The position numbers were made by a program, and so were the translations under genes. Of a DNA stretch of 64,000 nt, positions 1 to 64,000 are shown in pieces. Numbering within the stretch: position 1 is the stretch's first letter; each line of letters begins with the position of its first letter. The notes beneath the pieces were generated by a model. It made no database searches and was not told the DNA's origin. It saw nothing but the letters and a program-made list of their open reading frames with translations. The DNA comes from an archaeon (GTDB lineage: Archaea > Thermoproteota > Nitrososphaeria > Nitrososphaerales > Gagatemarchaeaceae). The stretch covers positions 1 to 64,000 of the forward strand of contig JAKAOG010000001.1 in NCBI GenBank assembly GCA_021823325.1. The letters run 5' to 3'.

Positions 1-2
1 AC

Positions 3-755
3 GCGGGGATAGAGCCGGCGTGCCTCTTCAAGTCCGAGGACGGAGGGGACACCTGGAAGGCAAACGAGGGGATGCTGAACCACGAGACGAGGAAGGACTG
101 GCAGGCCGGGGGAGGGGGGCTCTGCCTTCACACGATAGTGCTGACCGACAAGAGGCCGAAGAGGATACTCATCGCGATATCAGCGGTGGGGACGATGAGG
201 AGCGACGACGGCGGGGAGTCGTGGGAGTTCAAGAACAAGAAGGTGATGGTTGGCTACTCGCCGAACAAGTACCCCGTCTTCGGGCAGTGTGTCCACAAGC
301 TCGCGATCAACGATGCGGCGCCCGACATGATCTTCCAGCAGAACCACTTCGGCGTTTACAGGAGCGACGACGCGGGAGACAACTGGAAGGACATCAGGAA
401 CAATCTGCCATCGCGATTCGGGTTCCCAGCGGCGGTGGACGCCAACGAGCCGAGGCGGTTCTACCTCGCGCCTCTGGAGGGGGACTTCTCGAGGATACCG
501 CCTGGAGGACACTTCGCGGTCTGGGCGTCAGACAACGCGGGAGCGGAGTGGAACAAGTTGGACAAGGGGTTGCCAGAGTCGTCTTACTTCACAGTGCTCC
601 GCGACGGGATGGTGGCCGACCAGGAGGACCCATGCGGCATCTACTTCGGCACGACGACTGGTCATCTCTACGCGAGCAGGAACCAGGGAGAACAGTGGGA
701 GAAGGTCAGCGACGTGCTCCCGCCCATCCTTTCAGTATCGGTGTCGGCGACGTAA
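3..755 (+). CDS. BNR/Asp-box repeat protein (sialidase/VPS10-like propeller), 5' truncated
   Basis: The reading frame is open from the window edge, so the N-terminus is missing. The visible 250 residues hold repeated Asp-box signatures of the S-x-D-x-G-x-x-W type: SEDGGDTW near the edge, SDDGGESW, SDDAGDNW, SDNAGAEW, and a weaker SRNQGEQW. Such repeats build beta-propellers in glycosidases, VPS10/sortilin-like and photosystem-assembly-like proteins. The catalytic specificity cannot be read from this fragment. It ends 1 nt before the next small membrane-protein gene, so the two may be co-transcribed. The family assignment is firm; an enzymatic role is not shown. Confidence 0.8.
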   Translation, partial: AGIEPACLFKSEDGGDTWKANEGMLNHETRKDWQAGGGGLCLHTIVLTDKRPKRILIAISAVGTMRSDDGGESWEFKNKKVMVGYSPNKYPVFGQCVHKLAINDAAPDMIFQQNHFGVYRSDDAGDNWKDIRNNLPSRFGFPAAVDANEPRRFYLAPLEGDFSRIPPGGHFAVWASDNAGAEWNKLDKGLPESSYFTVLRDGMVADQEDPCGIYFGTTTGHLYASRNQGEQWEKVSDVLPPILSVSVSAT

Positions 756-756
756 G

Positions 757-996
757 ATGGCAGCGCTCAGGTGGGGGTTGGTAGCTGTGGGCGTGCTGCT
801 CTTCCTCATGGGGACCGTGTTTTTCCTTCAGGGCGAGGATGTGATCAAGGGGAGCTCCGTAATGAGCGGTGTCTCAGAGTGGATCTACATTGGGGCCGCG
901 ATAGCCGTGATAGGCGTGGTCCTCATCGCCGCGGGAGCTATGACGGGGAGGTCGAAGGACACGACCGCGCAACCTACAGCCGCTGCACCAGCATAG
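757..996 (+). CDS. small two-helix membrane protein
   Basis: A 79-residue protein with two predicted transmembrane segments, roughly residues 5-25 and 44-63, separated by a short polar loop and followed by an Ala/Thr/Pro-rich tail. The ATG lies 1 nt after the stop of the BNR protein, which supports translational coupling. No family was recognised. A membrane anchor or accessory role for the upstream propeller protein is only an inference from position. Confidence 0.65.
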   Translation: MAALRWGLVAVGVLLFLMGTVFFLQGEDVIKGSSVMSGVSEWIYIGAAIAVIGVVLIAAGAMTGRSKDTTAQPTAAAPA

Positions 997-1000
997 ACGC

Positions 1001-2044
1001 CTAGTCGCTCTTCAGTTTGTGGTTCAAGAATTCGGAGAGTTTCTGCAGCCCAACCTTCAGCGTCTTCTCATCCGCGGTGTAGCAGAGCCTGAAAGCCTTG
1101 GGCGCGCCGAAGAAATCCCCAGGTGTAACCAAGACCCCCGTCCTGTCAAAGAGTTCTTTCGCCAGGACCACCGAGCTTGGTCCTTTCTTGTAGCGGACAA
1201 GGCAGAAGGGAGTGACCCCTACCTCGGCGGAGACGCAACTTGTCTGGGCGAGGAACCTGCGGACGAGCCTTCTGTTTACCGAGACCAATTTCCGCGCACG
1301 CTCAACAAACCTCCGTCTGTTCTTGAGGACCTGGGTGGCGATCCATAGCGAGTATTCCGAATCGTGGCCGCTCACGGCCCACTTCGCGTACATCAGCTTC
1401 TGGGCTGAACGCCTGTCAGCCATCACCCATCCGACCCTGAGCCTCCCAAGGCCATAGAACTTTGTCATGGTGCTGCAGACAACCGCTCCGCGGATTGTTC
1501 CGAAGTTGGTCGCTGGAGAGCCGGGGAAGGAGAATTCCTTGTAGGTCTCATTGACGAAGACCAGCGCATCTTTCCCTGACGTGAGTTTGCTTGTCGCCTC
1601 TCCATCCGCCCGCTCCCCCGTTGGGTTGTTGGGGTCAGTGACGCCCAGAATCGTCTTCCCAGACCGGAGCGCGACGAGGTTGTTCGAGATGCCCATGCCG
1701 AGAGCCCGTGGAACCGTGAACATGGCAGGGTAGTTGGGTAGAGGGACTACCGCTCTCCGGCCCACTCCGAGTGTGGAGTAAATGAGGAAAATAGACTCCG
1801 AGGCCCCTGCAGTCGGCACGATATTCGCAGGTTCTACCCTGTATAGCCTCGCGACCGCCTCGGCAAACTCCTGCTCACGGAAGTGGTCGTTCTCGCTGGG
1901 CCCGTAGTCCTGATAGGAAGTGTCGATCCCCATCGTCGACAAGGCTGGCTCACCAAGGCCACTGGACGTGAGGTTGTATCTCGCCTTCGGCACCAGATCG
2001 AGCACCCAGCTAAATAATTCGTCTTCTTCAGGACGCAATGACAT
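1001..2044 (-). CDS. PLP-dependent aminotransferase, class I/II fold
   Basis: 347 residues from the ATG at 2044; a TTG at 2071 would add nine residues of poor character. Family hallmarks are visible: the substrate-side YQDYG segment, the cofactor-contacting TAGASESIF stretch, DPNNPTG (Asn that contacts PLP), NETYKEF, and STMTKFYGLGRLRVGW, in which the Lys is the probable Schiff-base residue followed by the conserved Arg. These proteins transfer amino groups between amino acids and 2-oxo acids. The substrate is not evident and there is no pathway partner next door. It converges on the small membrane-protein gene and lies just outside the tRNA-Phe island boundary. Confidence 0.85.
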   Translation of the reverse strand: MSLRPEEDELFSWVLDLVPKARYNLTSSGLGEPALSTMGIDTSYQDYGPSENDHFREQEFAEAVARLYRVEPANIVPTAGASESIFLIYSTLGVGRRAVVPLPNYPAMFTVPRALGMGISNNLVALRSGKTILGVTDPNNPTGERADGEATSKLTSGKDALVFVNETYKEFSFPGSPATNFGTIRGAVVCSTMTKFYGLGRLRVGWVMADRRSAQKLMYAKWAVSGHDSEYSLWIATQVLKNRRRFVERARKLVSVNRRLVRRFLAQTSCVSAEVGVTPFCLVRYKKGPSSVVLAKELFDRTGVLVTPGDFFGAPKAFRLCYTADEKTLKVGLQKLSEFLNHKLKSD

Positions 2045-2231
2045 CGAGGACCCGCGAGGCTCAGTTATCAACTACCTGCTGATGTCTCTGCGTGAGGTCG
2101 AGTGATGAGGATTACAAGGCCCGCGGAGAGGCTCGTATGTGCTCATGGGGGTATCACAAGGAACAAAGGAAGGCGAGCAACTCGGCCTTTTCTCATACAT
2201 TCGAGGACCACCAGCTCGGATGTGAAAGAAA

Positions 2232-2248
2232 TGCCGCGGGTCGGATTT
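2232..2248 (+). repeat. distal attachment-site copy (attL-like) of the tRNA-Phe 3' end
   Basis: The sequence tgccgcgggtcggattt is identical to positions 11528-11544. The bases on each side differ (a before and a after here; g before and g after in the tRNA). The copy begins exactly at the base corresponding to tRNA nucleotide 73, which argues against chance and for a duplicated integration core. Confidence 0.8.
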
Positions 2249-2347
2249 ATCACTACCTAGGTGGGTTCAAATCCACTCCAAGGTTAGTGGTAATCAGGTT
2301 ACTATGAGGGTTAGCGAGTTCGACGCTCCATATAGAGAGATTTAATA

Positions 2348-2710
2348 ATGAGTGACGAATGTCGAAATCGAAGGCTATTGCCAATCCAGGCGCTCAAGTT
2401 CATTGTCGACGGAACCGCGGAGCTGATGATGCATCCAGCCCGGTTCCAGATTCTGCAGTATTTGCGCGAGGCGGGGGAGCCAAGGTTCGTCGACCAGATT
2501 GCTAAAGCGAAGGGAATCCATCCTCGGATGGTTTCTCACCACCTTGACGTCCTCCAGGAGCAGGGGTTGATTGAGTGCAAGCACGAGCTGATGAAGGTTA
2601 ACGGATCCAACAGGGAGGTGGCCGTACGTTGGTCTTGGCCTACCAAGAAGGCTGACGAAGTCATTCAAGACATACTGGAGAGCACGGAGTTGAAGAAGCA
2701 TGAAGAATAG
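2348..2710 (+). CDS. ArsR-type winged-helix transcription regulator
   Basis: 120 residues. A winged helix spans about residues 25-85: an MMHPARFQILQYL helix, VDQIAKAKGIHPRMVSHHLDVLQEQGLIE as helix-turn-helix, then a wing with charged residues. No metal-binding cysteine pair is present, so a metal-sensing role is not supported. It is the first gene inside the island's left boundary and its 3' end overlaps the next gene (membrane M48 peptidase) by 11 nt, indicating translational coupling. A regulator/membrane-protease pair suggests control of the island, but that is inference. Confidence 0.8.
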   Translation: MSDECRNRRLLPIQALKFIVDGTAELMMHPARFQILQYLREAGEPRFVDQIAKAKGIHPRMVSHHLDVLQEQGLIECKHELMKVNGSNREVAVRWSWPTKKADEVIQDILESTELKKHEE

Positions 2711-3515
2711 CCTCGCAGCACTTGGCGTGGTCTGGGACTACATCTACGGGACTTTCAAGATACGGAGGATCCTGCTGCTCACGGTCGCTCTATTCAGCTG
2801 GGTCTTCACAATCCCTGTGCTGGTTGCATTGCCTGGATGGGCGAGAATTGATCTCATCTACATCTACGTCAGTATTGCATATATCACCGGGTTCTTCATG
2901 TATGGTGCATTCAAGCACCCTCTCAAGACGATATTCGCTTCGGTCTTTCTGGGGTGGCGGTACAAGTCGAGGGAGTTCACTCTAGAGGAGTACAGGACCT
3001 ACGGAGCGACAGAGATCGTCAACTCGATGGGGATTAAGAAGAGGGTCAGGGTGTACGTCACACCCAACCACTGGATCGAGGGCCCCTACACCAACGCCAC
3101 GAACAACAGGGTCTACATTCCTCTGAAATGGATGCAGAGGTTCCCACGCTTGGACATACGTGGTGTGCTCGGACATGAGATAGGACACATCAAGACCAAA
3201 GGGAAGTTCGTTCGAGACCTCGCGGCCGCAATTGGTGGCATTGGTGGTATGAGCTTTCTCCTCGGGACGTATTCGGTCAGCATAATCACCGTGACGATCT
3301 TCGAGTTCGCTCTGGCGTTCCTCGTGCTGACAGTCCTCTCCTGGAGGAACGAAGTACGAGCCGACCTTGAGGGAGCTAAAGTGACAGGCCCAGAGGGGCT
3401 GATCTCTGTGTTCGAGCAGCTGAGGGCAGAGGATCACAGGGATGACCCTTCAGAAACTCATCCATCCTTGAGCGGCAGGATTTCCCGGCTATCGCTCCTC
3501 CTGCCGATGTACTAA
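2700..3515 (+). CDS. membrane-bound M48-family (HtpX-like) zinc metallopeptidase
   Basis: 271 residues. Hydrophobic segments lie near residues 24-45 and 52-70, the catalytic domain near 95-165, and two further hydrophobic stretches near 172-213. The zincin motif is H159-E160-x-x-H163 (GHEIGH), and the third ligand is probably the Glu of NEVRAD (about residue 218), as in Ste24/HtpX proteases. The family degrades or processes membrane proteins at the cytoplasmic face. The start overlaps the HTH gene by 11 nt. A Bla/Mec-like sensing relay or control of a toxic partner is conceivable but not demonstrated. Confidence 0.82.
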   Translation: MKNSLAALGVVWDYIYGTFKIRRILLLTVALFSWVFTIPVLVALPGWARIDLIYIYVSIAYITGFFMYGAFKHPLKTIFASVFLGWRYKSREFTLEEYRTYGATEIVNSMGIKKRVRVYVTPNHWIEGPYTNATNNRVYIPLKWMQRFPRLDIRGVLGHEIGHIKTKGKFVRDLAAAIGGIGGMSFLLGTYSVSIITVTIFEFALAFLVLTVLSWRNEVRADLEGAKVTGPEGLISVFEQLRAEDHRDDPSETHPSLSGRISRLSLLLPMY

Positions 3516-3535
3516 ACCAGCAAGGGTGTCTATTG

Positions 3536-4303
3536 ATGGCAATTGAAGGAGCCGGGGCGTTCTTTGGGATGCTGGACCCGCTCAGGCTGGTCTACAAGTA
3601 TCTGAAGGAAGTCCAAGAGACCAGGGAGGTGAAGAAGCGGCTTGGTGACATACTAAAGTCACTTGATACATTCGAAAAATCAGGAGAAGCATCGAAAAGG
3701 GCTGGGAAGGCCCTCAGAGAGAAGGTCAAGACTCTTCGGCCGCCGATTACACTGCCAGAGCTGGTTGACATCATGAAGCTCTCCATCGAGTACAGTAACA
3801 ATTTCCAGTCGTTCCTTTCCAGCATCCGTGAATTCGGAAGAGAATGCCGGGGTCTGAACTCTGGCGACTTCGAGGCATTCATGCAGAAGGTGAAAACGCG
3901 GAAGCCCGACGTCTACGACATCATGAATTTCTTCGGAAGGAACTACAGTCCCGATAAGAGGACCCTCGACTTGACACGTCTGCCAATTCTGATCAGAGCG
4001 TATGGTACCAAAGCCGATTGGAAAGAAAGCAAGAAACTCTCGGAACAAGTGGCCGAGGGTAGAAGGGAAGTCGAGGATCTGATAGAGAAGGTGAAGGTCA
4101 TCAGGACGCAGCGAATTCCCTTCAAAGACAGGGCGTTGGCGCTTGCGTACATTCGTTCCTTCCAGAGACTTGGCAGAGAAGGAGGCCGTTTTGTGGTCTC
4201 GAAAAGCACCTTGGCCGATTTGAAACAAGCCTCTCCGTCGTGGTATGTGGAGCTCGTGGGCATGACTAGCCTTGTTAGGAAGTCACTGCCAAGGGGAATC
4301 TGA
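3536..4303 (+). CDS. unknown helical protein of the island
   Basis: 255 residues from ATG 3536 (a TTG lies immediately upstream at 3533). No recognised domain. The protein looks almost entirely alpha-helical, with a Lys/Glu-rich region at about 20-75 (YKYLKEVQETREVKKRLGDI) and a second coiled-coil-like stretch at about 160-195. It lacks membrane segments and cysteine clusters apart from one Cys. It follows the peptidase by 20 nt, so it may belong to the same transcript. It marks the point where sequence becomes visibly more AT-rich. No function assigned. Confidence 0.6.
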   Translation: MAIEGAGAFFGMLDPLRLVYKYLKEVQETREVKKRLGDILKSLDTFEKSGEASKRAGKALREKVKTLRPPITLPELVDIMKLSIEYSNNFQSFLSSIREFGRECRGLNSGDFEAFMQKVKTRKPDVYDIMNFFGRNYSPDKRTLDLTRLPILIRAYGTKADWKESKKLSEQVAEGRREVEDLIEKVKVIRTQRIPFKDRALALAYIRSFQRLGREGGRFVVSKSTLADLKQASPSWYVELVGMTSLVRKSLPRGI

Positions 4304-4434
4304 ATCCAAAGGCAGCACAGCGAACAGTTCTCCAACCGTTACGTTTTGATCTTAGGCTCCTTCACCAGTGCCGGAGAAAAGCCACGGACCTCAGCCTTGC
4401 TCCACCCGAGTTAAGCTTCAAGAGCCCCTCCCAG

Positions 4435-5163
4435 ATGGCAAGAGTCTCCACAGAGCTGTGGACCGCCAAGAACTTCTATTGCGCCTCATGCGGATTTGGG
4501 TTATCTTCCTACCCGCCGGGGACGAAGGTTTACGATTTCTACTCTCAGGACTGCAACGAAAAGTTCCAGCTAAAATCGTCGGCATCTTCATTCTCGGGTT
4601 CAATCCTCGGCTCCGAGTACGGGACAACGATTAGGAGCATTATGGAATCGGTGCACCCATCCTTGATCTTGCTTCAATATGACCGTGCAAGGTGGACCGT
4701 CCAGAACCTCTCCTTGATTCATCGGGCGTGCATAACATCGAGTTGCATCATACCGAGGCGGCCCTTGTCAGCGACTGCGAGAAGAGCTGGTTGGCAGGGC
4801 TGCATCATCTCTATCGCGTCTATTCCAGAAATCGGCAGAATTCCTGTTGTATTCAAAGGCCGGGTTAGACGTAAGGAGTCGGTCCTTTCACAGTGGACGC
4901 GCAGCGAGAAGCTCCTCCAAGTCGAACCTGAAAGAAGGGGGTGGCTCGCAGATGTGCTGAGCTGCGTCGAGCGCCTCTATTCCTCCTTCACTATCCAGAA
5001 TATGTATTCTTTCGAGGCGGAGCTCTCAGCCAAGCATCCTAACAACCGCAACGTCAGGGCCAAAATCAGACAGCAACTGCAAATTCTCCGCGATATGGGG
5101 TTGGTAGAATTCGTCGGCCCCGGGGTCTATCGCCAGTTCAAAAGGGCGAACGAATCGCTTTGA
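4435..5163 (+). CDS. DpnI-family restriction endonuclease homologue (methyl-directed GATC nuclease), possibly inactive
   Basis: 242 residues, collinear with Streptococcus DpnI over its length. Shared blocks include YCxxCG (C16, C19), the RRAGWxGC block (116-123) and IRQQLQILRD in the C-terminal winged helix (about 211-220). DpnI cuts GATC when adenine is methylated. Differences: the DpnI catalytic D-ELK is D34...Q45-L-K47 here, so Glu is replaced by Gln, and the first Cys of the second zinc pair is Ser37 while C40 remains. Homology to DpnI continues about 15 residues upstream of the ATG (ELSFKSPSQ precedes it), but no ATG, GTG or TTG occurs in that frame back to a stop at 4276. Hence the start may be non-standard or the gene N-terminally eroded. 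An AT-rich box at 4411-4418 would fit a leaderless ATG at 4435. Confidence 0.85.
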   Translation: MARVSTELWTAKNFYCASCGFGLSSYPPGTKVYDFYSQDCNEKFQLKSSASSFSGSILGSEYGTTIRSIMESVHPSLILLQYDRARWTVQNLSLIHRACITSSCIIPRRPLSATARRAGWQGCIISIASIPEIGRIPVVFKGRVRRKESVLSQWTRSEKLLQVEPERRGWLADVLSCVERLYSSFTIQNMYSFEAELSAKHPNNRNVRAKIRQQLQILRDMGLVEFVGPGVYRQFKRANESL

Positions 5164-5252
5164 CTAGAAGAATCGAGCACGCCAATCTCGAGGCCGTGTT
5201 GCTTCACTCGGCAAATGTCTAAATCACAACTTGGTCGAATCGTCGCGCTGTA

Positions 5253-7418
5253 ATGCCTCAGGTATACAGGCTACCTACGGTAAGCAAGTTCGACGCGCGG
5301 GAGGTCCTAACCGACGACGAGGCAAGAGAGTTAGAACAAACCGGTTATGTCAGGCGACCGAATCGACGTCGAGGGAGGATCGTACTTCGAAAGGAGAAAG
5401 AAAAATGGGTCATCTTTGAGGATGAAGCCAAGGCCTTCTTGACTGTGCTCGAATTTACAGATGTGGGCGCGGGATACCTGGGCGAGAATCAGATCGACGC
5501 GTACGGGGGGTTCGATCGGACTTTCGTGGTTTTCGACTGCGCGACACGCGAGGAACCGGGATTGGCATCGCTAAGGAACAAGATCCTGACATTTGCTGGT
5601 AAGAAGACAGCCATCAAGAGAGCTGTGAGGAGGCAATATCCACGATACACCGAAGTGAAGTTCGTAATAGCCACACGAGACATCGATGTGGCAAGAGATG
5701 ATTTGGGACTCGCCGCTCAGAGGGGAATTGAACTGTGGAGCGAGCGCCAGTTCGAAATGTACCGGTCCCTATACAAACAGGTTGGAACTCTCGTAAGGTA
5801 TTGGCTATTGAAGGAACTTGGCGCCAGTAAGAAAAGAATTGTCGATGGAGGAGATGCGTACTATAAGCCATGGGCATTTGAGGTCGTTTCTCGTGGCGAA
5901 TCACCATACTATCTATTTCTGATTGATGCGGATTCTCTGACACGAATTGGATACGTCTCTCGTCTCTTGCCTGGTGCAAAGAATTCCTATCAGAGAGTAC
6001 TGTTTCAGAGTAAGATCAACTCCATCGCAAGATACATCGAAGATGGAGGAACCTTTCAGAATAACGCCATTGTAAGTCTCGAACCCGGAGCCAGATTCGT
6101 TCCGAGTAGGACGATCTCTCCTGGAATTCGAGCTGGCACAATAAGGATTCCAAAGTACTACGCCACGGCTTGGATAATCGACGGGCAGCATCGAGTGTTT
6201 GGGTATAGGAAGGCTGATCCAGCTAACATGGGGAAATTCATGCCAGTCTCTGCTTTCATCAACATGCGAGGTGGGAAGCAAATCGAATTATACACCACGA
6301 TCAACAGAAATCAGAAGCCCGTCGATGCGAACGACATATGGTACCTCTATCCTGTGACAGTCCCCGGTTCTTACTATGCGTGGGTTTCGTCAATCGTTCA
6401 AGAGTTGAATGCGGCTGGTCCGCTTAGAGACCTCATATTCGTACCAGGAGTGAGTTCGAGACTCAAGTCAGAGTATGCCATGAAGCTCGCAAGCGTTTGT
6501 GACAGTCTGGAACAGACCACTTTGTGGGAGTTCTTAGCTGGCCGATCAGCCAACTATCCACCTCAATCGGTTCAGATTTCAGTCAGCCTCATCAATGAAT
6601 ACTTCTCGTTCGTCAATGCGATCGTCACGCCAATAGGAAGTCACTGGCTTGACAATTTCTTTCACACAAATAGTGGGGCCGACGTAGCGCTTAGAATCCT
6701 GGGAGATGGACTACAGTGGGGCCGTGGATATTTCCGGATAACCAGCCCACGCGAAGTGCTCCGCAAAATCCTTCCGATACTCAAGGATCCACTGGTGAAG
6801 TATTGCACAATCAATTCCTCTACGATTGGTGACCTCATCAAGGAATCCATCTCTTACGGAGGTCGAGAGAGGATTTCAGCAAGAATTGGTGTAGTGATTT
6901 CGCAAAGCGCGAGAGGTTGGGGGGGCGTAAAGGTTGACAACCTGTTGCATCAGCCGGAATTCGTCATCATCTCAGAATTTGAAACTGAATTGCGAAGAGC
7001 GATTGTAGATGCTTTGGGAGCAGTGGGTGGTGATTGGTGGGCAGCGAGAGTGCCTGAGGATGTTCGTACTGGAGCGGAGGGACTACGCACCCGGGAAGTG
7101 GACGCGGGGCTCTTACCGAGGGCCGGCTTGATTGACTACGTTGAATTCGAAGACTACAAGAAGATAATACTGAAGAGAGACAATTGGCGGGAAGTATTCA
7201 CCTCGATATTTGCACAAGAAGACTTCATCTCAAGCAGGCTTGCGGATTTATCTGCTATCAGGAATGTCGTCATGCATAGCGGAAGATCGCTGACCGACGA
7301 CGAGAAGGCCAAGCTTGAAATGTTCACTAGAGAAGTTTTGAACAAGATTCGACGCTGGCGGGAAAGACATGCAGCCAACAGTCCTGGGAATGTTACGTCG
7401 AGCAATGACAGTACCTAA
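5253..7418 (+). CDS. DGQHR-domain (DndB-like) protein with degenerate nuclease-like N-domain and C-terminal HEPN
   Basis: 721 residues. The N-terminal part (about 60-170) resembles the PD-(D/E)xK-like domain often fused to DGQHR proteins, but where family members show ECK this protein has FDCAT (D95), so the catalytic Lys seems lost. The central domain carries the signature IIDGQHRVFGY (D310-R314) and INRNQKPV (350-357), as in DndB, the regulator of DNA phosphorothioation systems. The C-terminus resembles a Swt1-like HEPN domain with RNVVMH (R670-H675), matching the RNxxxH ribonuclease motif. The gene starts 89 nt after the DpnI homologue on the same strand. No dnd modification genes are in the window, so the partner could be the local methylation systems. 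Function is inferred to be defence. Confidence 0.75.
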   Translation: MPQVYRLPTVSKFDAREVLTDDEARELEQTGYVRRPNRRRGRIVLRKEKEKWVIFEDEAKAFLTVLEFTDVGAGYLGENQIDAYGGFDRTFVVFDCATREEPGLASLRNKILTFAGKKTAIKRAVRRQYPRYTEVKFVIATRDIDVARDDLGLAAQRGIELWSERQFEMYRSLYKQVGTLVRYWLLKELGASKKRIVDGGDAYYKPWAFEVVSRGESPYYLFLIDADSLTRIGYVSRLLPGAKNSYQRVLFQSKINSIARYIEDGGTFQNNAIVSLEPGARFVPSRTISPGIRAGTIRIPKYYATAWIIDGQHRVFGYRKADPANMGKFMPVSAFINMRGGKQIELYTTINRNQKPVDANDIWYLYPVTVPGSYYAWVSSIVQELNAAGPLRDLIFVPGVSSRLKSEYAMKLASVCDSLEQTTLWEFLAGRSANYPPQSVQISVSLINEYFSFVNAIVTPIGSHWLDNFFHTNSGADVALRILGDGLQWGRGYFRITSPREVLRKILPILKDPLVKYCTINSSTIGDLIKESISYGGRERISARIGVVISQSARGWGGVKVDNLLHQPEFVIISEFETELRRAIVDALGAVGGDWWAARVPEDVRTGAEGLRTREVDAGLLPRAGLIDYVEFEDYKKIILKRDNWREVFTSIFAQEDFISSRLADLSAIRNVVMHSGRSLTDDEKAKLEMFTREVLNKIRRWRERHAANSPGNVTSSNDST

Positions 7419-7566
7419 CGGGTCTCCTGTGCGCAATTCATCGAGAGAGTACTCCGTACTAACTGAATAGCCCAGTTCGGTGATAGTAGTAATGGAATAT
7501 TCGCAGAATGATTCCGTGTTCTTCACTTGCTAGAATATTGTCAAAGCGGACGCAAACAGCCAGTTA

Positions 7567-8046
7567 TTGGCAGAGCCTGAAGGAGTCGTCTCTTGGGACG
7601 CAAATGCACTAAGAGAAGCTATGCGATTGAGCGAGGCCGAAGTCAGAGCATATTTTACAGACGGCCGCCGAATCTCCTTCATACTGGAACGACGAATAAA
7701 CCGCGAATTCGTTCATGGAACCCTCGCTCCCAGCGAGGGTGATAGATTTGACATAATAGACTCATCTGGTGATAAGTGGGAGGTCCGAAGCATAACGCCT
7801 GCCACAGGGGTCTATTTCTGCCCAAGCAACATGGTAGGATCGTCACGCCACTTCAGCGAACCTGGTTTTCTGAGGAAGCTCGACGAGACGGAGGGCTTCC
7901 TACTGACTGACATTGAATCATTCCCAAACGTTCCATTCTGGAGAGTGACTTCGCAACAGGTTCGGTTCTGGTGGGGAAGGCGGATGCTCGGCGCTTCCAC
8001 GAGGATATCCCGAACTACTGCATTGGAACTGCTTAGAAAGCTTTGA
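7567..8046 (+). CDS. putative restriction endonuclease, paralogue 1
   Basis: 159 residues from TTG 7567; the start is supported because it gives the same N-terminal length as the paralogue at 9144-9617. About half of the residues are identical between the two copies, including YFTDGRR-SFILERR, LAPSEG, GDKWEVRSIT, MVGS-R-F, DIESFP-VPFW and VRxWW. An N-terminal helix-turn-helix-like part (LREAMRLSEAEVRAYF) precedes a core with acidic residues and E-V-R (FDIIDSSGDKWEVRS). The core could be a diverged PD-(D/E)xK site with Arg for Lys. No named family was recognised. The nuclease call rests on pairing with a DNA methyltransferase, with which it converges (55 nt apart). Confidence 0.6.
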   Translation: MAEPEGVVSWDANALREAMRLSEAEVRAYFTDGRRISFILERRINREFVHGTLAPSEGDRFDIIDSSGDKWEVRSITPATGVYFCPSNMVGSSRHFSEPGFLRKLDETEGFLLTDIESFPNVPFWRVTSQQVRFWWGRRMLGASTRISRTTALELLRKL

Positions 8047-8101
8047 CCTTTTCTCCTACAGACTGCAATCTGAGTGTGTAGATACACTGCCTCACAAGGA
8101 G

Positions 8102-9064
8102 CTAATCTGTGCCTTGTGAGTTCCCAAGCGGCTCGGTTGAACTCTTGAATGCCTTTACCCTCTCGCTCGCCTCCTTGAGATAGGCCTCATCTACATCGAA
8201 ACCTATACACGGCTTGCGAACCTTCAGGCTGGCCAAGGCGGTAGTTCCTATTCCCACGAATGGGTCAAGGACCAATCGTGTTCTATCGAGGCCGTGGACT
8301 TTGATGCACATTTCTGGTAGAGAGACAGGAAAGGTGGATGGGTGCGGCCTTTGCGTCTCCCGGTCCCAGATTGTCTCGTAGGGAATGAACCATGTGTTTC
8401 CCCTGTCCCTCAGATCTCTCTGAGCCTTCTTCCACCTCCCAATATTGGACTTGTCTTGATATGGGACGCCTACAGCCAACCGATCCAGTTCTACATCACC
8501 ATCCTTGGTGAAGTGGAATATGTACTCATGAGCATCGTTCAGGAAACGCTTCCCTCCTATTGGCTTGTAATGTCCGACGGCGATATCCCCTTTGATGTTC
8601 TCATACTTCCCAGCATCCCTCTTTGGGATGGCGATTGACTTGATCCAGTGAATTGTGTTCTGAAGTGCGAAGGTCTTCCTCATCCGTTCCGCTATCTCGA
8701 GTGGTATCCAAGGGTCCTTTAGCGTCCCTCCGACGTTGAGGAAGAAAGACCCTTTGTCGGAGAGGATTCGCCTGACCGCGACGCCCACACGTTCCATCCA
8801 ATCAAGGTAGTCCTGTTTGGGGCGGGTGTCCTCATACGCATTGTACTTGACTCCTATGTTGTAAGGTGGCGATGTGACAACCACGTCGACGCTACCCGGT
8901 TGAAGGACCGCTTGCATCCCCTTCAAGCAATCTTCTTTGTAGAGCCTTACGCCGTTTAGTTCGAAGTATGGCGTCAGTTGTGTCTGCTTGATACTCGGCT
9001 GATCCTGGGACGCTCCCATGACCACAGGGGACTCAGCGCCCATGTCCGCTCTCGACACTACCAA
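8102..9064 (-). CDS. beta-class site-specific DNA methyltransferase (probably N4-cytosine)
   Basis: 320 residues from TTG 9064; ATG at 9043 is an equally good start. Motif IV (TSPPY, residues 64-68) precedes motif I (DPFVGIGTT, about 267-275), the order of beta-class amino-methyltransferases. SPPY rather than DPPY favours N4-methylcytosine as product. The middle (about 140-230) is the probable target-recognition region. The enzyme uses S-adenosylmethionine to protect host DNA from a cognate nuclease. It lies 79 nt downstream of nuclease paralogue 2 and converges with nuclease paralogue 1, so either could be its partner. Recognition sequence unknown. Confidence 0.85.
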
Positions 9065-9143
9065 CCACCTTTTCTTGTCTTTGATTCCGCTCCTATTTCA
9101 ATGGTAGCAGAGTGTTGGGCAGGCGAGCATCGATGACTCTTGG

Positions 9144-9617
9144 CTATCGTAAGAGGTCGAGGATCTTTTCTCGTGAAACCTTGGTGGTCGTTCCCAATTG
9201 GCCGGCTTCCCACCACTTCCTGACCTGGTCTGAGCTGACGATCCAAAACGGAACGTCGGGAAACGATTCGACATCTGATAATATGAAACCTTTCACACCT
9301 TTCAGTTTATCCAAGAAGCCCTTCTCCTTGAAACTTCTTCCAGACCCCACCATATAGCTTGGGCTGAAATAGATGCCTCCCCGAGTGATGCTCCTGACCT
9401 CCCACTTATCCCCGTTCGAGTCGATCAGGTCATACCCTGCCCCCTCACTCGGAGCTAGTCGCCCCTTCAGAACCTCGTATGCGAGCCGTCTTTCTAGAAT
9501 GAAAGAGACACGCCGACCATCAGTGAAATAATTCCTCACATCGCTCTCAGTTATCTTCAGGGCCTTCGCAATCTCAGCGACGTTCCAGCTCAGCGTACCA
9601 GCTGGTTTCGGCGTCAA
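9144..9617 (-). CDS. putative restriction endonuclease, paralogue 2
   Basis: 157 residues from ATG. Clearly paralogous to the protein at 7567-8046 with one short gap. The N-terminal HTH-like segment is IAKALKITESDVRNYF, and the candidate active-site block is YDLIDSNGDKWEVRS (D63, D66, E73, R75). It lies 27 nt downstream of the methyltransferase at 9645-10934 and 79 nt upstream of the methyltransferase at 8102-9064, so it is sandwiched in an M-R-M order on one strand. No database family recognised. A regulator (C-protein) role was considered, but the protein is longer than typical C-proteins and its conserved core is outside the HTH-like part. Confidence 0.6.
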   Translation of the reverse strand: MTPKPAGTLSWNVAEIAKALKITESDVRNYFTDGRRVSFILERRLAYEVLKGRLAPSEGAGYDLIDSNGDKWEVRSITRGGIYFSPSYMVGSGRSFKEKGFLDKLKGVKGFILSDVESFPDVPFWIVSSDQVRKWWEAGQLGTTTKVSREKILDLLR

Positions 9618-9644
9618 TCGGCACGACGCCGCTCAACAAGTTAC

Positions 9645-10934
9645 TTATCTCTTCTGAAAGACCAGAATGTTCTCTTTCCGCATGACGTTGTAAAGCCCAA
9701 AGATGATCTTGTCTATGTTGTTCGCAAGCCTGAACCCCACCTTCTCAGCTTCTTTGACTGTGAACTGTACTGTCTCCACCTCCGCGCCATCAAAAGTAGC
9801 GTTACCGATTACAATTGCGGCCGACCTCCCATTCCGCAGGACCCTGTACATCTCCGCGATGCTCTCTTTCATGTCCTGTTCATAGAGACCGATTCTATCC
9901 CTCGGCGGACCTCGAACCCCAATCAACCTCTCCCTCATGCTCTCCACATCATGCCCAAGTTCCTTCAGCGAATGCTTGTCGTTCTCGACGTAATCGAGGG
10001 CAATGGAGTACGGAGGCGATGTCACAATACCGTCAACACTTTCATCCTGTATGGGCAGGTTCCGTGCATCACCTTCTCGTATGTCTATGCGGCCGAGTGC
10101 CAATCCGAGCTTATCGCGTACTGTGACGAAGTCTCCGACTGACTGAATCATCGCTTGGAGGTTCTCAGAGAATGACTTGTAGAAGTCCCTGTGTCGGCGG
10201 GCACTGTCGCTCACAGAGACTAGCTTCGCCATCTCGAAGAAGTTCCTTGCCTTCTCGTTCTGTATCGATTTGATGGCACCCACGAGGTCGCTCTGTTCTC
10301 CATAGAGAGGCGATGGAGCACTTTTCGGGACGGCATCCTCAGCCTGTTTGATTACGTCCAAGGCGCCAATCGATTCGGTCTTCACTTTGGTCTGAAGAAC
10401 GCAAAGGGGGGAGGCGTCTATTCCAATGCAATTGATGCCCAGGAGTTGAGCCTCGAGTGCAGTTGTGCCGCTTCCCACGAAGGGGTCCAGCACAGTTTCC
10501 CCTTCACCGAGACCAAGGTAGTTTAGCAACGCTCTGACCATCTGAGGGTGAAACTTCCCCTTGTATGGGTAAATCCAGTGCGTTAGGTACTGGTTGACTG
10601 AATTGGTTCTGTTGTACTGTAGGATTTTGAAATAATCCGTCGCAGTTCCGTTCACTGAGTGAAAGTAGGCAAGGCGTTTGAGAAGCTGTTTTTCGTCATT
10701 GATCTTCAGTAGATCGAACTTTCGCAGGCCATTGGTGATCTTGAATTCCGCTCCGAGAGCTTGGAGCTCGAGCTCTGCGAGAGCGAGTTCGTAGATGAAT
10801 TGGACGTTATCGAGCAGGACTATCCCTTGAGATTCTAAAGATGCCGCGTTTTTGTAAGCCCAGGTCGTAGAGAGTTCCTCAGCGCGTTCGATCATCCTTG
10901 TGGATTTGAAGCTTCCTTGTTCTGTTGGCTCCAC
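9645..10934 (-). CDS. site-specific DNA methyltransferase, SPPY type, motif order I-IV
   Basis: 429 residues from GTG 10934. An N-terminal helical extension of about 120 residues leads to KGKFHPQMVRALL, then motif I DPFVGSGTT (150-158), an insert of about 140 residues (probable target recognition), and motif IV TSPPY (305-309). The order I-to-IV differs from the neighbour at 8102-9064, so the two methyltransferases are not recent duplicates even though their nucleases are. SPPY suggests N4-cytosine methylation. A palindromic TATA-like box CCTTTTAAGG lies about 25 nt before the GTG, fitting leaderless transcription of an M-R-M operon. Confidence 0.85.
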   Translation of the reverse strand: MEPTEQGSFKSTRMIERAEELSTTWAYKNAASLESQGIVLLDNVQFIYELALAELELQALGAEFKITNGLRKFDLLKINDEKQLLKRLAYFHSVNGTATDYFKILQYNRTNSVNQYLTHWIYPYKGKFHPQMVRALLNYLGLGEGETVLDPFVGSGTTALEAQLLGINCIGIDASPLCVLQTKVKTESIGALDVIKQAEDAVPKSAPSPLYGEQSDLVGAIKSIQNEKARNFFEMAKLVSVSDSARRHRDFYKSFSENLQAMIQSVGDFVTVRDKLGLALGRIDIREGDARNLPIQDESVDGIVTSPPYSIALDYVENDKHSLKELGHDVESMRERLIGVRGPPRDRIGLYEQDMKESIAEMYRVLRNGRSAAIVIGNATFDGAEVETVQFTVKEAEKVGFRLANNIDKIIFGLYNVMRKENILVFQKR

Positions 10935-10953
10935 ATCTACAAATCTCTTCGGG

Positions 10954-10963
10954 CCTTTTAAGG
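10954..10963 (-). promoter_or_regulatory. TATA-like promoter of the methyltransferase-nuclease operon
   Basis: The self-complementary element ccttttaagg is centred about 25 nt upstream of the GTG at 10934, the usual archaeal box A distance for a leaderless message. This placement supports the GTG start. Confidence 0.5.
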
Positions 10964-11164
10964 TCCCCTGAGCAAGCGTCGGTTCTGAGGCTGGCTTTCA
11001 TCTTCCAGGACAGCGATGAGGTATTGTCCTTGCACTGAAAGGGCTCCAAAATCTACTGTAATTTCGTCAGAACAAATGGCTGGAATGGTGATCCAGAACT
11101 TGACGCAATTACGCAGTATAGAGGCCTCAAAAAGTTCTTAACGTCGCACTCTATTTTTAGATTT

Positions 11165-11380
11165 ATGCCTGTTAGCATTTACCGTCTCAGCCCGGGGAAA
11201 CTCTCTATGGTACTGAGACGCTCGAGAAATGGTGCAATCTGCTACACATGCGGTAAGCAACTCAAACTCAAGGATGTCATAGTGAGCAACATCTCACGAC
11301 GTAATAGCAGGAATTATCGACATGCAAAATGCGCAATTCGGACGGGCATGGTTGACGAAGCCGAATTGGATTTGCTGTGA
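11165..11380 (+). CDS. small zinc-finger-like protein (CxxC...HxxC)
   Basis: 71 residues. CYTCGK (a CxxC knuckle near residues 25-28) is followed about 25 residues later by YRHAKC, giving a C-x2-C ... H-x2-C pattern, within a basic protein. Similar short proteins with an RRSxxG...CxxCG...HxxC layout occur in archaea, but no function is established. An AT-rich stretch (ctatttttagattt) ends right before the ATG. It is the last gene before the tRNA-Phe end of the island, on the strand opposite the methyltransferase operon. Role unknown; DNA or RNA binding is possible. Confidence 0.6.
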   Translation: MPVSIYRLSPGKLSMVLRRSRNGAICYTCGKQLKLKDVIVSNISRRNSRNYRHAKCAIRTGMVDEAELDLL

Positions 11381-11527
11381 ATAGGTATGAGGCGCCTCTT
11401 ACCCTGAAACGCGAGCCGGGAGTCAACAGAACCTATCTTGGGAACTTTCAAAGTCCTATCTGATTGTGCCGAAGTCACCCAGTTCTCGTATTGAACAGAC
11501 CCGACATTCATTCTCCCGGTTTGGGCG

Positions 11528-11544
11528 TGCCGCGGGTCGGATTT
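11528..11544 (+). repeat. proximal attachment-site copy (attR-like) inside the tRNA-Phe 3' end
   Basis: The 17 bases are identical to 2232-2248 and form the 3' part of the T-loop, T-stem, acceptor strand and discriminator base of tRNA-Phe. They mark the right boundary of the island. Confidence 0.8.
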
Positions 11545-11616
11545 GAGCCGACGACACTCCGGTCTTCAGCCGGATGCTCTCCATAGCCCTCTGAGGACAG
11601 GCTGAGCTACCGCGGC
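11528..11616 (-). tRNA. tRNA-Phe(GAA) with a probable D-loop intron
   Basis: Read on the minus strand it folds into a cloverleaf: acceptor GCCGCGG/CCGCGGC, discriminator A, anticodon stem TCCGG/CCGGA with loop CTGAAGA (anticodon GAA), T-arm GTCGG-CTCAAAT-CCGAC. The D-loop is 24 nt instead of about 9; removing 15 nt (tcctcagagggctat) leaves AGCCTGGGA, a normal D-loop. Non-anticodon introns spliced at bulge-helix-bulge motifs are known in several archaeal lineages. A TATA-like box lies at 11642-11649. The 3' end is the island's integration site. Confidence 0.88.
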
Positions 11617-11641
11617 ACCGAAACGCCTCCGCCCGGCAGTC

Positions 11642-11649
11642 AAATTAAG
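11642..11649 (-). promoter_or_regulatory. TATA-like box for tRNA-Phe (possibly shared with the DUF47 gene)
   Basis: The box aaattaag (CTTAATTT on the minus strand) is about 26-33 nt upstream of the tRNA 5' end and about 30 nt upstream of the divergent gene at 11678, so it could serve either or both. Confidence 0.45.
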
Positions 11650-11677
11650 TCTTCAGGCACCCCGACCCAGCGGACCG

Positions 11678-12385
11678 ATGTTTAAGGGGCCCTCTTCTGA
11701 CCTCGCGCCCTCCTTGGACCTCAGCTTCCTTTCCGTCGGTAAGAAGGAGAAGTCCATCTTCGATGGCATGCTCAGACTCCTTGACACAGTCTTCGAGGGG
11801 GTCGACGCTTTCGAGGCGAGCGTCATCGCGTTCGCCAAAGACGACCCCAACGCTCAGGAGATGGTGAAGAAGGTCTTCGACGCCGAGACCAGGGCGGACG
11901 GGATCCACCGTGAATTGAACCTCAGGGTCGCCGAGGGCGCGTTCTTCGGTGGGGTCAGGGAAGACATCCTCAATCTGATGGAGCGGATCGACGACATCGC
12001 GGACAGCGCGAAGGACGCGGCCCGTTTCCTGAGCGAGGACTCGAGGCTGGGTGACGAGGCGAAGGCTGTCTTGGCGTCGGATAACGTGAAGTTGTTCCTG
12101 GAAGACCTCAAGGCTGCAGTGAACTCTCTGAAGGACTTGGTGAAGGCGATGAAAGTTGGAAGAAAGCAGGCCTTGGCCATCATCGAGAAGGTCGAGGATT
12201 TCGAGGAGCAGGCGGACAGCCACAAGGACGCCCTTCTGAAGGACCTCTTCGGCCGCGCTTCGACCATGGACCCTGTGAGCGTCATCCAGCTCCGTGACTT
12301 CACCTTCGTCGCCGATGACATCGCCGACAACTCAGAGGACGCGAGCGACGTGATACTGGTGCTCCTAGCGAAAGGGTATGGATAG
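11678..12385 (+). CDS. PhoU-like DUF47 protein, regulator/partner of a phosphate permease
   Basis: 235 residues, all-helical PhoU/DUF47 type with repeated acidic helix signatures such as RIDDIADSAKDAARFL and the C-terminal VADDIADNSEDASDVI. Such proteins are typically encoded before Pit permeases and are thought to modulate them. Its stop overlaps the start of the PiT gene by 8 nt, indicating a two-gene operon. No membrane segments. The assignment is secure at family level. Confidence 0.88.
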   Translation: MFKGPSSDLAPSLDLSFLSVGKKEKSIFDGMLRLLDTVFEGVDAFEASVIAFAKDDPNAQEMVKKVFDAETRADGIHRELNLRVAEGAFFGGVREDILNLMERIDDIADSAKDAARFLSEDSRLGDEAKAVLASDNVKLFLEDLKAAVNSLKDLVKAMKVGRKQALAIIEKVEDFEEQADSHKDALLKDLFGRASTMDPVSVIQLRDFTFVADDIADNSEDASDVILVLLAKGYG

Positions 12386-13313
12386 CCTGCTGATCGCGCT
12401 GGCAGCCGCCCTGAGCTTCGTCTTCGGGTGGAACAACAGCTCGCTCCTCATCGGAAACGTGCGCGGCTCCGGGACCCTCTCCTATGCCACGATTATCGTC
12501 CTTGCCGTCGTGGGGCTGGCGGTAGGCTCATTCCTCGAAGGGCCAAAGATGGTCGGGAGCCTGGTGGGTTCCATCGCCCCCTCGGCGTCCGCGCATGTCC
12601 TCCTGGCCACAATCGTCGTGTCACTGGGGCTGACGCTCGCTATGACGCTACTCGACCTTCCCGTCTCTTTCAGCATGGTGATGGTCGGGGCGTTCATCGG
12701 CGCCACACTCGCTTCAGAGGTAGCGCTCAACGCTACCCGTTCGTCGGAGGTCGTGGCGTTCTGGTTCGTCGCTCCTGTGGGGACCGCCCTTCTCACATAC
12801 GTCATCTACAGAGGGATGAAGGGCCTGGTGTCCAGCCTGGGGCTCCTCACGGTCGACACATTCAACAAAGGGGGCGCCTTCTTCAGCGCCTTCGCCGTGT
12901 CATACACCCTAGGGGCGAACAACATCGGCATGTTCTTCGGGAGCACAGGAGGGACCCCCAACGCCTACGCAGAAGTCGAGGTCTTCGCCCTCTTGGTGCT
13001 CGCCGCCGTCATCGGCGTCGTCCTCCTCGGCAGGAACTCTCTCGGAGGGGTCGTAGGCGACAGGATGCTCGCACTCAGCCCTCAGGGGGTCTTCGCGGCT
13101 TTCGTCGCCAGCTCAGTCCTGGTCTGGGCCGGGACCCAGCTCGCCCTCCCCGTGTCCATCACCCAGTGCCTCATCGGCGGGATGCTCGGCGCCGCCTTCA
13201 CCAGGCACATCTCCATCGTGAACACAAGGCTCGTCGCCGAGACGGTGTCTCTCTGGCTGGTTGCGCCCGTGGTAGCCCTAGGGCTTTCGTATCTGCTCAC
13301 CACTGCCCTGTGA
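12378..13313 (+). CDS. PiT-family inorganic phosphate transporter
   Basis: 311 residues with about ten hydrophobic segments. Two inverted repeat signatures of the PHO4/PiT family are visible: GWNNSSLLIGNVRGSGTL near residue 18, and GANNIGMFFG in the second half (about residue 180). These permeases import phosphate by cation or proton symport. The gene overlaps the DUF47 gene by 8 nt, matching the standard pairing. Slightly short for the family but both conserved repeats are present. Confidence 0.88.
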   Translation: MDSLLIALAAALSFVFGWNNSSLLIGNVRGSGTLSYATIIVLAVVGLAVGSFLEGPKMVGSLVGSIAPSASAHVLLATIVVSLGLTLAMTLLDLPVSFSMVMVGAFIGATLASEVALNATRSSEVVAFWFVAPVGTALLTYVIYRGMKGLVSSLGLLTVDTFNKGGAFFSAFAVSYTLGANNIGMFFGSTGGTPNAYAEVEVFALLVLAAVIGVVLLGRNSLGGVVGDRMLALSPQGVFAAFVASSVLVWAGTQLALPVSITQCLIGGMLGAAFTRHISIVNTRLVAETVSLWLVAPVVALGLSYLLTTAL

Positions 13314-13329
13314 CATCGATTCGGGCCAA

Positions 13330-13341
13330 CCCATAAAAAGG
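13330..13341 (+). promoter_or_regulatory. TATA-like box before the RDD protein gene
   Basis: The run cccataaaaagg lies about 25-35 nt upstream of the ATG at 13365. Confidence 0.45.
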
Positions 13342-13364
13342 AACGAAAGCTCTAGGGGGCTGAA

Positions 13365-13916
13365 ATGTTCTGTCCGAGCTGCGGGAAGGAGGTTCCGGCT
13401 GGAGCGACCTTCTGCCCAGCTTGTGGCGCATCGCTGCAGGGTACCGCAGGAACGTCCGCACCGGTCAGCGGCATGGACACCCTCACCAAGGACCAAAGAG
13501 CCCAACAGTACTGGGTAGAGAGGCTCGTCGCGATCATCATCGACTGGATCATACTTGGGGTCATCTTTTTCGTGGTGGCCGCGCTTGTCGCCATCCCCGC
13601 GCTCCTCACAGGCGGACTGGGGATGCTGGGGACGCTCTTCGGGGGCCTGGCCTTCCTCTATGGTCTGATCTTCGTCTTGTACAACGCCGCAATGGAGACG
13701 AATTCCGGCGCCAGCATCGGCAAGAAGCTGTTCCACCTGAAGGTCATATCGAAGGAGGGCAAGAACCCCACGTTCGGGCAAGCCTTCATCCGCAACCTGA
13801 GCAAGATCTACTGGCTACTCCTCCTTCTGGATGTCATCATCGGCCTCGCAGTCAGCAAGGACTACCACGGGAAGTACAGCGACCATTTCATCGGGACCAC
13901 CGTGGTCCGCTCTTAG
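13365..13916 (+). CDS. zinc-ribbon RDD-family membrane protein
   Basis: 183 residues. The N-terminal double zinc knuckle is FCPSCGKEVPAGATFCPACG (residues 2-21). A linker leads to an RDD domain: an RLVAIIIDWIILG helix with the Arg and Asp pair, a second hydrophobic segment, a GKKLFHLKV motif, and a final helix near 145-165. RDD proteins are small integral membrane proteins of poorly defined function, some linked to transport. It has its own promoter and is followed after 48 nt by hflX. Confidence 0.85.
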   Translation: MFCPSCGKEVPAGATFCPACGASLQGTAGTSAPVSGMDTLTKDQRAQQYWVERLVAIIIDWIILGVIFFVVAALVAIPALLTGGLGMLGTLFGGLAFLYGLIFVLYNAAMETNSGASIGKKLFHLKVISKEGKNPTFGQAFIRNLSKIYWLLLLLDVIIGLAVSKDYHGKYSDHFIGTTVVRS

Positions 13917-13964
13917 CAAGTCGCAGGAACCGTTTTACGGCGCGCCTAGAGCCCGAGAAGTCAG

Positions 13965-15077
13965 TTGTCCCAGTTCACGAAAGCCATCGTGGTGACCTAC
14001 CCCGACCAGTTCGCCAAGGATGAGGTCATCGGCCTGGCCGAGGCCGGCGAGTACGAGGTCGTCCGTGTTGTCACCCAGAAGGACATCGTCCGCTCGTCGT
14101 ACGGTGTGGGTTCGGGGAAGGCACAGGAGCTTGAGGGGATGGTGGCGGACACGCACGCTGAAACGATAATCATCGACGAGAGCATCACCTCTTCCCAGGC
14201 GAACAACTTGGCGGCCAAAACCCACGCCCGGGTCATCGACAGGGAGCGCCTCATCCTGGACATATTCGCGAAGCGGGCGCTCTCCACAGAGGCAAAGCTG
14301 CAGGTCAAGCTCGCCGAGCTGCGCTACCAAATCCCGAGGGCCAGAGACGAGGTGCGCCACTCCACCAAGGGCGAGCAGGCGGGCTTCATGGGCATGGGAG
14401 AATACGAGGTCGACCTGAAGTTCCGCTCCCTGAAGCGCCAGATGGGCTTCATCAAGGAAAAGCTCGACAAGAGCAGGAAGGTGCGAGACCTCCACACGAC
14501 GGAGAGGCGGAAGCTGGGCATCCCGTTCGTTTCCCTCGCAGGCTACACCAGCAGCGGCAAGACGACCCTGTTCAACCGGCTCACGACAGAGTCGAAGGAG
14601 ATGTCGCCGAACCTCTTCACGACCCTCTCCACCACCACGCGCATGGTTGAGTTTCCTAAGATGAAGAGGAAGTTTCTCCTCTCCGACACGGTCGGGTTCA
14701 TCTCCAGGCTCCCCACTTACCTCGTGGAGTCATTCAAGTCGACGCTCGAAGAGCTCCACTACGCCGACCTCGTCCTCCTGATGATCGACGCCAGCGAAAG
14801 CAAGGAGTCCATCGGCATCAAGCTCGAAAGCTGCAAGATAACCCTCGACGAGCTGGAGGTGGATCCTAACCGGACTCTCCTGGTCCTGAACAAGGTGGAC
14901 CTGCTCGACTCTGAGGCGAGGTCGAAGATCGAGTCAGATCCGCTCTTCAATGGGTTCGCCTGCGTCAAGGTCTCTTCAACGAGGGGGGACGGTCTTCACC
15001 AGCTGAGGACGAAGATCTTGGAACGGACGGACCCGAGGAAGCTCGCTGCGAGCCTCGATACTACCCCGTCTCACTGA
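13965..15077 (+). CDS. hflX: HflX-type GTPase
   Basis: 370 residues from TTG. The N-terminal HflX domain contains GxGKAxEL (GVGSGKAQEL) and the coiled helical region before the G domain (LAELRYQIPRA). The G domain begins near residue 190 with GYTSSGKTTLFN (G1), then DTVGFISRLP (G3) and NKVDLL (G4). HflX binds the large ribosomal subunit and is implicated in ribosome splitting or rescue. A TATA-like gttttacgg lies about 30 nt upstream of the TTG, which fits that start. Confidence 0.92.
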   Translation: MSQFTKAIVVTYPDQFAKDEVIGLAEAGEYEVVRVVTQKDIVRSSYGVGSGKAQELEGMVADTHAETIIIDESITSSQANNLAAKTHARVIDRERLILDIFAKRALSTEAKLQVKLAELRYQIPRARDEVRHSTKGEQAGFMGMGEYEVDLKFRSLKRQMGFIKEKLDKSRKVRDLHTTERRKLGIPFVSLAGYTSSGKTTLFNRLTTESKEMSPNLFTTLSTTTRMVEFPKMKRKFLLSDTVGFISRLPTYLVESFKSTLEELHYADLVLLMIDASESKESIGIKLESCKITLDELEVDPNRTLLVLNKVDLLDSEARSKIESDPLFNGFACVKVSSTRGDGLHQLRTKILERTDPRKLAASLDTTPSH

Positions 15078-15120
15078 ACGCTCTCATTCGGCCCTAGAAA
15101 GAACCAGTCGCTCCGCCTGG

Positions 15121-15405
15121 CTATCTTACCCCATGGGCTTGGGGGTTCATCCCGTACCTCAGTTTCACCGCAAGCAGCGCGGCTTGGAGGCAGAAGTTGA
15201 TCGAGTTCCAGAGCATGACCGAAAACAGGTCGAGAAAGAAACCATAGGCAAGCCATAGCAGGGTCCCGGTTATCGTCAGGAGGATGAACGCAAGGCTGAT
15301 CTCCCTGGCGTCCTTCATCCTCCATACCCTGACTACCTGAGGGACCATGCCGAGGGCGACGAAGAAACCGCCCGCAAGCCCGAACACTTCAGCCGCTGGA
15401 AGCAA
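15121..15405 (-). CDS. SemiSWEET / PQ-loop sugar transporter-like protein
   Basis: 94 residues from TTG, three hydrophobic helices. The PQ motif lies in helix 1 (GMVPQVVRVW), followed by the RxISL-like loop and an LWxxYG segment (LLWLAYGFF), as in SemiSWEETs. These three-helix proteins dimerise to form a sugar uniporter. There is no neighbouring sugar gene to indicate a substrate. It converges with hflX. Confidence 0.82.
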   Translation of the reverse strand: MLPAAEVFGLAGGFFVALGMVPQVVRVWRMKDAREISLAFILLTITGTLLWLAYGFFLDLFSVMLWNSINFCLQAALLAVKLRYGMNPQAHGVR

Positions 15406-15477
15406 TCAGCTCCGCGAAGGAAAGAGGCTCCAAAAACCTTGGGGTGTCAGCACCCGAGCCGCAATCCCACTTGAGGC

Positions 15478-16248
15478 TCAGCCGCCGATGTTCTTCTCGA
15501 GGAAGGCCCAGACCTGATTCCAGCCGTCCATCGCAGCCTCCTGGCTGTACATGGGCCGGTGATAGTAGAAGAACCCGTGTCCAGCTTTAGGGTAGCTGTG
15601 GAACTCGTAGTTCTTCCCGAGCTTCTTCAGGACCGCCTCAGTCTCGGCTACCATGGCTTGGTCGGGGTTCTTGTCCTCCACGCCGAACAACCCGAGGATC
15701 GGACAGGAGAGCCCTTCGGCGTAGTCCATCGGCGAAACCGGCGCATTGGGTTTGAGGTCCTCCTTCTTCATTATCACGGACCCTCCCCAGCAGTCGATGG
15801 CCGCGTCGAACGCCTTCGTCCTGCACGCGGTCAGGAAGACATGACGACCGCCCGAACAGGTGCCGAACCCGGCCACCCTGCCGTTGCTGGTCGGTAGCGA
15901 CCTCAGGTAGGCAGCTGCGGCTTCAGCGTCAGCCACCACATCGTCGTCATTCACCCCGCCTGCCGCCCTCATCTTCTGCATCACATCTTCGGGAGTCCCG
16001 TGGCCGAAGTCAGTGTACAGGTTCGGACAGATGGCAAGGTAGCCATGGTATGCGAACCTCCTGGCTGTCTCTTTGGTCCACTCGTCCCATCCAGGGTGAT
16101 GATGTATCAGGACGACCCCGGGGAACGGTCCCTGCCCCAACGGACGTGCGAAGTAAGCGTTGGTCCTTGCCCCCTTATGGCCGACGATCGTAACGGTCTC
16201 AGCGATCATCCCTTCATACATGTCTGTAGTGTAGGGCTTCATGACCAA
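15478..16248 (-). CDS. dienelactone-hydrolase-family alpha/beta hydrolase
   Basis: 256 residues. Alpha/beta hydrolase order is visible: VVLIHHHPGW (oxyanion strand), the nucleophile elbow GFGTCSGGRH, in which the residue in the nucleophile position is Cys as in dienelactone hydrolase, the acid in FGVEDKNPD, and the base in AGHGFF. The family hydrolyses cyclic lactones and related esters. No aromatic-degradation cluster surrounds it, so the substrate is open. Transcribed alone, convergent to nothing nearby within 60 nt. Confidence 0.85.
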   Translation of the reverse strand: MVMKPYTTDMYEGMIAETVTIVGHKGARTNAYFARPLGQGPFPGVVLIHHHPGWDEWTKETARRFAYHGYLAICPNLYTDFGHGTPEDVMQKMRAAGGVNDDDVVADAEAAAAYLRSLPTSNGRVAGFGTCSGGRHVFLTACRTKAFDAAIDCWGGSVIMKKEDLKPNAPVSPMDYAEGLSCPILGLFGVEDKNPDQAMVAETEAVLKKLGKNYEFHSYPKAGHGFFYYHRPMYSQEAAMDGWNQVWAFLEKNIGG

Positions 16249-16308
16249 GGTTCGCTAGAATCGGCATAAATCAATTCCGCGGGCTTGTTGACCCAGTCTC
16301 GGTGTCGT

Positions 16309-17841
16309 CTAGCCCGACGCCTGTTTTGAAAGCAGGTCGTCCAGAGCCTGGAAGTAGGACTTCGTCCCCTGGGGCATCCCTCCTACGTTCTTCCGTATCG
16401 CGCGCACTATGAAAGGGATCGCGCTGCGCGAGACCTCGACTCTCGGGTTCTTCTGCCCGAACTCGATCCTCGGCACCTTCACCCTGCCCTTGACTTCCTC
16501 AGGCGCGAGCTCCCTGGCTTCATCTTCCACCTTCTTCGTCCACTTCTCAAGCTCGCCGGGGTCCAGGCCCTCGACCATGCCGCTCACTTCCTTGATGAGA
16601 GGTTCAATCGCAGGGAGGCTTTGCAGTTCGGCCCCATCATCAGGCCTGACAAGCAGGCTTACCCCGGCTGCAGATATGATGTTGGTCGCGACAATCACGA
16701 GCGCGGCGATGGGGAGTATCTCAGCAGACCCGACGACAGAGTCTGCTACGAGGGTCGTGGCAAGAAGCGCCGGAGTCAGCCCCTGGGCCATCATCACCAT
16801 TATGAGCTTCCTGTCCTTCGGGCTCTTCTTCGCGTCTACAGCTTCGGTGCTGAGATACCTGACGACCACTAGGATGCCGACCACCGCGAAAGACTCGAAG
16901 TAGACCGGGGGGGTCGAAAGGACGCCCAGAGGGATGGAGAAGCCCATGAAAAACAGGAAGAACGTCCTGAGGAAGAACGAGATTTCGCTCTGGAACGCCG
17001 ATATGTAGTTCATCGAGACCGCGGGCATGTCCATCGTGATACCGAGCGGCGAAGAGATGTCTGAGAAGTTCTTCATGACGAGCCCTATGGCCAGGACGGT
17101 GATCACCCCGCTCCCGCCGATCTGGCCGATGGCGATGTAGGTCAGCAGGACATATCCCACCGTCACGACGTAGAAGTAGTCCTGGTTGCCGAAGCTCTTG
17201 GTGACCCTTACCCACGCCAGCCCTAGGAGGACGCCTCCCACCAGCCCGATGGAGAGCTGTTCGAAGAAGCTGGTGGAGATGACCGAGAGGCCGGCCAGGT
17301 CGAGAGGGGCGTTCTGGTTGTACCCGTTGAGCAGCACGGTGAACAGTATGATCAGGACGAGCGAGTCGAACACCGACTCCAGCGCGACGTTCGAGACTAT
17401 TCCATACTGGGAGATCCGCTTGGCCAGGTATGGCACGATGATCATCGAGACTTCGCCGCCTACGATGGACCCAAGGAACAGTGACTGGTACAGGTCCCAG
17501 TGGAGCACGGCCGTGAAGAGGACGACGGAAAGCAAGATGGAAAGCACCATGTAGATCGTCGAGCGGGCGATGGCCGACCTCCCTTCGGTCAACACATCTC
17601 GCAGCTTCATGCTCACGCCGATGTCGAAGACCACCATGGCGAGGGTGACCTGGGACAGGATTGGGAGCATCGCGTTGACGGCCGTGGGTGGAAGCACCCT
17701 GAACCACTGGGTGGCCACACCTGCGGCGATCAGAAAGAGGGTCTGCGGGATCCCCTTCTTGCTCAGAAGAATGTTTCCTACGAACCCTATGAAGATGATA
17801 GCAGAAACTACCAGAAGGAATGTCTCTGCGGAAAGAGGCAA
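16309..17841 (-). CDS. cation/proton antiporter (CPA type) with C-terminal cytoplasmic tail
   Basis: 510 residues. About a dozen hydrophobic segments occupy residues 1-395, with the acidic signature regions MVVFDIGVSM and ESVFDSLVLIILF expected of the Nha/Kef antiporter fold. A charged tail of about 110 residues follows, without a recognisable TrkA-N domain. Such proteins exchange Na+ or K+ for H+ across the membrane. Ion specificity cannot be read. It is divergent from the M20 peptidase at 18049. Confidence 0.85.
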   Translation of the reverse strand: MPLSAETFLLVVSAIIFIGFVGNILLSKKGIPQTLFLIAAGVATQWFRVLPPTAVNAMLPILSQVTLAMVVFDIGVSMKLRDVLTEGRSAIARSTIYMVLSILLSVVLFTAVLHWDLYQSLFLGSIVGGEVSMIIVPYLAKRISQYGIVSNVALESVFDSLVLIILFTVLLNGYNQNAPLDLAGLSVISTSFFEQLSIGLVGGVLLGLAWVRVTKSFGNQDYFYVVTVGYVLLTYIAIGQIGGSGVITVLAIGLVMKNFSDISSPLGITMDMPAVSMNYISAFQSEISFFLRTFFLFFMGFSIPLGVLSTPPVYFESFAVVGILVVVRYLSTEAVDAKKSPKDRKLIMVMMAQGLTPALLATTLVADSVVGSAEILPIAALVIVATNIISAAGVSLLVRPDDGAELQSLPAIEPLIKEVSGMVEGLDPGELEKWTKKVEDEARELAPEEVKGRVKVPRIEFGQKNPRVEVSRSAIPFIVRAIRKNVGGMPQGTKSYFQALDDLLSKQASG

Positions 17842-18048
17842 CTTAGGTCACCCTGGCACGCTCGACCGGTCAAAGACGCCCTGGCTCATGTAGTATACAA
17901 CCCCATGCAGGCAAGCCCAAGGAGCCGTTTTCGACATCGTATTTGAACCCGGAGGGAGGGTGCCTTGTTCGTCTCATCATTCAACCCGGCCCTCGCCGGC
18001 GTGGGAAACAGCATATCTATGCTCAGTCCCGGGGTCCCTCAGGTCCTG

Positions 18049-19284
18049 ATGCCAAACCAAGACCTGCTCGCAAAGGTGGGTTCGAGCGTTGACGCCGACG
18101 CCCAACGGATCCAGGACTTCTTCGTCAAAATGCTCAGGATCAAGGCCGTCAACCCGAGGATGGGCGGCCAGGGCGAAGCGGAGAGGGCGCTCTTCCTCGA
18201 AGGCTTCCTCAAAGAGCAGGGGTTCGACGTGACGAGGGTCGACGTCAAAGACAGCGAGTCCCCCGGAGGCATAAGGCCGAGCATTTCTGCAAAAATCGAA
18301 GGGAGAAACAGGAAGCGCAGCCTCTGGCTCATCTCTCACATGGACACCGTCCCAGAGGGGAGCAGGGACCTATGGAAGACCGACCCGTTCGAGCCGACCG
18401 TCAAAGACGGCAAGATAATCGCGAGAGGGGCCGAAGACAACGGCCAGTCCCTTGCAGCGTCTCTCTTCGCCCTACTGACCCTGAAGCAGCTCGGCGCCGA
18501 GCTGCCGTTCGACGTCGGAGTGTGGTTCGTGGCCGACGAGCAGTTCGCAAGCAACTACGGGATCAAGGCGCTTTTGCAGCGGCGCCTGTTCAGGAAGGAA
18601 GACCTGGTGATCGTCCCAGACGCCGGCACGCCGAAGGGGACTGACATTGAGATAGCCGAAAAGGGCCTGCTCTGGTTGAAGGTCACCACCGAAGGGAAGC
18701 AAGTGCACGCCAGCCTCCCAAAGAAGGGGCTAAACGCCCACAGGGTCGGGATGAAGCTCGCGCTCGACCTGGACGAGACGCTCAACGGGAAGTACCGGAA
18801 GAGGAACTCTCTCTACGACTACCCTGTGTCTTCGTTCGAGCCCACGAAGATCGAAGCGAATGTGGGTAACGTCAACACCGTGCCTGGGCTGGATGTTTTC
18901 TACTTCGACTGCAGGGTCCTCCCCGAATACGACCTCGACGACGTGGAGAAAGACATCAAGGCGAGGGTATCGCAGTACAGCAGGAAGTACGGGGCGAAGA
19001 TAACCTACGAGGAGATTGAGAAGGAGCCCGCGGGGCCCGCGACGACCAGAGACAGCGAGGTTGCTGCGCTTCTGGGCAGGGCCGTGTCGAAGGTCACCCG
19101 AGCAAAGCCCCGTTTCACCGGCATAGGCGGTCAGACAGTCGGGAACCTATTCAGGAGGGAAGGAATACCGACGGCAGTCTGGAGCACCATCGATGAGGTC
19201 CCACACGAGCCAAACGAATACTCCAGGATAGCGAACCTGATCAATGACACGAAGGTCTTCGCATCCATCCCACTTCTCGCATAG
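18049..19284 (+). CDS. M20-family metallopeptidase (ArgE/DapE/carboxypeptidase-like)
   Basis: 411 residues from ATG 18049; a TTG start at 17965 would add 28 residues that do not look conserved. Catalytic features: SHMDTVPEG (metal-ligand His and Asp), GAEDNGQS (bridging Asp and Asn), VADEQFAS (catalytic Glu region), PDAGTPKG, and a dimerisation-domain segment around HASLPKKG. The final ligand His is in VPHEPNEY. The family cleaves amide bonds of acylated amino acids or dipeptides. Its distance from the lys/arg operon argues against a fixed role there. Confidence 0.85.
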   Translation: MPNQDLLAKVGSSVDADAQRIQDFFVKMLRIKAVNPRMGGQGEAERALFLEGFLKEQGFDVTRVDVKDSESPGGIRPSISAKIEGRNRKRSLWLISHMDTVPEGSRDLWKTDPFEPTVKDGKIIARGAEDNGQSLAASLFALLTLKQLGAELPFDVGVWFVADEQFASNYGIKALLQRRLFRKEDLVIVPDAGTPKGTDIEIAEKGLLWLKVTTEGKQVHASLPKKGLNAHRVGMKLALDLDETLNGKYRKRNSLYDYPVSSFEPTKIEANVGNVNTVPGLDVFYFDCRVLPEYDLDDVEKDIKARVSQYSRKYGAKITYEEIEKEPAGPATTRDSEVAALLGRAVSKVTRAKPRFTGIGGQTVGNLFRREGIPTAVWSTIDEVPHEPNEYSRIANLINDTKVFASIPLLA

Positions 19285-19396
19285 GATCAGAAACCTCTAC
19301 CCGGATTGCGTCAGACACGCGACCCGCGCATAGGATATGATTCTCTGGCTAAGATTATCGTGATCGGCAGACCGTCTGGGTTTGGAGAGCTTAACG

Positions 19397-19508
19397 TGCG
19401 GTCGACGGGATTCGAACCCGTGTTACCAGCTTGGAGGGCTGATGTCCTGGACCAGATTGTCCACGCGCTAGAGACGCGAAGCGCCCACGCGTTCTGGACG
19501 ACGACCGC
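19397..19508 (-). tRNA. tRNA-Gly(UCC) with a D-loop intron
   Basis: Minus-strand fold: acceptor GCGGTCG/CGACCGC, discriminator A, D-stem GTCC/GGAC, anticodon stem TCAGC/GCTGG with loop CCTCCAA (anticodon UCC), T-arm ACGGG-TTCGAAT-CCCGT. The D-loop is 48 nt, so roughly 38 nt are intronic. The exon sides pair as CCAGA/TCTGG and the insert closes with ACGCG/CGCGT, compatible with a bulge-helix-bulge site. Position 33 is C rather than the usual U. TATA-like box at 19532-19541. Confidence 0.85.
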
Positions 19509-19531
19509 ACGAGCTCCGAGCCCCGCTGACT

Positions 19532-19541
19532 CCTTTTAATC
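19532..19541 (-). promoter_or_regulatory. TATA-like box for tRNA-Gly
   Basis: The minus-strand element GATTAAAAGG lies 24-33 nt upstream of the tRNA 5' end, the normal archaeal distance. Confidence 0.5.
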
Positions 19542-19543
19542 GT

Positions 19544-20206
19544 TCAACCGCTTGCGGCCTTCTCGGCCTCATAGACGACCCTCGCAGCGACGACGTGCGC
19601 CTCAAGCGGCCTCTGGTCGATCCTCGCCACTTCGTCCAGCCTCTCCTCCACCTCCGGAGAGAAGTGGCCGTGGGGGAACCCGCCCACCACGACGCACGGG
19701 TCCTTGACCGATGAGATCTCCCTGCCCAGCTCAGCCAGTCCTACCTGCTTCCCCCTCACTGAGAGGCCGATTGTCCTCCCCGGCCTGACTCCCTTGATCA
19801 GCTCCGCGAACGACAGCTCTCTGACCGCCAGCAGCCCGCTCGCCGGCCTTTCGACCAGGCACTTCTCCATCAGCCCCCTGAACCTCAGGTAGCTCTTCGG
19901 TATCCGCGTCTTCTCCGCTATCTCAACGACCGACCCCGAGCTAAGGTGGACGTACGCCTTGACCTTCCCGTCCAGATAGAGGGGCGTCCCGGTCACGCTG
20001 AGCAGGGTGACGTGGACGAGGTCGGGCCTCCCCCTCTTCTCCGAGTCCTTCAGCCTGGTCATGGCCGCGTGGTGGAAGCTCCTGTCGAGCAGTATCTCGC
20101 CTGGCTCAGCCTCCCTCCTTCTGGCGTCGCTCACGACGGCAGGGTGCCTCCAGATCTCCTTCGGGACGAGCTCCAGGCTCGACTCGGCCAGGACGAAGTT
20201 CAGCAA
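19544..20206 (-). CDS. Nep1/EMG1 16S rRNA pseudouridine N1-methyltransferase
   Basis: 220 residues. The N-terminal FVLAESSLELVP, the central RGRPDLVHVTLL block, LDGKVKAYVHL, and the SPOUT C-terminal knot GGFPHGHF are characteristic of Nep1. The enzyme methylates a pseudouridine in helix 35 of small-subunit rRNA with S-adenosylmethionine and helps assemble the small subunit. It diverges from the RNase P subunit and lies beside S19e, in keeping with a translation-linked cluster. Confidence 0.9.
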   Translation of the reverse strand: MLNFVLAESSLELVPKEIWRHPAVVSDARRREAEPGEILLDRSFHHAAMTRLKDSEKRGRPDLVHVTLLSVTGTPLYLDGKVKAYVHLSSGSVVEIAEKTRIPKSYLRFRGLMEKCLVERPASGLLAVRELSFAELIKGVRPGRTIGLSVRGKQVGLAELGREISSVKDPCVVVGGFPHGHFSPEVEERLDEVARIDQRPLEAHVVAARVVYEAEKAASG

Positions 20207-20263
20207 ACCCGACCCCTAGGCGCTCCGGCTCACGGTTAAGACCTTCCTCCCCGGCCTTTCGCT

Positions 20264-20572
20264 GTGAACACACGGAAGCCCAAGGAAAGCGCGGCCGCGC
20301 TGGTAAGGCTCCTGACCGAGTCTGCGATAGCGCTCTCCCACACCGACCCTGCGACCGCCAAGCAGCAGGCCGCCCTCGCCAGGAAGGTGAAGCTGAAGTT
20401 CAACGTCAGGCTCGAACCGCCTCTGAGGGCATTCACCTGCCGCGGGTGCAAGGGGCTCCTCGTCCCAGGGGTCAACGCCAGAGTCCGTCTCGGCCACGGT
20501 AAGCCCACCATCCTCAGGGTGACCTGCCTGGACTGCGGCCGGGTAAACCGAAAAATCGTCGAAACTGCTTAA
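20264..20572 (+). CDS. RNase P protein component 4 (Rpp21/Rpr2 family)
   Basis: 102 residues from GTG 20264. An N-terminal helical pair (residues 8-45, with DPATAKQQAALARKVKLKF) is followed by a zinc ribbon: FTCRGCKGLLVPG and VTCLDCGRVNR supply four Cys ligands. This is the archaeal Rpp21 homologue, a protein subunit of the tRNA 5'-end maturase. It is immediately upstream of S19e, and the S19e TATA box lies over its last codons. Confidence 0.88.
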   Translation: MNTRKPKESAAALVRLLTESAIALSHTDPATAKQQAALARKVKLKFNVRLEPPLRAFTCRGCKGLLVPGVNARVRLGHGKPTILRVTCLDCGRVNRKIVETA

Positions 20573-20576
20573 ATAG
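20568..20576 (+). promoter_or_regulatory. TATA-like box of the S19e-FtsY gene cluster
   Basis: The box cttaaatag lies about 40 nt upstream of the S19e start at 20614 and overlaps the end of the RNase P subunit gene. Confidence 0.5.
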
Positions 20577-20613
20577 CGTCGCGGACGGCTCGAAATTTGT
20601 CACGTGAAACGTT

Positions 20614-21066
20614 GTGGTAAACGCTCATGACGTCCCGTCGGCCAAGCTGATCTCTGCCCTAGCGGAGCAGATGAAGTCGGTCTCGTCGGTCCAGGAACCA
20701 GACTGGGCGAAGTACGTCAAGACCGGGTCTCACGCCGAAAGGCCCCCTTCAAGCTCTGACTGGTGGTTCACCAGGGCCGCTTCACTTCTCAGGAAGCTCT
20801 ACATCCACGGGCCGGTGGGCCTGACCGACCTCGAGAGGGCATATGGCGGGACGAAGGCGCTCCACTACTTCCCGAAGCACCACCGGGACGCCGGCGGCTC
20901 CAACATCAGGAAGATACTGAAACAGCTTGAGCAGGCAGAGTTCGTCACCAAGACCCCGAAGGGGAGGGTGCTGACGCCGAAGGGGCGTGCGCTCCTCGAC
21001 AAGGTCAGCAAAGACATCTTCGCCGCCATGAGCGAGGGGAACAAGGCGCTTGCGAGGTATGCTTAG
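20614..21066 (+). CDS. rps19e: ribosomal protein S19e
   Basis: 150 residues from GTG 20614. Matches the S19e pattern: N-terminal VPSAKLISALAEQMK, PDWAKYVKTGSHAERPP, WWFTRAASLLRKLYIHGPVG, and GGSNIRKILKQLEQAEFV. A small-subunit protein found in archaea and eukaryotes. It leads a run of seven closely spaced genes (PDCD5, L39e, L31e, aIF6, prefoldin alpha, FtsY) on the same strand. Confidence 0.95.
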   Translation: MVNAHDVPSAKLISALAEQMKSVSSVQEPDWAKYVKTGSHAERPPSSSDWWFTRAASLLRKLYIHGPVGLTDLERAYGGTKALHYFPKHHRDAGGSNIRKILKQLEQAEFVTKTPKGRVLTPKGRALLDKVSKDIFAAMSEGNKALARYA

Positions 21067-21067
21067 C

Positions 21068-21343
21068 ATGTCAGAGCGCCAACAGAAGCAGCCTGACAAG
21101 GAAACCACAGACAGGAAGATGATGAGGGAGGCGGCCCTCCGCATGGCCCTGACGTCAGAGGCCAGGCAGAGGCTGGCGAACGTGAAGATGGTCAGGCCCG
21201 ACCTGGCCTCGTCGATAGAAGAGTACGTCATCCAGCTCGCTTCGTCAGGGAAGCTGAGGAAGGCGGTCGACGACGAGCAGGTCAAGCAGATGCTCGGCGC
21301 TCTCCAGGAGAAGAAGCGCGAGATCAACATCAGGAGGATATAG
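21068..21343 (+). CDS. PDCD5-family DNA-binding protein
   Basis: 91 residues from ATG 21068, one base after the S19e stop. The helical bundle pattern [25 protein letters not shown] and the C-terminal [10 protein letters not shown] are typical of archaeal PDCD5 homologues, which bind nucleic acid in vitro but have no settled role. An upstream ATG at 21050 would overlap S19e and is less likely. Confidence 0.92.
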
Positions 21344-21344
21344 C

Positions 21345-21503
21345 ATGGCACGAGTCAAGGACACTTCGAAGAAGAACCGCCTCGCAAAGGCGGGGAGGCA
21401 GGCTAGGTCTGTGCCTACCTGGGTCATCGTCAGGACCAACAGGAAGGTCAGGTCGAACCCCAAGCGGAGGAATTGGAGGCAGCGCAAGCTGAAGCTCAGG
21501 TGA
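21345..21503 (+). CDS. rpl39e: ribosomal protein L39e
   Basis: 52 residues, highly basic: starts [17 protein letters not shown], then a PTWVIVRTN core and a Arg/Lys-rich tail ([12 protein letters not shown]). This is the full usual length of L39e, which lines the exit tunnel of the large subunit. The ATG lies 1 nt after the PDCD5 stop and the stop is 3 nt before L31e. Confidence 0.95.
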
Positions 21504-21506
21504 TAG

Positions 21507-21794
21507 ATGTTGTCTGAAGAGAAGACTGAAGAGCTCACAAGGACTTACGTCGTCCCTCTCGGGGTCGTCTACGAAGCCCCGCCCTACAGGAGGGCGAAGA
21601 AGGCAGTGATGGCCATAAGGGACTTCGCGACCAGGCACATGAAGGCGAACCAGGTCAGCATCGACGTAGAGGTGAACGAGCTGATATGGGCGAAGGGGAT
21701 CAAGCACCCTCCGAGGCGCATCACCCTCGAAATGCAGCGCGACGAAGACGGCGTGGTCAAGGTCAAACTCCCCGCAGCGCCAGAAAAAGTGTAG
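21507..21794 (+). CDS. rpl31e: ribosomal protein L31e
   Basis: 95 residues. Contains the L31e signatures RTYVVPLG, PPYRRAKKAVMAIRDFATRHMK, and the VDVEVNELIWAKGIKHPPRRI-like central block. A large-subunit protein at the exit-tunnel rim. It is followed after 3 nt by aIF6, the usual archaeal gene order. Confidence 0.95.
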   Translation: MLSEEKTEELTRTYVVPLGVVYEAPPYRRAKKAVMAIRDFATRHMKANQVSIDVEVNELIWAKGIKHPPRRITLEMQRDEDGVVKVKLPAAPEKV

Positions 21795-21797
21795 CCG

Positions 21798-22463
21798 ATG
21801 GGCCTGCACCTGATGGACATCTACCGGAGTCCAAACATAGGGATCTTCCTCAAGACCAACGAGACCCACCTCCTCATCCCGAAGGGGCTGGCCCAGACTA
21901 AGACCGACAGGCTCTGCGAGGACCTCAAGGTCTCGCCCGTCCCCACGTCCATCGGGGAGTCCCGCCTCCTGGGGGCTCTATCCTGCATGAACAGCAAGGG
22001 GATCCTGCTTTCCAGGCTGGCGGAGGACTACGAGATGAGAGAGATCGGCTCGGCCACGGGGCTGAACGTGGCCCGCCTCGACTCGAAGCTCACCGCTGCA
22101 GGGAACCTGGTCGTAGCCAACGACAAGGGAGCGCTCGCTTCTCCCCTGCTCGACCACAGGGCTCTCGCCCAGGTGAAGGACGTCCTCGGGACTGAGGTCC
22201 ACCCTATGCCGATAGGAGAGTTCCACCAGGTAGGGTCGCTGGTGGTGGCTACGAACAAGGGGGCGGCGGTCTATCCGGGGCTCGACGAAAGAGCCGTCGG
22301 TGAAATAAGCTCGTTGCTCGGCGTCGACGCATACCCGTCGTCCGTGAACGCCGGGGTCCCATACGTCGCTTCCGGGCTCTTGGGGAACTCCAGGAACGCC
22401 GTCGCCGGGAGCCAGACGACCGGACCTGAGCTTGTCTTTATAACGCGGGCGCTGAGCGTTTGA
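21798..22463 (+). CDS. translation initiation factor aIF6
   Basis: 221 residues. The pentein-like repeats of IF6 are visible: NIGIFLKTNETHLLIPKG, IGESRLLGALSCMNSKGILL, NLVVANDKGALASPLL, and SLVVATNKGAAVYPGL. aIF6 binds the 50S subunit and prevents premature subunit joining. ATG 21798 is chosen; an internal ATG five codons on is possible. Located between L31e and prefoldin alpha. Confidence 0.95.
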   Translation: MGLHLMDIYRSPNIGIFLKTNETHLLIPKGLAQTKTDRLCEDLKVSPVPTSIGESRLLGALSCMNSKGILLSRLAEDYEMREIGSATGLNVARLDSKLTAAGNLVVANDKGALASPLLDHRALAQVKDVLGTEVHPMPIGEFHQVGSLVVATNKGAAVYPGLDERAVGEISSLLGVDAYPSSVNAGVPYVASGLLGNSRNAVAGSQTTGPELVFITRALSV

Positions 22464-22475
22464 GACAGATACGAA

Positions 22476-22901
22476 ATGAGCGCACAGCCAACCGCCGAGG
22501 AGACGGTCAACGCGCTCGTGATGGAGATCCGCGTCCTTGAGAGCACTTACAACGAGCTCACCGCAAGGCAGAACCTGCTGGAACGCGCGCTGTTAGAGGG
22601 CCGCTCCGCGCTCGAGTCGATCAAAGAGCTCGGCTCCCAGTCAGGCGGCGAGGTGCTGACCCAGATAGGAGGAGGAGCGATGCTGCGCGCCAAGCCTCCT
22701 ACGACGGACACCGTCTTGATGAGCATCGGCTCCAACGTGGTCGTCGAGAAGCCCAAGGACGAGGCCGTCGCCATGCTGGAGGAGAGGAGCAGGGACATCG
22801 AGAAGACCATAGTGTCCATCATCGGCCAGAGGAACGAGATAGGGGAAAGGCTGAACGCCGACAGGGACCTCCTGAACGGCTTCGTCGGGCGAAGCCAGTA
22901 G
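22476..22901 (+). CDS. pfdA: prefoldin subunit alpha
   Basis: 141 residues. Two long coiled-coil helices (about 8-48 and 92-135) flank a short beta region with LTQIGGGAMLRAK and DTVLMSIGSNVVVEK, the prefoldin alpha layout. With a beta subunit it forms the hexameric chaperone that captures unfolded polypeptides. Sits between aIF6 and ftsY, a conserved archaeal order linking folding and targeting genes. Confidence 0.92.
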   Translation: MSAQPTAEETVNALVMEIRVLESTYNELTARQNLLERALLEGRSALESIKELGSQSGGEVLTQIGGGAMLRAKPPTTDTVLMSIGSNVVVEKPKDEAVAMLEERSRDIEKTIVSIIGQRNEIGERLNADRDLLNGFVGRSQ

Positions 22902-22910
22902 GGGCGCCCC

Positions 22911-23819
22911 ATGTTCGACAGGCTGAGGCAGGCCTTTTCGACAGTCACCAGCGCTATCAAAGAAAAGGAGCTGACCAGCAAAGACCTCGACGACGTGGCG
23001 TTCAACTTCCAACTCTCCCTCATAGAGAGCGACGTGGGCCAGAGCGTCGCGGAGGCTCTCACCACCGAGGTCCAGAAGAGCCTGTCAGGCATCAAGGTGG
23101 AGAGGTCGGTCGACCCCGGAGAGGTGGTCGGAGAGAGGCTGGCCACCCTTCTTGGCGCCGCCTTCGCCAAGGCGGGGACCGTAGACCTCGTCGCCAACAT
23201 CAGGGAGAAGTCGAAGGGCGGCGAACCCTACGTGATCCTCTTCCTCGGCATAAACGGGACCGGTAAGACGACCACCGTCGCAAAGGTCGCCAACCGCCTG
23301 AAGAAGGAGGGCCTTTCGGTCGTCTGCGCCGCCGGCGACACGCACAGGCCGGGGGCGATAGAGCAGCTCACCGAGCACGCCGACAGGCTGTCCCTGAAGG
23401 TTGTGGCGCAGCGCTACGGCGCGGACCCCGCGGCGGTCGGAAGGGACGGCGTCCTTTACGCGAAGTCGCACCACGTCGACTGCCTCCTCATCGACACCGC
23501 AGGGAGGATGCAGACGAACCAGAACCTGATGGAAGAGATGGCCAAGATAGCCCGGGTCGTGAAACCCGACTTCAAGATCTTCGTCGCCGACGCCCTGACC
23601 GGGAACGACGCGGTCTCGCAGGCGGAGCTCTTCAACGGTCACGTGGGCTTCGATGGGGCTGTGCTCACGAAGGCCGACGCGGACGTCCGGGGAGGGGCGG
23701 CGCTGTCCATAGTCTACTCGACCGGGAAGCCTGTAATCTACCTGGGGGTCGGCCAGGGGTACGACGACCTGGTCCCCTTCGACAGCAAGAGCTTCCTAGG
23801 CTCGCTCCTCGAGCGCTAG
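22911..23819 (+). CDS. ftsY: signal recognition particle receptor FtsY
   Basis: 302 residues. The N domain helices (1-90) are followed by the SRP-type G domain: GINGTGKTTTVAKVA (P-loop), DTHRPGAIEQL, DTAGRMQTN (G3), TKADADVRGG (G4), and the closing YLGVGQGYDDLVPFD. It docks ribosome-SRP complexes at the membrane. The N-terminal acidic A domain is short, as is common in archaea. Overlaps the end of the convergent nitrilase gene by 4 nt. Confidence 0.95.
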   Translation: MFDRLRQAFSTVTSAIKEKELTSKDLDDVAFNFQLSLIESDVGQSVAEALTTEVQKSLSGIKVERSVDPGEVVGERLATLLGAAFAKAGTVDLVANIREKSKGGEPYVILFLGINGTGKTTTVAKVANRLKKEGLSVVCAAGDTHRPGAIEQLTEHADRLSLKVVAQRYGADPAAVGRDGVLYAKSHHVDCLLIDTAGRMQTNQNLMEEMAKIARVVKPDFKIFVADALTGNDAVSQAELFNGHVGFDGAVLTKADADVRGGAALSIVYSTGKPVIYLGVGQGYDDLVPFDSKSFLGSLLER

Positions 23820-24583
23820 TCCGGTTCGAGCGAATACCGCGGGTACGTCTTCTTCGCCTTCTCGGCCACCGCTTCGTCTATCTCGACGGTGGCGAAGGGG
23901 TGTCCCTTGTCCGTCGCGGCTAGCACCTTCCCGTCGGGGTCCACCACCCAGCCTAACCCTCCGAACTTCGCCTTTCCCCGCTCGCCCGCCCTGTTAGAGG
24001 AGACGCAGTACGCCCCTGACACCACCGCGGCGGCCCGGCCTCCTGCGAGCCATTTGTCGGTGCTCAGCCCGGTGCACCTGGGGACGGCTATCAGGCCGAC
24101 GCCGCTCTTCCCGTACGACCTCGCGTTACTCATCGACCAGAGGTCGCTGCAGATCTGAAACCCGACCTTCCATTCGTTCACAGAGAAGGGGGTGAACTTC
24201 CTGCTCCCTCTCCCGTACCACCTCGCCTCGTAGAACCCTTCTTCGTTCGGCAGGTAGCACTTCTTGTGCGACGAGACCACGCGTCCGTCGCTCCATGCGA
24301 ACCCTTCGTTGTATCTCCGCCCTCTCGATTCTACGGGCCTGGAGCCGAGCACCGCCGCGGCGCCAAGCTCGGGGATCCGTCCCATCCACTTCCGATGCTC
24401 ATCCACCGCCTGCGCCCAGACATTCGGGTCGAAGTCAGGATAGGCGAATATCCAGTGGGCGAAGGGGATTTCAGGGAGGAGGACCACGTCTGACGACTCC
24501 TTCCTCACGTGCTTCGCGAGCCGCTCCCACTCCGTCGCGAAGGCTGACCTGTCGTCAGGCAACTCGCAGACTGTGACCTTCAT
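23816..24583 (-). CDS. carbon-nitrogen hydrolase (nitrilase superfamily)
   Basis: 255 residues from ATG 24583; the open frame extends further upstream but without sensible sequence. The Glu-Lys-Cys catalytic set is visible: LLPEIPF (Glu), HKKCYLPNEEGF (Lys), and FQICSDLW (Cys). Members hydrolyse or condense amides (omega-amidases, N-carbamoyl amidases and others). The position next to the arginine/lysine region might hint at amino acid nitrogen metabolism, but the substrate is unknown. Confidence 0.87.
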   Translation of the reverse strand: MKVTVCELPDDRSAFATEWERLAKHVRKESSDVVLLPEIPFAHWIFAYPDFDPNVWAQAVDEHRKWMGRIPELGAAAVLGSRPVESRGRRYNEGFAWSDGRVVSSHKKCYLPNEEGFYEARWYGRGSRKFTPFSVNEWKVGFQICSDLWSMSNARSYGKSGVGLIAVPRCTGLSTDKWLAGGRAAAVVSGAYCVSSNRAGERGKAKFGGLGWVVDPDGKVLAATDKGHPFATVEIDEAVAEKAKKTYPRYSLEPD

Positions 24584-24624
24584 GGGCCGTACCCCTCGCG
24601 CCTTACCACTTATCCGGTTCGTCC

Positions 24625-25287
24625 CTACCCAAGCTTCCTCCGCTCCTCGCCAATGAGCTCGGTGAGAGCCTCGAACGCCCTGCTGGCGTCCTTCATCTCG
24701 ACAAGCATGATGGTGTCGGTGTAGCAGCTCACGGTGTCCTCCACGTTTATGCGCTTCCTGAAGAGCTGGTTGTAGAAGGCGCTGATGCACCCCGGCGTCG
24801 TCACGATCGACTCGGGGCTGTGCACCGTTATCGCGGCCTCCCCTTCCCCTTCGTCGAGGACCTCGGCCGCGGCCAGCGACCGCTTGACCCTGGCGTGGAG
24901 CCTCTGGTCGAAGATGAGAGTGATGTATGACAACGACTCCGAGACCTGGATGAAGTCCTCCTGGTTCCCTGAGAGGAGGGTCGTGACCGTCTGCAGCGTC
25001 CTCCTCGTCCTCTCCACGGACAGCCTGGAGACCTGCGTCCTGACGTTCACCACGCTCTCTGCGATGACCTTGCTCACCCGGGGAGACGACTCAGAGTATG
25101 CGCCCCTCAGCCGCTTGAGGGCGGTGGCGATCCCCACCTCGCTGACCTCCTTCGCCTTCCTCCCGGTCCTCGCGGCGACCCTCGGGACGAGGATCCTGGC
25201 CAGCGCGCTGAGGTTCGCGTAATCCTTGGCTATCGCGTCCTGGATTGAAAGGTCCGCGTCTATCTCATCTCTGACCGCCCTGGTCAC
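24625..25287 (-). CDS. ACT-domain regulatory protein divergent from argG
   Basis: 220 residues from GTG 25287 (the frame stays open to 25377). The N-terminal helical part SVTRAVRDEIDADLSIQDAI...YANLSALARIL resembles archaeal proteins of an ACT-domain family. The C-terminal half contains two ACT-like stretches, one with SYITLIFDQRLHARVKRSL and one with DTIMLVEMKDASRAFEALTELI. ACT domains bind amino acids, so the protein may sense arginine or lysine. It is transcribed divergently from the arg/lys operon, and the spacer holds a palindrome (25306-25328). Regulation of that operon is an inference from arrangement. Confidence 0.72.
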   Translation of the reverse strand: MTRAVRDEIDADLSIQDAIAKDYANLSALARILVPRVAARTGRKAKEVSEVGIATALKRLRGAYSESSPRVSKVIAESVVNVRTQVSRLSVERTRRTLQTVTTLLSGNQEDFIQVSESLSYITLIFDQRLHARVKRSLAAAEVLDEGEGEAAITVHSPESIVTTPGCISAFYNQLFRKRINVEDTVSCYTDTIMLVEMKDASRAFEALTELIGEERRKLG

Positions 25288-25305
25288 GGAACGGCTGTTG
25301 ACCAG

Positions 25306-25328
25306 TTTTGGGTCATGTCTGACCAAAA
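25306..25328. promoter_or_regulatory. imperfect palindrome between the ACT regulator and argG (operator-like)
   Basis: Left arm ttttgggtca and right arm tgaccaaaa are inverted copies with one extra G and a tgtc spacer. It lies upstream of the argG TATA box and near the expected transcription start of the divergent ACT gene, a geometry that would allow a regulator to act on both. Confidence 0.5.
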
Positions 25329-25350
25329 CATGTTTTTCCTGTCCATAATC

Positions 25351-25360
25351 TATAAAAATA
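25351..25360 (+). promoter_or_regulatory. TATA box of the argG-lysK operon
   Basis: The box tataaaaata lies 27-36 nt before the TTG at 25387, so the transcript would start close to that codon. This supports TTG 25387 as the argG start over upstream ATG codons. Confidence 0.6.
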
Positions 25361-25386
25361 TTGTTCAGGGGCGACATGACAGAAGA

Positions 25387-26631
25387 TTGCGCAGAACGGT
25401 TGTCCTCGCGTTTTCCGGCGGCCTAGATACCTCGGTCTCCGTGAAGTGGCTGGGTGAGAAGTACGATGCCGACGTCGTCACCGTCACTCTCGACCTCGGT
25501 CAGCGCGAAGACCTCAAGGAAGTCGAGAAGCGTTCCAGGCAGATCGGGGCCAAGAACCATTACACCATCGACGCGAAGTCGGAGTTCCTCAAAGACTACG
25601 TCTGGCCTTCCATAGCGGCCAACGCCCTTTACGAGGGGAAGTATCCGCTCAGCACCGCCCTCGGAAGGCCCCTCATCGGCAAGAAGCTGGTGGAAGTGGC
25701 CGAGAAGGAAGGGGCCGACGCGGTGGCCCACGGCTGCACCGGCAAAGGGAACGACCAGGTCAGGATCGACGTCACGGTGAGGGCGATGAATCCCGCGCTG
25801 CAGGTGATCGCGCCTGTCCGCGAGTGGAACATGAGCAGGGACGAGGAGATCGCCTACGCCCAGAAGCGCGGCCTCCCCGTGAAGCCTTCGAAGTCAATCT
25901 ACAGCGTCGACCAGAACATCTGGGGGAGATCGATGGAGAGCGGTCCCCTGGAGAACCCAGACACCGAGCCCCCTGAGGAAGCGTTCGACTGGACCGTGTC
26001 CCCTGAGGAAGCACCCGACGAGCCGGGGTACCTCGACATAACCTTCGAAGGTGGAGTCCCGACGAAGGCGGACGGCCGGTCCATGGAACCGTTGAAGCTT
26101 GTGAGCTACATCAACGACCTGGCAGGCTCCCACGGGGTAGGGAGGATCGACCACGTCGAAGACAGGCTGGTCGGGATAAAGTCGCGAGAGGTCTACGAGT
26201 GCCCAGCCGCGACAGCCATCATCGAAGCACACAGGGACCTGGAGAAGCTCGTCCTCACGCGGCATGAGCTCGACTTCAAGGCCCAGGTAGAACGAGAGTG
26301 GGCGTGGCTGGTCTACTCGGGGCTGTGGCTCGAGCCGCTCCGGACGGCGCTGGACCGGTTCATCTCGGCGACCCAGCACCGCGTCACGGGCAAAGTCAGG
26401 CTGAAGCTGTACAAGGGGTCAGCCAGGGTTGTCGGAAGGTCGTCCGACTATTCGGTCTACGACGTCGGGCTCGCCACCTACGGGCGCGGGTCCAAGTTCG
26501 ACCAGAAGAGCGCCGTCGGGTTCATCGAGCTCTGGGGCCTCCAGTCAAGGGTAGCCGCGGGGCTGAGTTCACAGGTTGAGGAAAACAAAGGAAATGGACA
26601 TTCGAGGACCAAGGCTAAGGAAGCAAAGTGA
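25387..26631 (+). CDS. argG: argininosuccinate synthase
   Basis: 414 residues from TTG 25387 (MRRTVVLAFSGGLDTS); longer frames back to 25315 would lie over the promoter. Signature motifs are AFSGGLDTSV (ATP pyrophosphatase P-loop), HGCTGKGNDQVR, SIDQNIWGRS-like SVDQNIWGRS, and STGKVRL-like TGKVRLKLYKG. It condenses citrulline and aspartate using ATP. First gene of a nine-gene operon; its end overlaps argH by 38 nt. Confidence 0.95.
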   Translation: MRRTVVLAFSGGLDTSVSVKWLGEKYDADVVTVTLDLGQREDLKEVEKRSRQIGAKNHYTIDAKSEFLKDYVWPSIAANALYEGKYPLSTALGRPLIGKKLVEVAEKEGADAVAHGCTGKGNDQVRIDVTVRAMNPALQVIAPVREWNMSRDEEIAYAQKRGLPVKPSKSIYSVDQNIWGRSMESGPLENPDTEPPEEAFDWTVSPEEAPDEPGYLDITFEGGVPTKADGRSMEPLKLVSYINDLAGSHGVGRIDHVEDRLVGIKSREVYECPAATAIIEAHRDLEKLVLTRHELDFKAQVEREWAWLVYSGLWLEPLRTALDRFISATQHRVTGKVRLKLYKGSARVVGRSSDYSVYDVGLATYGRGSKFDQKSAVGFIELWGLQSRVAAGLSSQVEENKGNGHSRTKAKEAK

Positions 26632-28078
26632 CGAGGCCCTCGACTTCACCTCATCCATGGCGGCCGACGGACGGATCGCCCGTCGGGTCATCGAGGTGAA
26701 CATGGCCCACATGGCGGCTCTCGTCGAGGCACAGGAAGTAGACCCGGCGGTCGGTGGGAAGTGCCTGAAGTTCCTCATGGGGGCGTCGTCGGTCATCTCT
26801 CCTGGCTCAAAAGCCGAAGACTTCCACCAGCAGCTCGAGCAGGACGCGGTCGACTCATTGGGGGTTGAGACGGCGGGGTTCCTCAACTACGGCAAGAGCA
26901 GGAACGACCAGGTGGCTACCGCCATCAGGATGGAGCTGAGGTCGGCCATCATCGACTTCCTCGGCGCAGTGGCCAGCGTGCAGCGCGCCCTCCTGCGACA
27001 GGTCGCGAAGCATGGCGAGGTTATGATTCCGGGTTATACCCACCTCCAACGCGCCCAGCCTGTAACCCTCGCCCACCACTTTTTCGCCCACTTCGACGCC
27101 CTCCAGAGAGACGCGGAGAGAGCCCTGCAGCTCTACGGAAGGGTGAACCTCTCTCCCATGGGGTCAGCCGCGATGGCGGGGACCTCGGTCAAGATAGACA
27201 GAAGGTACGTCGCCCGGCTCCTCGGGTTCTCCGGGCTGGTCAGGAACGCGATGGACGGGGTCGCTTCAAGGGACGCCGCCGTCGAGTCCCTCTCGTGCGT
27301 GACCATCGCGATGCTGGACGCGAGCCGTCTGGCGGAGGAGCTCATCCTCTGGAGCTCCGCCGAGTTCGGCTTCATCGAGCTGGCTGACAGCTACGCGGCT
27401 TCCAGCAGCATCATGCCCCAGAAGAAGAACGCGGTCGTCGCAGAGATGGTCCGCGCAAAGGCGGGTTCTGTGATCGGGGACCTGATGGGTGCCTGCGCCA
27501 TCCTCAAGGCGCTCCCGTACTCGTACAACCTTGACCTGCAGGAGGTCACCCCTCATCTCTGGCGGGCGATGGACGACGCCACCGCCTCGATCCGATTGCT
27601 CGCAGGCATGGTCGAGTCCGCTTCGATAAACACAGAGGCGATAAGTTCCGCCGCATCGGGGGGCAACTCCACCGCCGTCGCCCTCGCCAACCACCTCGCC
27701 AGCGAACACGGCGTATCCTTCCGCCAGGCGCACGCGATCGTGGGGGAGCTCGTGAGGCTGTCAGAAGGGGCAGGCAAGCCGCTGCAGGATGTCGCCGCCG
27801 AGAAGCTCCCAGCGGTCTCGGCGAAGTTCGGCAAGAAGATCACCCTTGACAGGAATGTAATCCGTACCATGCTCGACCCCGAGGCGTTTCTTGGCGGCAT
27901 CGCCACCGAGGGAGGGGCCAACCCACGAAGCGTCAAGAGGGAGCTGGGCGCCCGCGAAAAGGAGCTCGCAGCGACTGCGACGTCCCTCAAGGGGCTCACT
28001 TCAGCACTGAATGCCTCCGAACGGAAACTGCGCACGACAACTTCGGGCATGGCCCGGGAGGTGAAACCGAGAGATTGA
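26594..28078 (+). CDS. argH: argininosuccinate lyase
   Basis: 494 residues from ATG 26594 (TTG 26576 also possible). Fumarase/aspartase superfamily motifs are present: NYGKSRNDQVATAIR, GYTHLQRAQPVTLAHH, and the catalytic loop SSSIMPQKKNAV. It splits argininosuccinate into arginine and fumarate. The C-terminus runs into the lysW start with TTG/TGA overlap at 28075-28078, so translation is coupled. Both arg and lys genes thus share a transcript. Confidence 0.95.
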   Translation: MDIRGPRLRKQSDEALDFTSSMAADGRIARRVIEVNMAHMAALVEAQEVDPAVGGKCLKFLMGASSVISPGSKAEDFHQQLEQDAVDSLGVETAGFLNYGKSRNDQVATAIRMELRSAIIDFLGAVASVQRALLRQVAKHGEVMIPGYTHLQRAQPVTLAHHFFAHFDALQRDAERALQLYGRVNLSPMGSAAMAGTSVKIDRRYVARLLGFSGLVRNAMDGVASRDAAVESLSCVTIAMLDASRLAEELILWSSAEFGFIELADSYAASSSIMPQKKNAVVAEMVRAKAGSVIGDLMGACAILKALPYSYNLDLQEVTPHLWRAMDDATASIRLLAGMVESASINTEAISSAASGGNSTAVALANHLASEHGVSFRQAHAIVGELVRLSEGAGKPLQDVAAEKLPAVSAKFGKKITLDRNVIRTMLDPEAFLGGIATEGGANPRSVKRELGAREKELAATATSLKGLTSALNASERKLRTTTSGMAREVKPRD

Positions 28079-28248
28079 ACACAAGCTGCACAGAATGCGG
28101 AGCAGGCCTGACCGTCCCCAACGACGCCATCGTCGGGGAGATTGTCTCCTGCAAGGACTGCTCGACCGAATACGAGGTCGCTGAGATAAGCAACGGCAAC
28201 GTGCTCCTGAAGCCGGCGGAGCAGGTCGGAGAGGACTGGGGAGAGTAA
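28075..28248 (+). CDS. lysW: LysW amino-group carrier protein
   Basis: 57 residues from TTG 28075. A zinc ribbon has C5-x2-C8 (SCTECG) and C26-x2-C29 (SCKDCS), and the protein ends in EDWGE, the invariant carrier C-terminus. In the alpha-aminoadipate pathway the final Glu is joined to the amino group of aminoadipate (lysine) or glutamate (arginine/ornithine), protecting it through the later steps. The stop is immediately followed by the GTG of lysX. Confidence 0.95.
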   Translation: MNTSCTECGAGLTVPNDAIVGEIVSCKDCSTEYEVAEISNGNVLLKPAEQVGEDWGE

Positions 28249-29100
28249 GTGAAGGTAACCATCACCTTCGACAGGCTCCGGTGGGAGGAGAAGGCGCTGA
28301 GCGACGCCGCCGAATCGGCGGGGATAGAGGCCTCGCTGGTGGACGTCAAGGGACTCGTCTTCGAGATACCGAAGAAGAGAGCCGAGTTCGGTGACGTTGT
28401 CCTGCAGCGCTGCATCAGCCACTACAGGTCCTCGTTGCTCACCCAGACCCTGGAAGGAGCCGGCGTGAAGGTCGTCAACAGCTTCGCCGTGGCTGAGACA
28501 TGCAGCAACAAGCTAGCGACGAGCATAGCCCTCGCGAACGCCAAGGTGCCGACGCCGCGGACCTTCCTGGCGCTCACCTCCGAAGCCGCGGAAGAGGCGG
28601 CCGAGAAGCTCGGCTTCCCCCTTGTGATGAAGCCGTTCACCGGGAGCTGGGGGCGGATGGTGACCGTGGTGCGCGACAGGTCGACGCTCCAGTCGCTTAT
28701 CGAGTTCAAGGAGGAGCTCGCGAACCCACAGGAGCAGCACATGTACTACCTCCAGGAGTTCATCAGGCGCCCTCCTCGAGACATAAGGGCGATAGTGGCG
28801 GGGGACTCGATAGTCGCGTGCGTCCACCGGATCGCACCGAAGGGCGAGTGGAGGACTAACGTGGCCAGGGGCGCCGTCTCGAAGTCGTTCAAGCCAGACA
28901 GCGAGCTGAAGGAGATCATCCTGAAGGCTGCCGAAGCCGTGGGCGGCGGGATACTGGGGGTCGACGCGATGGAGCCAGACTCGGGGTACCTGGTCCACGA
29001 AGTGAACAACACGGTGGAGTTCAAAGGAGCGCAGTCGGCCGTGGACGTCGATATCCCGGCGCAGCTCGTAAAGTACGTGGCCCAGTCGGCGAGAAGATAG
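28249..29100 (+). CDS. lysX: LysW-aminoadipate/glutamate ligase, ATP-grasp (LysX/ArgX)
   Basis: 283 residues from GTG 28249. RimK-like ATP-grasp elements are visible: SNKLATSIALANAKVPTPRT, FPLVMKPFTGSWGRMVTVV (phosphate-binding loop), YYLQEFIRR, and EVNNTVEFKG (metal and substrate region). It attaches the substrate amino group to the LysW C-terminal Glu. Only one such ligase is present in the cluster; whether it prefers aminoadipate or glutamate cannot be settled by eye, and dual use is possible as known from Thermococcus. Confidence 0.92.
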   Translation: MKVTITFDRLRWEEKALSDAAESAGIEASLVDVKGLVFEIPKKRAEFGDVVLQRCISHYRSSLLTQTLEGAGVKVVNSFAVAETCSNKLATSIALANAKVPTPRTFLALTSEAAEEAAEKLGFPLVMKPFTGSWGRMVTVVRDRSTLQSLIEFKEELANPQEQHMYYLQEFIRRPPRDIRAIVAGDSIVACVHRIAPKGEWRTNVARGAVSKSFKPDSELKEIILKAAEAVGGGILGVDAMEPDSGYLVHEVNNTVEFKGAQSAVDVDIPAQLVKYVAQSARR

Positions 29101-29101
29101 C

Positions 29102-30163
29102 ATGGTCAAGGTGGGAGTACTCGCTGCCTCCGGCTACATCGGAGGGGAGCTCCTCCGGCTCCTGCTGCAGCATCCTGAGGTCGAGATAACAATCGCGACT
29201 TCGAGGAAATACGCAGGAGAGTACGTCTTCCGGGTGCATCCGAACCTGAGAGGGGTGACGGAGCTGAAGTTCTCTGCCAACGACGCGTCAAAGGTGATGG
29301 CGGACTCGGAAGTGGTCTTCGCAGCCCTGCCGCATGGGGAGTCGGTCAAGATAGTGCCGCAGATAGCCGACGCGGGCCTGAAGGTGGTCGACCTGAGCGC
29401 CGACTTCCGGCTGAGCGACAAGGGGCAGTATCCGACCTGGTACGGCTACGACCACCCCCGCCCGGACCTCCTCGAGAAGTTCGTCTATTCGATCCCGGAG
29501 ATCAACCGCGACCAGGTGAAAGGCGCCAGGTTGGTCTCCTCGCCCGGGTGCACGGCGATCACCGCCACGCTAGCGCTTGCACCGCTGCTGAAGGAGAAGT
29601 CGCTGGGCATCGACAGGGACCACGTGGTGGTCGACGCTAAGGTGGGCTCTTCTGGGGCAGGAGGGAAGCCGTCTCTCTACACTCACTTCTCAGAGAGGTT
29701 CGGCGTCGTAAGGCCCTACAAGCCGGCCGGGCACAGGCACGCGGCCGAGATCGAACAGGTCCTCGCTGAGATGGCCGGGGAGAGCGTCAAGGTCTCGATG
29801 TCCGCCCACGCCGTCAACATGGTGAGGGGGATTCTGGTCACTTCGCACGTCTTCATCGCCGCCGGAGTGAAGCCCCTGGACGTATGGAAGGCCTACCGGT
29901 CGATGTACACCGGGAGCTACTTCGTCCGCCTCGTCAGGGACAAGCAGGGACCGTTCCGCCTCCCAGACCCCAAGCTGGTGGTCGGGTCCAACTTCTGCGA
30001 CGTCGGGTTCGAGCTGGAGGAGAGGACCGGGCGTCTGGTTGCCCTCTCCGCCACGGACAACCTGGTCAAGGGGGCCGCAGGCAACGCGATCCAGTCGATG
30101 AACCTGATGCTAGGGTTCGACGAGAAGACAGGGCTCACGTCGGCGCCCCTCCACCCGGTGTAG
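29102..30163 (+). CDS. lysY: LysW-aminoadipate/glutamate semialdehyde dehydrogenase (ArgC family)
   Basis: 353 residues. Rossmann start VGVLAASGYIGGELLRLL; active-site Cys in SSPGCTAITATLALAPLL; His in the later CGHRH-like segment PAGHRHAAEIEQVL. It reduces the LysW-bound acyl phosphate with NADPH. It starts 1 nt after lysX and lies 4 nt before lysZ. ArgC-family assignment is certain; the lysY name follows from the LysW context. Confidence 0.94.
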   Translation: MVKVGVLAASGYIGGELLRLLLQHPEVEITIATSRKYAGEYVFRVHPNLRGVTELKFSANDASKVMADSEVVFAALPHGESVKIVPQIADAGLKVVDLSADFRLSDKGQYPTWYGYDHPRPDLLEKFVYSIPEINRDQVKGARLVSSPGCTAITATLALAPLLKEKSLGIDRDHVVVDAKVGSSGAGGKPSLYTHFSERFGVVRPYKPAGHRHAAEIEQVLAEMAGESVKVSMSAHAVNMVRGILVTSHVFIAAGVKPLDVWKAYRSMYTGSYFVRLVRDKQGPFRLPDPKLVVGSNFCDVGFELEERTGRLVALSATDNLVKGAAGNAIQSMNLMLGFDEKTGLTSAPLHPV

Positions 30164-30167
30164 CAAG

Positions 30168-30977
30168 ATGAGGATAGTAGTCAAGGTCGGAGGCAGCCTG
30201 ATGAAAGCCGGGGTCCCTTCAGCGCTCATCGAGGACGTCCGGGGCCTCGCTTCGTCCAACCAGATCATCGTGGTCCACGGGGGAGGAGATGTGGTGACCG
30301 AGTATGCCAACCGCCTGGGCAAGGAGCAGAGGTTCGTCGTCTCGCCCGACGGCATAAGGAGCCGCTACACTGACATGGAGACGGCCGAGATCTATCAGAT
30401 GGTGATGTCAGGGCTGCTCGCGAAGCGTCTCGTCTCGGCCCTGACAAGGGCTGGCCTGCAGAGCGTGTCCCTCTCTGGAGGAGACGCACGCCTCCTCCAG
30501 GGAAAGCGAAAATCGAAGCTCATCATCATGGACGACCGGGGGAGGAAGGTGGCGATCGAAGGAGGGTACACAGGAAAAGTGGTGGGCGTGAACGCGACTC
30601 TGCTGGAGACCCTGCTGTCCGGCGGTTACGTCCCTGTGATCTCTCCGGTCGCGACCGGAGAGGAGGCGGAACCTCTGAACGTGGATGGGGACCGCGCCGC
30701 TTCTTCGGTGGCAGCTGGAGTCAAGGCTGACCGCGTGGTATACCTGACGAACGTGGACGGCCTGATACTGGACGACAAACTCGTGACGCGCATGACCGCT
30801 TCAGACGCCGCATCAAAGCTACCCAAGATCGGGTTCGGCATGCAGAAGAAGGTGATGGGCGCGGTAGAAGCCGTCGAGGCAGGGGTCGGCGAAGCGATAA
30901 TCTGCTCAGGGACCCGCACCGGGCCCCTTACCGGCGCCCTCTCCCACGATTCCTGCACGGTGATAAGCAACAGATGA
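30168..30977 (+). CDS. lysZ: LysW-aminoadipate/glutamate kinase (ArgB family)
   Basis: 269 residues. Amino acid kinase fold: IVVKVGGSLMKAG, VVHGGGDVVTEYANRLG, SLSGGDARLLQGKR, VDGDRAASSVAAGVKADRV, and a terminal KVMGAVEAVEAGV helix. It phosphorylates the side-chain carboxylate of LysW-bound substrate. The stop overlaps the lysJ ATG by 4 nt. Confidence 0.94.
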   Translation: MRIVVKVGGSLMKAGVPSALIEDVRGLASSNQIIVVHGGGDVVTEYANRLGKEQRFVVSPDGIRSRYTDMETAEIYQMVMSGLLAKRLVSALTRAGLQSVSLSGGDARLLQGKRKSKLIIMDDRGRKVAIEGGYTGKVVGVNATLLETLLSGGYVPVISPVATGEEAEPLNVDGDRAASSVAAGVKADRVVYLTNVDGLILDDKLVTRMTASDAASKLPKIGFGMQKKVMGAVEAVEAGVGEAIICSGTRTGPLTGALSHDSCTVISNR

Positions 30978-32161
30978 GCAGGATAGAAGAGCTCGAAGGC
31001 GCGTACGGCGCTCCGGCCTTCAAGAAGTTCCCGATAGCCATCGTCCGGGGGAAGGGGTCAGTCGTCTGGGACTCCACTGGAAAGGAGTACATCGACTTCA
31101 TGAGCGGGATCGGGGTAGCGATCATAGGCCACTGCAACGACGCCGTAATCGAGGCGGTGCGGGCCCAGTCGGAGAAGCTGATCACCTGCCACGGCTCATT
31201 CTACAACGACGCGAGGGCGGAGTTCATGGAGCGGCTGGTGAAGGCGGCGCCCAAGGGGCTTGGGAGGGCCCTGCTCACCAACACAGGGACCGAGTCCGTC
31301 GAAGCGGCGATCAAGCTGGCCAGGCGCCACACTTCGAGGAAGAAGATCGTCTCCATGAAAGGAGGCTTTCACGGGAAGACATACGGTTCTCTTTCGGCTA
31401 CATGGAACAAGAAGTACAGGGACCCGTTCGGTCCGCTCTTGGATGGTTTCGACTTCGCCGAGTACGGAGACCCCATGTCTCTCTCCCAGCTTGTCGACAG
31501 CGACACGGCCGCGGTCATAGCGGAGCCGATACAGGGAGAGACAGGGATCATCGTCCCCCCGCCAGACTACTTCAGGGAGGTGAGAGAGATCTGCGACAAG
31601 AACGGGACTCTGCTCATCCTCGACGAGATCCAGTCGGGGCTCGGCAGGACAGGAAAGATGTGGGCGTCGGAGCACTTCGGGGTGGTCCCCGACATAATGA
31701 CAGTTTCAAAGGGGCTCGGGGGCGGCCTCCCCATCGGAGCGGCCGTCGCCAAGGACGAAGTCGCGGGGAGCCTCAAGGGCGGGGAGCACACGAGCACCTT
31801 CGCAGGAAACCCGCTGTCTTGCGCGGCGGGGTCGGCGACCCTGGACTTCATAGCGAGGAACGACCTCCCTTCCAAGGCGAAGGAGAAGGGAGAGGCGATG
31901 AAGGCGGGGCTGGCGAAGATAGCTTCATCACACAAGCTGGTGAAGGAGGTGCGTGGGCTGGGGATGATGCTCGCGATGCAGACGAGGGTCGACATCCTCT
32001 CGCAGCTACAGTCAGCCCAGGCGAACGGCGTCATATTCGCCTATTCGGGGAGAGACACTTTCCGGTTCCTGCCCGCGCTCGTGATGCAAGAGGCCCAAAT
32101 GTCCAAGGGGCTCGAGGTGTTGGAGAAGGCGGTTGGCGAAGCGGAAGCGGGCCGACTCTAG
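30974..32161 (+). CDS. lysJ: LysW-aminoadipate/glutamate semialdehyde aminotransferase (ArgD family)
   Basis: 395 residues. Class-III PLP transaminase: LLTNTGTESVEAAIKLAR, GGFHGKTYGSLSATWN, ILDEIQSGLGRTG with the cofactor Asp, and TVSKGLGGGLPIG with the Schiff-base Lys. It converts the LysW-bound semialdehyde to lysine or ornithine. Its last 29 nt overlap the small HTH gene. Confidence 0.94.
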   Translation: MSRIEELEGAYGAPAFKKFPIAIVRGKGSVVWDSTGKEYIDFMSGIGVAIIGHCNDAVIEAVRAQSEKLITCHGSFYNDARAEFMERLVKAAPKGLGRALLTNTGTESVEAAIKLARRHTSRKKIVSMKGGFHGKTYGSLSATWNKKYRDPFGPLLDGFDFAEYGDPMSLSQLVDSDTAAVIAEPIQGETGIIVPPPDYFREVREICDKNGTLLILDEIQSGLGRTGKMWASEHFGVVPDIMTVSKGLGGGLPIGAAVAKDEVAGSLKGGEHTSTFAGNPLSCAAGSATLDFIARNDLPSKAKEKGEAMKAGLAKIASSHKLVKEVRGLGMMLAMQTRVDILSQLQSAQANGVIFAYSGRDTFRFLPALVMQEAQMSKGLEVLEKAVGEAEAGRL

Positions 32162-32426
32162 CAGGTTCGACGACTTGATCATCGGCGTCCTCCGGGAGAA
32201 CTCGCAGATGTCGAACGCCAAAATGGCGACCAAGCTCAACCTCTCCGAGTCAGCCGTAAGGCGCAGGATAGCGAACGTAGGAGCCAGCGGGAGGAACGGG
32301 AGATGCGCAATCGAAGCCGCCCGGAAAGTCGATAACACCACAGAGTTCAAGAACACCGTCCCTGTAACTGAGATAGACATATCCGGGATGACCGTCGACT
32401 ACCTGATGTCGACTCAGAAGAGATGA
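32133..32426 (+). CDS. short Lrp/AsnC-like HTH protein in the LysM position
   Basis: 97 residues. Basic N-terminus, then an Lrp-type HTH (residues 12-50: FDDLIIGVLRENSQMSNAKMATKLNLSESAVRRRIANV). The sensory RAM domain that follows in Lrp/LysM proteins is absent; only about 45 residues remain, ending one codon into lysK. It overlaps lysJ by 29 nt and lysK by 4 nt, so it belongs to the operon. In Sulfolobus an Lrp-type LysM regulates lysine genes, and this gene could be a reduced counterpart. Ligand sensing, if any, would need a partner such as the ACT protein. Confidence 0.7.
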   Translation: MAKRKRADSSRFDDLIIGVLRENSQMSNAKMATKLNLSESAVRRRIANVGASGRNGRCAIEAARKVDNTTEFKNTVPVTEIDISGMTVDYLMSTQKR

Positions 32427-33529
32427 CCACCGCCTCAAGCGACCCCGTAAGACTGCTCGTAGACTCGCTGAGGATCTACTCTCCCACGACCGAAGAGGAT
32501 GAGCTCGCCTCCTTCCTCGCAGACAGGATGAAGCTCCTCGGGTATTCGAACGTCCACCTCGACAGGGCGGGCAACGTCATAGGCGAAGCCGGCAGAGGGA
32601 GGACGAACCTCCTGCTCTGCGGTCACATGGATACCATCCCCGGGATGCTCCCGGTCAGGAAGACGAAGGACGCGGTCTTCGGCAGAGGGGCAGCTGACGC
32701 GAAGTCGCCGCTCTGCGCCCTCCTGGTGGCGGGGGCCGAGGCGGCCGATTCAGGGGTAAGGGTCACTTTCGCAGGCGCCACGGAGGAGGAGGGGGACGGC
32801 GCCGGCATCGAGGAGCTGATCCGGAGCGGACCCAAGTTCGACTACGCGGTCTTCGGCGAACCGAGCGGAGCAGACCGCCTGACCATAGGATACCGCGGCA
32901 GGGTGGCTCTGCAGCTGTCGGTCCGCACCGCGGGGGGGCACGCCGGCTCTCCCTGGGCGCACAAGAGCGCCTTCGACGAGTTCGCGTCGATAGTGGCGAA
33001 GCTGAAACAATACGAAACCTCCAAAGCCGTGGAGGGCGACCACTTCAGGTCCCTCTCGATCTCTCCTACCCTGGTCAAGGCGGGCTCGTACCAGAACGTC
33101 GTCCCCAGCCTGTGCGAAGGCACCCTCGACCTGAGGCTCCCTCCTTCCATCCTCTCTTCGACTGCGATCAGGGAGATGCGTGCCATCGCCGAGAAGACAG
33201 GCGAAGGGGTGGAGGCGAAGCTCACCGCCGGCCTCCCTACGGAGGCATACGAAGCCGACGCCGGCTCTACCCTCGTCCGGGCGTTCCAGAGGGCCATAAT
33301 CACGAGCCTGAAGGCCAAACCCAAGCTCGTGAGGAAGACCGGGACGGGAGACATGAACACCTTCGCGCGCAAGCGCGGCGCCGAATGCCTGACTTACGGT
33401 CCGGGCCCGTCTGCCACCAGCCACACCGACGGAGAGACGGTCCAGATCAGGGACTACCTGGACAGCATCAAGGTCGCCGGGGAAGCAATACGCCAGCTTG
33501 CCGACCTAGGTCCCAGACGTCCCAGCTAG
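32423..33529 (+). CDS. lysK: LysW-lysine/ornithine hydrolase (M20 family)
   Basis: 368 residues. M20 metal site: LLCGHMDTIPGM (His, Asp), GRGAADAKSPL (bridging Asp), ATEEEGDGAG (catalytic Glu pair), FGEPSG, and the final His in ATSHTDGE. The dimerisation domain lies around residues 160-265. It releases lysine or ornithine from LysW, completing the pathway. Overlaps the HTH gene by 4 nt and the convergent dtdA by 4 nt. Confidence 0.93.
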   Translation: MTTASSDPVRLLVDSLRIYSPTTEEDELASFLADRMKLLGYSNVHLDRAGNVIGEAGRGRTNLLLCGHMDTIPGMLPVRKTKDAVFGRGAADAKSPLCALLVAGAEAADSGVRVTFAGATEEEGDGAGIEELIRSGPKFDYAVFGEPSGADRLTIGYRGRVALQLSVRTAGGHAGSPWAHKSAFDEFASIVAKLKQYETSKAVEGDHFRSLSISPTLVKAGSYQNVVPSLCEGTLDLRLPPSILSSTAIREMRAIAEKTGEGVEAKLTAGLPTEAYEADAGSTLVRAFQRAIITSLKAKPKLVRKTGTGDMNTFARKRGAECLTYGPGPSATSHTDGETVQIRDYLDSIKVAGEAIRQLADLGPRRPS

Positions 33530-34353
33530 ACCCTTACTTCTTCCAGCCCGAACTGCCGGACAAGCCCCGCGACCTTCTCCTTGTGAGGGCCGAGCCCCTT
33601 CCAGTCGAGGACCGCGAACCTGACGGGGGCGTTCGTCCTTTGAAGCATCTGCCCCACGATCCCTTCGTCGACATGTTCGAGGGCGTACTTCGGGGCTACG
33701 AAAGAGAACGCGTACTCATCCTCCAGCAGGAGCTTCGTGAACTTCTCAGAGTAGTGGGTCCCTCCGAACCCCACCGCCACTTTCGTCCATACCTCCCTGT
33801 TGGTCAGGCTCTCCATCAAAGCCCGTCCGACCACCCCTGCCGCCTTCTTGTCGCCCCACTGTTCCTCCGACGACCCGAGCTCCACGAAGAGGACGGGCTT
33901 CTGGAGGGAGGTGGGGCCGTGGTGGGTCGCCTCCATGGTCACCTCGTATCCTTCTGCCTCTGACCTGTGCTTCCACAGCGTCCGGAGGTAGTCCTTCAGC
34001 AGCCCCGGGTCGGAGCGGCCCAGCTCCTTCCCCACGCCCCCGAACCTCGCCTCTGACGAAAAGTTCCCGGTCGTGTGCGCGGTTAGCGACGGTATCCCCG
34101 ATTCTGCGTAGTGCCTTGACAGGAAGATGTACGCCTGCGGGTTGAAGAATTCGTCCAGGTCTGGAGGGTGGACGATCATCTCCTCGAACGTCGCGAGGAG
34201 GAAAGACCCCTTCTGATACACCGGGTGCCCCAGAAGCTTGACGCCGGTGGACGTGAACCCTTCCCCCTCCACGAGGGCGTCGGCGAGGGTGCGCGAAGCG
34301 ATGTCGGCGTTCGACGAAAGTATCACCGTGGCGGGCTCTCCCTGCGGGTTCAA
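33526..34353 (-). CDS. dtdA: D-aminoacyl-tRNA deacylase, archaeal type (DtdA/GEK1)
   Basis: 275 residues. Family signatures are SRHYAESGIPSLTAHTTGNFS, the EATHHGPTSL block with two His likely at the metal/active site, VELGSSEEQW, and the GGTHYSEKFT motif. It hydrolyses D-amino acids wrongly attached to tRNA. Converges with lysK (4-nt overlap) and diverges from secE. Confidence 0.9.
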   Translation of the reverse strand: MNPQGEPATVILSSNADIASRTLADALVEGEGFTSTGVKLLGHPVYQKGSFLLATFEEMIVHPPDLDEFFNPQAYIFLSRHYAESGIPSLTAHTTGNFSSEARFGGVGKELGRSDPGLLKDYLRTLWKHRSEAEGYEVTMEATHHGPTSLQKPVLFVELGSSEEQWGDKKAAGVVGRALMESLTNREVWTKVAVGFGGTHYSEKFTKLLLEDEYAFSFVAPKYALEHVDEGIVGQMLQRTNAPVRFAVLDWKGLGPHKEKVAGLVRQFGLEEVRV

Positions 34354-34381
34354 TGCGACCGGCCCGGGGCAGACACTAAGG

Positions 34382-34388
34382 ATATAAG
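34382..34388 (+). promoter_or_regulatory. TATA-like box before secE
   Basis: The box atataag lies 28-34 nt upstream of the secE ATG. Confidence 0.45.
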
Positions 34389-34415
34389 CCGAAGGCGGGG
34401 GTCTTTACTCCGACC

Positions 34416-34583
34416 ATGGGGTTCCGGGATTTCCTGAGGTCGTCCGAAGCCATATTCAGGCTGGCCCACAAGAGCGACAGGGACGAATTCATGCTGTACC
34501 TGAAGCTCGTATCGCTGGGGGTCGCCGTGGTCGGGACCATCGGTTTCATCATCAAGCTGATCGGAAGCGTCTTCTTCGGTTAG
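34416..34583 (+). CDS. secE: preprotein translocase subunit SecE (Sec61 gamma)
   Basis: 55 residues: an amphipathic N-terminal helix (FRDFLRSSEAIFRLAHKSDRDEF would be on the cytoplasmic face) and a single membrane helix at about 29-52 with the characteristic GTIGFIIKLI end. It clamps the SecY channel. It precedes Spt5 and L11 as in other archaea and bacteria (secE-nusG-rplK order). Confidence 0.9.
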   Translation: MGFRDFLRSSEAIFRLAHKSDRDEFMLYLKLVSLGVAVVGTIGFIIKLIGSVFFG

Positions 34584-34633
34584 CGTCGCCGCCCGCCGAA
34601 GCGCTCTCTCATGTGACCTCTGAGCGGACATAA

Positions 34634-34643
34634 GGTTATTAGG
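34634..34643 (+). promoter_or_regulatory. TATA-like box before spt5
   Basis: The box ggttattagg lies 27-36 nt upstream of the GTG at 34670, supporting that start. Confidence 0.45.
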
Positions 34644-34669
34644 CCAACGCAAATCGGCCTGTTTTCACC

Positions 34670-35158
34670 GTGGCCGTTATCAGCGATCAAGAGAGGAGCA
34701 GCTCCATATTCCCGGTCAAGACCACCGGAGGTCAGGAAAGGACAGTGGCGACATTCGTCGCCAACAGGGCGGTCCAGAAGAAGAAGCCTATCTTCTCGGT
34801 CCTGGCACTGGACACCTGGAAGGGATACGTCCTCTTCGAGGCGCCCAACAGCCAGGTGGTGGACGAGAGCATTCAGGGGTTCAAGCACGTCAGGAGCAAG
34901 ATCCCCGGCATGATGCAGTACTCTGACATCGAGAAGTTCCTGGTGACGAAGTCCATGGTCGCCGAGCTCAACGAGGGCGACACCGTCGAGATCGTGGCCG
35001 GGCCGTTCAAGACGATGAGGGCGAAGATCACCAGGGTTGAAAAAGAGAAGCAGGAGATCACGGTGTCTCTGCTGGACACAGCGTTCGCGCTGCCGATCAC
35101 GATAGACGCGACGTACGTCAAGATAGTCGAACGTGCGAAGCCGGAGCCCCCCAAGTGA
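34670..35158 (+). CDS. spt5: transcription elongation factor Spt5 (NusG)
   Basis: 162 residues from GTG. NGN domain at about 15-100 (FPVKTTGGQERTVATFVANRA, LFEAPNS, IPGMM) followed by a KOW domain (about 100-145: EGDTVEIVAGPFKTMRAKITRVE). With Spt4 it clamps RNA polymerase and supports processive transcription. It is 6 nt upstream of L11. Confidence 0.94.
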   Translation: MAVISDQERSSSIFPVKTTGGQERTVATFVANRAVQKKKPIFSVLALDTWKGYVLFEAPNSQVVDESIQGFKHVRSKIPGMMQYSDIEKFLVTKSMVAELNEGDTVEIVAGPFKTMRAKITRVEKEKQEITVSLLDTAFALPITIDATYVKIVERAKPEPPK

Positions 35159-35164
35159 TGTTAG

Positions 35165-35647
35165 ATGGGTGAAAAACAGGTCATCAACGTACTTGTTACC
35201 GGGGGGGAGGCGAGCGCGGGCCCGCCGCTCGGACCGGCGCTGGGGCCACTCGGAGTGAACGTCCTGGGGATCGTCACCGAGATCAACAAGCAGACGGCCA
35301 GTTTCAAGGGGATGAGGGTCCCCGTCAAAGTAGAAGTGGACAAGGAGACGAAGCAGTTCGTCGTTTCTGTAGGCACCCCGACAACCTCGGCGCTGGTCGC
35401 CAAGGAGTCCGGCATCCCCAAGGGATCGTCGAAGCCCAACCTGGACTTCGTCGGCGGGCTCACCATGGACCAGGTCGTCAGCATCGCCAAGAGCAAGATA
35501 GCGGGGTCTTACGCGGCCACGGTCAGGTCGGCGGCGAAGGAGGTCGTCGGGAGCTGCGTTAGCATGGGGGTCAAGGTAGAAGGGAAGGACGCCAGGGAGT
35601 TCATGAAAGAGATAGACGACGGTAAGTGGGACTCCAAGTTCCAATAG
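35165..35647 (+). CDS. rpl11: ribosomal protein L11
   Basis: 160 residues. N-terminal GGEASAGPPLGPALGPLGVNV is the diagnostic L11 block, followed by the rRNA-binding C-domain (VGGLTMDQVVSIAKSKI). Part of the stalk base at the GTPase centre. Separated from L1 by 58 nt that contain a promoter-like box. Confidence 0.96.
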   Translation: MGEKQVINVLVTGGEASAGPPLGPALGPLGVNVLGIVTEINKQTASFKGMRVPVKVEVDKETKQFVVSVGTPTTSALVAKESGIPKGSSKPNLDFVGGLTMDQVVSIAKSKIAGSYAATVRSAAKEVVGSCVSMGVKVEGKDAREFMKEIDDGKWDSKFQ

Positions 35648-35658
35648 AGGACATAACG

Positions 35659-35667
35659 CTTTTAACC
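35659..35667 (+). promoter_or_regulatory. TATA-like box before L1-L10
   Basis: The box cttttaacc lies about 40-47 nt upstream of the L1 GTG, so L1-L10 may have a separate transcript with a short leader, where L1 autoregulation is known in archaea. Confidence 0.45.
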
Positions 35668-35705
35668 GATGTACCAAGGCTCGGCAAGGAATTCGTGAAG
35701 ATTAC

Positions 35706-36356
35706 GTGCTATCGAACCAGCAGCTCGCCGAACTGGTCAAGAAGGGCAAGGACCAGTCCAAGGAAACGAAGTTCGCCCAGTCCGTAGAAGTAATGGTCAC
35801 GCTGAAGGAAGTCGACCCCAAGAAGACTGACCTGAACATCAACGAGATAGTCTACCTTCCGCACCCGACCGCCAAGCAGGCGAGGGTCGCCTACATCGGG
35901 TCAGGCGACCTGGCCGTCAGGGCCAAGAACGCAAAGGCAAACCTGGTGCTGGACCCTTCGCAGCTGGAGAACTATGGAGGGAGCAAGAGGGACGCTAAGA
36001 AGCTGGCAAGGTCATACGACTTCTTCCTCGCAGACACCGCGCTGATGCCCAGAGTGGGCAAGGTGCTTGGCCAGGCTCTCGGTCCCAAGGGGAAGATCCC
36101 TTCTCCCGTCCCGCCGAACTCGCCTGTCGAGGCGATGATCAACAGGATGAGGACGGCTGTCAGGGTGAGGAGCAGAGGGTCCCTGGGGGTCATGGCGAAG
36201 GTAGGAGACAGCAAGCTTACCGAGCAGGAGCTCGCGGAGAACATCGTGGCCGTGGTGAACGCCGTGACGAAGAAGCTCCCCAACGGAGACAGGAACATCA
36301 AGACCATCATGGTAAAGACGACCATGGGGAAGCCCGCGAAACAGGCGGTAGAGTGA
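35706..36356 (+). CDS. rpl1: ribosomal protein L1
   Basis: 216 residues from GTG. The L1 two-domain pattern is clear: FAQSVEVMVTLKEVDPKK at the N-terminus, then ADTALMPRVGKVLGQALGPKGKIP and the closing EQELAENIVAVVNAVTKKLP. It forms the L1 stalk for tRNA exit. Followed by L10 after 1 nt. Confidence 0.96.
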   Translation: MLSNQQLAELVKKGKDQSKETKFAQSVEVMVTLKEVDPKKTDLNINEIVYLPHPTAKQARVAYIGSGDLAVRAKNAKANLVLDPSQLENYGGSKRDAKKLARSYDFFLADTALMPRVGKVLGQALGPKGKIPSPVPPNSPVEAMINRMRTAVRVRSRGSLGVMAKVGDSKLTEQELAENIVAVVNAVTKKLPNGDRNIKTIMVKTTMGKPAKQAVE

Positions 36357-36357
36357 C

Positions 36358-37233
36358 ATGAGCGAAACAGTCCAGGTCCACAAGGTTCACAACAAGGAAA
36401 AGGTCGAGACCGTCGAGCGCGTCGCCAAGCTCGCGAAGCAGTATCCTGTCCTCGCGGTCACCTCGCTCTCGAAGGTGAGGGCAAGCCAGCTGATGGCGGT
36501 AAGGAAGGCTCTGAGGGGGCACGCCGAGGTCTTCGTGGTAAAGAACAAGCTCGCCATCCTCGGGCTGAAGAAGGCAGGCATCAAGAACGCCGACCAGCTC
36601 CTGTCTCAGCTGACGGGGCAGAACGCGCTGATATTCTCCACCTACGACCCGTTCAAGCTGTTCCTCACTCTGGACAAGAACAAGGTCTACCTTCCGGCCA
36701 GGGCAGGGGACAAGGCCCCCGACGACATCATGGTCCCGGCAGGGAACACCAGCCTGCCAGCGGGCCCGGTCCTCAGCGAATTCAGGGAAGCCGGGATACA
36801 GACCAAGATAGAAGGAGGGAGCATCTGGGTCAACAAGGACTCGGTCGCCGTCAAGAAGGGAGGGGAGATCACCCCCAAGCTCGCGAGCCTTCTGTCTAAG
36901 CTCAACATCAAACCCATACGCGCGGGACTCGCCATCGCGCTCGCCTACGAGAGCGGCCTCATCTACGCCGGGGACCTGGTGGCCATCGACCTGGAAAAGT
37001 ACAGGGCGAGCCTGATGGAGGCGTATTCGTCATCGAGAGGCCTCGCGATCATCATAGGGTACGTGACCAAGGAGACCGCACCGGACATCATCGCGCGGGC
37101 ATACAGGGAAGCCATGAGCCTCCAGGTGGAGGCAGGGTTCCTGGACAAGGAGACTGCCCCGATGATACTCGGAAGGGCTGAAGCCGAAGCGGCTGCCCTG
37201 GAAGCGAAAGCGAAGGAAAAAGGATTCCAGTAG
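36358..37233 (+). CDS. rpl10: ribosomal protein L10 (P0 stalk protein)
   Basis: 291 residues. N-terminal rRNA-binding domain (LAKQYPVLAVTSLSKVRASQLMAVRKALRG), an insertion domain, then GLAIALAYESGLIYAGDLVAID and helical segments for L12 dimers at the C-terminus. The C-terminal acidic stalk peptide common to P0 seems short or missing; the end is AKEKGFQ. L12 is not downstream as usual but on the opposite strand. Confidence 0.94.
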   Translation: MSETVQVHKVHNKEKVETVERVAKLAKQYPVLAVTSLSKVRASQLMAVRKALRGHAEVFVVKNKLAILGLKKAGIKNADQLLSQLTGQNALIFSTYDPFKLFLTLDKNKVYLPARAGDKAPDDIMVPAGNTSLPAGPVLSEFREAGIQTKIEGGSIWVNKDSVAVKKGGEITPKLASLLSKLNIKPIRAGLAIALAYESGLIYAGDLVAIDLEKYRASLMEAYSSSRGLAIIIGYVTKETAPDIIARAYREAMSLQVEAGFLDKETAPMILGRAEAEAAALEAKAKEKGFQ

Positions 37234-37260
37234 CCGTAATCAGACGCTCGTATCCGTAAT

Positions 37261-37275
37261 CGTCTCCGCGAGACG
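37261..37275. other. perfect inverted repeat in the L10/L12 convergent spacer
   Basis: The repeat cgtctc-cgc-gagacg has a 6-bp stem and 3-nt loop, 28 nt after the L10 stop, in the 130-bp gap between convergent L10 and L12 genes. It may help end transcription; no T-run follows directly. Confidence 0.35.
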
Positions 37276-37363
37276 TGTTCTGCCCGTCGTCAGTTTCCCA
37301 GCCTTCGAACCCACAGCATAGCTTACGCTGCGCTGGAAGAGCTGTTGGCGATGCTTTTCGAGC

Positions 37364-37669
37364 TTAGCCGAAGAGCGAAGCGAGACCCTGTAGAGCCTCT
37401 TCTTCCTTCTTCTCCTCTTCCTTCGGCTTCTCTTCTGCCTTCGCAGCGGGTGCGCCAGGAGCAGCGGCAGCCGCGGCAGGTGCCGCAGCCATGGTGGCCG
37501 CGTTCTTCAGCGCCTCGTCGATGTTTACCTCGCTGAGGGCAGATGCAAGAGCCTTGATCTTCACTTCGTCTGGTGAGCTACCGGTTGCCTTGACGACGCT
37601 CGTCAGGTTCTCTTCGTTGACCGGCTTCCCCAGCTTGTGAAGAAGGAGGGCGGCGTAAACGTACTCCAT
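37364..37669 (-). CDS. rpl12: ribosomal protein L12 (P1-type stalk protein)
   Basis: 101 residues. N-terminal dimerisation domain [22 protein letters not shown], central hinge rich in Ala/Pro/Gly, and a charged Glu/Lys segment before the terminal [10 protein letters not shown] that recruits elongation factors. It is transcribed towards L10, in contrast to the L11-L1-L10-L12 order. It has its own TATA-like box (ggtatttaact on the plus strand, about 37693-37703). Confidence 0.95.
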
Positions 37670-37692
37670 TTGAATTCGGAAAGGCGAACTTA

Positions 37693-37703
37693 GTTCGGTA
37701 TTT
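37693..37703 (-). promoter_or_regulatory. TATA-like box of rpl12
   Basis: Minus-strand AGTTAAATACC lies about 24-34 nt upstream of the rpl12 ATG at 37669, showing the inverted gene has its own promoter. Confidence 0.5.
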
Positions 37704-38199
37704 AACTATTTGACGCGGAATCCCCGGGCTGGTCCCTCGTCATCACCACATACTCCCCTTTGAACCCCAGTTTCTCGTACAGCGAATACGCGACCTTGTT
37801 GTTCGCCCTCACCATGAGACCAGTCAGCTCGAACCCTCTCTTCCTGCTGACGTCAAGAGCCCGCCTCAACAGGGCCTCTCCGACCCCCCTGCCGCGGTGC
37901 CCCGGGACGACGAACAGGTCGTAGACCCAACCCACCTTCATGTCGCTGAACGGCCTTTCCGCGACCCCGAACCAGACGTACCCTGCGATCTCAGCGCTCC
38001 CGTCTACCATGGCGACATAGATCTCGTTCCCACCCACTCTCAGCTGGTCGTCCATGCGCTCGGCGAACACCCTCTTCGCCCGACCGACGTCCTTCCGTTC
38101 TGTCTCGTTGAGCTCGTCAGGGAGCTCCTCCACAGAGAGCTTCTTGATCAGCTGGAGCTCGTCCTTCCTCGCTTCTCTGACCGTGACCTCTGTTCTCAT
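37702..38199 (-). CDS. GNAT-family N-acetyltransferase
   Basis: 165 residues from ATG 38199 (the frame continues upstream to 38280, with no convincing sequence). GNAT motif A is [24 protein letters not shown], with the acetyl-CoA loop RGRGVG; motif B contains [15 protein letters not shown]. The substrate is unknown. It sits between rpl12 and alaS; a role in acetylating a ribosomal protein is possible but unsupported. Confidence 0.85.
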
Positions 38200-38318
38200 C
38201 GCGTGGCATCGAAACTCATCTGCTCGATAAAGCGTTGCCCTAAGGAGGGCCCTGGGGACCGAATCCCGACTCCGTCCCAAGTTTATCTACTTCAGGCCTT
38301 GGACACATCCAAGCCTAG

Positions 38319-41039
38319 TTGAATGAAAAGAAGCAAGCCCTGAAGGCAAAGTTCTCAGCGGATTACAAGAGGTACTACTTTGTCGACCTGTTCAGGCGCG
38401 AGGGCTTCGTCAGGCGGAGATGCGAGAGCTGCGGGAAATATTTCTGGACCCTCGACGAGGAGAGGAAGCGGTGCGACGACCAGCCCTGCTCCCCCTACAC
38501 CTTCATCGGCGACCCCCCGGCGTCGAAGAGGTTCGGTTACGTCGACGCGTGGAAGGCGGTCGAGTCATTCTTCGCCAAGAACGGTCACGCCATAGTCAAG
38601 CGCTACCCTGTGGTGAGCCGGTGGCGCCCTGACCTTTACTTCACTGTAGCCTCGATCATAGACTTCCAGAGGGTGGAGGGAGGGAAGGTGGTCTTCTCGC
38701 TCCCAGCCAACCCGCTGGTGGTCCCTCAGATGTGCCTGAGGTTCAACGACGTCCCTACGGTAGGCGTGAACGGGAAGCACGGCACCTCTTTCTGCATGGT
38801 GGGCCAGACCGCGCTCGCGAACAAGGAAGGGTACTGGAAGGACAGGACCATAGACCTCGACTTCGACCTCCTCACCAAGACCTTCGGCATCAAGAAGGAG
38901 GAGATCAGCTTCGACGAGGACGTCTGGATGGGGTACGGCGCTTTCGGGTATTCTCTGCAGTACAACGTCCGCGGCCTCGAGACGGGCAACGCGGTCTTCA
39001 CCGCGTTCGAGGGGAGCCCCGACAGGTACGTCCCACTGAAGGAGCCGGTGGTGGACATGGGAGCGGGCCTAGAGCGCCTCGCATGGCTCACCCAGGGGAC
39101 CCCCACCGCGTATGACTCCTACCTGGCTCCGGTCCTCAGGAGGATGAAGGAGGAGAACCACGTCGAGTACGACGAGAAGCTCTTCCGCCGCTACTCAGCC
39201 CTCGCAGGTGAAATCAACCTCGACGAGTACAGGAACTTGGACGAGGCAAGGCAGAAGATTGCGAAGGCTCTGGGCGAAGACGCGTCCAAGCTCTGGAGCC
39301 AGTTCGGCGCGCTTGAAGCGATGTACGCGATCGCCGACCACACGAGGACGCTGCTCTTCGCCGTGGCCGACGGGATGCTCCCGTCCAACTCAGGGGGCGG
39401 CTACAACCTCAGGATGATCTTCAGGCGGGCCAGGAACTTCATCAACTATTACAAGTTCGACCTCCAGGTCTCCGACCTCATCGACTGGCACATCGCCCAG
39501 CTGAAGGGGATGTACCCGGAGCTCGCAGAGCACGGCCCGGACGTGAAGGAAGTGCTGGGGGTCGAGGAGTCCAGGTTCACTTCATCCACTGAAAGGGTCT
39601 CCAAGATAGTCTCCTCTCTCTCCACTCAGGGGAAGGAGCTGACCACGGACGAGCTGGTCAAGCTGTACGACTCGGACGGAGTCACTCCCGAGCAGCTGAT
39701 GGAAGCGGGAGCCAAGGTGAGCCCTCCTGAAGGGTTCTACGAGAAGGTGCAGGCCCGCCATCTGACGCGGGAGCTTGAGCAGCCTAAGATGCAGTTCGAC
39801 ACGAGGATGCTGAAGCCGACAAAGCTCTGGTACTACGAGGAAGGGGCGCCCTTTGACTTCACCGCGAAGGTGGTAAAGGTCTTCGAAGGCAGATACGTGG
39901 TCCTTGACCGGACAGGGTTCTATCCGAGGGGAGGGGGGCAGGAGCCTGACAGGGGGACCATCGGAGGAGCAAAGGTGGTCGACATCGAAAAGTACGGCGA
40001 CGTGGTGATCCACAAGGTCGAAGGAAAGGCGCCGAAGCCAGGCGCTCGCGTAGAGTGCCGCGTCGACCAGCGCAGGCGCAGGAGGGTGACCCAGATCCAC
40101 ACCGCCACCCACATCATCAACGGCTCCTCGAGGCAGGTGCTGGGCCCCTGGGTCTGGCAGCACTCCGCGTTCAAGGAAGAAGACTACGGCAGGATAGACA
40201 TCACGCACTTCTCGCATCTGACCGAGGCGCAGGTGCAGAAGATCGAAGACGTAGCGAACGAGATAGTGAGGAAGAACCTGGCGGTGAAGAACACTTGGAT
40301 GCCTAGGCAGGAGGCGGAGACAAGATACGGCTTCAGGCTCTACCAGGGCGGCGTCGTTCCGGGGAAGCTCGTAAGGGTGGTGGACATAGGAGGCTGGGAC
40401 GTCGAAGCCTGCGGCGGCACGCACGCGAGGTCGACCGGGGAGGTCGGGCTGATCAAGATAACGAAGGCAGAGAGGGTCCAGGACGGCGTAGAACGGCTAG
40501 AGTTCGTCGCCGGGGAGGCGGCGGTAGAGTTCATGCACAGGATGGACTCTGAGCTCGGGGAGCTGTCTTCGATCTTCGGGACCCAGAGAGAGAATCTGCC
40601 GAGGGTGGCCAAGGGGATCCTGGGAGAGCTGGCCGAGTCCAGAGCGAAGGAGAAGGCGCTCGGACAGAAGGTCGTGGAGATGTCGTCGTCTGGGGTAGCT
40701 TCGGAAGCGAAGAGAGTCGGGGGCGCAAAGCTTTACGTATCTAAGAGCCCTTCCCTGGGCGAGGAACAGATTATTGCTCAAGGACAGAAGAGCGTCGCCG
40801 ACGACCCGTCCCTAGTTTACGTCACGGTGTTCTCCACCGGCAAATCTGCAAGGATCATCTGCTTCGTCGGAACAGAGGCCGCGAAGTCTGGATTCTCAGC
40901 CGTCGACGTCGTAAGGAAGCTGGCCCCGACGCTCGGTGGATCAGGCGGCGGCTCCCCGACGTTCGCGCAGGGGGGCGGACCTCTGGTGGGCAAGATTGAT
41001 GACGCCGCTTCCGCAGCTGAAAACCTCTCGTCGAGTTGA
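38319..41039 (+). CDS. alaS: alanyl-tRNA synthetase
   Basis: 906 residues from TTG. The archaeal-type N-terminal extension with a zinc-like CESCGKYFWT (residues 30-40) precedes the class II core with GMGLER-like MGAGLERLAW. The editing domain has HTATHIINGS and CGGTHARSTG metal ligands, and a C-terminal oligomerisation domain starts at about 760. It charges tRNA-Ala. TATA-like aagtttatct lies about 35 nt upstream of the TTG. Overlaps leuS coding frame boundaries only in the intergenic region (stop 5 nt before its ATG). Confidence 0.95.
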   Translation: MNEKKQALKAKFSADYKRYYFVDLFRREGFVRRRCESCGKYFWTLDEERKRCDDQPCSPYTFIGDPPASKRFGYVDAWKAVESFFAKNGHAIVKRYPVVSRWRPDLYFTVASIIDFQRVEGGKVVFSLPANPLVVPQMCLRFNDVPTVGVNGKHGTSFCMVGQTALANKEGYWKDRTIDLDFDLLTKTFGIKKEEISFDEDVWMGYGAFGYSLQYNVRGLETGNAVFTAFEGSPDRYVPLKEPVVDMGAGLERLAWLTQGTPTAYDSYLAPVLRRMKEENHVEYDEKLFRRYSALAGEINLDEYRNLDEARQKIAKALGEDASKLWSQFGALEAMYAIADHTRTLLFAVADGMLPSNSGGGYNLRMIFRRARNFINYYKFDLQVSDLIDWHIAQLKGMYPELAEHGPDVKEVLGVEESRFTSSTERVSKIVSSLSTQGKELTTDELVKLYDSDGVTPEQLMEAGAKVSPPEGFYEKVQARHLTRELEQPKMQFDTRMLKPTKLWYYEEGAPFDFTAKVVKVFEGRYVVLDRTGFYPRGGGQEPDRGTIGGAKVVDIEKYGDVVIHKVEGKAPKPGARVECRVDQRRRRRVTQIHTATHIINGSSRQVLGPWVWQHSAFKEEDYGRIDITHFSHLTEAQVQKIEDVANEIVRKNLAVKNTWMPRQEAETRYGFRLYQGGVVPGKLVRVVDIGGWDVEACGGTHARSTGEVGLIKITKAERVQDGVERLEFVAGEAAVEFMHRMDSELGELSSIFGTQRENLPRVAKGILGELAESRAKEKALGQKVVEMSSSGVASEAKRVGGAKLYVSKSPSLGEEQIIAQGQKSVADDPSLVYVTVFSTGKSARIICFVGTEAAKSGFSAVDVVRKLAPTLGGSGGGSPTFAQGGGPLVGKIDDAASAAENLSSS

Positions 41040-41044
41040 CAGGG

Positions 41045-43876
41045 ATGTCAGCGCGCGAGAAGTACTGGCTGAAAGTATGGGACGACAAACACGCCTTCGA
41101 ACCTGACCCGGTGGCCGGGAAGAAGAAGGTCTTCGTCACTTTCCCTTTCCCATACATGAACTCGGCCGTCCACGTCGGGACCGCTTTCACTGCCAGTCAC
41201 CTTGAGTTCTATTCTCGTTTCAAGAGGCTTCAGGGGTACAACGTCCTCTTCCCCTGGGCCTGGCACTGGACCGGGACGACAATCGTCGGGATGAGCAAGA
41301 GGCTCAAGGAAGGCGACCCGAGCGTCAGACGGGCGTTCATCGAGCTCGACCACGTCCCGGAGAAGGAAGTCGCGAAGTTCGTCGAGCCGGAATACCTCGC
41401 CTCCTACTACACCAAGCAGAGCCGTCAGGTGATGAAGGAGACGGGGTTCTCAATAGACTGGAGGCGCGAGTTCAGGACCATCGACCCCGCCTTCAGGAAG
41501 TTCGTGGAGTGGCAGTATCTGCACCTCCGCGAGCTCGGGTACGTGGTCCAGGGGACCCATCCCGTGGTGTGGTGCCCCTTCGACAAGAGCCCCACGGGCG
41601 ACCATGACAGGCTGGAGGGTGAGGGGGTGTCCCCGACCGAGTTCAGCCTGATCAAGTTCCACCTGGGTGAGTTCGCGCTCGTCGCCGCCACACTGAGGCC
41701 CGAGACCATCTACGGGGCTACAAACATCTGGGTCAACCCTGAAGCCGACTACAGCGAGGCACGCGTGGACGGAGAGCTCTGGATAGTGAGCTCGGCCGCC
41801 CTCGCGAAGCTTTCAGAACAGAAGCACGACGTGGTCCCCGTCCGGGAGTTCAAGGGCTCCGACCTATTCGGGAGGTATGCGATGGCGCCGCTGACGGGGA
41901 AGTCGCTCCCAATCCTTCCAGGGAAGTTCGTCGACCCGTCACTTTCGACCGGAGTCGTGTTCAGCGTCCCAGCCCACGCTCCATACGACCTGATGGCACT
42001 GCGGGACATCCAGGAGGGGAGGGTGCAGGTGGGCAGGCAGATCAAAGAGATCGCCGACGGCATCGTCCCGATACCGATCCTCTCATTGGCAGGATATTCG
42101 AAGGTCCCTGCCGAAGACGCCGTAAGGAAAATGGAGGTCAAGGACTCCATGGACCCTAACCTTGAGGCCGCCACACAGGAGGTGTACAGCGCCGAGTTCC
42201 ACAAGGGGGTCCTGAGCCAGAACTCAGGGCCCCTATCGGGGATGACTGTCCCAGATGCCAAGACCAAGGCCATGGAGCTCATCTCCAAGACAGGGAGGTC
42301 TGCCAAGATGTTCGAGCTCGCAGAGAAAGTGGTCTGCCGCTGCGGCACCAGATGCTACGTCAAGATCCTCGAGAACCAGTGGTTCCTGAACTATTCCAAC
42401 CCTGAGTGGAAGGCAAAGGCGAAGCTCGTGGTCGAAAGGGCGGTGATGTATCCAGAAGATGCGAGACAGGTCTTCTACTCGACCATAGAGTGGCTGAACG
42501 ACTGGCCATGCGCAAGGCGCTCAGGCATGGGGACCAGGCTCCCCTGGGACAAGGACTGGCTGGTTGAGACCCTGAGCGACTCTACCGTCTACATGGCCTA
42601 CTATTCCATCAGCAAGTTCGTCAACGCCGAGAAGATAGGGCCCGACAGCCTGACTCCCGAAGTGCTGGACTACGTGCTTCTTGGGAAGGGGAACCCCGCG
42701 AGCCTGGCAAAGGCGGTCAAGACCACCGAGCGGGTGCTGAAAGACATGAGGACCGAGTTCACCTACTGGTATCCTGTAGACCTCCGCAATTCGGGGAAGG
42801 ACCTCATTCCAAACCATCTCACCTTCTATGCGTTCCATCACGCGGCGCTCTTCCCAGAGAAGCAGTGGCCGCGAGGGTTCGGCATCAACGGCATGATCAC
42901 CATCGAGGGGAAGAAGATGAGCAAGTCGAGAGGCAACTTCGTTACCTGGAAGGACGCCAAGGTGAAGTACGGCTCCGACGCGTTCAGGCTAGCCCTCGCG
43001 CTGACTGCAGACGGGATGGACGATGCGGACTGGAGGGACAGAGCCGCCATGGACGCGAAGGAGAAGGTAGAGGCGGTCATCCCGTTCGTAAAGAAGACGA
43101 TGGACGCCTCGGTCAACCGGGAGGAGAACGCACTGGACTCCTGGCTGGTCTCCTCTGTCAACGGGCGGATAGCCACGGCGACGGGTGCCTTGGAGGAACT
43201 GCGGATGAGGAGGGCCTCGGCTACGATCTTCTTGGACATCTGGAACGACCTGCGATACTACCTGAGAAGGTCGGGGAAGCCTCGGCGCCAGACGCTGAGC
43301 GAAGTGTTCAACGCCTGGGTCAGGATGATGTCTCCGTTCACGCCCTTCATGTCCGAGGACCTGAACCGCGAGCTGGGCGGTAAGGGCCTGGTCTGCCAGG
43401 CCGACTGGCCGACCCCAAAGGACTTCCCGGTGGATCAGGAGGCTCTGCTGGCAGAGGCGGTCCTGGGGAAGGTCATAGAAGACGCGCGCAACGTCCTGAA
43501 GGTCGTGAGGGGACCCAGGACGAAGCTGAACGTCTACGTCTGCTCAGACGCGGCCAAGAGCTACTTCTACGAGATGGCATCGGCAAAACAGAAGAAAGAG
43601 AACGTCGGCCTGGTCGTGAAGAAGTACTCGCAGCTTGGCATACAGCCTGACAGAGTGTTCAAGCTCAGCTTCGAGATCGGAGAAGAGCTGCTCGGGAAGA
43701 TTCTCTCCCACAAGGGGTTCGACGAGTTCAAGGCGCTGTCGGAGGCGTCATCTTTCATGTCGGCAGAGCTGGGAATCGAGGTCTCAGTGCAGAAGGCAGG
43801 CGCCAAGACCACAAGGGACCCGGCGAACAGAGCAAAAGACGCGCTGCCCACCAAGCCGGCGCTCTATCTGGAATAG
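41045..43876 (+). CDS. leuS: leucyl-tRNA synthetase, archaeal type
   Basis: 943 residues from ATG 41045. Archaeal LeuRS features: RLQGYNVLFPWAWHWTG, the large CP1 editing insert with TLRPETIYGATN, DWPCARRSGMGTRLPW, TVYMAYYSISKFV, and KKMSKSRGN. The HIGH signature appears as HVGT (about residues 43-46), lacking the final His normally present. It attaches leucine to tRNA-Leu and edits errors. It directly follows alaS. The family call is secure despite the odd signature. Confidence 0.93.
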   Translation: MSAREKYWLKVWDDKHAFEPDPVAGKKKVFVTFPFPYMNSAVHVGTAFTASHLEFYSRFKRLQGYNVLFPWAWHWTGTTIVGMSKRLKEGDPSVRRAFIELDHVPEKEVAKFVEPEYLASYYTKQSRQVMKETGFSIDWRREFRTIDPAFRKFVEWQYLHLRELGYVVQGTHPVVWCPFDKSPTGDHDRLEGEGVSPTEFSLIKFHLGEFALVAATLRPETIYGATNIWVNPEADYSEARVDGELWIVSSAALAKLSEQKHDVVPVREFKGSDLFGRYAMAPLTGKSLPILPGKFVDPSLSTGVVFSVPAHAPYDLMALRDIQEGRVQVGRQIKEIADGIVPIPILSLAGYSKVPAEDAVRKMEVKDSMDPNLEAATQEVYSAEFHKGVLSQNSGPLSGMTVPDAKTKAMELISKTGRSAKMFELAEKVVCRCGTRCYVKILENQWFLNYSNPEWKAKAKLVVERAVMYPEDARQVFYSTIEWLNDWPCARRSGMGTRLPWDKDWLVETLSDSTVYMAYYSISKFVNAEKIGPDSLTPEVLDYVLLGKGNPASLAKAVKTTERVLKDMRTEFTYWYPVDLRNSGKDLIPNHLTFYAFHHAALFPEKQWPRGFGINGMITIEGKKMSKSRGNFVTWKDAKVKYGSDAFRLALALTADGMDDADWRDRAAMDAKEKVEAVIPFVKKTMDASVNREENALDSWLVSSVNGRIATATGALEELRMRRASATIFLDIWNDLRYYLRRSGKPRRQTLSEVFNAWVRMMSPFTPFMSEDLNRELGGKGLVCQADWPTPKDFPVDQEALLAEAVLGKVIEDARNVLKVVRGPRTKLNVYVCSDAAKSYFYEMASAKQKKENVGLVVKKYSQLGIQPDRVFKLSFEIGEELLGKILSHKGFDEFKALSEASSFMSAELGIEVSVQKAGAKTTRDPANRAKDALPTKPALYLE

Positions 43877-43909
43877 AACCATGCGACCGGAGCGGCCCGG
43901 AAGCTCACT

Positions 43910-44065
43910 TCAGCCGCCGATCTTGTACATTCCAGTGCCGCAGACGGGGCAGACGCCCTTCATGGCATGACGCCCGTTCTTCATGGTCACGCTTTGAGGG
44001 CTTTTCATTTCTCGGCTCGCTTTGCACTTGACGCAATACGCTTGTACCGTGGTCTGTCGGCTCAA
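43910..44065 (-). CDS. small zinc-ribbon protein (DUF5679-like)
   Basis: 51 residues from TTG 44065. YCVKCKASREMKSP and GVCPVCGTGMYKIGG supply two Cys pairs in the pattern of a short archaeal/bacterial zinc-ribbon family with a MKNGR centre. A TATA-like box (GTTTATAGC on the minus strand, about 44086-44094) is 21-29 nt upstream of the TTG, supporting this start over longer frames. Function unknown; nucleic acid binding is possible. Confidence 0.75.
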   Translation of the reverse strand: MSRQTTVQAYCVKCKASREMKSPQSVTMKNGRHAMKGVCPVCGTGMYKIGG

Positions 44066-44163
44066 ACGTCGGATCGACCCGCTATAAACCGCACCGTTAG
44101 AACCCCTCTTGAACGCGGTTATACCCATGGTTCAAATACGGGAAACGGTCGCGCAAGCGTGAG

Positions 44164-45066
44164 ATGGCCGCCGAGAGCCCGAGTCTCAAGGCCGTAGCGA
44201 GGGTAAGGATGTCTGATGAATGGTCAGACTACACCCTCTACGAGCGCCTTTCGAAGACCGTGTCTGCTGACAGCCCTTTTTCGACAGTGCTGAAGACCTT
44301 GTCCGACACCGAACACGGTCACTACGAGTTCTGGCGAAGATACGTCCCGGGCGAAGAGCCCAAGCTTGCGAAGCTCAAGCTCTATTGGGTGCTCTTCCTC
44401 AGGAGGTTCCTCGGACTGACTTTCGCCACCAGATATCTCGACAGGCACGAGGCCAAGGTGGTGGCGGAGTATCGTGAGCTCGCCTCACTGATCCCACCTG
44501 AGGATAAGACCGCCTTCGACCTGATGGTCTCTGACGAAAAAGACCACGAGAAGGCGTTTGCTATGAAAGCCGAAAGCACGGCGGTCGCCTACATCTCTTT
44601 CGTGGTCCTCGGCCTGGCAGACGCCTTGGTCGAGATCTCGGGGATACACGCAGGGTGGCTGGGCCTCTTCGAGAAGACAGAGATCGCAGGGCTCGCCGGC
44701 ATCATCGCAGGAGGGGCCGCGTCGCTCGCGATGGCCTCCGCTGCGTTCGCCCAGGCGAAGCAGGGAGGGTTCAAAGGCTCCGCGAGGGTGAGCGCCGCTT
44801 ACACTGGTGTTTCCTATTTCGTGACCGCGGTCCTGCTGGCCACCCCATACTTCCTTACCACTAGCATGCCGTTGGCGCTGGGAGGGTCCCTTACCATGGC
44901 CGTCATAATCCTCGCGATAACGACCTGGTACAGCGTCGTCATCCAGCAGAAGCTGTTCATGAGAGACTTCTTCGAGATACTGCTCATCCTCTTCGCGACC
45001 ACAATCGTGGTCTTCACCCTGGGGTTCGCAGTCAGTACCGCGTTCCCTGGGATCAAGGTCCTCTAG
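44164..45066 (+). CDS. ferritin-like domain fused to VIT/CCC1 metal transporter
   Basis: 300 residues. The N-terminal ferritin-like half (1-140) has diiron-type acidic/His pairs, DTEHGHYEFW and SDEKDHEKAF. The C-terminal half has about five hydrophobic helices with VVLGLADALVEISGIHAGW and GGAASLAMASAAF, as in VIT1/CCC1 iron/manganese transporters. Such fusions (MbfA-like) export or sequester iron. Transcribed alone between a zinc-ribbon gene and the AraC-Ogt gene. Confidence 0.85.
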   Translation: MAAESPSLKAVARVRMSDEWSDYTLYERLSKTVSADSPFSTVLKTLSDTEHGHYEFWRRYVPGEEPKLAKLKLYWVLFLRRFLGLTFATRYLDRHEAKVVAEYRELASLIPPEDKTAFDLMVSDEKDHEKAFAMKAESTAVAYISFVVLGLADALVEISGIHAGWLGLFEKTEIAGLAGIIAGGAASLAMASAAFAQAKQGGFKGSARVSAAYTGVSYFVTAVLLATPYFLTTSMPLALGGSLTMAVIILAITTWYSVVIQQKLFMRDFFEILLILFATTIVVFTLGFAVSTAFPGIKVL

Positions 45067-45093
45067 GGCCGAGAGCGCAAGAAACCGACAAAA

Positions 45094-45104
45094 CGTCTTA
45101 TTAC
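45094..45104 (+). promoter_or_regulatory. TATA-like box before the AraC-Ogt gene
   Basis: The box gtcttattacc lies 29-39 nt upstream of the GTG at 45133. Confidence 0.45.
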
Positions 45105-45132
45105 CAAACCCGCTCGCCTGAGGCGAGAACCA

Positions 45133-46005
45133 GTGCAGAGAGCCGTCGCCCTTCAGAGGGGCCCAACGAAGAAGGCAGAAATGGTGAAACAGGTCTGTGA
45201 TTACATCAGGGAGAACTCCACGGGCCGGATCACCCTGAAGAGCCTTGGCGCAAGCTTCGGCGTCAGCCCCTTCCATCTGCAGAGGATCTTCACGGAGGTC
45301 ATGGGGATGTCTCCCAGAGAGTACCTCGAAGAGTTCAGGGTGAGCAGGCTAAGGGAGCATCTGTCGAAGGGTGAGCCGGTCGTGCGAGCTCTGAGGGGGA
45401 CAGGGTATTCGGCGCAGAGCTGGCTCTATGAAGACTCGAAGAGGAGACTCGGGATGACGCCTGCCACGTACCGCAGAGGGGGCCAGGGGGCGGCCATAGC
45501 TTACGCCACGGGGACGTCGTCTCTGGGCCGCCTGCTCGTCGCCACGACAGACCACGGTGTCTGTGCGGTCAAGGCGGGGAGAAACGACGAAGAGCTGGTC
45601 AGAGCACTGAAGGCGGAGTTCCCGAATGCGAAGATGGAGAAAGCGGCCAGGGCAAAGCGCTACCTCGACGCCCTGAACAAGCACCTGAGCGGACAGGAAG
45701 TCAGGTTCCCGCTCGACGTCAGGGGGACCGACTTCCAGCTACGGGTCTGGACGGCCCTCAGGGGAATCCCCCTCGGCGAGACGCGTTCATATCACGAGGT
45801 GGCAGAGATGGTGGGACGGCCAAAGGCCGTCAGGGCGGTTGCCAACGCCTGTGCGTCCAATCCTGTGCCTCTCATAATCCCATGCCACCGCGTGATCCGG
45901 AAGGACGGAAGCCTGGGAGGATACGGCCTCGGAATCTACAGGAAGAGGGCCCTCCTGTCCAGAGAAAGCGCGATGGCCCCGGGGAAGGAAACAGACAACA
46001 GTTGA
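45133..46005 (+). CDS. AraC-type HTH fused to O6-methylguanine-DNA methyltransferase (Ada-like)
   Basis: 290 residues from GTG. Residues 15-115 form an AraC helix-turn-helix pair (ITLKSLGASFGVSPFHLQRIFTEVMGMSPREYLEEFR). Residues 120-280 form a methyltransferase domain ending in the active-site IPCHRVIRKDGSLGGYG (Cys251). The domain order matches the C-terminal two thirds of bacterial Ada; the N-terminal phosphotriester zinc domain is absent. The protein removes alkyl groups from guanine by suicide transfer. The bacterial-style fusion suggests transfer into archaea. Its stop overlaps the TTG of the EamA gene. Confidence 0.88.
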   Translation: MQRAVALQRGPTKKAEMVKQVCDYIRENSTGRITLKSLGASFGVSPFHLQRIFTEVMGMSPREYLEEFRVSRLREHLSKGEPVVRALRGTGYSAQSWLYEDSKRRLGMTPATYRRGGQGAAIAYATGTSSLGRLLVATTDHGVCAVKAGRNDEELVRALKAEFPNAKMEKAARAKRYLDALNKHLSGQEVRFPLDVRGTDFQLRVWTALRGIPLGETRSYHEVAEMVGRPKAVRAVANACASNPVPLIIPCHRVIRKDGSLGGYGLGIYRKRALLSRESAMAPGKETDNS

Positions 46006-46877
46006 GCTTGAAGAGCGTAACCGCCTATTCGGGGCTCGTGGTTCTCAGCCTGATATGGGGGATGGCTTTCGTAGCGATAAAAGAAGTGGAAATCGAGCTT
46101 TCTCCCGTCAACCTGGCGCTGTTGAGATGGCTCATCGCAGCTATCCCATTCCTGATACTCCTCCCCGTCATAGGGAGGCCGAAGGTCAGATTCGAAAGAA
46201 AAGACATCCCCAGACTCCTTGCGGTCGCTCTAGCCAACGTCGCAGGCTATCACCTGTCCCTGAACTACGCCGAGACGACGCTGTCCGCCGGCTTGTCGGC
46301 GCTGCTGATCGCTTTCGGTCCTATCTTCATCGTGATCCTCTCGTATCTCCTCCTTCATGAGAAGGCCGGACGGCGGGTCCTGGTCGGCCTGCTACTGGCG
46401 TTCGCCGGGACGGTCGTCCTTTCCATCGGAACCGTCAGTGCGAGCGACTTCTCTTCCCTTACAGGGGTGGCTGAGGCTTTGTTCACCGCACTGTGCTACG
46501 CCGTGTTCGCCGTCCTCGGGAAGCCGCTTGTGACCAAGTACGGGTCGGCTCCGACGACCATACTCGCAGGTCTGGTTGGGACCGCGATGATGACACCCCT
46601 TTTGACGAGGAGCTTTTTCAGCCAGGCCGCGTCTCTGTCATTCGACGGCTGGCTGGGCGTCCTGTACCTGGGGCTGCTGAGCACGGTGTTCGGGTACCTG
46701 ATGTTCTACACCCTCGTGAGCAGAGGGGCGGTCACGAGGCTTTCGATTCAGCTCTACCTGATACCTGTCGTAAGCATCGCCGGAGGCGCGCTGCTGCTGG
46801 CCGAGCAGGTCACGCCAACCGTGGTGGTCGGCGGCGCCATGATGCTCGCTGCTGTAGCTATCTCCACCAAGAAGTAG
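46002..46877 (+). CDS. EamA/DMT-family transporter
   Basis: 291 residues from TTG 46002 (TTG 46008 is an alternative). Ten hydrophobic helices in two EamA repeats: LSLIWGMAFVAIKEVE in repeat 1, and CYAVFAVLGKPLV and YLGLLSTVFGYLMFYTLV in repeat 2. Drug/metabolite exporters of this type move amino acids, nucleotide sugars or drugs. The start overlaps the Ogt stop, so the two are translated together; the link between alkylation repair and export is only suggestive. Confidence 0.85.
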   Translation: MSLKSVTAYSGLVVLSLIWGMAFVAIKEVEIELSPVNLALLRWLIAAIPFLILLPVIGRPKVRFERKDIPRLLAVALANVAGYHLSLNYAETTLSAGLSALLIAFGPIFIVILSYLLLHEKAGRRVLVGLLLAFAGTVVLSIGTVSASDFSSLTGVAEALFTALCYAVFAVLGKPLVTKYGSAPTTILAGLVGTAMMTPLLTRSFFSQAASLSFDGWLGVLYLGLLSTVFGYLMFYTLVSRGAVTRLSIQLYLIPVVSIAGGALLLAEQVTPTVVVGGAMMLAAVAISTKK

Positions 46878-46916
46878 CGAAGGCATGGAAGCGTCAACTT
46901 CATCTACCACAAGGCC

Positions 46917-47861
46917 GTGGCGGTCACAACCGGCGAATTGAGAAGTATTCTCTCTGTTTCCGACCTTTCGGCGTCCGAGCTGGATTCCCTGGTAAAGCGG
47001 TCGGCGGTACTGAAGAAGCAGATGCGCGCCAGGAAGCCGCCCTCGACCCTCGCAGGCAAAGTGGTCGGACTGCTCTTCGAGAAGCCTTCGACAAGGACAC
47101 GGACGAGCTTCGAGGTTGCGACCATCCGCCTCGGAGGTGACCCGGTCTATCTCTCCGCTGGAGAGCTTCAACTGAGCAGGGGCGAGCCCGTCAGAGACAC
47201 CGCGAGGATCTTGGGGGGATATCTGGACGCGATTGTAGGGAGGGTGTACTCGCAAGAGACGCTTTCTGAGCTGGCGAGGTATTCCGGGAGGCCTGTGGTA
47301 AACGCCCTGAGCGACACGGAGCACCCAACTCAGATTATCTCAGACTTGTTAACGATAAGCGAGGTCAAAGGGAAGCTCAAGGGACTCACCACCGCGTACA
47401 TCGGCGACGGGAACAACGTCAGCAACTCGCTGTTGCTTGGCGGCGCCCTGACTGGGATGAACGTGCTCGTCGCCTGCCCTGAGGGATACGAGCCTGACTC
47501 GAAGATCTACAAAGCGGCGCGGTCGATTGCAAGAAAGACTGGAGCTGACATCGCTACGGTACGGGACCCGAAGGAAGCCCTGGCGAACGCAGACGTAGTG
47601 TACACAGACGTATGGGTGAGCATGGGCGAAGAGTCCGAGAAAGAGAAGAAGACGCGGGCGTTCAAAGGCTATCAGATCAACGCCGCCTTGATGAAGTCGG
47701 CTCCGAAGAGCGCGGTCGTGATGCACTGTCTTCCGGCTCACCGCGGACTGGAGATCACGGACGACGTGATCGAAGGAAAGCAGTCCGTCGTATGGCAGGA
47801 AGGAGAGAACAAGCTTTACGGCGCCGCCGCTTCGCTGGAGTTCATCTGCGGAGCGCACTAG
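46917..47861 (+). CDS. argF: ornithine carbamoyltransferase
   Basis: 314 residues from GTG. Carbamoyl-phosphate site FEKPSTRTRTSFEVA; LSDTEHPTQIISDLLT; ornithine-specific VSMGEESEKEKK; and HCLPAHRG with the catalytic Cys. It makes citrulline for ArgG. It lies about 14 kb from argGH and the lys genes, so arginine synthesis is split into two loci. Confidence 0.94.
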   Translation: MAVTTGELRSILSVSDLSASELDSLVKRSAVLKKQMRARKPPSTLAGKVVGLLFEKPSTRTRTSFEVATIRLGGDPVYLSAGELQLSRGEPVRDTARILGGYLDAIVGRVYSQETLSELARYSGRPVVNALSDTEHPTQIISDLLTISEVKGKLKGLTTAYIGDGNNVSNSLLLGGALTGMNVLVACPEGYEPDSKIYKAARSIARKTGADIATVRDPKEALANADVVYTDVWVSMGEESEKEKKTRAFKGYQINAALMKSAPKSAVVMHCLPAHRGLEITDDVIEGKQSVVWQEGENKLYGAAASLEFICGAH

Positions 47862-47929
47862 GCGAGAGAACCCGAAACTCGAATCCCGAGCGAGCCCGAC
47901 CCACGTCTCCTGGTCGCAGTTGCGACCGT

Positions 47930-48529
47930 TCAGACCTTTCTTCTGACCACAAGGTTGCCTGGTCCGAGCGGGGCTACCACTTCGAACCCCTCCTCCTTGA
48001 ACATCCTGGCGGTTCCACGGTGGAGTGCCAAGCCCTCTTTGCGGGTTGACGGATAAGCTTCGACCACCCCTCCTCCCTCTTTGCGTATCGCATCCATGGC
48101 AGCGCGAAGGCCGAGCTTGGCTATCCCTTGCTTGCGCTGCCTCTTGTCTACACAGAAGCAGGTGATCCTCCAAAGTCTCGCCCCTTTACTGGCAGAGGGT
48201 ATTCTGCGATACTTCGCCGCATTGTCGATCCGCGGAAACTCCTCCCCCAGACCAAACTGACACCAGCCTACCGGGTCACCGTCGAGAAACACGAGCACGC
48301 CGTGCGAACGCCCACCCTTCACAAGGGCCTTCTGTTCCCGAAAGTTCTTTTCGTTGCGCTCTTTCGACGTCAGGGCCTCATCTTCTTTTGGCCTGGGCCC
48401 CGGGCGGTGGAACCACATGCATTGGCAGCTACTCCATTCGCCAGGCTTGCGGAAGAAGCGCTCGAAGTCTTTCCAGGTCTCTTGAGACAGCTCTCTGGCC
48501 GAGTATTCCGGCGGTGCCAACAGTCCCAA
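47930..48529 (-). CDS. GNAT-family acetyltransferase
   Basis: 199 residues. An N-terminal segment with WSSCQCMWFHRP precedes GNAT strands with VGWCQFGL and ITCFCVDKRQRKQGIAKLGLRAAMD, where RKQGIA is the acetyl-CoA loop, and a late YPSTRKEG segment. The CQCMWFH motif is a feature of a GNAT subgroup seen in bacteria and archaea. Substrate unknown. Converges with argF. Confidence 0.78.
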   Translation of the reverse strand: MGLLAPPEYSARELSQETWKDFERFFRKPGEWSSCQCMWFHRPGPRPKEDEALTSKERNEKNFREQKALVKGGRSHGVLVFLDGDPVGWCQFGLGEEFPRIDNAAKYRRIPSASKGARLWRITCFCVDKRQRKQGIAKLGLRAAMDAIRKEGGGVVEAYPSTRKEGLALHRGTARMFKEEGFEVVAPLGPGNLVVRRKV

Positions 48530-48590
48530 ACGTCTCGCTTTGCCGTTTAAGCCTTGGCGAGATACTCTGGTGACCTGATTCTATCTCGGC

Positions 48591-49421
48591 TCAGCCGCTC
48601 TTTGCCGCCGCGGGCTTGATGTAACTGTAGTATGTGTCGTAGTATCTTCCGTACCCGATTACCCCGTTGTGGTCCACATCGAAAACAGCCGGCTCGATAT
48701 AGAGCTGCCCGCTCGCATCGGACGAAAGCGAAAGCATCGGGATTGCGTTCGTAGGTGCGGGCTGGAGCGACGCCGGGCCTGCTATGGAGAGGCCATCCGG
48801 GATCCGATAGATGCTGCCGTGACAGGGGCACTGAAACGTTTCATCGACCTTTGACGTCGAGTGCTCCGGGTCGTAGTTGGGGCTGCACCACAGATGGACG
48901 CAGACTTCGCTGAACGCCACGAAGGCCGTCGCATCGGTGTTGGTCCCTCCCACGTCTGCCGGCAGCCGGATTACCCGCCATTTGACAAACGTGTCCGGGT
49001 TCTGAGAGTCAAGGGTGAGGTTCCCCGACGAGGGATAAGTGACCAGCCAAGCCGTGTTCGGAGGAAACGTCTCGAGATCAGTGGTGTTGATCGGCTTCCC
49101 CGACGCCTGCCCGTTGGTCGCGTTGATGTCGGCGACCACCTTCTGGAGCGTCGGCTCCACCTTCGCCGATACCGATGATGAGAGATACTGACCCCAGGGG
49201 ACGAAGGGAGCAATCGAAAGGGCGGCGCCGACCACAAACAGAGCTTTTACGAATCTCCTCCTCCCTTTGGCCGCAGAGGATGCCTGAGGTAGGAGTGGGG
49301 CAGGCTTAGGCGGGGTCGGAGCTAGAACCTTGGTCGGAGGTGGGGGGCTGGGGCGGGCGATCGGCTCGCTCTCGCGTCTAGCCGGCTTTTCTCGAGTCTC
49401 ATCCGACATCCTATCGTCCAT
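48591..49421 (-). CDS. membrane-anchored Rieske iron-sulfur protein
   Basis: 276 residues. The N-terminal 50 residues are Pro/Ala-rich and cytoplasmic; a single membrane helix lies at about 57-77 after RRR. The outside domain holds the [2Fe-2S] site: C174-x-H176-x2-C179 (CVHLWC) and C198-P-C200-H201 (CPCHGS). C174, H176, C198 and H201 are the expected cluster ligands and C179-C200 the disulfide. Such proteins pass electrons from quinol to a cytochrome b or terminal oxidase. No cytochrome b gene is adjacent, so its partner is elsewhere. Proline-rich tail length is unusual. Confidence 0.87.
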   Translation of the reverse strand: MDDRMSDETREKPARRESEPIARPSPPPPTKVLAPTPPKPAPLLPQASSAAKGRRRFVKALFVVGAALSIAPFVPWGQYLSSSVSAKVEPTLQKVVADINATNGQASGKPINTTDLETFPPNTAWLVTYPSSGNLTLDSQNPDTFVKWRVIRLPADVGGTNTDATAFVAFSEVCVHLWCSPNYDPEHSTSKVDETFQCPCHGSIYRIPDGLSIAGPASLQPAPTNAIPMLSLSSDASGQLYIEPAVFDVDHNGVIGYGRYYDTYYSYIKPAAAKSG

Positions 49422-49541
49422 CCTTTCCTGGGAACTTCTGTGAATCGCGCTTTTCCGTTCGGTACACCTTGAGAACTCCTCCTATCTCGGGTGTCGCGAC
49501 CGTCCAAACTGTATAAACAGAGAGTAGCTACTGCTCGTTAC

Positions 49542-50450
49542 CTACAGCTTCTTTGTCTTCCTTCCCGCAGTTCCCCTTTGGGGGACGGGCTTGGACTGCG
49601 CCCACAGATACTCGAAGAACATCCGGAACGCCTCCGAAAACCTCGCGTCCTCAAAGACGACATACGCGTCCTCATCCGAATCCAGGGATTCAGACGCTTC
49701 GTCGAACCTTGCGCCGAGCACGGTCACGGATCTGTCGATGAGTGTGAAACGCAGCCTGACGCCCTCCAAGTGCCTGAGCTGGACGATCCCTGCAAGCCGC
49801 CGGGCATAGCTTCTGTTCCTTGGGTTGACTTCGCATATCATCCTGATGGATACGCCCCTGGACTTCGCCCTCGCGTATTCCTCATCGGTCCCCGCGAGCA
49901 TCGTGCGGACGACCCCGCCAGGCGAGACTATCCTCAAAATCTCGTTCTCGGCGCGCCCTGCCAGTCTGGCTATCTCGTCATAGTACTTCTTTCGGCCCCG
50001 GACCAGCCTGTATGACCCTTCCCCGGTAGCCTCACGCCTCAGCAGCCGGGTGTTCGCCGAGTTCCCGAGCTTCTCCAACTTGGAAAGCACGCCGCGTGAC
50101 TGGAGCTTGAAAGCTGCGAGCTTTACCTCCTCCTTGCGGACTAGCGTTGAAAGCGCGGTGTTGGGGTCGACGGCCGCGTATCTCTTTGGCCGGTCCAGGT
50201 AGGTCTCAAGCAGGCCAGCCCTTCCCAGATCGTGGAGTTTTCTGTAGATCTCGACCCTGTGGAGTCCCATGCCCTTTGAGATGGCGCTGACGGGGGACGC
50301 TCCGTTTGCCAAGAGGTAGATGTACACCCGAGCCTCGTTCAACGTCAGGCCGCAGGACTGCAGCTCGACGGCGAGGCCATCGAGGAACTCGTCTTCCGAC
50401 CACCCTTCTCTGGCGGAACGGGCGGATGACACATCTGCGGCGTTAGACAT
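49542..50450 (-). CDS. TrmB-family transcription regulator
   Basis: 302 residues from ATG 50450; the frame is open upstream to 50555. A TrmB-type winged helix occupies residues 20-95 (LQSCGLTLNEARVYIYLLANGASPVSAISKGMGLHRVEIYRKLHDLGRAGLLE). The C-terminal half has a PLD-like/TrmB effector segment (RAENEILRIVSPGG, KSRGVSIRMICEVNP). Such proteins repress or activate sugar and metabolic genes; the target cannot be named. Divergent from the small membrane-protein gene. Confidence 0.85.
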   Translation of the reverse strand: MSNAADVSSARSAREGWSEDEFLDGLAVELQSCGLTLNEARVYIYLLANGASPVSAISKGMGLHRVEIYRKLHDLGRAGLLETYLDRPKRYAAVDPNTALSTLVRKEEVKLAAFKLQSRGVLSKLEKLGNSANTRLLRREATGEGSYRLVRGRKKYYDEIARLAGRAENEILRIVSPGGVVRTMLAGTDEEYARAKSRGVSIRMICEVNPRNRSYARRLAGIVQLRHLEGVRLRFTLIDRSVTVLGARFDEASESLDSDEDAYVVFEDARFSEAFRMFFEYLWAQSKPVPQRGTAGRKTKKL

Positions 50451-50728
50451 CACTTGATCACTTTCCCGCTGGCCGTCAGTGACCGTGCTTGGCACGGGCT
50501 TTCGAAGAAGCGACAGACGTCCCACTTGGTCGGGCGGCCCCGGGCCCAGACGCACTTTCTAGCATCGTACCTTGGAAGCAACATCGCATTGTAGGTAACA
50601 ACGCGTGATTATTCCTGGCTTATACATCCTACTCTGGCCATCAGACCGTTGAATGCGACACGCGGGGAGAGACTTCAGCGCGCAGCTGGTAGCTCGATCC
50701 CAAGCAGCCGCTTGGAGGCGAGCTGAGA

Positions 50729-50986
50729 TTGGACCGCTCGGTCTTCGGGTACGTGCTCGGGATGGCCGTGGTCGGAGTCGCCGTGCTGGTTCTCGCCGCT
50801 TCGATTCTGCTGGTCATCCCGCTGTTCTTCTACGCCTCGTTTCCGTTGGGAACGTTTGGTCTCATCATCGCAGCGCTGGGCCTGAGAGACGGGGATCACC
50901 CGCGAGGACAGGGGCGGCTGCACGAGTTCTCGGGCGGAATCGGACTAAGGGCCCATCAGAAGCAGAATCGACGACAGGACGCATAA
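50729..50986 (+). CDS. possible small membrane protein
   Basis: 85 residues from TTG 50729. Two hydrophobic stretches (about 7-34 and 38-52) are followed by a polar, Gly/Arg/Gln-rich tail. No family recognised and no clear promoter. The hydrophobic part looks more protein-like than the competing frames, but support is limited. Confidence 0.4.
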   Translation: MDRSVFGYVLGMAVVGVAVLVLAASILLVIPLFFYASFPLGTFGLIIAALGLRDGDHPRGQGRLHEFSGGIGLRAHQKQNRRQDA

Positions 50987-51125
50987 CTCACGTCGTCAGA
51001 CTCGGTCAGGTAGAGGGACGCCTTCCAGAAGGCCTCTCATCTAGCCGACCACGCTCGATCTCATACCCAATTTTGAACTCTGGTTCTCTGGATCTGCACG
51101 GAATTTGCACATAAATCTGAAACAG

Positions 51126-51136
51126 GCTTATTGACA
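51126..51136 (+). promoter_or_regulatory. TATA-like box before the secreted repeat protein
   Basis: The box ggcttattgac lies about 26-36 nt upstream of the ATG at 51162. Confidence 0.4.
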
Positions 51137-51161
51137 GACGACCGCTAGCCGGACTCGAGAA

Positions 51162-52133
51162 ATGAAAACGAACACTTCGAAGAACCAAGCAATCTCAACA
51201 TCGGTTGTCGCCGCAGTTGTGATAGTCGTAGTCTTGGTCGTCGGCGTTGGCTCGTACTACTACCTGAGCAGCTCTGCTCCGTCGAGTACCACCAGCACCA
51301 CGAACACTACGAGCACCACTGCCTCATCAACATCGCAGCAGTATTCAGTTCAGATCGGGACCAGCACCACAATCGGGCATTACCTGGAGAACGGGACAGG
51401 GTTCACCCTGTACATGTTCGGGGCCGACAAACCCGGAAACGGAATCAGCACATGCACCGGTTCCTGTGCGGCCGCCTGGCCACCATTCTACGCAAGCAGC
51501 CTGACTCTACCATCAGGCCTCAGCGCGTCCAACTTCTCGACCATCACTCGACCAGACGGGACCAAACAGACCGCGTTCAACGGATGGCCCCTCTACTACT
51601 ACACCGCTGACACGAGCGCAGGAAGCATGTACGGCGAGGGGCTGAACCAGTTCGGAGGTCTATGGTACGCCATTCCGCCTACCCTGCAGCTGTCAGGAGG
51701 TCAGATAGTAGGAGGATCGTCCTACAGCATAGGCGTGGCTTACAAACCATCCGTAGGCATCTATCTGACGAACAGCACAGGATACACACTGTACTTCCGA
51801 TCGACCGACACACCTAACAGCGGTACCACGACCTGCACCACTCCGGTCTGCGAGAAGAACTGGCCGGTGTTCTATACACCGACGATCACCGTGGCGCCAG
51901 GCCTCAGCAGCACCAGCTTCGGGACCATAACTCCATACAACAGCACCAAGATAGTCACCTACGACGGCTACGCCCTGTTCTACTGGGCAGGTGACACCCT
52001 TCCGGGAGACACATCAGGGCAGGGAGTCGGGGGCTTCTACGTGGCCACGGTCCCATCGCCTGTAGTCCCAACTGCAACGACCACCACAACGACTTCGTCC
52101 CAGACATCGACATCCTCGGGTTACTACCCGTAG
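51162..52133 (+). CDS. secreted/anchored protein with two COG4315-type repeats
   Basis: 323 residues. N-terminal membrane anchor or signal (13-35), then a Ser/Thr-rich linker. Two homologous repeats of about 110 residues follow: the first has TGFTLYMFGADKP...CTGSCAAAWPPFYA...GWPLYYYTADTSAG, the second TGYTLYFRSTDTP...CEKNWPVFYT...GYALFYWAGDTLPG. This matches the secreted repeat (YxFxxD) family found on lipoproteins of actinobacteria and some archaea. A further Thr/Ser-rich tail ends the protein. Role on the cell surface unknown. The repeats may bind a metal or act in redox, but that is not shown. Confidence 0.82.
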   Translation: MKTNTSKNQAISTSVVAAVVIVVVLVVGVGSYYYLSSSAPSSTTSTTNTTSTTASSTSQQYSVQIGTSTTIGHYLENGTGFTLYMFGADKPGNGISTCTGSCAAAWPPFYASSLTLPSGLSASNFSTITRPDGTKQTAFNGWPLYYYTADTSAGSMYGEGLNQFGGLWYAIPPTLQLSGGQIVGGSSYSIGVAYKPSVGIYLTNSTGYTLYFRSTDTPNSGTTTCTTPVCEKNWPVFYTPTITVAPGLSSTSFGTITPYNSTKIVTYDGYALFYWAGDTLPGDTSGQGVGGFYVATVPSPVVPTATTTTTTSSQTSTSSGYYP

Positions 52134-52274
52134 GATAAGCGGTCAACATGGCGCCGATGACTCCCTTTCGGTGTCGTCCGCCTTGACCCTTAGCCACATC
52201 CAGACGCGCAGAGCCAAGCTCTGCGCGCAACCCCCTTTATACCGGACAACATTCCAACTCAGTCCAAGCAGAGG

Positions 52275-52595
52275 TTGTCCTTCGATTCCTTCAGGCACAT
52301 GCTGTGGTGGGTCTTCGTCGTTTCCAAAGGTGGCAGGACAAGGAAATCTATGGTCGACCTGTTAATGTCCTCGCCCATGAACGCGAACCAGCTTGCGAGC
52401 ACGCTGTCACTCAACTACAGGACGGTGTCGCATCACCTGAAGGTTCTCGCAGAGAGCAACCTGGTAGAAGCAGAAGGTCCCCGATATGGACAGGTGTACT
52501 TTCCAACTTCGCTGTTGACAAGCAACATCGCCGTCTATCACGAAGTGGTTAACGCTAAGAATACTGAGGGCCAGGCGAGGAGGATGGTCGAATGA
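52275..52595 (+). CDS. ArsR-type winged-helix regulator
   Basis: 106 residues from TTG 52275. The HTH lies at about 22-80: GRTRKSMVDLLMSSPMNANQLAS with the recognition helix in LNYRTVSHHLKVLAESNLVEA. No metal-binding Cys. A TATA-like box (ctttataccg, about 52235-52245) is 30-40 nt upstream. It overlaps the next membrane-protein gene by 4 nt, so the two form an operon of a regulator with a small membrane protein, a recurrent archaeal pairing. Confidence 0.8.
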   Translation: MSFDSFRHMLWWVFVVSKGGRTRKSMVDLLMSSPMNANQLASTLSLNYRTVSHHLKVLAESNLVEAEGPRYGQVYFPTSLLTSNIAVYHEVVNAKNTEGQARRMVE

Positions 52596-52882
52596 TTCCG
52601 GGACCTGTATGGTTGGTCGACATAGTCCTAGCTACCGTCGGCTCAGTGTTCGCCCTTGCGCTATTTGTCTTCTATTCCAGGCTCGCAAGAGAGCGGACGT
52701 CCCGGTTTACTCTCGGACTCGCCGTCTTCTCCCTCATGTTCCTGATTCAGAACCTCGCCGCGGCGCTCTTTTACTTCAGATTCGCTTCGACCTACTCCGC
52801 CGACGTGGCCCTCCCCCTGATGGCGCTCCACACCATGGAACTGGTTGGCATGGGCGCCATGCTGTGGCTGGCGAGCCAGTAG
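52592..52882 (+). CDS. small three-helix membrane protein coupled to an HTH gene
   Basis: 96 residues, three hydrophobic helices (about 5-27, 38-60, 68-93). Starts 4 nt before the end of the ArsR-type regulator. It may sense a membrane signal for that regulator, a common but unproven idea for such pairs. No named family. Confidence 0.65.
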   Translation: MIPGPVWLVDIVLATVGSVFALALFVFYSRLARERTSRFTLGLAVFSLMFLIQNLAAALFYFRFASTYSADVALPLMALHTMELVGMGAMLWLASQ

Positions 52883-52920
52883 CAAGCGCTGAAACATTCC
52901 GTCTGGCTCGGTCACAAAGG

Positions 52921-53010
52921 CGGGCCCGGTGGGATTTGAACCCACGACCTACAGCTCACTCCACTCATGTGTAGAAGGCTGCCACGCTATCCGTACTGCG
53001 CTACGGGCCC
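52921..53010 (-). tRNA. tRNA-Arg(UCU) with canonical 37/38 intron
   Basis: Acceptor GGGCCCG/CGGGCCC, D-arm GCGC-AGTACGGATA-GCGT, anticodon stem GCAGC/GCTGT, T-arm GTGGG-TTCAAAT-CCCAC. The anticodon loop is 22 nt; removing 15 nt (cacatgagtggagtg) leaves CTTCTAA with anticodon UCU. The intron follows nucleotide 37, the usual archaeal site. A TATA-like box lies at 53035-53045. Confidence 0.9.
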
Positions 53011-53034
53011 AACCGGCATCGACCCGGGTTTCGT

Positions 53035-53045
53035 CATAAGCTTTT
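53035..53045 (-). promoter_or_regulatory. TATA-like box for tRNA-Arg
   Basis: Minus-strand AAAAGCTTATG is 25-35 nt upstream of the tRNA 5' end. Confidence 0.4.
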
Positions 53046-53094
53046 GCCGGGAAGCTGAGGGTTTCATGGCCCGTCTCTAGCGGTGGAAATCGGA

Positions 53095-53104
53095 AGGTTT
53101 TATC
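53095..53104 (+). promoter_or_regulatory. TATA-like box before the phosphohexomutase gene
   Basis: The box ggttttatcc lies 25-34 nt upstream of the TTG at 53129 and supports it as the start. Confidence 0.45.
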
Positions 53105-53128
53105 CAGTCAACCTCTCATCGTCGGCCG

Positions 53129-54502
53129 TTGGCCGCACCCCAACAGCGGCTCTTCGGGACTAACGGAGTGAGGTTCGTCCCTGGCGTCTCGCACGACCTC
53201 GACTTCGTGATCGGCCTCAGCGAAGCCGTCGGGACATACTTCGCTTCAGGTGAAGTCCTCGTGGGAAGGGATGGACGCCTGTCTGGCCAAGCTGTATCCA
53301 ACGCTGTTGTTTCGGGCCTCCTCAGCTCTGGCCGCGACGTCGCAGAAGCAGGCCTCGTGCCGACGCCAGCTCTACAGTACGCGGTCAAGGCTCTTGGATT
53401 CAGGGGCGGGGTCATGGTCACCGCATCTCACAATCCTGCGAAGTACAACGGCGTGAAGGTGTCCGGCTCTGACGGGGTCGAGGTGCCTCGGTTAGACGAG
53501 CAGAAGATCGAGAAGATCTTCTACGACAAGTCTCAGACCAAAGCTGACTGGAAGACCGTCGGGGTCGCACGCCAGGAAGCTTCAGTGGTCAGGGCATATC
53601 AGAAGGGTGTCCTCTCGAAAGTGAATGCGAAAGCGGTCGCGGAACGCAAGTTCACCGTCGTCATGGACCTAGGCAACGGCGCCCAGTCGGTCGCAGCCCC
53701 TTACATCGTGGAGTCTCTCGGGTGCAAGCTCATCACTCTGAACTCGGTGGTTGACGGAACTTTCCCAGGCAGGGGACCTGAACCTACCCCCGACACGCTC
53801 AAAGATCTCTCGGCCGCCGTGAGGTCGGTCGGGGCAGACCTTGGGGTGGCATATGACGGTGACGGAGACAGGTCGATCTTCTGCGACGAGTCGGGAGCGG
53901 TACTCTGGGGGGACCAGAGCGGGTGCCTGGTCGCGGACTTCGTGCTGGAAAAGAACCCTGGGAACACCTTGGTGACGTCGGTTGCGTCCACTCAAGCGAT
54001 TGAGGCGATCGCAAAGAAACACAATGCACGAGTCCTGAGGACGAAGGTCGGGGCGGTCGAGATAGCGAGGACCATAATCGAAAGGAACGCTATTTTCGGG
54101 TTCGAGGAGAACGGCGGATGCATCTACCAGCCCCACATCTCAGTAAGGGATGGTGCGATGACCACCGCGCTGATGCTAGAGTGCCTCGCGAACAGAGGCA
54201 TGTCCTTCTCGAAGGCTCTGGCGTTCGTCGTCCCGAAGTATCATCAGGCGAAGGCCAAGGTAGAGGTGAACCCGAAGAAGACCGAAGCGGCACTAAAGGC
54301 GGCGGAGAAGCAAGCGAAGGGCGAGTTCGAGATCGAGAAGGTTGACGGCGTAAAGATATGGATGGACAAACATTCATGGGTGCTGATCAGGGCGAGCGGG
54401 ACCGAACCAATCGTCCGAGTCTTCTCCGAGTCAGAGACTCAGGACGGCGCCGACCAGCTCGTAAGGAAGTTCGCGAAGATCGTAAAAACTGCTTCAGCGT
54501 AG
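53129..54502 (+). CDS. phosphoglucosamine/phosphohexomutase, copy 1
   Basis: 457 residues from TTG. Alpha-D-phosphohexomutase motifs: LFGTNGVRF, VTASHNPAKYNGVK with the phosphoserine, YDGDGDRSIF (Mg site), and the phosphate-binding RASGTEPIVRV. It interconverts 1- and 6-phosphates of glucosamine, mannose or glucose. FGTNGVRF plus a GlmM-like context suggests phosphoglucosamine mutase but is not decisive. A second member lies at 55452-56795 on the other strand. Confidence 0.88.
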   Translation: MAAPQQRLFGTNGVRFVPGVSHDLDFVIGLSEAVGTYFASGEVLVGRDGRLSGQAVSNAVVSGLLSSGRDVAEAGLVPTPALQYAVKALGFRGGVMVTASHNPAKYNGVKVSGSDGVEVPRLDEQKIEKIFYDKSQTKADWKTVGVARQEASVVRAYQKGVLSKVNAKAVAERKFTVVMDLGNGAQSVAAPYIVESLGCKLITLNSVVDGTFPGRGPEPTPDTLKDLSAAVRSVGADLGVAYDGDGDRSIFCDESGAVLWGDQSGCLVADFVLEKNPGNTLVTSVASTQAIEAIAKKHNARVLRTKVGAVEIARTIIERNAIFGFEENGGCIYQPHISVRDGAMTTALMLECLANRGMSFSKALAFVVPKYHQAKAKVEVNPKKTEAALKAAEKQAKGEFEIEKVDGVKIWMDKHSWVLIRASGTEPIVRVFSESETQDGADQLVRKFAKIVKTASA

Positions 54503-55438
54503 ATGGGTCCATCCGAGGTCCAATATGGGCCTGGAGCCTGTGGCGCGGGTCTGCACCACTTCCTCCTCTTTCGTCGCAGATCCTATCTCCAGTAGCATCC
54601 CACCCGCCTTTCTCACGGCGGACGAAGCCGACCGAAGCTTGGATCTTCTGACCGTCCCCACTATGAGGTATTCTTCTCCCCCCTCCAAGACAAGCTTCTC
54701 AGGGTCGAGTCGGTTCCGAAGCGCGAATTCCCTGACGCCCTCTCCCATAGGGAGGCGGCTCACCTCGAACCCGACTCCGCTAGCCTTCGCAAGGGTGTGG
54801 ACGCTCCTTGCAAGGCCGTCGCTCGAGTCCATGGATGACGTGAGGTATGGGGCGAGGGCGAGTCCGGCTTCAAGGTCGGGCGTCGGTTCCAGGACGCTCC
54901 TGACCGCAGCCCGCCTGTACCTCGGGTTAGCCGAAGCTCCCCTGACGAGAATCTCCACCCCCGAGGGTGGGAGGCCGAAGGTCCCGGTCACCACAAGGAC
55001 ATCCCCTGGAGAGGCGCCCCCTCTTGGTACGATTCTGTCGGCGAACCCCAGCATCGCGCAGTCTATCACGAGCTCCTTTGACTCGTTCGTGTCCCCTCCC
55101 ACGAAGTTGAGTTCCCACTCCCGCGCCGCGGCGCTCAACCCTCTTGCCAACCCGTTCACCTCTTTCTGCACAACGCCTCTTCTGACTCCGATCGAAACCA
55201 TGAACGAGTGGGGCCTCACCCCCTTGGCAGAGAAATCGCTCACGCACATCGCCACCGCTTTCCTCGCCGCTTGGCCGTAGCTCATCCCAGGGGGGACGTC
55301 GGTATGCTCGACGAGCATATCGGTTTTGAAGACTGCTTTGCCTGTCTTGACGGGAAACACCGCTACGTCGTCTCCGAAAACGGAACGGTCTTTTGCGGTG
55401 CCTCCGAACTGCTTCGTGATCGACCGGATGATGCCCAG
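54494..55438 (-). CDS. thiL: thiamine-monophosphate kinase, with non-standard start
   Basis: 314 residues if begun at CTG 55438. The N-terminus DELGIIRSITKQFGG and the metal/ATP motif FGDDVAVFPVKTGK are typical of ThiL, but they lie upstream of the first usual start (GTG 55360). The frame has only CTG, ACG and other non-standard codons back to a TGA at 55460-55462. Other motifs: KTDMLVEHTDVPPGM, VGGDTNES, DSSDGLARSV. It phosphorylates thiamine monophosphate to the diphosphate. Its 3' end overlaps the mutase copy 1 by 9 nt; its 5' end nearly touches mutase copy 2, which is transcribed in the same direction. Confidence 0.85.
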   Translation of the reverse strand: MGIIRSITKQFGGTAKDRSVFGDDVAVFPVKTGKAVFKTDMLVEHTDVPPGMSYGQAARKAVAMCVSDFSAKGVRPHSFMVSIGVRRGVVQKEVNGLARGLSAAAREWELNFVGGDTNESKELVIDCAMLGFADRIVPRGGASPGDVLVVTGTFGLPPSGVEILVRGASANPRYRRAAVRSVLEPTPDLEAGLALAPYLTSSMDSSDGLARSVHTLAKASGVGFEVSRLPMGEGVREFALRNRLDPEKLVLEGGEEYLIVGTVRRSKLRSASSAVRKAGGMLLEIGSATKEEEVVQTRATGSRPILDLGWTHLR

Positions 55439-55451
55439 CTCGTCGGGCGTG

Positions 55452-56795
55452 CTACCTGCTCAACCCCTTCAGCTTCCTGGCGAACAGGCGTGCGATCGAA
55501 CCCGCCTTCTCATCTGAGGTCGACTCTGCCGAGACCCTCACCACGTCCTCGGTCCCCGACGGCCTCATCAGGACCCAGGATTTCTTCGGCAGCATTATCT
55601 TCAGCCCGTCATTCGTATCGACGAGGTCGTATTCTCCCGAGAGCCTCCTTATCGCCTTCAGCGCCCTCGCCTTCGGTATCTGCAGGGCCACCCTCGCCAG
55701 GCTGTAGGATGGAACCGAGTCGTAGAACTTCTTCCCCTCTGTCCGAAGCGCCCGAATTATCGCCACGGCTGCCAGCATCGAGTCCCTGCAATAGTTGAAC
55801 CCCCCATCGATCACCCCTCCGCTGCTCCCCTCGCCACCAAGCCTTGCGCCGTGCGCTCTCATCGCGCCTACCACGTTCGCCTCGCCAACCTTGCTCCTGA
55901 ACACCTCGCAGCCGAGGCTCCGCGCGACGTCTTCGACAGCCTGTGTCGTGTCGAGAGACACCACCACTCTCTTCTCTTTGGCACGAGAGATGAGCTCCGA
56001 GAGGGCCAGGGTGAGCATGTAGTCTCCAGTCCTCTTCCTTCCGTCAGCGTCGACGATGACCAGCCTGTCGCCGTCGCAATCGAACCCGAGCCCTATGTCG
56101 CAGCCGCTCTCCTTCACCGACGAGCGTAGCAGGCCCAGGTCGTCTGACACCGGGTCCACCCTCCGTGGGAAGATGCCGTAGCTGTCGTTGACTGAAATCA
56201 CCTCGCATCCTAAACGCGTCAACAAAGCGGAGGCGTGTGAAATCGCAGCCCCGCCGCCCAGGTCCACCGCCACCCTGACTCCCCTGCCGCTGCCTGCGCC
56301 GAACCGTTCGACCAGGTCGCCGACGTAAGTCGGACTCCCGGCGGGCTTCACGGTTCCTTCCTTGAACTCGGCGTGCTCGTTCTTGGTCCCCGCAGTAAGG
56401 ACGTCGAACGTCTCCTTGCCGATGCCTGCCCCGTCTACAATGAACTTCAGTCCGTTGAACTCAGGCTCATTATGGGAGGCGGTGACCATCACCGCAGGGA
56501 GGCTCCTCCTCCTGCTCTCTCTGAATACTGCCGGAGTCGAAATCACCCCGTACTCGTAGACCGTCGCGCCCTTGGAAAGCAACCCCGCAGCGGCCGCCCT
56601 GGACATCGAGGGTCCGGTGGTACGCGAGTCCCTGGCAAGAAGGACCTCTCGTGCCCCGGTGGCGCTTACGAAGTTCGCGGTGAACCTAGCGACGTCCTCC
56701 AGGGTGAGGTCTTCGTTGTATATCCCCCGTATCCCGCTGAGCGAAACGATCAATTCCTTCGCGTCAGAATCCCCTTGCCCGGATAACGTAAGCAT
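55452..56795 (-). CDS. phosphohexomutase, copy 2 (phosphomannomutase/phosphoglucomutase type)
   Basis: 447 residues. SLSGIRGIYNEDLT at the N-terminus, VMVTASHNEPEFNGLKF with catalytic Ser, FDCDGDRLVIVDAD Mg site, and the C-terminal RPSGTEDVVRVSAES. It shares fold and motifs with copy 1 but is clearly diverged. Substrate may be phosphomannose or phosphoglucose. It lies immediately upstream of thiL in the same direction. Confidence 0.88.
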   Translation of the reverse strand: MLTLSGQGDSDAKELIVSLSGIRGIYNEDLTLEDVARFTANFVSATGAREVLLARDSRTTGPSMSRAAAAGLLSKGATVYEYGVISTPAVFRESRRRSLPAVMVTASHNEPEFNGLKFIVDGAGIGKETFDVLTAGTKNEHAEFKEGTVKPAGSPTYVGDLVERFGAGSGRGVRVAVDLGGGAAISHASALLTRLGCEVISVNDSYGIFPRRVDPVSDDLGLLRSSVKESGCDIGLGFDCDGDRLVIVDADGRKRTGDYMLTLALSELISRAKEKRVVVSLDTTQAVEDVARSLGCEVFRSKVGEANVVGAMRAHGARLGGEGSSGGVIDGGFNYCRDSMLAAVAIIRALRTEGKKFYDSVPSYSLARVALQIPKARALKAIRRLSGEYDLVDTNDGLKIMLPKKSWVLMRPSGTEDVVRVSAESTSDEKAGSIARLFARKLKGLSR

Positions 56796-56914
56796 ATCTG
56801 CGGCCGCGCGCTTCGGTCAGCAGAGGCACCCCCATGTGAACCAAACTTCACCGCAACAAGATGGTTTTTTGAGTTCCAATCTTTTGATTGTCCTGTAGCC
56901 CTTCAAATATCGTA

Positions 56915-57412
56915 ATGCTGGTTAGGACGTTCCGGGTCAGGCGCAGCGCCGCCGTAGGGGAATACAAGCTGTCTGAGGTCTTCGCTGGCCTGGGCTCATC
57001 TTCAGCCCTGCTCAAGGTGTTCGGGTCAAAGACCCAGATGGCCAAGATCATGAACCACCTCAAGCTCAGGGTGGAGCGGAACGACTCTGGGTTATGGCTC
57101 GACAGGGACACTGGTACGATCTGCATCGGGTCCAAGCACCTCGCGTCGGCCAAGAACGACTTCCTCTACCTCGACGTCATCCACGTGCTCGTCCACGTTC
57201 GCCAGTTCCTTGAAGGGAAGGAGCTGTATGACCAGGCGTTCGAGTACGTGGACAGGCCGACCGAGCTCGAAGCCTATAGGACCACGGTGGCTGAGGCAAG
57301 GAGGGTGGGCATGGAAGAGGACGAGATCCTGAGGTATCTGAGGATGGACGCAGTCGACGACTCCGAGCTTGGCAAGCTAATGGAGAAGATCGGCGTGAAA
57401 GTTAGGCGCTGA
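56915..57412 (+). CDS. conserved archaeal protein of unknown function
   Basis: 165 residues from ATG 56915. Mixed alpha/beta with a central block WLDRDTGTICIGSKHLASAKNDFLYLDVIHVLVHVRQF; the H-V-L-V-H-V-R-Q pattern resembles a degraded metalloprotease helix but lacks Glu in the catalytic place. The C-terminal helices (FEYVDRPTELEAYRTTVAEARRVGMEEDEILRYLRM) are strongly charged. It diverges from the phosphomutase copy 2 and converges on the fumarase. Function not assigned. Confidence 0.7.
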   Translation: MLVRTFRVRRSAAVGEYKLSEVFAGLGSSSALLKVFGSKTQMAKIMNHLKLRVERNDSGLWLDRDTGTICIGSKHLASAKNDFLYLDVIHVLVHVRQFLEGKELYDQAFEYVDRPTELEAYRTTVAEARRVGMEEDEILRYLRMDAVDDSELGKLMEKIGVKVRR

Positions 57413-57442
57413 ATACGCCCGTTTTCAGGCGAAAACCGCGCT

Positions 57443-58768
57443 TCAGACCTTCTTAGAAGGGATGCCGGGCTCGACCAATCCACTCATGTTCAACATCGAA
57501 TCTATCTCCTTGGGCCCGAAGCCGAGCTTCTTGAGCGCCGTCCTTATCGGGGTTCCTCTGGCTATCTCCTTCCCGAGCACCGCCGCCTTGTCATAGCCAA
57601 TCCTGGGGGACACGAGGGTAATCAGCGCGGGGCTTGTCTCCGCGTATCCTAGGGCCTTCTCCCTCTTGGGGACTACGTGGGCGACCACAAGGGAGGACAC
57701 CTTGTTCAGAGCCTCAGACAGTAGCTTGGCCTGGAGCACGACGTTGTACCCCATCAGGGGGACCCCCATGGCAAGCTCGAACTCTCCGAGGGACGCCGCG
57801 AAAGCGTTCGCCCCGTCGAGGCCCACCACTTCGGCAACCGCCAGGAGCGCGCTCTCGACTGTCACCGGGTTGGTCTTCCCGGGCATTATGCTGCTCCCGG
57901 CGACCTCTTCCTGCGTAGGTATGTCTATCTCTCCCAGCCCTGTCAGAGGTCCCGAGAACATCAGGCGCAGGTCCTGGCAAAGCCTGTAGAGGCCGATGCT
58001 GACCGTTCGCATGGCCCCGCTCAAGGCAGACATGTCAGTGAGAAGCCGCGTCGGCCTGAACTTGTTGCTCGCACTCGTGAACCGGATCTTCGAAAGGTCG
58101 GCCACTCCCTTCGCCACCATCCCGCCGAACTTCGGGTCGGAATTCAATCCGGTCCCGACAGCCGTCCCTCCAATAGGGAGCTCAAGAAGAAAACCAAGTG
58201 TATCCTTGACAAGCTTCGAGTCTCGGGAGAACTCGTCGGCGAACGCCCCGAACTCCTGCCCCATAGTGACGGGAAGCGCGTCTCTCAGGTGCGTCCTCCC
58301 CGACTTGTACACTGTAGACGTCCTCTTTGACAGCGATGCCAGGCTCCTTCTCATCCCATCGAGCGCTGGAAGCAGGTCCCTGCTGACCGCCAGAGCGGCC
58401 GCGACCCTGACAGCGGTCGGCCCCACGTCGTTGGACGACTGGCTCATGTTGACATGGTCGTTCGGGTGCACCTTCTTCCCCAACTCGTTCGTCGCGAGCT
58501 CGGCTATGACCTCGTTCGCGTTCATGTTGAACCCGGTCCCAGACCCTGTCTGGTAGACGTCAACGACCATCAGGTCGTCATGTTTGCCCTCCATCAGCTC
58601 CCTCGCCGTCGACTGTATGGCCTTCCCAACCTCCCTGTCCAGGAGGCCCAGCTCGGAGTTAGATCTAGCCGCGGAGAGCTTTATCGCACCGACCGCCCAG
58701 ATGACTTCCCTTGGGAAACGGGTGCCTGTGTTGAGAAAGACTCGCTTAGAGCCTTCCACGTACTTCAA
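57443..58768 (-). CDS. fumC: class II fumarase
   Basis: 441 residues from TTG 58768. Superfamily motifs: YQTGSGTGFNMNANEVIAE, MSQSSNDVGPTAVRVA, KSGRTHLRDALPVTMGQEF, and the catalytic loop GSSIMPGKTNPV. It hydrates fumarate to malate. The usual N-terminal stretch with VPxxAxYGAQTQR is not encoded before KYVEGSKRVF, so the protein is about 15-25 residues shorter than typical. The frame upstream runs into the convergently read iscA-like gene on the same strand, which ends only 49 nt earlier. Confidence 0.9.
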   Translation of the reverse strand: MKYVEGSKRVFLNTGTRFPREVIWAVGAIKLSAARSNSELGLLDREVGKAIQSTARELMEGKHDDLMVVDVYQTGSGTGFNMNANEVIAELATNELGKKVHPNDHVNMSQSSNDVGPTAVRVAAALAVSRDLLPALDGMRRSLASLSKRTSTVYKSGRTHLRDALPVTMGQEFGAFADEFSRDSKLVKDTLGFLLELPIGGTAVGTGLNSDPKFGGMVAKGVADLSKIRFTSASNKFRPTRLLTDMSALSGAMRTVSIGLYRLCQDLRLMFSGPLTGLGEIDIPTQEEVAGSSIMPGKTNPVTVESALLAVAEVVGLDGANAFAASLGEFELAMGVPLMGYNVVLQAKLLSEALNKVSSLVVAHVVPKREKALGYAETSPALITLVSPRIGYDKAAVLGKEIARGTPIRTALKKLGFGPKEIDSMLNMSGLVEPGIPSKKV

Positions 58769-58817
58769 CGTAGAATTCGCGGAAAGCCGTCTGCTCTTAA
58801 GTTCTTGTCCGAGGGCC

Positions 58818-59165
58818 TCAGTGGCCGCCGCAGCCGCACGCCTCGACGTGCACGTTGGGGTTCTCGATCTTGAACCCTGTCTTTTGCAGACTGTCGATAA
58901 AATCGATCCTTGAACCGCGTAGCATCTCAGCATCGGCCTTCGCCGCCATCACCTTCAAGCCGCTGACGTCCTCGACCACATCGGTGTCGGCGGGTGACTT
59001 CTCCAGGCTCAGTGCATACCTGTATCCTCCGCTGCACGCGCAGCCGCCTCCCTGGTAGATCTCGATCTTCAGGAAAGAGTCAGTAGCCTTCTCCTGCTCG
59101 AGCACTTCCCCTATCTTCTGTCTGGCAAGCGGGGTGAACATGACCAGCGGTTGCATTTCTTGCAT
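58818..59165 (-). CDS. IscA/HesB-type iron-sulfur assembly protein
   Basis: 115 residues from ATG 59165. A-type carrier motif: FTPLARQKIGEVLEQE, GGGCACSGGYRYALSL in the first Cys region, and the terminal EACGCGGH with the last two cysteines of the Fe-S site. It delivers Fe-S clusters to client proteins. Just upstream of fumarase in the same direction, but class II fumarase has no Fe-S cluster, so a functional link is unlikely. Confidence 0.85.
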   Translation of the reverse strand: MQEMQPLVMFTPLARQKIGEVLEQEKATDSFLKIEIYQGGGCACSGGYRYALSLEKSPADTDVVEDVSGLKVMAAKADAEMLRGSRIDFIDSLQKTGFKIENPNVHVEACGCGGH

Positions 59166-59208
59166 TGTTTTCCATGTTAGGAACTTTCTATTTAATACTT
59201 TCTTGACT

Positions 59209-59451
59209 TCAGGACTGCCTTCTCCATCCATGCCAGGACCACACGATGAGAAGCGCCACCGCTATCGCGCCCACGATGGCCGACCCGACACCTAGCGCCC
59301 ATCCCCCTGGCCCGGCCCCAAAGACGATGGGGAAAGGCCCAACAAATACCACCCCTCCTACCGCGACGTTTCCAGCAGGCGCGGCCGCGGCGAAGAGCAG
59401 CGCGAACCCCAAGAGCATCGCCAGCATGCCCGCAGCCATAAGCCGCTTCAA
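59209..59451 (-). CDS. DUF131-like small membrane protein, copy 1
   Basis: 80 residues. An N-terminal helix (5-25), the conserved loop VGGVVFVGPFPIVFGAG, and a C-terminal helix (50-73). The GGVV-x-x-GP-x-P-I-x-FG pattern belongs to a small archaeal membrane family of unknown function. It is 3 nt downstream of a homologous gene. Confidence 0.75.
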   Translation of the reverse strand: MKRLMAAGMLAMLLGFALLFAAAAPAGNVAVGGVVFVGPFPIVFGAGPGGWALGVGSAIVGAIAVALLIVWSWHGWRRQS

Positions 59452-59454
59452 GCG

Positions 59455-59685
59455 CTACGCCCACCCCATGAAAAAAACCAGCAGCATCAAAACGATCGCG
59501 AGGACTATGGCGACGCTTGCCCACCTCGTGTCTGACCCGAAAATTATGGGGATGGGCCCTATCATCACGACCCCTCCTCCTCTTACCTTGACGCCGTCAT
59601 CACGGGGCCCCCTCAGCATCGAGACTGCAACCGCGCCAAAACCCACGAGGACTAACACGAGCCCCAGCAAGCCGAGATCGGCCAA
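59455..59685 (-). CDS. DUF131-like small membrane protein, copy 2
   Basis: 76 residues, same layout as its neighbour: helix at 3-22, loop GGGVVMIGPIPIIFGSD, helix at 53-73. The two genes are a tandem pair, with similar central loops but diverged ends. Function unknown; they may form a heteromeric membrane complex. Confidence 0.75.
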   Translation of the reverse strand: MADLGLLGLVLVLVGFGAVAVSMLRGPRDDGVKVRGGGVVMIGPIPIIFGSDTRWASVAIVLAIVLMLLVFFMGWA

Positions 59686-59747
59686 CGGGGCCGTCGGGAG
59701 CGAGTTCCGCTAAATCTTTTTGCGGCGGGACGTGCGCCGTCCCGGCC

Positions 59748-59915
59748 TTGGCCGAATACCGCTGGTGTGAGAAGTGCGGCACGAGGACAGAACACCTGGC
59801 TGTAGTGGACACCAGAGACTACAATCCCAGGGGAAGGGGGCTCTACAAGTGCAAGCAGTGCGGGAGGGTGAAGTCGATGCGCCATCTGAGGCCGAGTTCT
59901 GAGATAGGGTACTGA
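59748..59915 (+). CDS. short zinc-ribbon protein
   Basis: 55 residues from TTG 59748: WCEKCGTRTEHLAVVD and LYKCKQCGRVKSMR give a four-Cys ribbon with a basic centre. Such archaeal proteins may bind nucleic acid. The gene diverges from the DUF131 pair. No other start codon or frame explains these cysteine pairs as well. Confidence 0.6.
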   Translation: MAEYRWCEKCGTRTEHLAVVDTRDYNPRGRGLYKCKQCGRVKSMRHLRPSSEIGY

Positions 59916-59961
59916 TTTTCACAGCACCCAAGTGGATTTACACGTCTGTGCTAAGGACTGG

Positions 59962-59971
59962 TTATATACGC
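59962..59971 (+). promoter_or_regulatory. TATA-like box before the APC permease gene
   Basis: The box ttatatacgc lies 22-31 nt upstream of the ATG at 59993, fitting that start rather than the in-frame codon at 59948. Confidence 0.45.
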
Positions 59972-59992
59972 TCTCTCTTTTTGCGGATAACG

Positions 59993-61621
59993 ATGAGCGG
60001 CTCCCAAGACGAGGACAAGGGCCCGACCGTATTCGCAAGGGACAGCACCGGGCTCGTCAAGAACGTCTCGTTCCTCGACAGCATAGCGCTCAATCTGAGT
60101 AACATGTCGATCGGACCGCTCCTCACGACGATCGCGGGATCGACCACTGCGACGCTATTCATCGTTCCGACCGTCACCGGGCTCAACCTGATCGCGGCGT
60201 CGGTTATCGCGTTCATTCTGGCTATCCCTCAGGTAGTGGTTTACACGATGATGTCCAGGAGGTTCCCGCGCACGGGCGGAGACTACGTCTGGATCTCCAG
60301 GACCTTCGGTGGCTTCTTCGGTAGCACGCTGTCGTTCTTCGGATACACCATGGAGACCCTCGCCTTCCTCGCGCTGGTGGCTCTATTGACTGACTTCACC
60401 GTCGGCAGCGCAGGGCTCACCATGTCGTTCACGTACTGGGGGTACACAGGAGCCGGCGCCCCACCATACTTCAACTGGTTCAACCTCTTCTCTGACCCTA
60501 CCACGCAGTTCCTCGTTGGCGCCATCCCGTTCGCAGCGGTGATCCTGCTCAACATCTGGAAGCCAAAGGCAGGATACAGGCTGGTCTCGATTCTGACGAT
60601 AATCGGCGTTTTCACGCTCCTGCTCTCCATGGCGGAGCTCCTCATCGCAGGCCAGGCCGGGGTCAAGGCATACATCGACGGGACGGCTCCATATCTGCAG
60701 TATGGAGGGGCCAACTCCACCTACGAGTATCTGAGCTCCCACTATGTCGCCTCGGGCGGACTGTTTGACATCAACTTCGGCAACACAATCTACATCATGC
60801 CCGTCATCTTCGCCTTCGTCTATCCTTGGCTGAACGCGGCCCCCGCAGTGGCGTCAGAGATCAAAGACAAGCGGGCGCTGAAATGGAACGTCCCTATCTC
60901 AGCGATAACCGCCTTCGTTCTCCTGACAGGCTCCCTCGCGGTCCTCTACGGAGTGGCGGGGATGCCCTTCGTCAACTCAGCGTTCGCCAGTCACGCTTGG
61001 GCTAACGACGGGCTGAACTTCTTCACCCTCGCCATGGCCGTCTCAAACAACATCTGGATCGCGGGCATCATCGGCATCGGCTCTATCCTCATGCAGTTCG
61101 GGGTCATAGCCTACGGTGTAATCGTGTTCTCGAGGTACATGCTTGCCCAGTCGCTGGACAGGTTCCTCCCGGCGAAGCTGTCATACGTCAGCGCGAGGTT
61201 CGGGTCTCCGGTCGTGGCGATGGCGGTCGACCTCGTCATCGCCGTCCTGCTCATCGGGCTCGCGTCTTACTTCTCGAGCACATTCTTCGCCCTGTTCGGC
61301 ACCATCATCGCTTCGATGATCTACTTCACGATAGTCGGGCTGACGGCAGCCACCCACGGTATCAAGAAGGAGAAAGGCGCAGCTAGGAGCCTGCTGGCCG
61401 TATTCGGCATCCTCGACGCAGGGGTCTTCGCCTTCCTCGTCTACCAGTATCTGACGAGCCCGACGTTCAGCATATTCACTGTCAACCCGGCTTGGCTGAA
61501 CGAAGCGTACATCGTTACCACCCTGGTCGCAGGGGCGGTCATCTACCTGGCGTCGCGGTGGTACCACAAGAAGCGCGGCATGAACATCGACCTGAACTAC
61601 AAGGAACTCCCTCCTGACTAG
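59993..61621 (+). CDS. APC-family amino acid permease
   Basis: 542 residues from ATG 59993. The N-terminal SGSQDEDKGPTVFARDSTGLVKNVS is cytoplasmic; about 12 hydrophobic helices follow, with the family features NMSIGPLLTTIAGST in helix 1 and SRRFPRTGGDYVWISRTFGG (the RTGGDYVW motif). It resembles archaeal amino acid/polyamine permeases. Substrate not visible. 10 nt upstream of the Rieske oxygenase gene, hence probably one operon. Confidence 0.87.
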   Translation: MSGSQDEDKGPTVFARDSTGLVKNVSFLDSIALNLSNMSIGPLLTTIAGSTTATLFIVPTVTGLNLIAASVIAFILAIPQVVVYTMMSRRFPRTGGDYVWISRTFGGFFGSTLSFFGYTMETLAFLALVALLTDFTVGSAGLTMSFTYWGYTGAGAPPYFNWFNLFSDPTTQFLVGAIPFAAVILLNIWKPKAGYRLVSILTIIGVFTLLLSMAELLIAGQAGVKAYIDGTAPYLQYGGANSTYEYLSSHYVASGGLFDINFGNTIYIMPVIFAFVYPWLNAAPAVASEIKDKRALKWNVPISAITAFVLLTGSLAVLYGVAGMPFVNSAFASHAWANDGLNFFTLAMAVSNNIWIAGIIGIGSILMQFGVIAYGVIVFSRYMLAQSLDRFLPAKLSYVSARFGSPVVAMAVDLVIAVLLIGLASYFSSTFFALFGTIIASMIYFTIVGLTAATHGIKKEKGAARSLLAVFGILDAGVFAFLVYQYLTSPTFSIFTVNPAWLNEAYIVTTLVAGAVIYLASRWYHKKRGMNIDLNYKELPPD

Positions 61622-61631
61622 GTCACCTGGA

Positions 61632-62600
61632 ATGATCGAGGATCCCGTACTCCTCAACGACTGGCACCCCATTGCGAAGTCCTCCGACGTGCCTGAGGCG
61701 ACATTGCTTTCAGCGAGGCTCTTGGACGAAGACCTTGTCATATGGCGCGTCAACGGGCAAGTAAGGGCATGGCAGGACCTCTGCGTCCACAGAGGAACGC
61801 GGCTGTCGCTTGGACGACTTAGGGGGGACCTGCTCGAGTGCGCATACCACGGATGGACCTACAATACCGCAGGAGAGTGCGTCAAGATGCCCGCCCACCC
61901 GGAGCAGAAGCCCCCAGCCAAAGCCAAGGTTCTGACGTATCGCACAAGAGAGGACTATGGTCTGATATGGGCCTGCCTGGGCGAGCCTTCCAGGGATGTG
62001 CCGCCCTTTGACGAGTGGTCTGACCCCTCATACAGGAAAGTGTGCAGCGGACCGTTCCGATACAAGGCAAGCGGCACCAGGGCGGTGGAGAATTTCCTTG
62101 ACGTCGCACATCTGCCGATCGTCCACGAAGGCATACTTGGCGAAAGGGCCCACGCAGAGATCCAGGATTACGAAGTCGAACAGACGGAAGAAGGCATAAT
62201 CGCCAAAAACGTGAGGATCTGGCAACCCAACCCGGACGGGACAGGGGTCGCCAAGGAAGTCAACTACACCTACAAGGTCTTCAGACCGCTGACCATGTAC
62301 CTCTCCAAAGACGCGGCAGAAGGGAGGTTCTCCATCTTCGCTTCAGTCTGTCCGGTGAGCGAGTTCGAATCGGTAGCTTGGTTCTGGACGGCGATGAACT
62401 ACGGCCATGAGATCCCCGACGAAGAGCTGATCGCGGCGCAGAACCAGATAACCCAGCAGGATATACCGGTAGTCGAGTCGCAGAGGCCGGAGCGGCTCCC
62501 GCTCGACCTGCAGGCGGAACTGCATCTCCGCTCCGACAGGATGGCCGTCGCATACAGGAAATGGATGAGACAGCTGGGTCTGTCTTTCGGGACGTCCTGA
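61632..62600 (+). CDS. Rieske non-heme iron oxygenase
   Basis: 322 residues. Rieske cluster ligands C51-x-H53 (CVHRG) and C70-x2-H73 (CAYHGW). The mononuclear iron site is ENFLDVAHLPIVH: N154, D157, H160, H165. The domain order matches aromatic-ring-hydroxylating/demethylating oxygenases such as the PaO/VanA group. It needs an external reductase, which is not adjacent. Located after an APC permease, it may oxidise an imported compound. Archaeal examples are few in experiment. Confidence 0.88.
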   Translation: MIEDPVLLNDWHPIAKSSDVPEATLLSARLLDEDLVIWRVNGQVRAWQDLCVHRGTRLSLGRLRGDLLECAYHGWTYNTAGECVKMPAHPEQKPPAKAKVLTYRTREDYGLIWACLGEPSRDVPPFDEWSDPSYRKVCSGPFRYKASGTRAVENFLDVAHLPIVHEGILGERAHAEIQDYEVEQTEEGIIAKNVRIWQPNPDGTGVAKEVNYTYKVFRPLTMYLSKDAAEGRFSIFASVCPVSEFESVAWFWTAMNYGHEIPDEELIAAQNQITQQDIPVVESQRPERLPLDLQAELHLRSDRMAVAYRKWMRQLGLSFGTS

Positions 62601-62604
62601 GAGG

Positions 62605-63642
62605 TCAGTCTGTCCCCATTTCGGCAGCCAGCGCGGTGAGCTTCCCGATCTGCGCCGCCTTCGTATCCTCTTCGAGGAACGACGCCTCGAACGAGTTCCT
62701 TAGCAGCCGCAGAATCTCTCTCTCACCGAGCGAGAAAGCCTCGATCACCGCGTCAAGGTTCTTCGCGATGTAACCCTTGAAGTAGGCGGGGTCGTCCGAG
62801 TTGATGCACGCTACCATCCCGAGGTCTAGTGCCTTCTTGACGGGCATCTCAGCGACCGACCTGAAGTATTCGACGCCTATGGACGCGAGCGGACAGAAGG
62901 TCACCGGGATCCTCTCTGACACCACCCTCCTTACGAGGTCAGGGTCCTCGAACATATGGTACCCGTGGTCAATCCGCGAGATCTTCAACGAGTCGAGCGC
63001 TTCCCATACGTATTCTGGCGGCGCCTCTTCCCCTGCATGTGCGACAGCCATGAAACCCTCAGCCTTCGCGCGCGCATATACGGCCGAGAACTTACCCGGC
63101 GGGTTTCCCAGCTCTTTGGAGTCCATCCCGACCGACTTTATCCACGCTTTGTGCTTCAGCGCCTGTTCCAGCGTCTCCATCGCGGACTCAGAGCTCATGT
63201 CCCTCAGGAAGCACATGATGAGGCTGGAAGAGAACCCGAGATTTCCTCTGGCGTCTTCGAGCGCTCTGTGGATTCCCTTGACGACGGCGTCGAACGGGAC
63301 CCCTCTGCTGGTGTGAGCCTGCGGGTCGAAAAATATCTCGGCGTGCACCACACCCTCAGACTTGGCCCTCTTGACGTAAGCCATAGTCAGGTCATAGAAG
63401 TCCCGCTCTTCGATCAACGTCTTCATCGCGCCGTAATAGATGTCTAGGAAGCTCTGAAGATCTGTGAAATTGTAAGCAGCTCTCGCTTCCTCCGGCGTCG
63501 CGTACGGGGTCTTCACTCCGTTGCGCCGAGAAAAACTCAGCATCATCTCGGGCTCGAGCGTGCCCTCGACGTGAAGGTGGAGCTCAGACTTGGGGAGCGA
63601 GCGGGCCATCCGTTTTAGACGGCCGGGGTCGCCCTTCGTCAT
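62605..63642 (-). CDS. adenosine/adenine deaminase-family metalloenzyme
   Basis: 345 residues. Amidohydrolase zinc site: PKSELHLHVEGTLEP with the HxH pair; AVAHAGEEAPPEY (His, catalytic Glu); RIDHGYHMFED; and NSDDPAYF with the Asp ligands. It deaminates adenosine or a related purine to the inosine form. The CPLASIGVEYF substrate stretch is close to, but not the same as, the CPLSN of common ADA proteins, so the substrate could be adenine. A TATA-like box (CCTTAAGTGC on the minus strand, about 63668-63677) lies upstream of the ATG at 63642. Confidence 0.88.
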   Translation of the reverse strand: MTKGDPGRLKRMARSLPKSELHLHVEGTLEPEMMLSFSRRNGVKTPYATPEEARAAYNFTDLQSFLDIYYGAMKTLIEERDFYDLTMAYVKRAKSEGVVHAEIFFDPQAHTSRGVPFDAVVKGIHRALEDARGNLGFSSSLIMCFLRDMSSESAMETLEQALKHKAWIKSVGMDSKELGNPPGKFSAVYARAKAEGFMAVAHAGEEAPPEYVWEALDSLKISRIDHGYHMFEDPDLVRRVVSERIPVTFCPLASIGVEYFRSVAEMPVKKALDLGMVACINSDDPAYFKGYIAKNLDAVIEAFSLGEREILRLLRNSFEASFLEEDTKAAQIGKLTALAAEMGTD

Positions 63643-63791
63643 TGGTTCACAAGTCTGATTTTGGCACTTAAGGGTTCGAGCGAAAGTTGCAGGCTTGCGG
63701 CAATTCAGAGCGGAAACGCACGCGTCCTCTGGAGACCCATCTGGCGGATGAGGCCGCCCCGAAAAGGGTACCCGCGGAGAAAGCTTAGTGG

Positions 63792-63886
63792 AGCCGGCGG
63801 AGGGCCTCCCGCTTGCTGACGCAAGAATCGATCCCTCGACCTTTCGCTTACGAGGCGAACGCTCTACCAGGCTGAGCTACGCCGGC
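63792..63886 (-). tRNA. tRNA-Thr(CGU) with a T-arm intron
   Basis: Acceptor GCCGGCG/CGCCGGC, discriminator U, D-arm GCTC-AGCCTGGTA-GAGC, anticodon stem TTCGC/GCGAA with loop CTCGTAA (anticodon CGU). The T-arm reads GAGGG-ATCGATT then a 21-nt insert including the hairpin CTTGC-GTCA-GCAAG, then the rest of the stem. Removing 21 nt restores a 74-nt tRNA with stem GAGGG/CCCTC. The intron is therefore in the T-stem near position 61. TATA-like box at 63913-63921. Confidence 0.87.
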
Positions 63887-63912
63887 ACGAATCTGACCCG
63901 CAGCGTCGACTC

Positions 63913-63921
63913 GTTAAAGCC
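63913..63921 (-). promoter_or_regulatory. TATA-like box for tRNA-Thr
   Basis: Minus-strand GGCTTTAAC lies 27-35 nt upstream of the tRNA 5' end. Confidence 0.45.
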
Positions 63922-63937
63922 TTGTTGGCTTGACAAC

Positions 63938-63947
63938 GCTTTTAGAA
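63938..63947 (+). promoter_or_regulatory. TATA-like box for the partial tRNA at the window edge
   Basis: The box gcttttagaa lies 27-36 nt upstream of position 63974; divergent from the tRNA-Thr promoter. Confidence 0.4.
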
Positions 63948-63973
63948 TTCCCGAAGACGGCCTGCGTCCGAGT

Positions 63974-64000
63974 GCGGGGGTCGCCCAGCATGGTCAACGG
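63974..64000 (+). tRNA. 5' end of a tRNA, probably tRNA-Leu or tRNA-Ser (cut by window edge)
   Basis: gcgggggtcgcccagcatgg begins with a 7-nt acceptor strand, U8, and a D-arm of GCCC-AG...GG style with a long D-loop, as in type II tRNAs. Only 27 nt are inside the window, so the anticodon is not seen. An upstream TATA-like box at the right distance supports a gene here. Confidence 0.5.

Follow-up and report, generated by a model that had tools for sequence, protein, structure and literature searches.

A REase-like–DGQHR–HEPN protein from an uncultured archaeon is a member of a widespread, still unnamed family of probably antiviral enzymes

What is the role of an archaeal protein in which a nuclease-like region, a DGQHR domain and a HEPN motif follow one another in a single chain, directly downstream of a gene for a methyl-directed nuclease? 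The protein is encoded in the window, by which we mean the whole stretch of 64,000 nucleotides that was analysed; it comes from an uncultured archaeon (a Thaumarchaeota MAG) and its reading frame is unbroken over 721 residues. A preliminary description had divided it into these three parts, and profile searches together with the structure model recognised all of them (Table 1). A search with the profile of the full 721-residue protein gave no sequence relatives in the PDB. As detailed below, the protein is a member of a widespread, still unnamed family of enzymes that are probably antiviral.

Table 1. Positions in the window of the REase-like–DGQHR–HEPN gene, of its domains and motifs and of the neighbouring restriction genes.
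Feature	Position	Strand	Basis
DpnI-family methyl-directed nuclease	4435..5163	+	89 bp upstream; PF06044 1e-50, PF17726 2e-29
REase-like–DGQHR–HEPN protein, 721 aa	5253..7418	+	ORF; full model pLDDT 88.7, pTM 0.78; 75 aligned homologues
PD-(D/E)xK-like nuclease domain, residues ~51-188	5403..5816	+	Foldseek and weak Pfam matches in relatives
Asp82, first acidic residue of nuclease motif	5496..5498	+	D in 80/84 homologues
Asp95-Cys96-Ala97, (D/E)xK position without Lys	5535..5543	+	Alignment, 84 homologues
Lys110, proposed relocated catalytic lysine, start of next helix	5580..5582	+	Column 110 and K[ILV] counts
DGQHR (ParB/Srx-type) domain, residues ~205-422	5865..6518	+	TIGR03187 at 214-422; PF14072
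YQR motif, residues 246-248	5988..5996	+	Invariant, 86/86
DGQHR motif, residues 310-314	6180..6194	+	Invariant, 86/86
IN..Q motif, residues 350-354	6300..6314	+	I350 and N351 86/86, Q354 85/86
Helical linker between DGQHR and HEPN, residues ~423-561	6519..6935	+	DSSP of model
Swt1-type HEPN domain, residues 562-712	6936..7388	+	PF18731, PDC-M34B, model pLDDT 95.7
R670-N-V-V-M-H675, HEPN catalytic motif (R-x4-H)	7260..7277	+	R and H invariant, 75 homologues
Type II REase-like protein 1	7567-8046	+	PADLOC PDLC03550
Methyltransferase between the REase-like paralogues	8102-9064	opposite	
Type II REase-like protein 2	9144-9617	-	PADLOC PDLC03550

The same three-domain architecture is present in more than 80 bacterial and archaeal loci from many phyla, and a unique one-off fusion is thus ruled out. 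A scan of GTDB genomes gave 183 relatives; the analysis covered the best 80 of them, the window's own locus included, and because only these were kept, the family counts lean towards window-like members. Nearly all relatives among the best 80 of 183 are 650–810 residues long and share the domain order. The counts given below refer to 86 alignment rows for the DGQHR motifs, 84 for the nuclease motif, 75 full-length proteins for the HEPN domain and 87 loci for the neighbours. Extra viral scans brought no new independent full-length family members. On the tree the window protein sits on a long branch, and within its genus it turned up in a single genome. A shorter protein (L009, genome G003), encoded in a related archaeon that belongs to the same order, consists of the REase domain, with ECK, and the DGQHR domain without HEPN, next door to a D12 methyltransferase gene, and is a possible minimal version of the system.

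Looking at the central domain, both profiles were matched above their curated cut-offs (TIGR03187, 95.8 bits against 58.85; PF14072, 39.4 bits against 29.1), and the QR, DGQHR and F/Y-xxIN motifs of the family are present and hardly vary among the homologues (Table 1), so that the assignment to DGQHR proteins is borne out. DGQHR is related to the DUF262 domain of GmrS, and an NTP-binding site has been predicted in its ParB/Srx fold (PMC4619093). The match to the DndB/DGQHR family could also point to a protein that regulates DNA phosphorothioation as DndB does and carries accessory domains besides. DndB and DpdB indeed have the DGQHR domain in common with the window protein; however, they are proteins of about 350 residues, and the scores were far below the cut-offs of their equivalog models (11.9 of 328 bits for the DndB model TIGR03233, 64.3 of 300 bits for the DpdB model NF041060). 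As previously described for the window, no dnd modification genes accompany the protein; neither DndC nor DndD was found in its 86%-complete genome, and the partners seen elsewhere in the family are adenine methyltransferases. A role as a phosphorothioation regulator was rejected on the equivalog scores and the missing dndC and dndD, and we regard this reading as very improbable.

The C-terminal domain scored just below the cut-off of PF18731 HEPN_Swt1 (24.0 bits against 27.5, E 5e-5). The same profile matched 31 of the 75 homologous domains at E <= 0.01, one of which (L017) exceeded the cut-off with 30.7 bits; the PADLOC profile PDC-M34B matched the window domain at E 2e-18, and related plasmid proteins bear the NCBI label 'Swt1 family HEPN'. 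Modelled in isolation, the domain forms a helical bundle. The Arg and His of the RNVVMH motif never vary in the full-length homologues, so that the preliminary description stands up to the check it had set for itself. Rows without this pair are few; some of them are truncated proteins or appear frameshifted. A Foldseek search with the HEPN model gave no significant match (the best was a HepT toxin, E 0.45), and no convincing PDB relative of the domain was found by sequence. In one locus (L056) SLFN_AlbA_2 (Schlafen AlbA_2) stands in place of HEPN, which identifies the C-terminus as an effector that can be swapped. For HEPN domains of restriction systems, a role as suicide or backup effectors has been proposed (PMC3710099). 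The window's genome encodes a second Swt1-type HEPN protein (L002, G000:C7:122636-122992) with no DGQHR in the same open frame.

The N-terminal domain was more difficult to assign. When the full model was compared with the PDB using Foldseek, the top matches of this region included Cdn1, AF1548, Card1 and McrBC with a probability of ~1 for the best of them but E-values of only 0.02–0.4 (0.02–0.04 for Cdn1 and AF1548), and weak Hjc, Card1_endonuc and Mrr_cat matches were obtained in relatives. These data support a PD-(D/E)xK-like fold with moderate confidence. The classical D...(D/E)xK triad is incomplete in the window protein, which has both acidic residues and an Ala at position 97. Among the 84 homologues Cys96 is found in all, an acidic residue at position 95 in 76 and Lys97 in 56; of the 28 rows without Lys97, 25 keep D82 and 22 an acidic residue at 95. 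By parsimony on the tree, the K97 state changes at least 11 times.

We then considered the position of the missing lysine. The MAFFT alignment shows a Lys in column 110 for 11 of the 28 K97-less rows but for none of the 56 K97 rows. A gap-free count, that of a Lys followed at once by a hydrophobic residue and placed 13–17 residues after Cys96, gave K[ILV] where the next helix begins in 22/28 K97-less rows against 1/56 K97 rows (Fisher 8e-14, a value that flatters the pattern because the test was devised after the pattern had been noticed), and phylogenetically independent pairs gave 5:0 (p 0.06). A family member with Phe at position 97 (G672) likewise has a Lys at the place equivalent to Lys110, and two sister proteins show both arrangements (QCK...NEI in L041, QCR...EKI in L045). 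Six rows have neither lysine (L060, L062, L065, L086, L100 and L109), three of them with Arg97. A comparable rearrangement is known from the COG4636 (Uma2-type) PD-EXX-K nucleases, where the lysine is moved from the strand to the next helix in the model of all3650 (E111...K127, to be compared with D95...K110 here) and in the crystal structure of Tt1808 (EXR118...K130) (PMC551604); COG4636 is a separate family, whereas classical and relocated forms alternate within the REase-DGQHR-HEPN family. With this precedent from the COG4636 nucleases, and as judged from the alignments, the N-domain seems more likely to be an active nuclease whose lysine has been relocated than a relic. The ExK lysine is absent, as the preliminary description had it, but 'decayed' is probably the wrong word for a domain with Lys110 on the helix and a relocation that recurs family-wide, and DNA cleavage is likely to be a second effector activity.

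Which genes accompany the family? In 39 of the 87 loci a gene for a D12-class N6-adenine methyltransferase (PF02086) accompanies the REase-DGQHR-HEPN gene; mostly the two are immediate neighbours on the same strand that overlap or sit within a few bases of each other, and they are therefore probably translationally coupled. Genes with methyltransferase motifs amount to 46/129 at ±1, then to 6/212, 4/259 (4–6) and 3/376 (beyond). MT-A70 enzymes, present in seven loci, replace D12 in some, and in a K97-less clade the place of the methyltransferase is taken by genes for a radical-SAM protein and a HATPase. The association of K97 with a D12 partner (Fisher 4e-7) and of K97-less proteins with radical SAM/HATPase (~1e-6) is a lead only, because independent pairs fell short of significance. 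Two of the loci, L019 on plasmid pNL1 (7785-16235) and L020 (4011-14399), combine the REase-DGQHR-HEPN protein with a short DGQHR protein and radical-SAM, HATPase and PIN-like proteins, and this recurrent cluster has the look of a system for DNA modification or defence that has not been described before. Beside the G672 homologue (L136, 1274-4667) lie a different second DGQHR protein of 577 aa, a 181-aa unknown protein and a PIN protein.

In the window's clade other partners appear. DpnI is found in three loci, namely the window, L026 (immediately adjacent) and L024 (four genes away); an EVE domain is fused in L039 and adjacent in L082, and HARE-HTH is fused in L030. Together with the exchange of HEPN for AlbA_2 mentioned above, the EVE and HARE-HTH cases are modular swaps around the core. 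The pairing with a methyl-directed nuclease thus holds for the window, where the DpnI-family gene lies directly upstream, but it is a minor one (3/87 loci), the usual partner being a DNA adenine methyltransferase. The link is not obligatory either, since same-genus genomes carry DpnI without the REase-DGQHR-HEPN gene. The window's DpnI-family protein matches the DpnI structure 4esj at E 2e-48, and it shares with the other DpnI proteins of the genus (L155, L156 and L157) FQLK for FELK in the active site and Ser for one zinc Cys, so that a decay of DpnI confined to the window's genome is ruled out. In three genomes (G493, G525 and G719) an unknown gene of 176–191 aa precedes DpnI.

On the other side of the gene, two methyltransferase genes are located 0.7 and 2.2 kb downstream on the opposite strand, beside the Type II REase-like genes. 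The two REase-like paralogues are 57% identical and flank one of the methyltransferases, so that a restriction gene has been duplicated on either side of it. The G+C content is ~0.51 over about 2.0–11.4 kb (2000-11400) as compared with ~0.60 on either side. With this base composition and with DpnI, two REase-like genes and two methyltransferases, the segment is probably a horizontally acquired restriction island; it also contains an ArsR-type regulator, an M48 peptidase and an unknown 256-aa protein (3533-4303).

Taken together, these results lead us to propose, with an even chance of being right, that the protein is a single-chain, NTP-gated, modification-directed dual nuclease (DNase and RNase), probably abortive. 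The DGQHR domain and the N-domain would together recognise foreign DNA from the way it is modified; NTP bound or hydrolysed at DGQHR, as homology to the DUF262 of GmrS/SspE type suggests, would release both effectors. One would be a PD-(D/E)xK-type DNase with Asp82, Asp95 and the relocated Lys110; the other, a HEPN RNase with R670 and H675, would presumably act on host or viral RNA and so arrest growth. In the main clades the self-mark would come from the co-encoded D12 adenine methyltransferase, following a restriction-modification logic. In the window's clade the partner more often reads or cuts DNA that is modified (DpnI, EVE, HARE-HTH), which suggests a modification-directed, Type IV-like logic. 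The partners of its own clade thus favour modified DNA as the putative trigger of the window protein, and the rest of the family would favour unmodified DNA, as in restriction-modification. More tentatively, this may be restriction-like immunity of a new class, in which one chain reads methylation via a DGQHR NTPase and fires the DNase and the HEPN RNase, usually from a two-gene D12 operon, with a DNase lysine that switched repeatedly between strand and helix. The earlier idea of a modification sensor wired to a HEPN RNase gains from the invariant DGQHR and HEPN motifs and from the DpnI, EVE, HARE-HTH and D12 partners, but it left out what is probably a second effector in the N-domain, and its RNase and abortive steps are predictions.

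Two other explanations have to be weighed against the dual nuclease. If the N-domain were catalytically dead and served for DNA binding only, HEPN would be the sole effector; this would fit a K97 state that changes so often while the HEPN R/H pair never changes in full-length members, and also the six homologues with neither lysine. We nevertheless find it rather unlikely, given the 22 of 28 K97-less members with a helix Lys placed like the proposed catalytic Lys of COG4636 and the retention of D82 and of the acidic residue at 95 in most of these rows. The other is plain restriction-modification, in which unmethylated DNA is attacked and the methyltransferase protects self, a downstream methyltransferase taking the D12 role in the window. 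The dominance of D12 or MT-A70 operons in the family speaks for it, as do the methyltransferase genes downstream in the window; but these are on the opposite strand beside Type II REase-like genes, the 86%-complete genome yielded no D12 gene, and the DpnI, EVE and HARE partners of the clade suggest that modified DNA is being read, so that we consider it unlikely.

How does the proposed dual nuclease compare with known systems? In SspE a DUF262 domain of the ParB/Srx type is followed by a long helical linker and, at the C-terminus, by a nuclease, and its action is modification-directed. GmrSD (DUF262-DUF1524) resembles the window protein in the same respects, with a DGQHR/DUF262 domain of the ParB/Srx type, a nuclease at the C-terminus beyond a long helical linker, and modification-directed action (PMC4619093). 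In contrast, the C-terminal nuclease of GmrSD and SspE is HNH where it is HEPN here, and a PD-(D/E)xK-like domain is added here at the N-terminus. The Type-1 BR/Hma system, DUF499-HEPN with an N6-methyltransferase, also has a Swt1-type HEPN in a restriction-modification-like operon with an adenine methyltransferase, but it contains AAA+ ATPase and helicase parts instead of a single REase-DGQHR-HEPN chain (PMC12839542). The closest precedent is a Swt1-like HEPN fused to ParB, tabulated in 2013 with Saro_3948 as example and described as 'mostly active' (Anantharaman et al. 2013, PMC3710099 Table 1); as here, a HEPN of the same family is fused to a ParB-type domain, but the table names no REase-like N-domain, D12 operon or lysine relocation. 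Protein P0002 of Novosphingobium aromaticivorans pNL1 has the same architecture as the window protein and is probably, not certainly, Saro_3948. The Swt1-HEPN/ParB fusion is thus already known. Among the papers open to full-text search we found none that contains both DGQHR and HEPN, and no earlier account, for this family, of the D12 operon or the relocated lysine.

If the proposal is true, the proteins of a widespread unnamed family of bacteria and archaea each unite the restriction of DNA with a growth arrest that acts through RNA, and a neighbour gene provides the methylation mark. DGQHR proteins, so far known mainly from phosphorothioation, would gain a role in connection with ordinary adenine methylation that can be tested, and the family would offer a natural series for the study of the movement of an active-site lysine, for example in the sisters L041 and L045.
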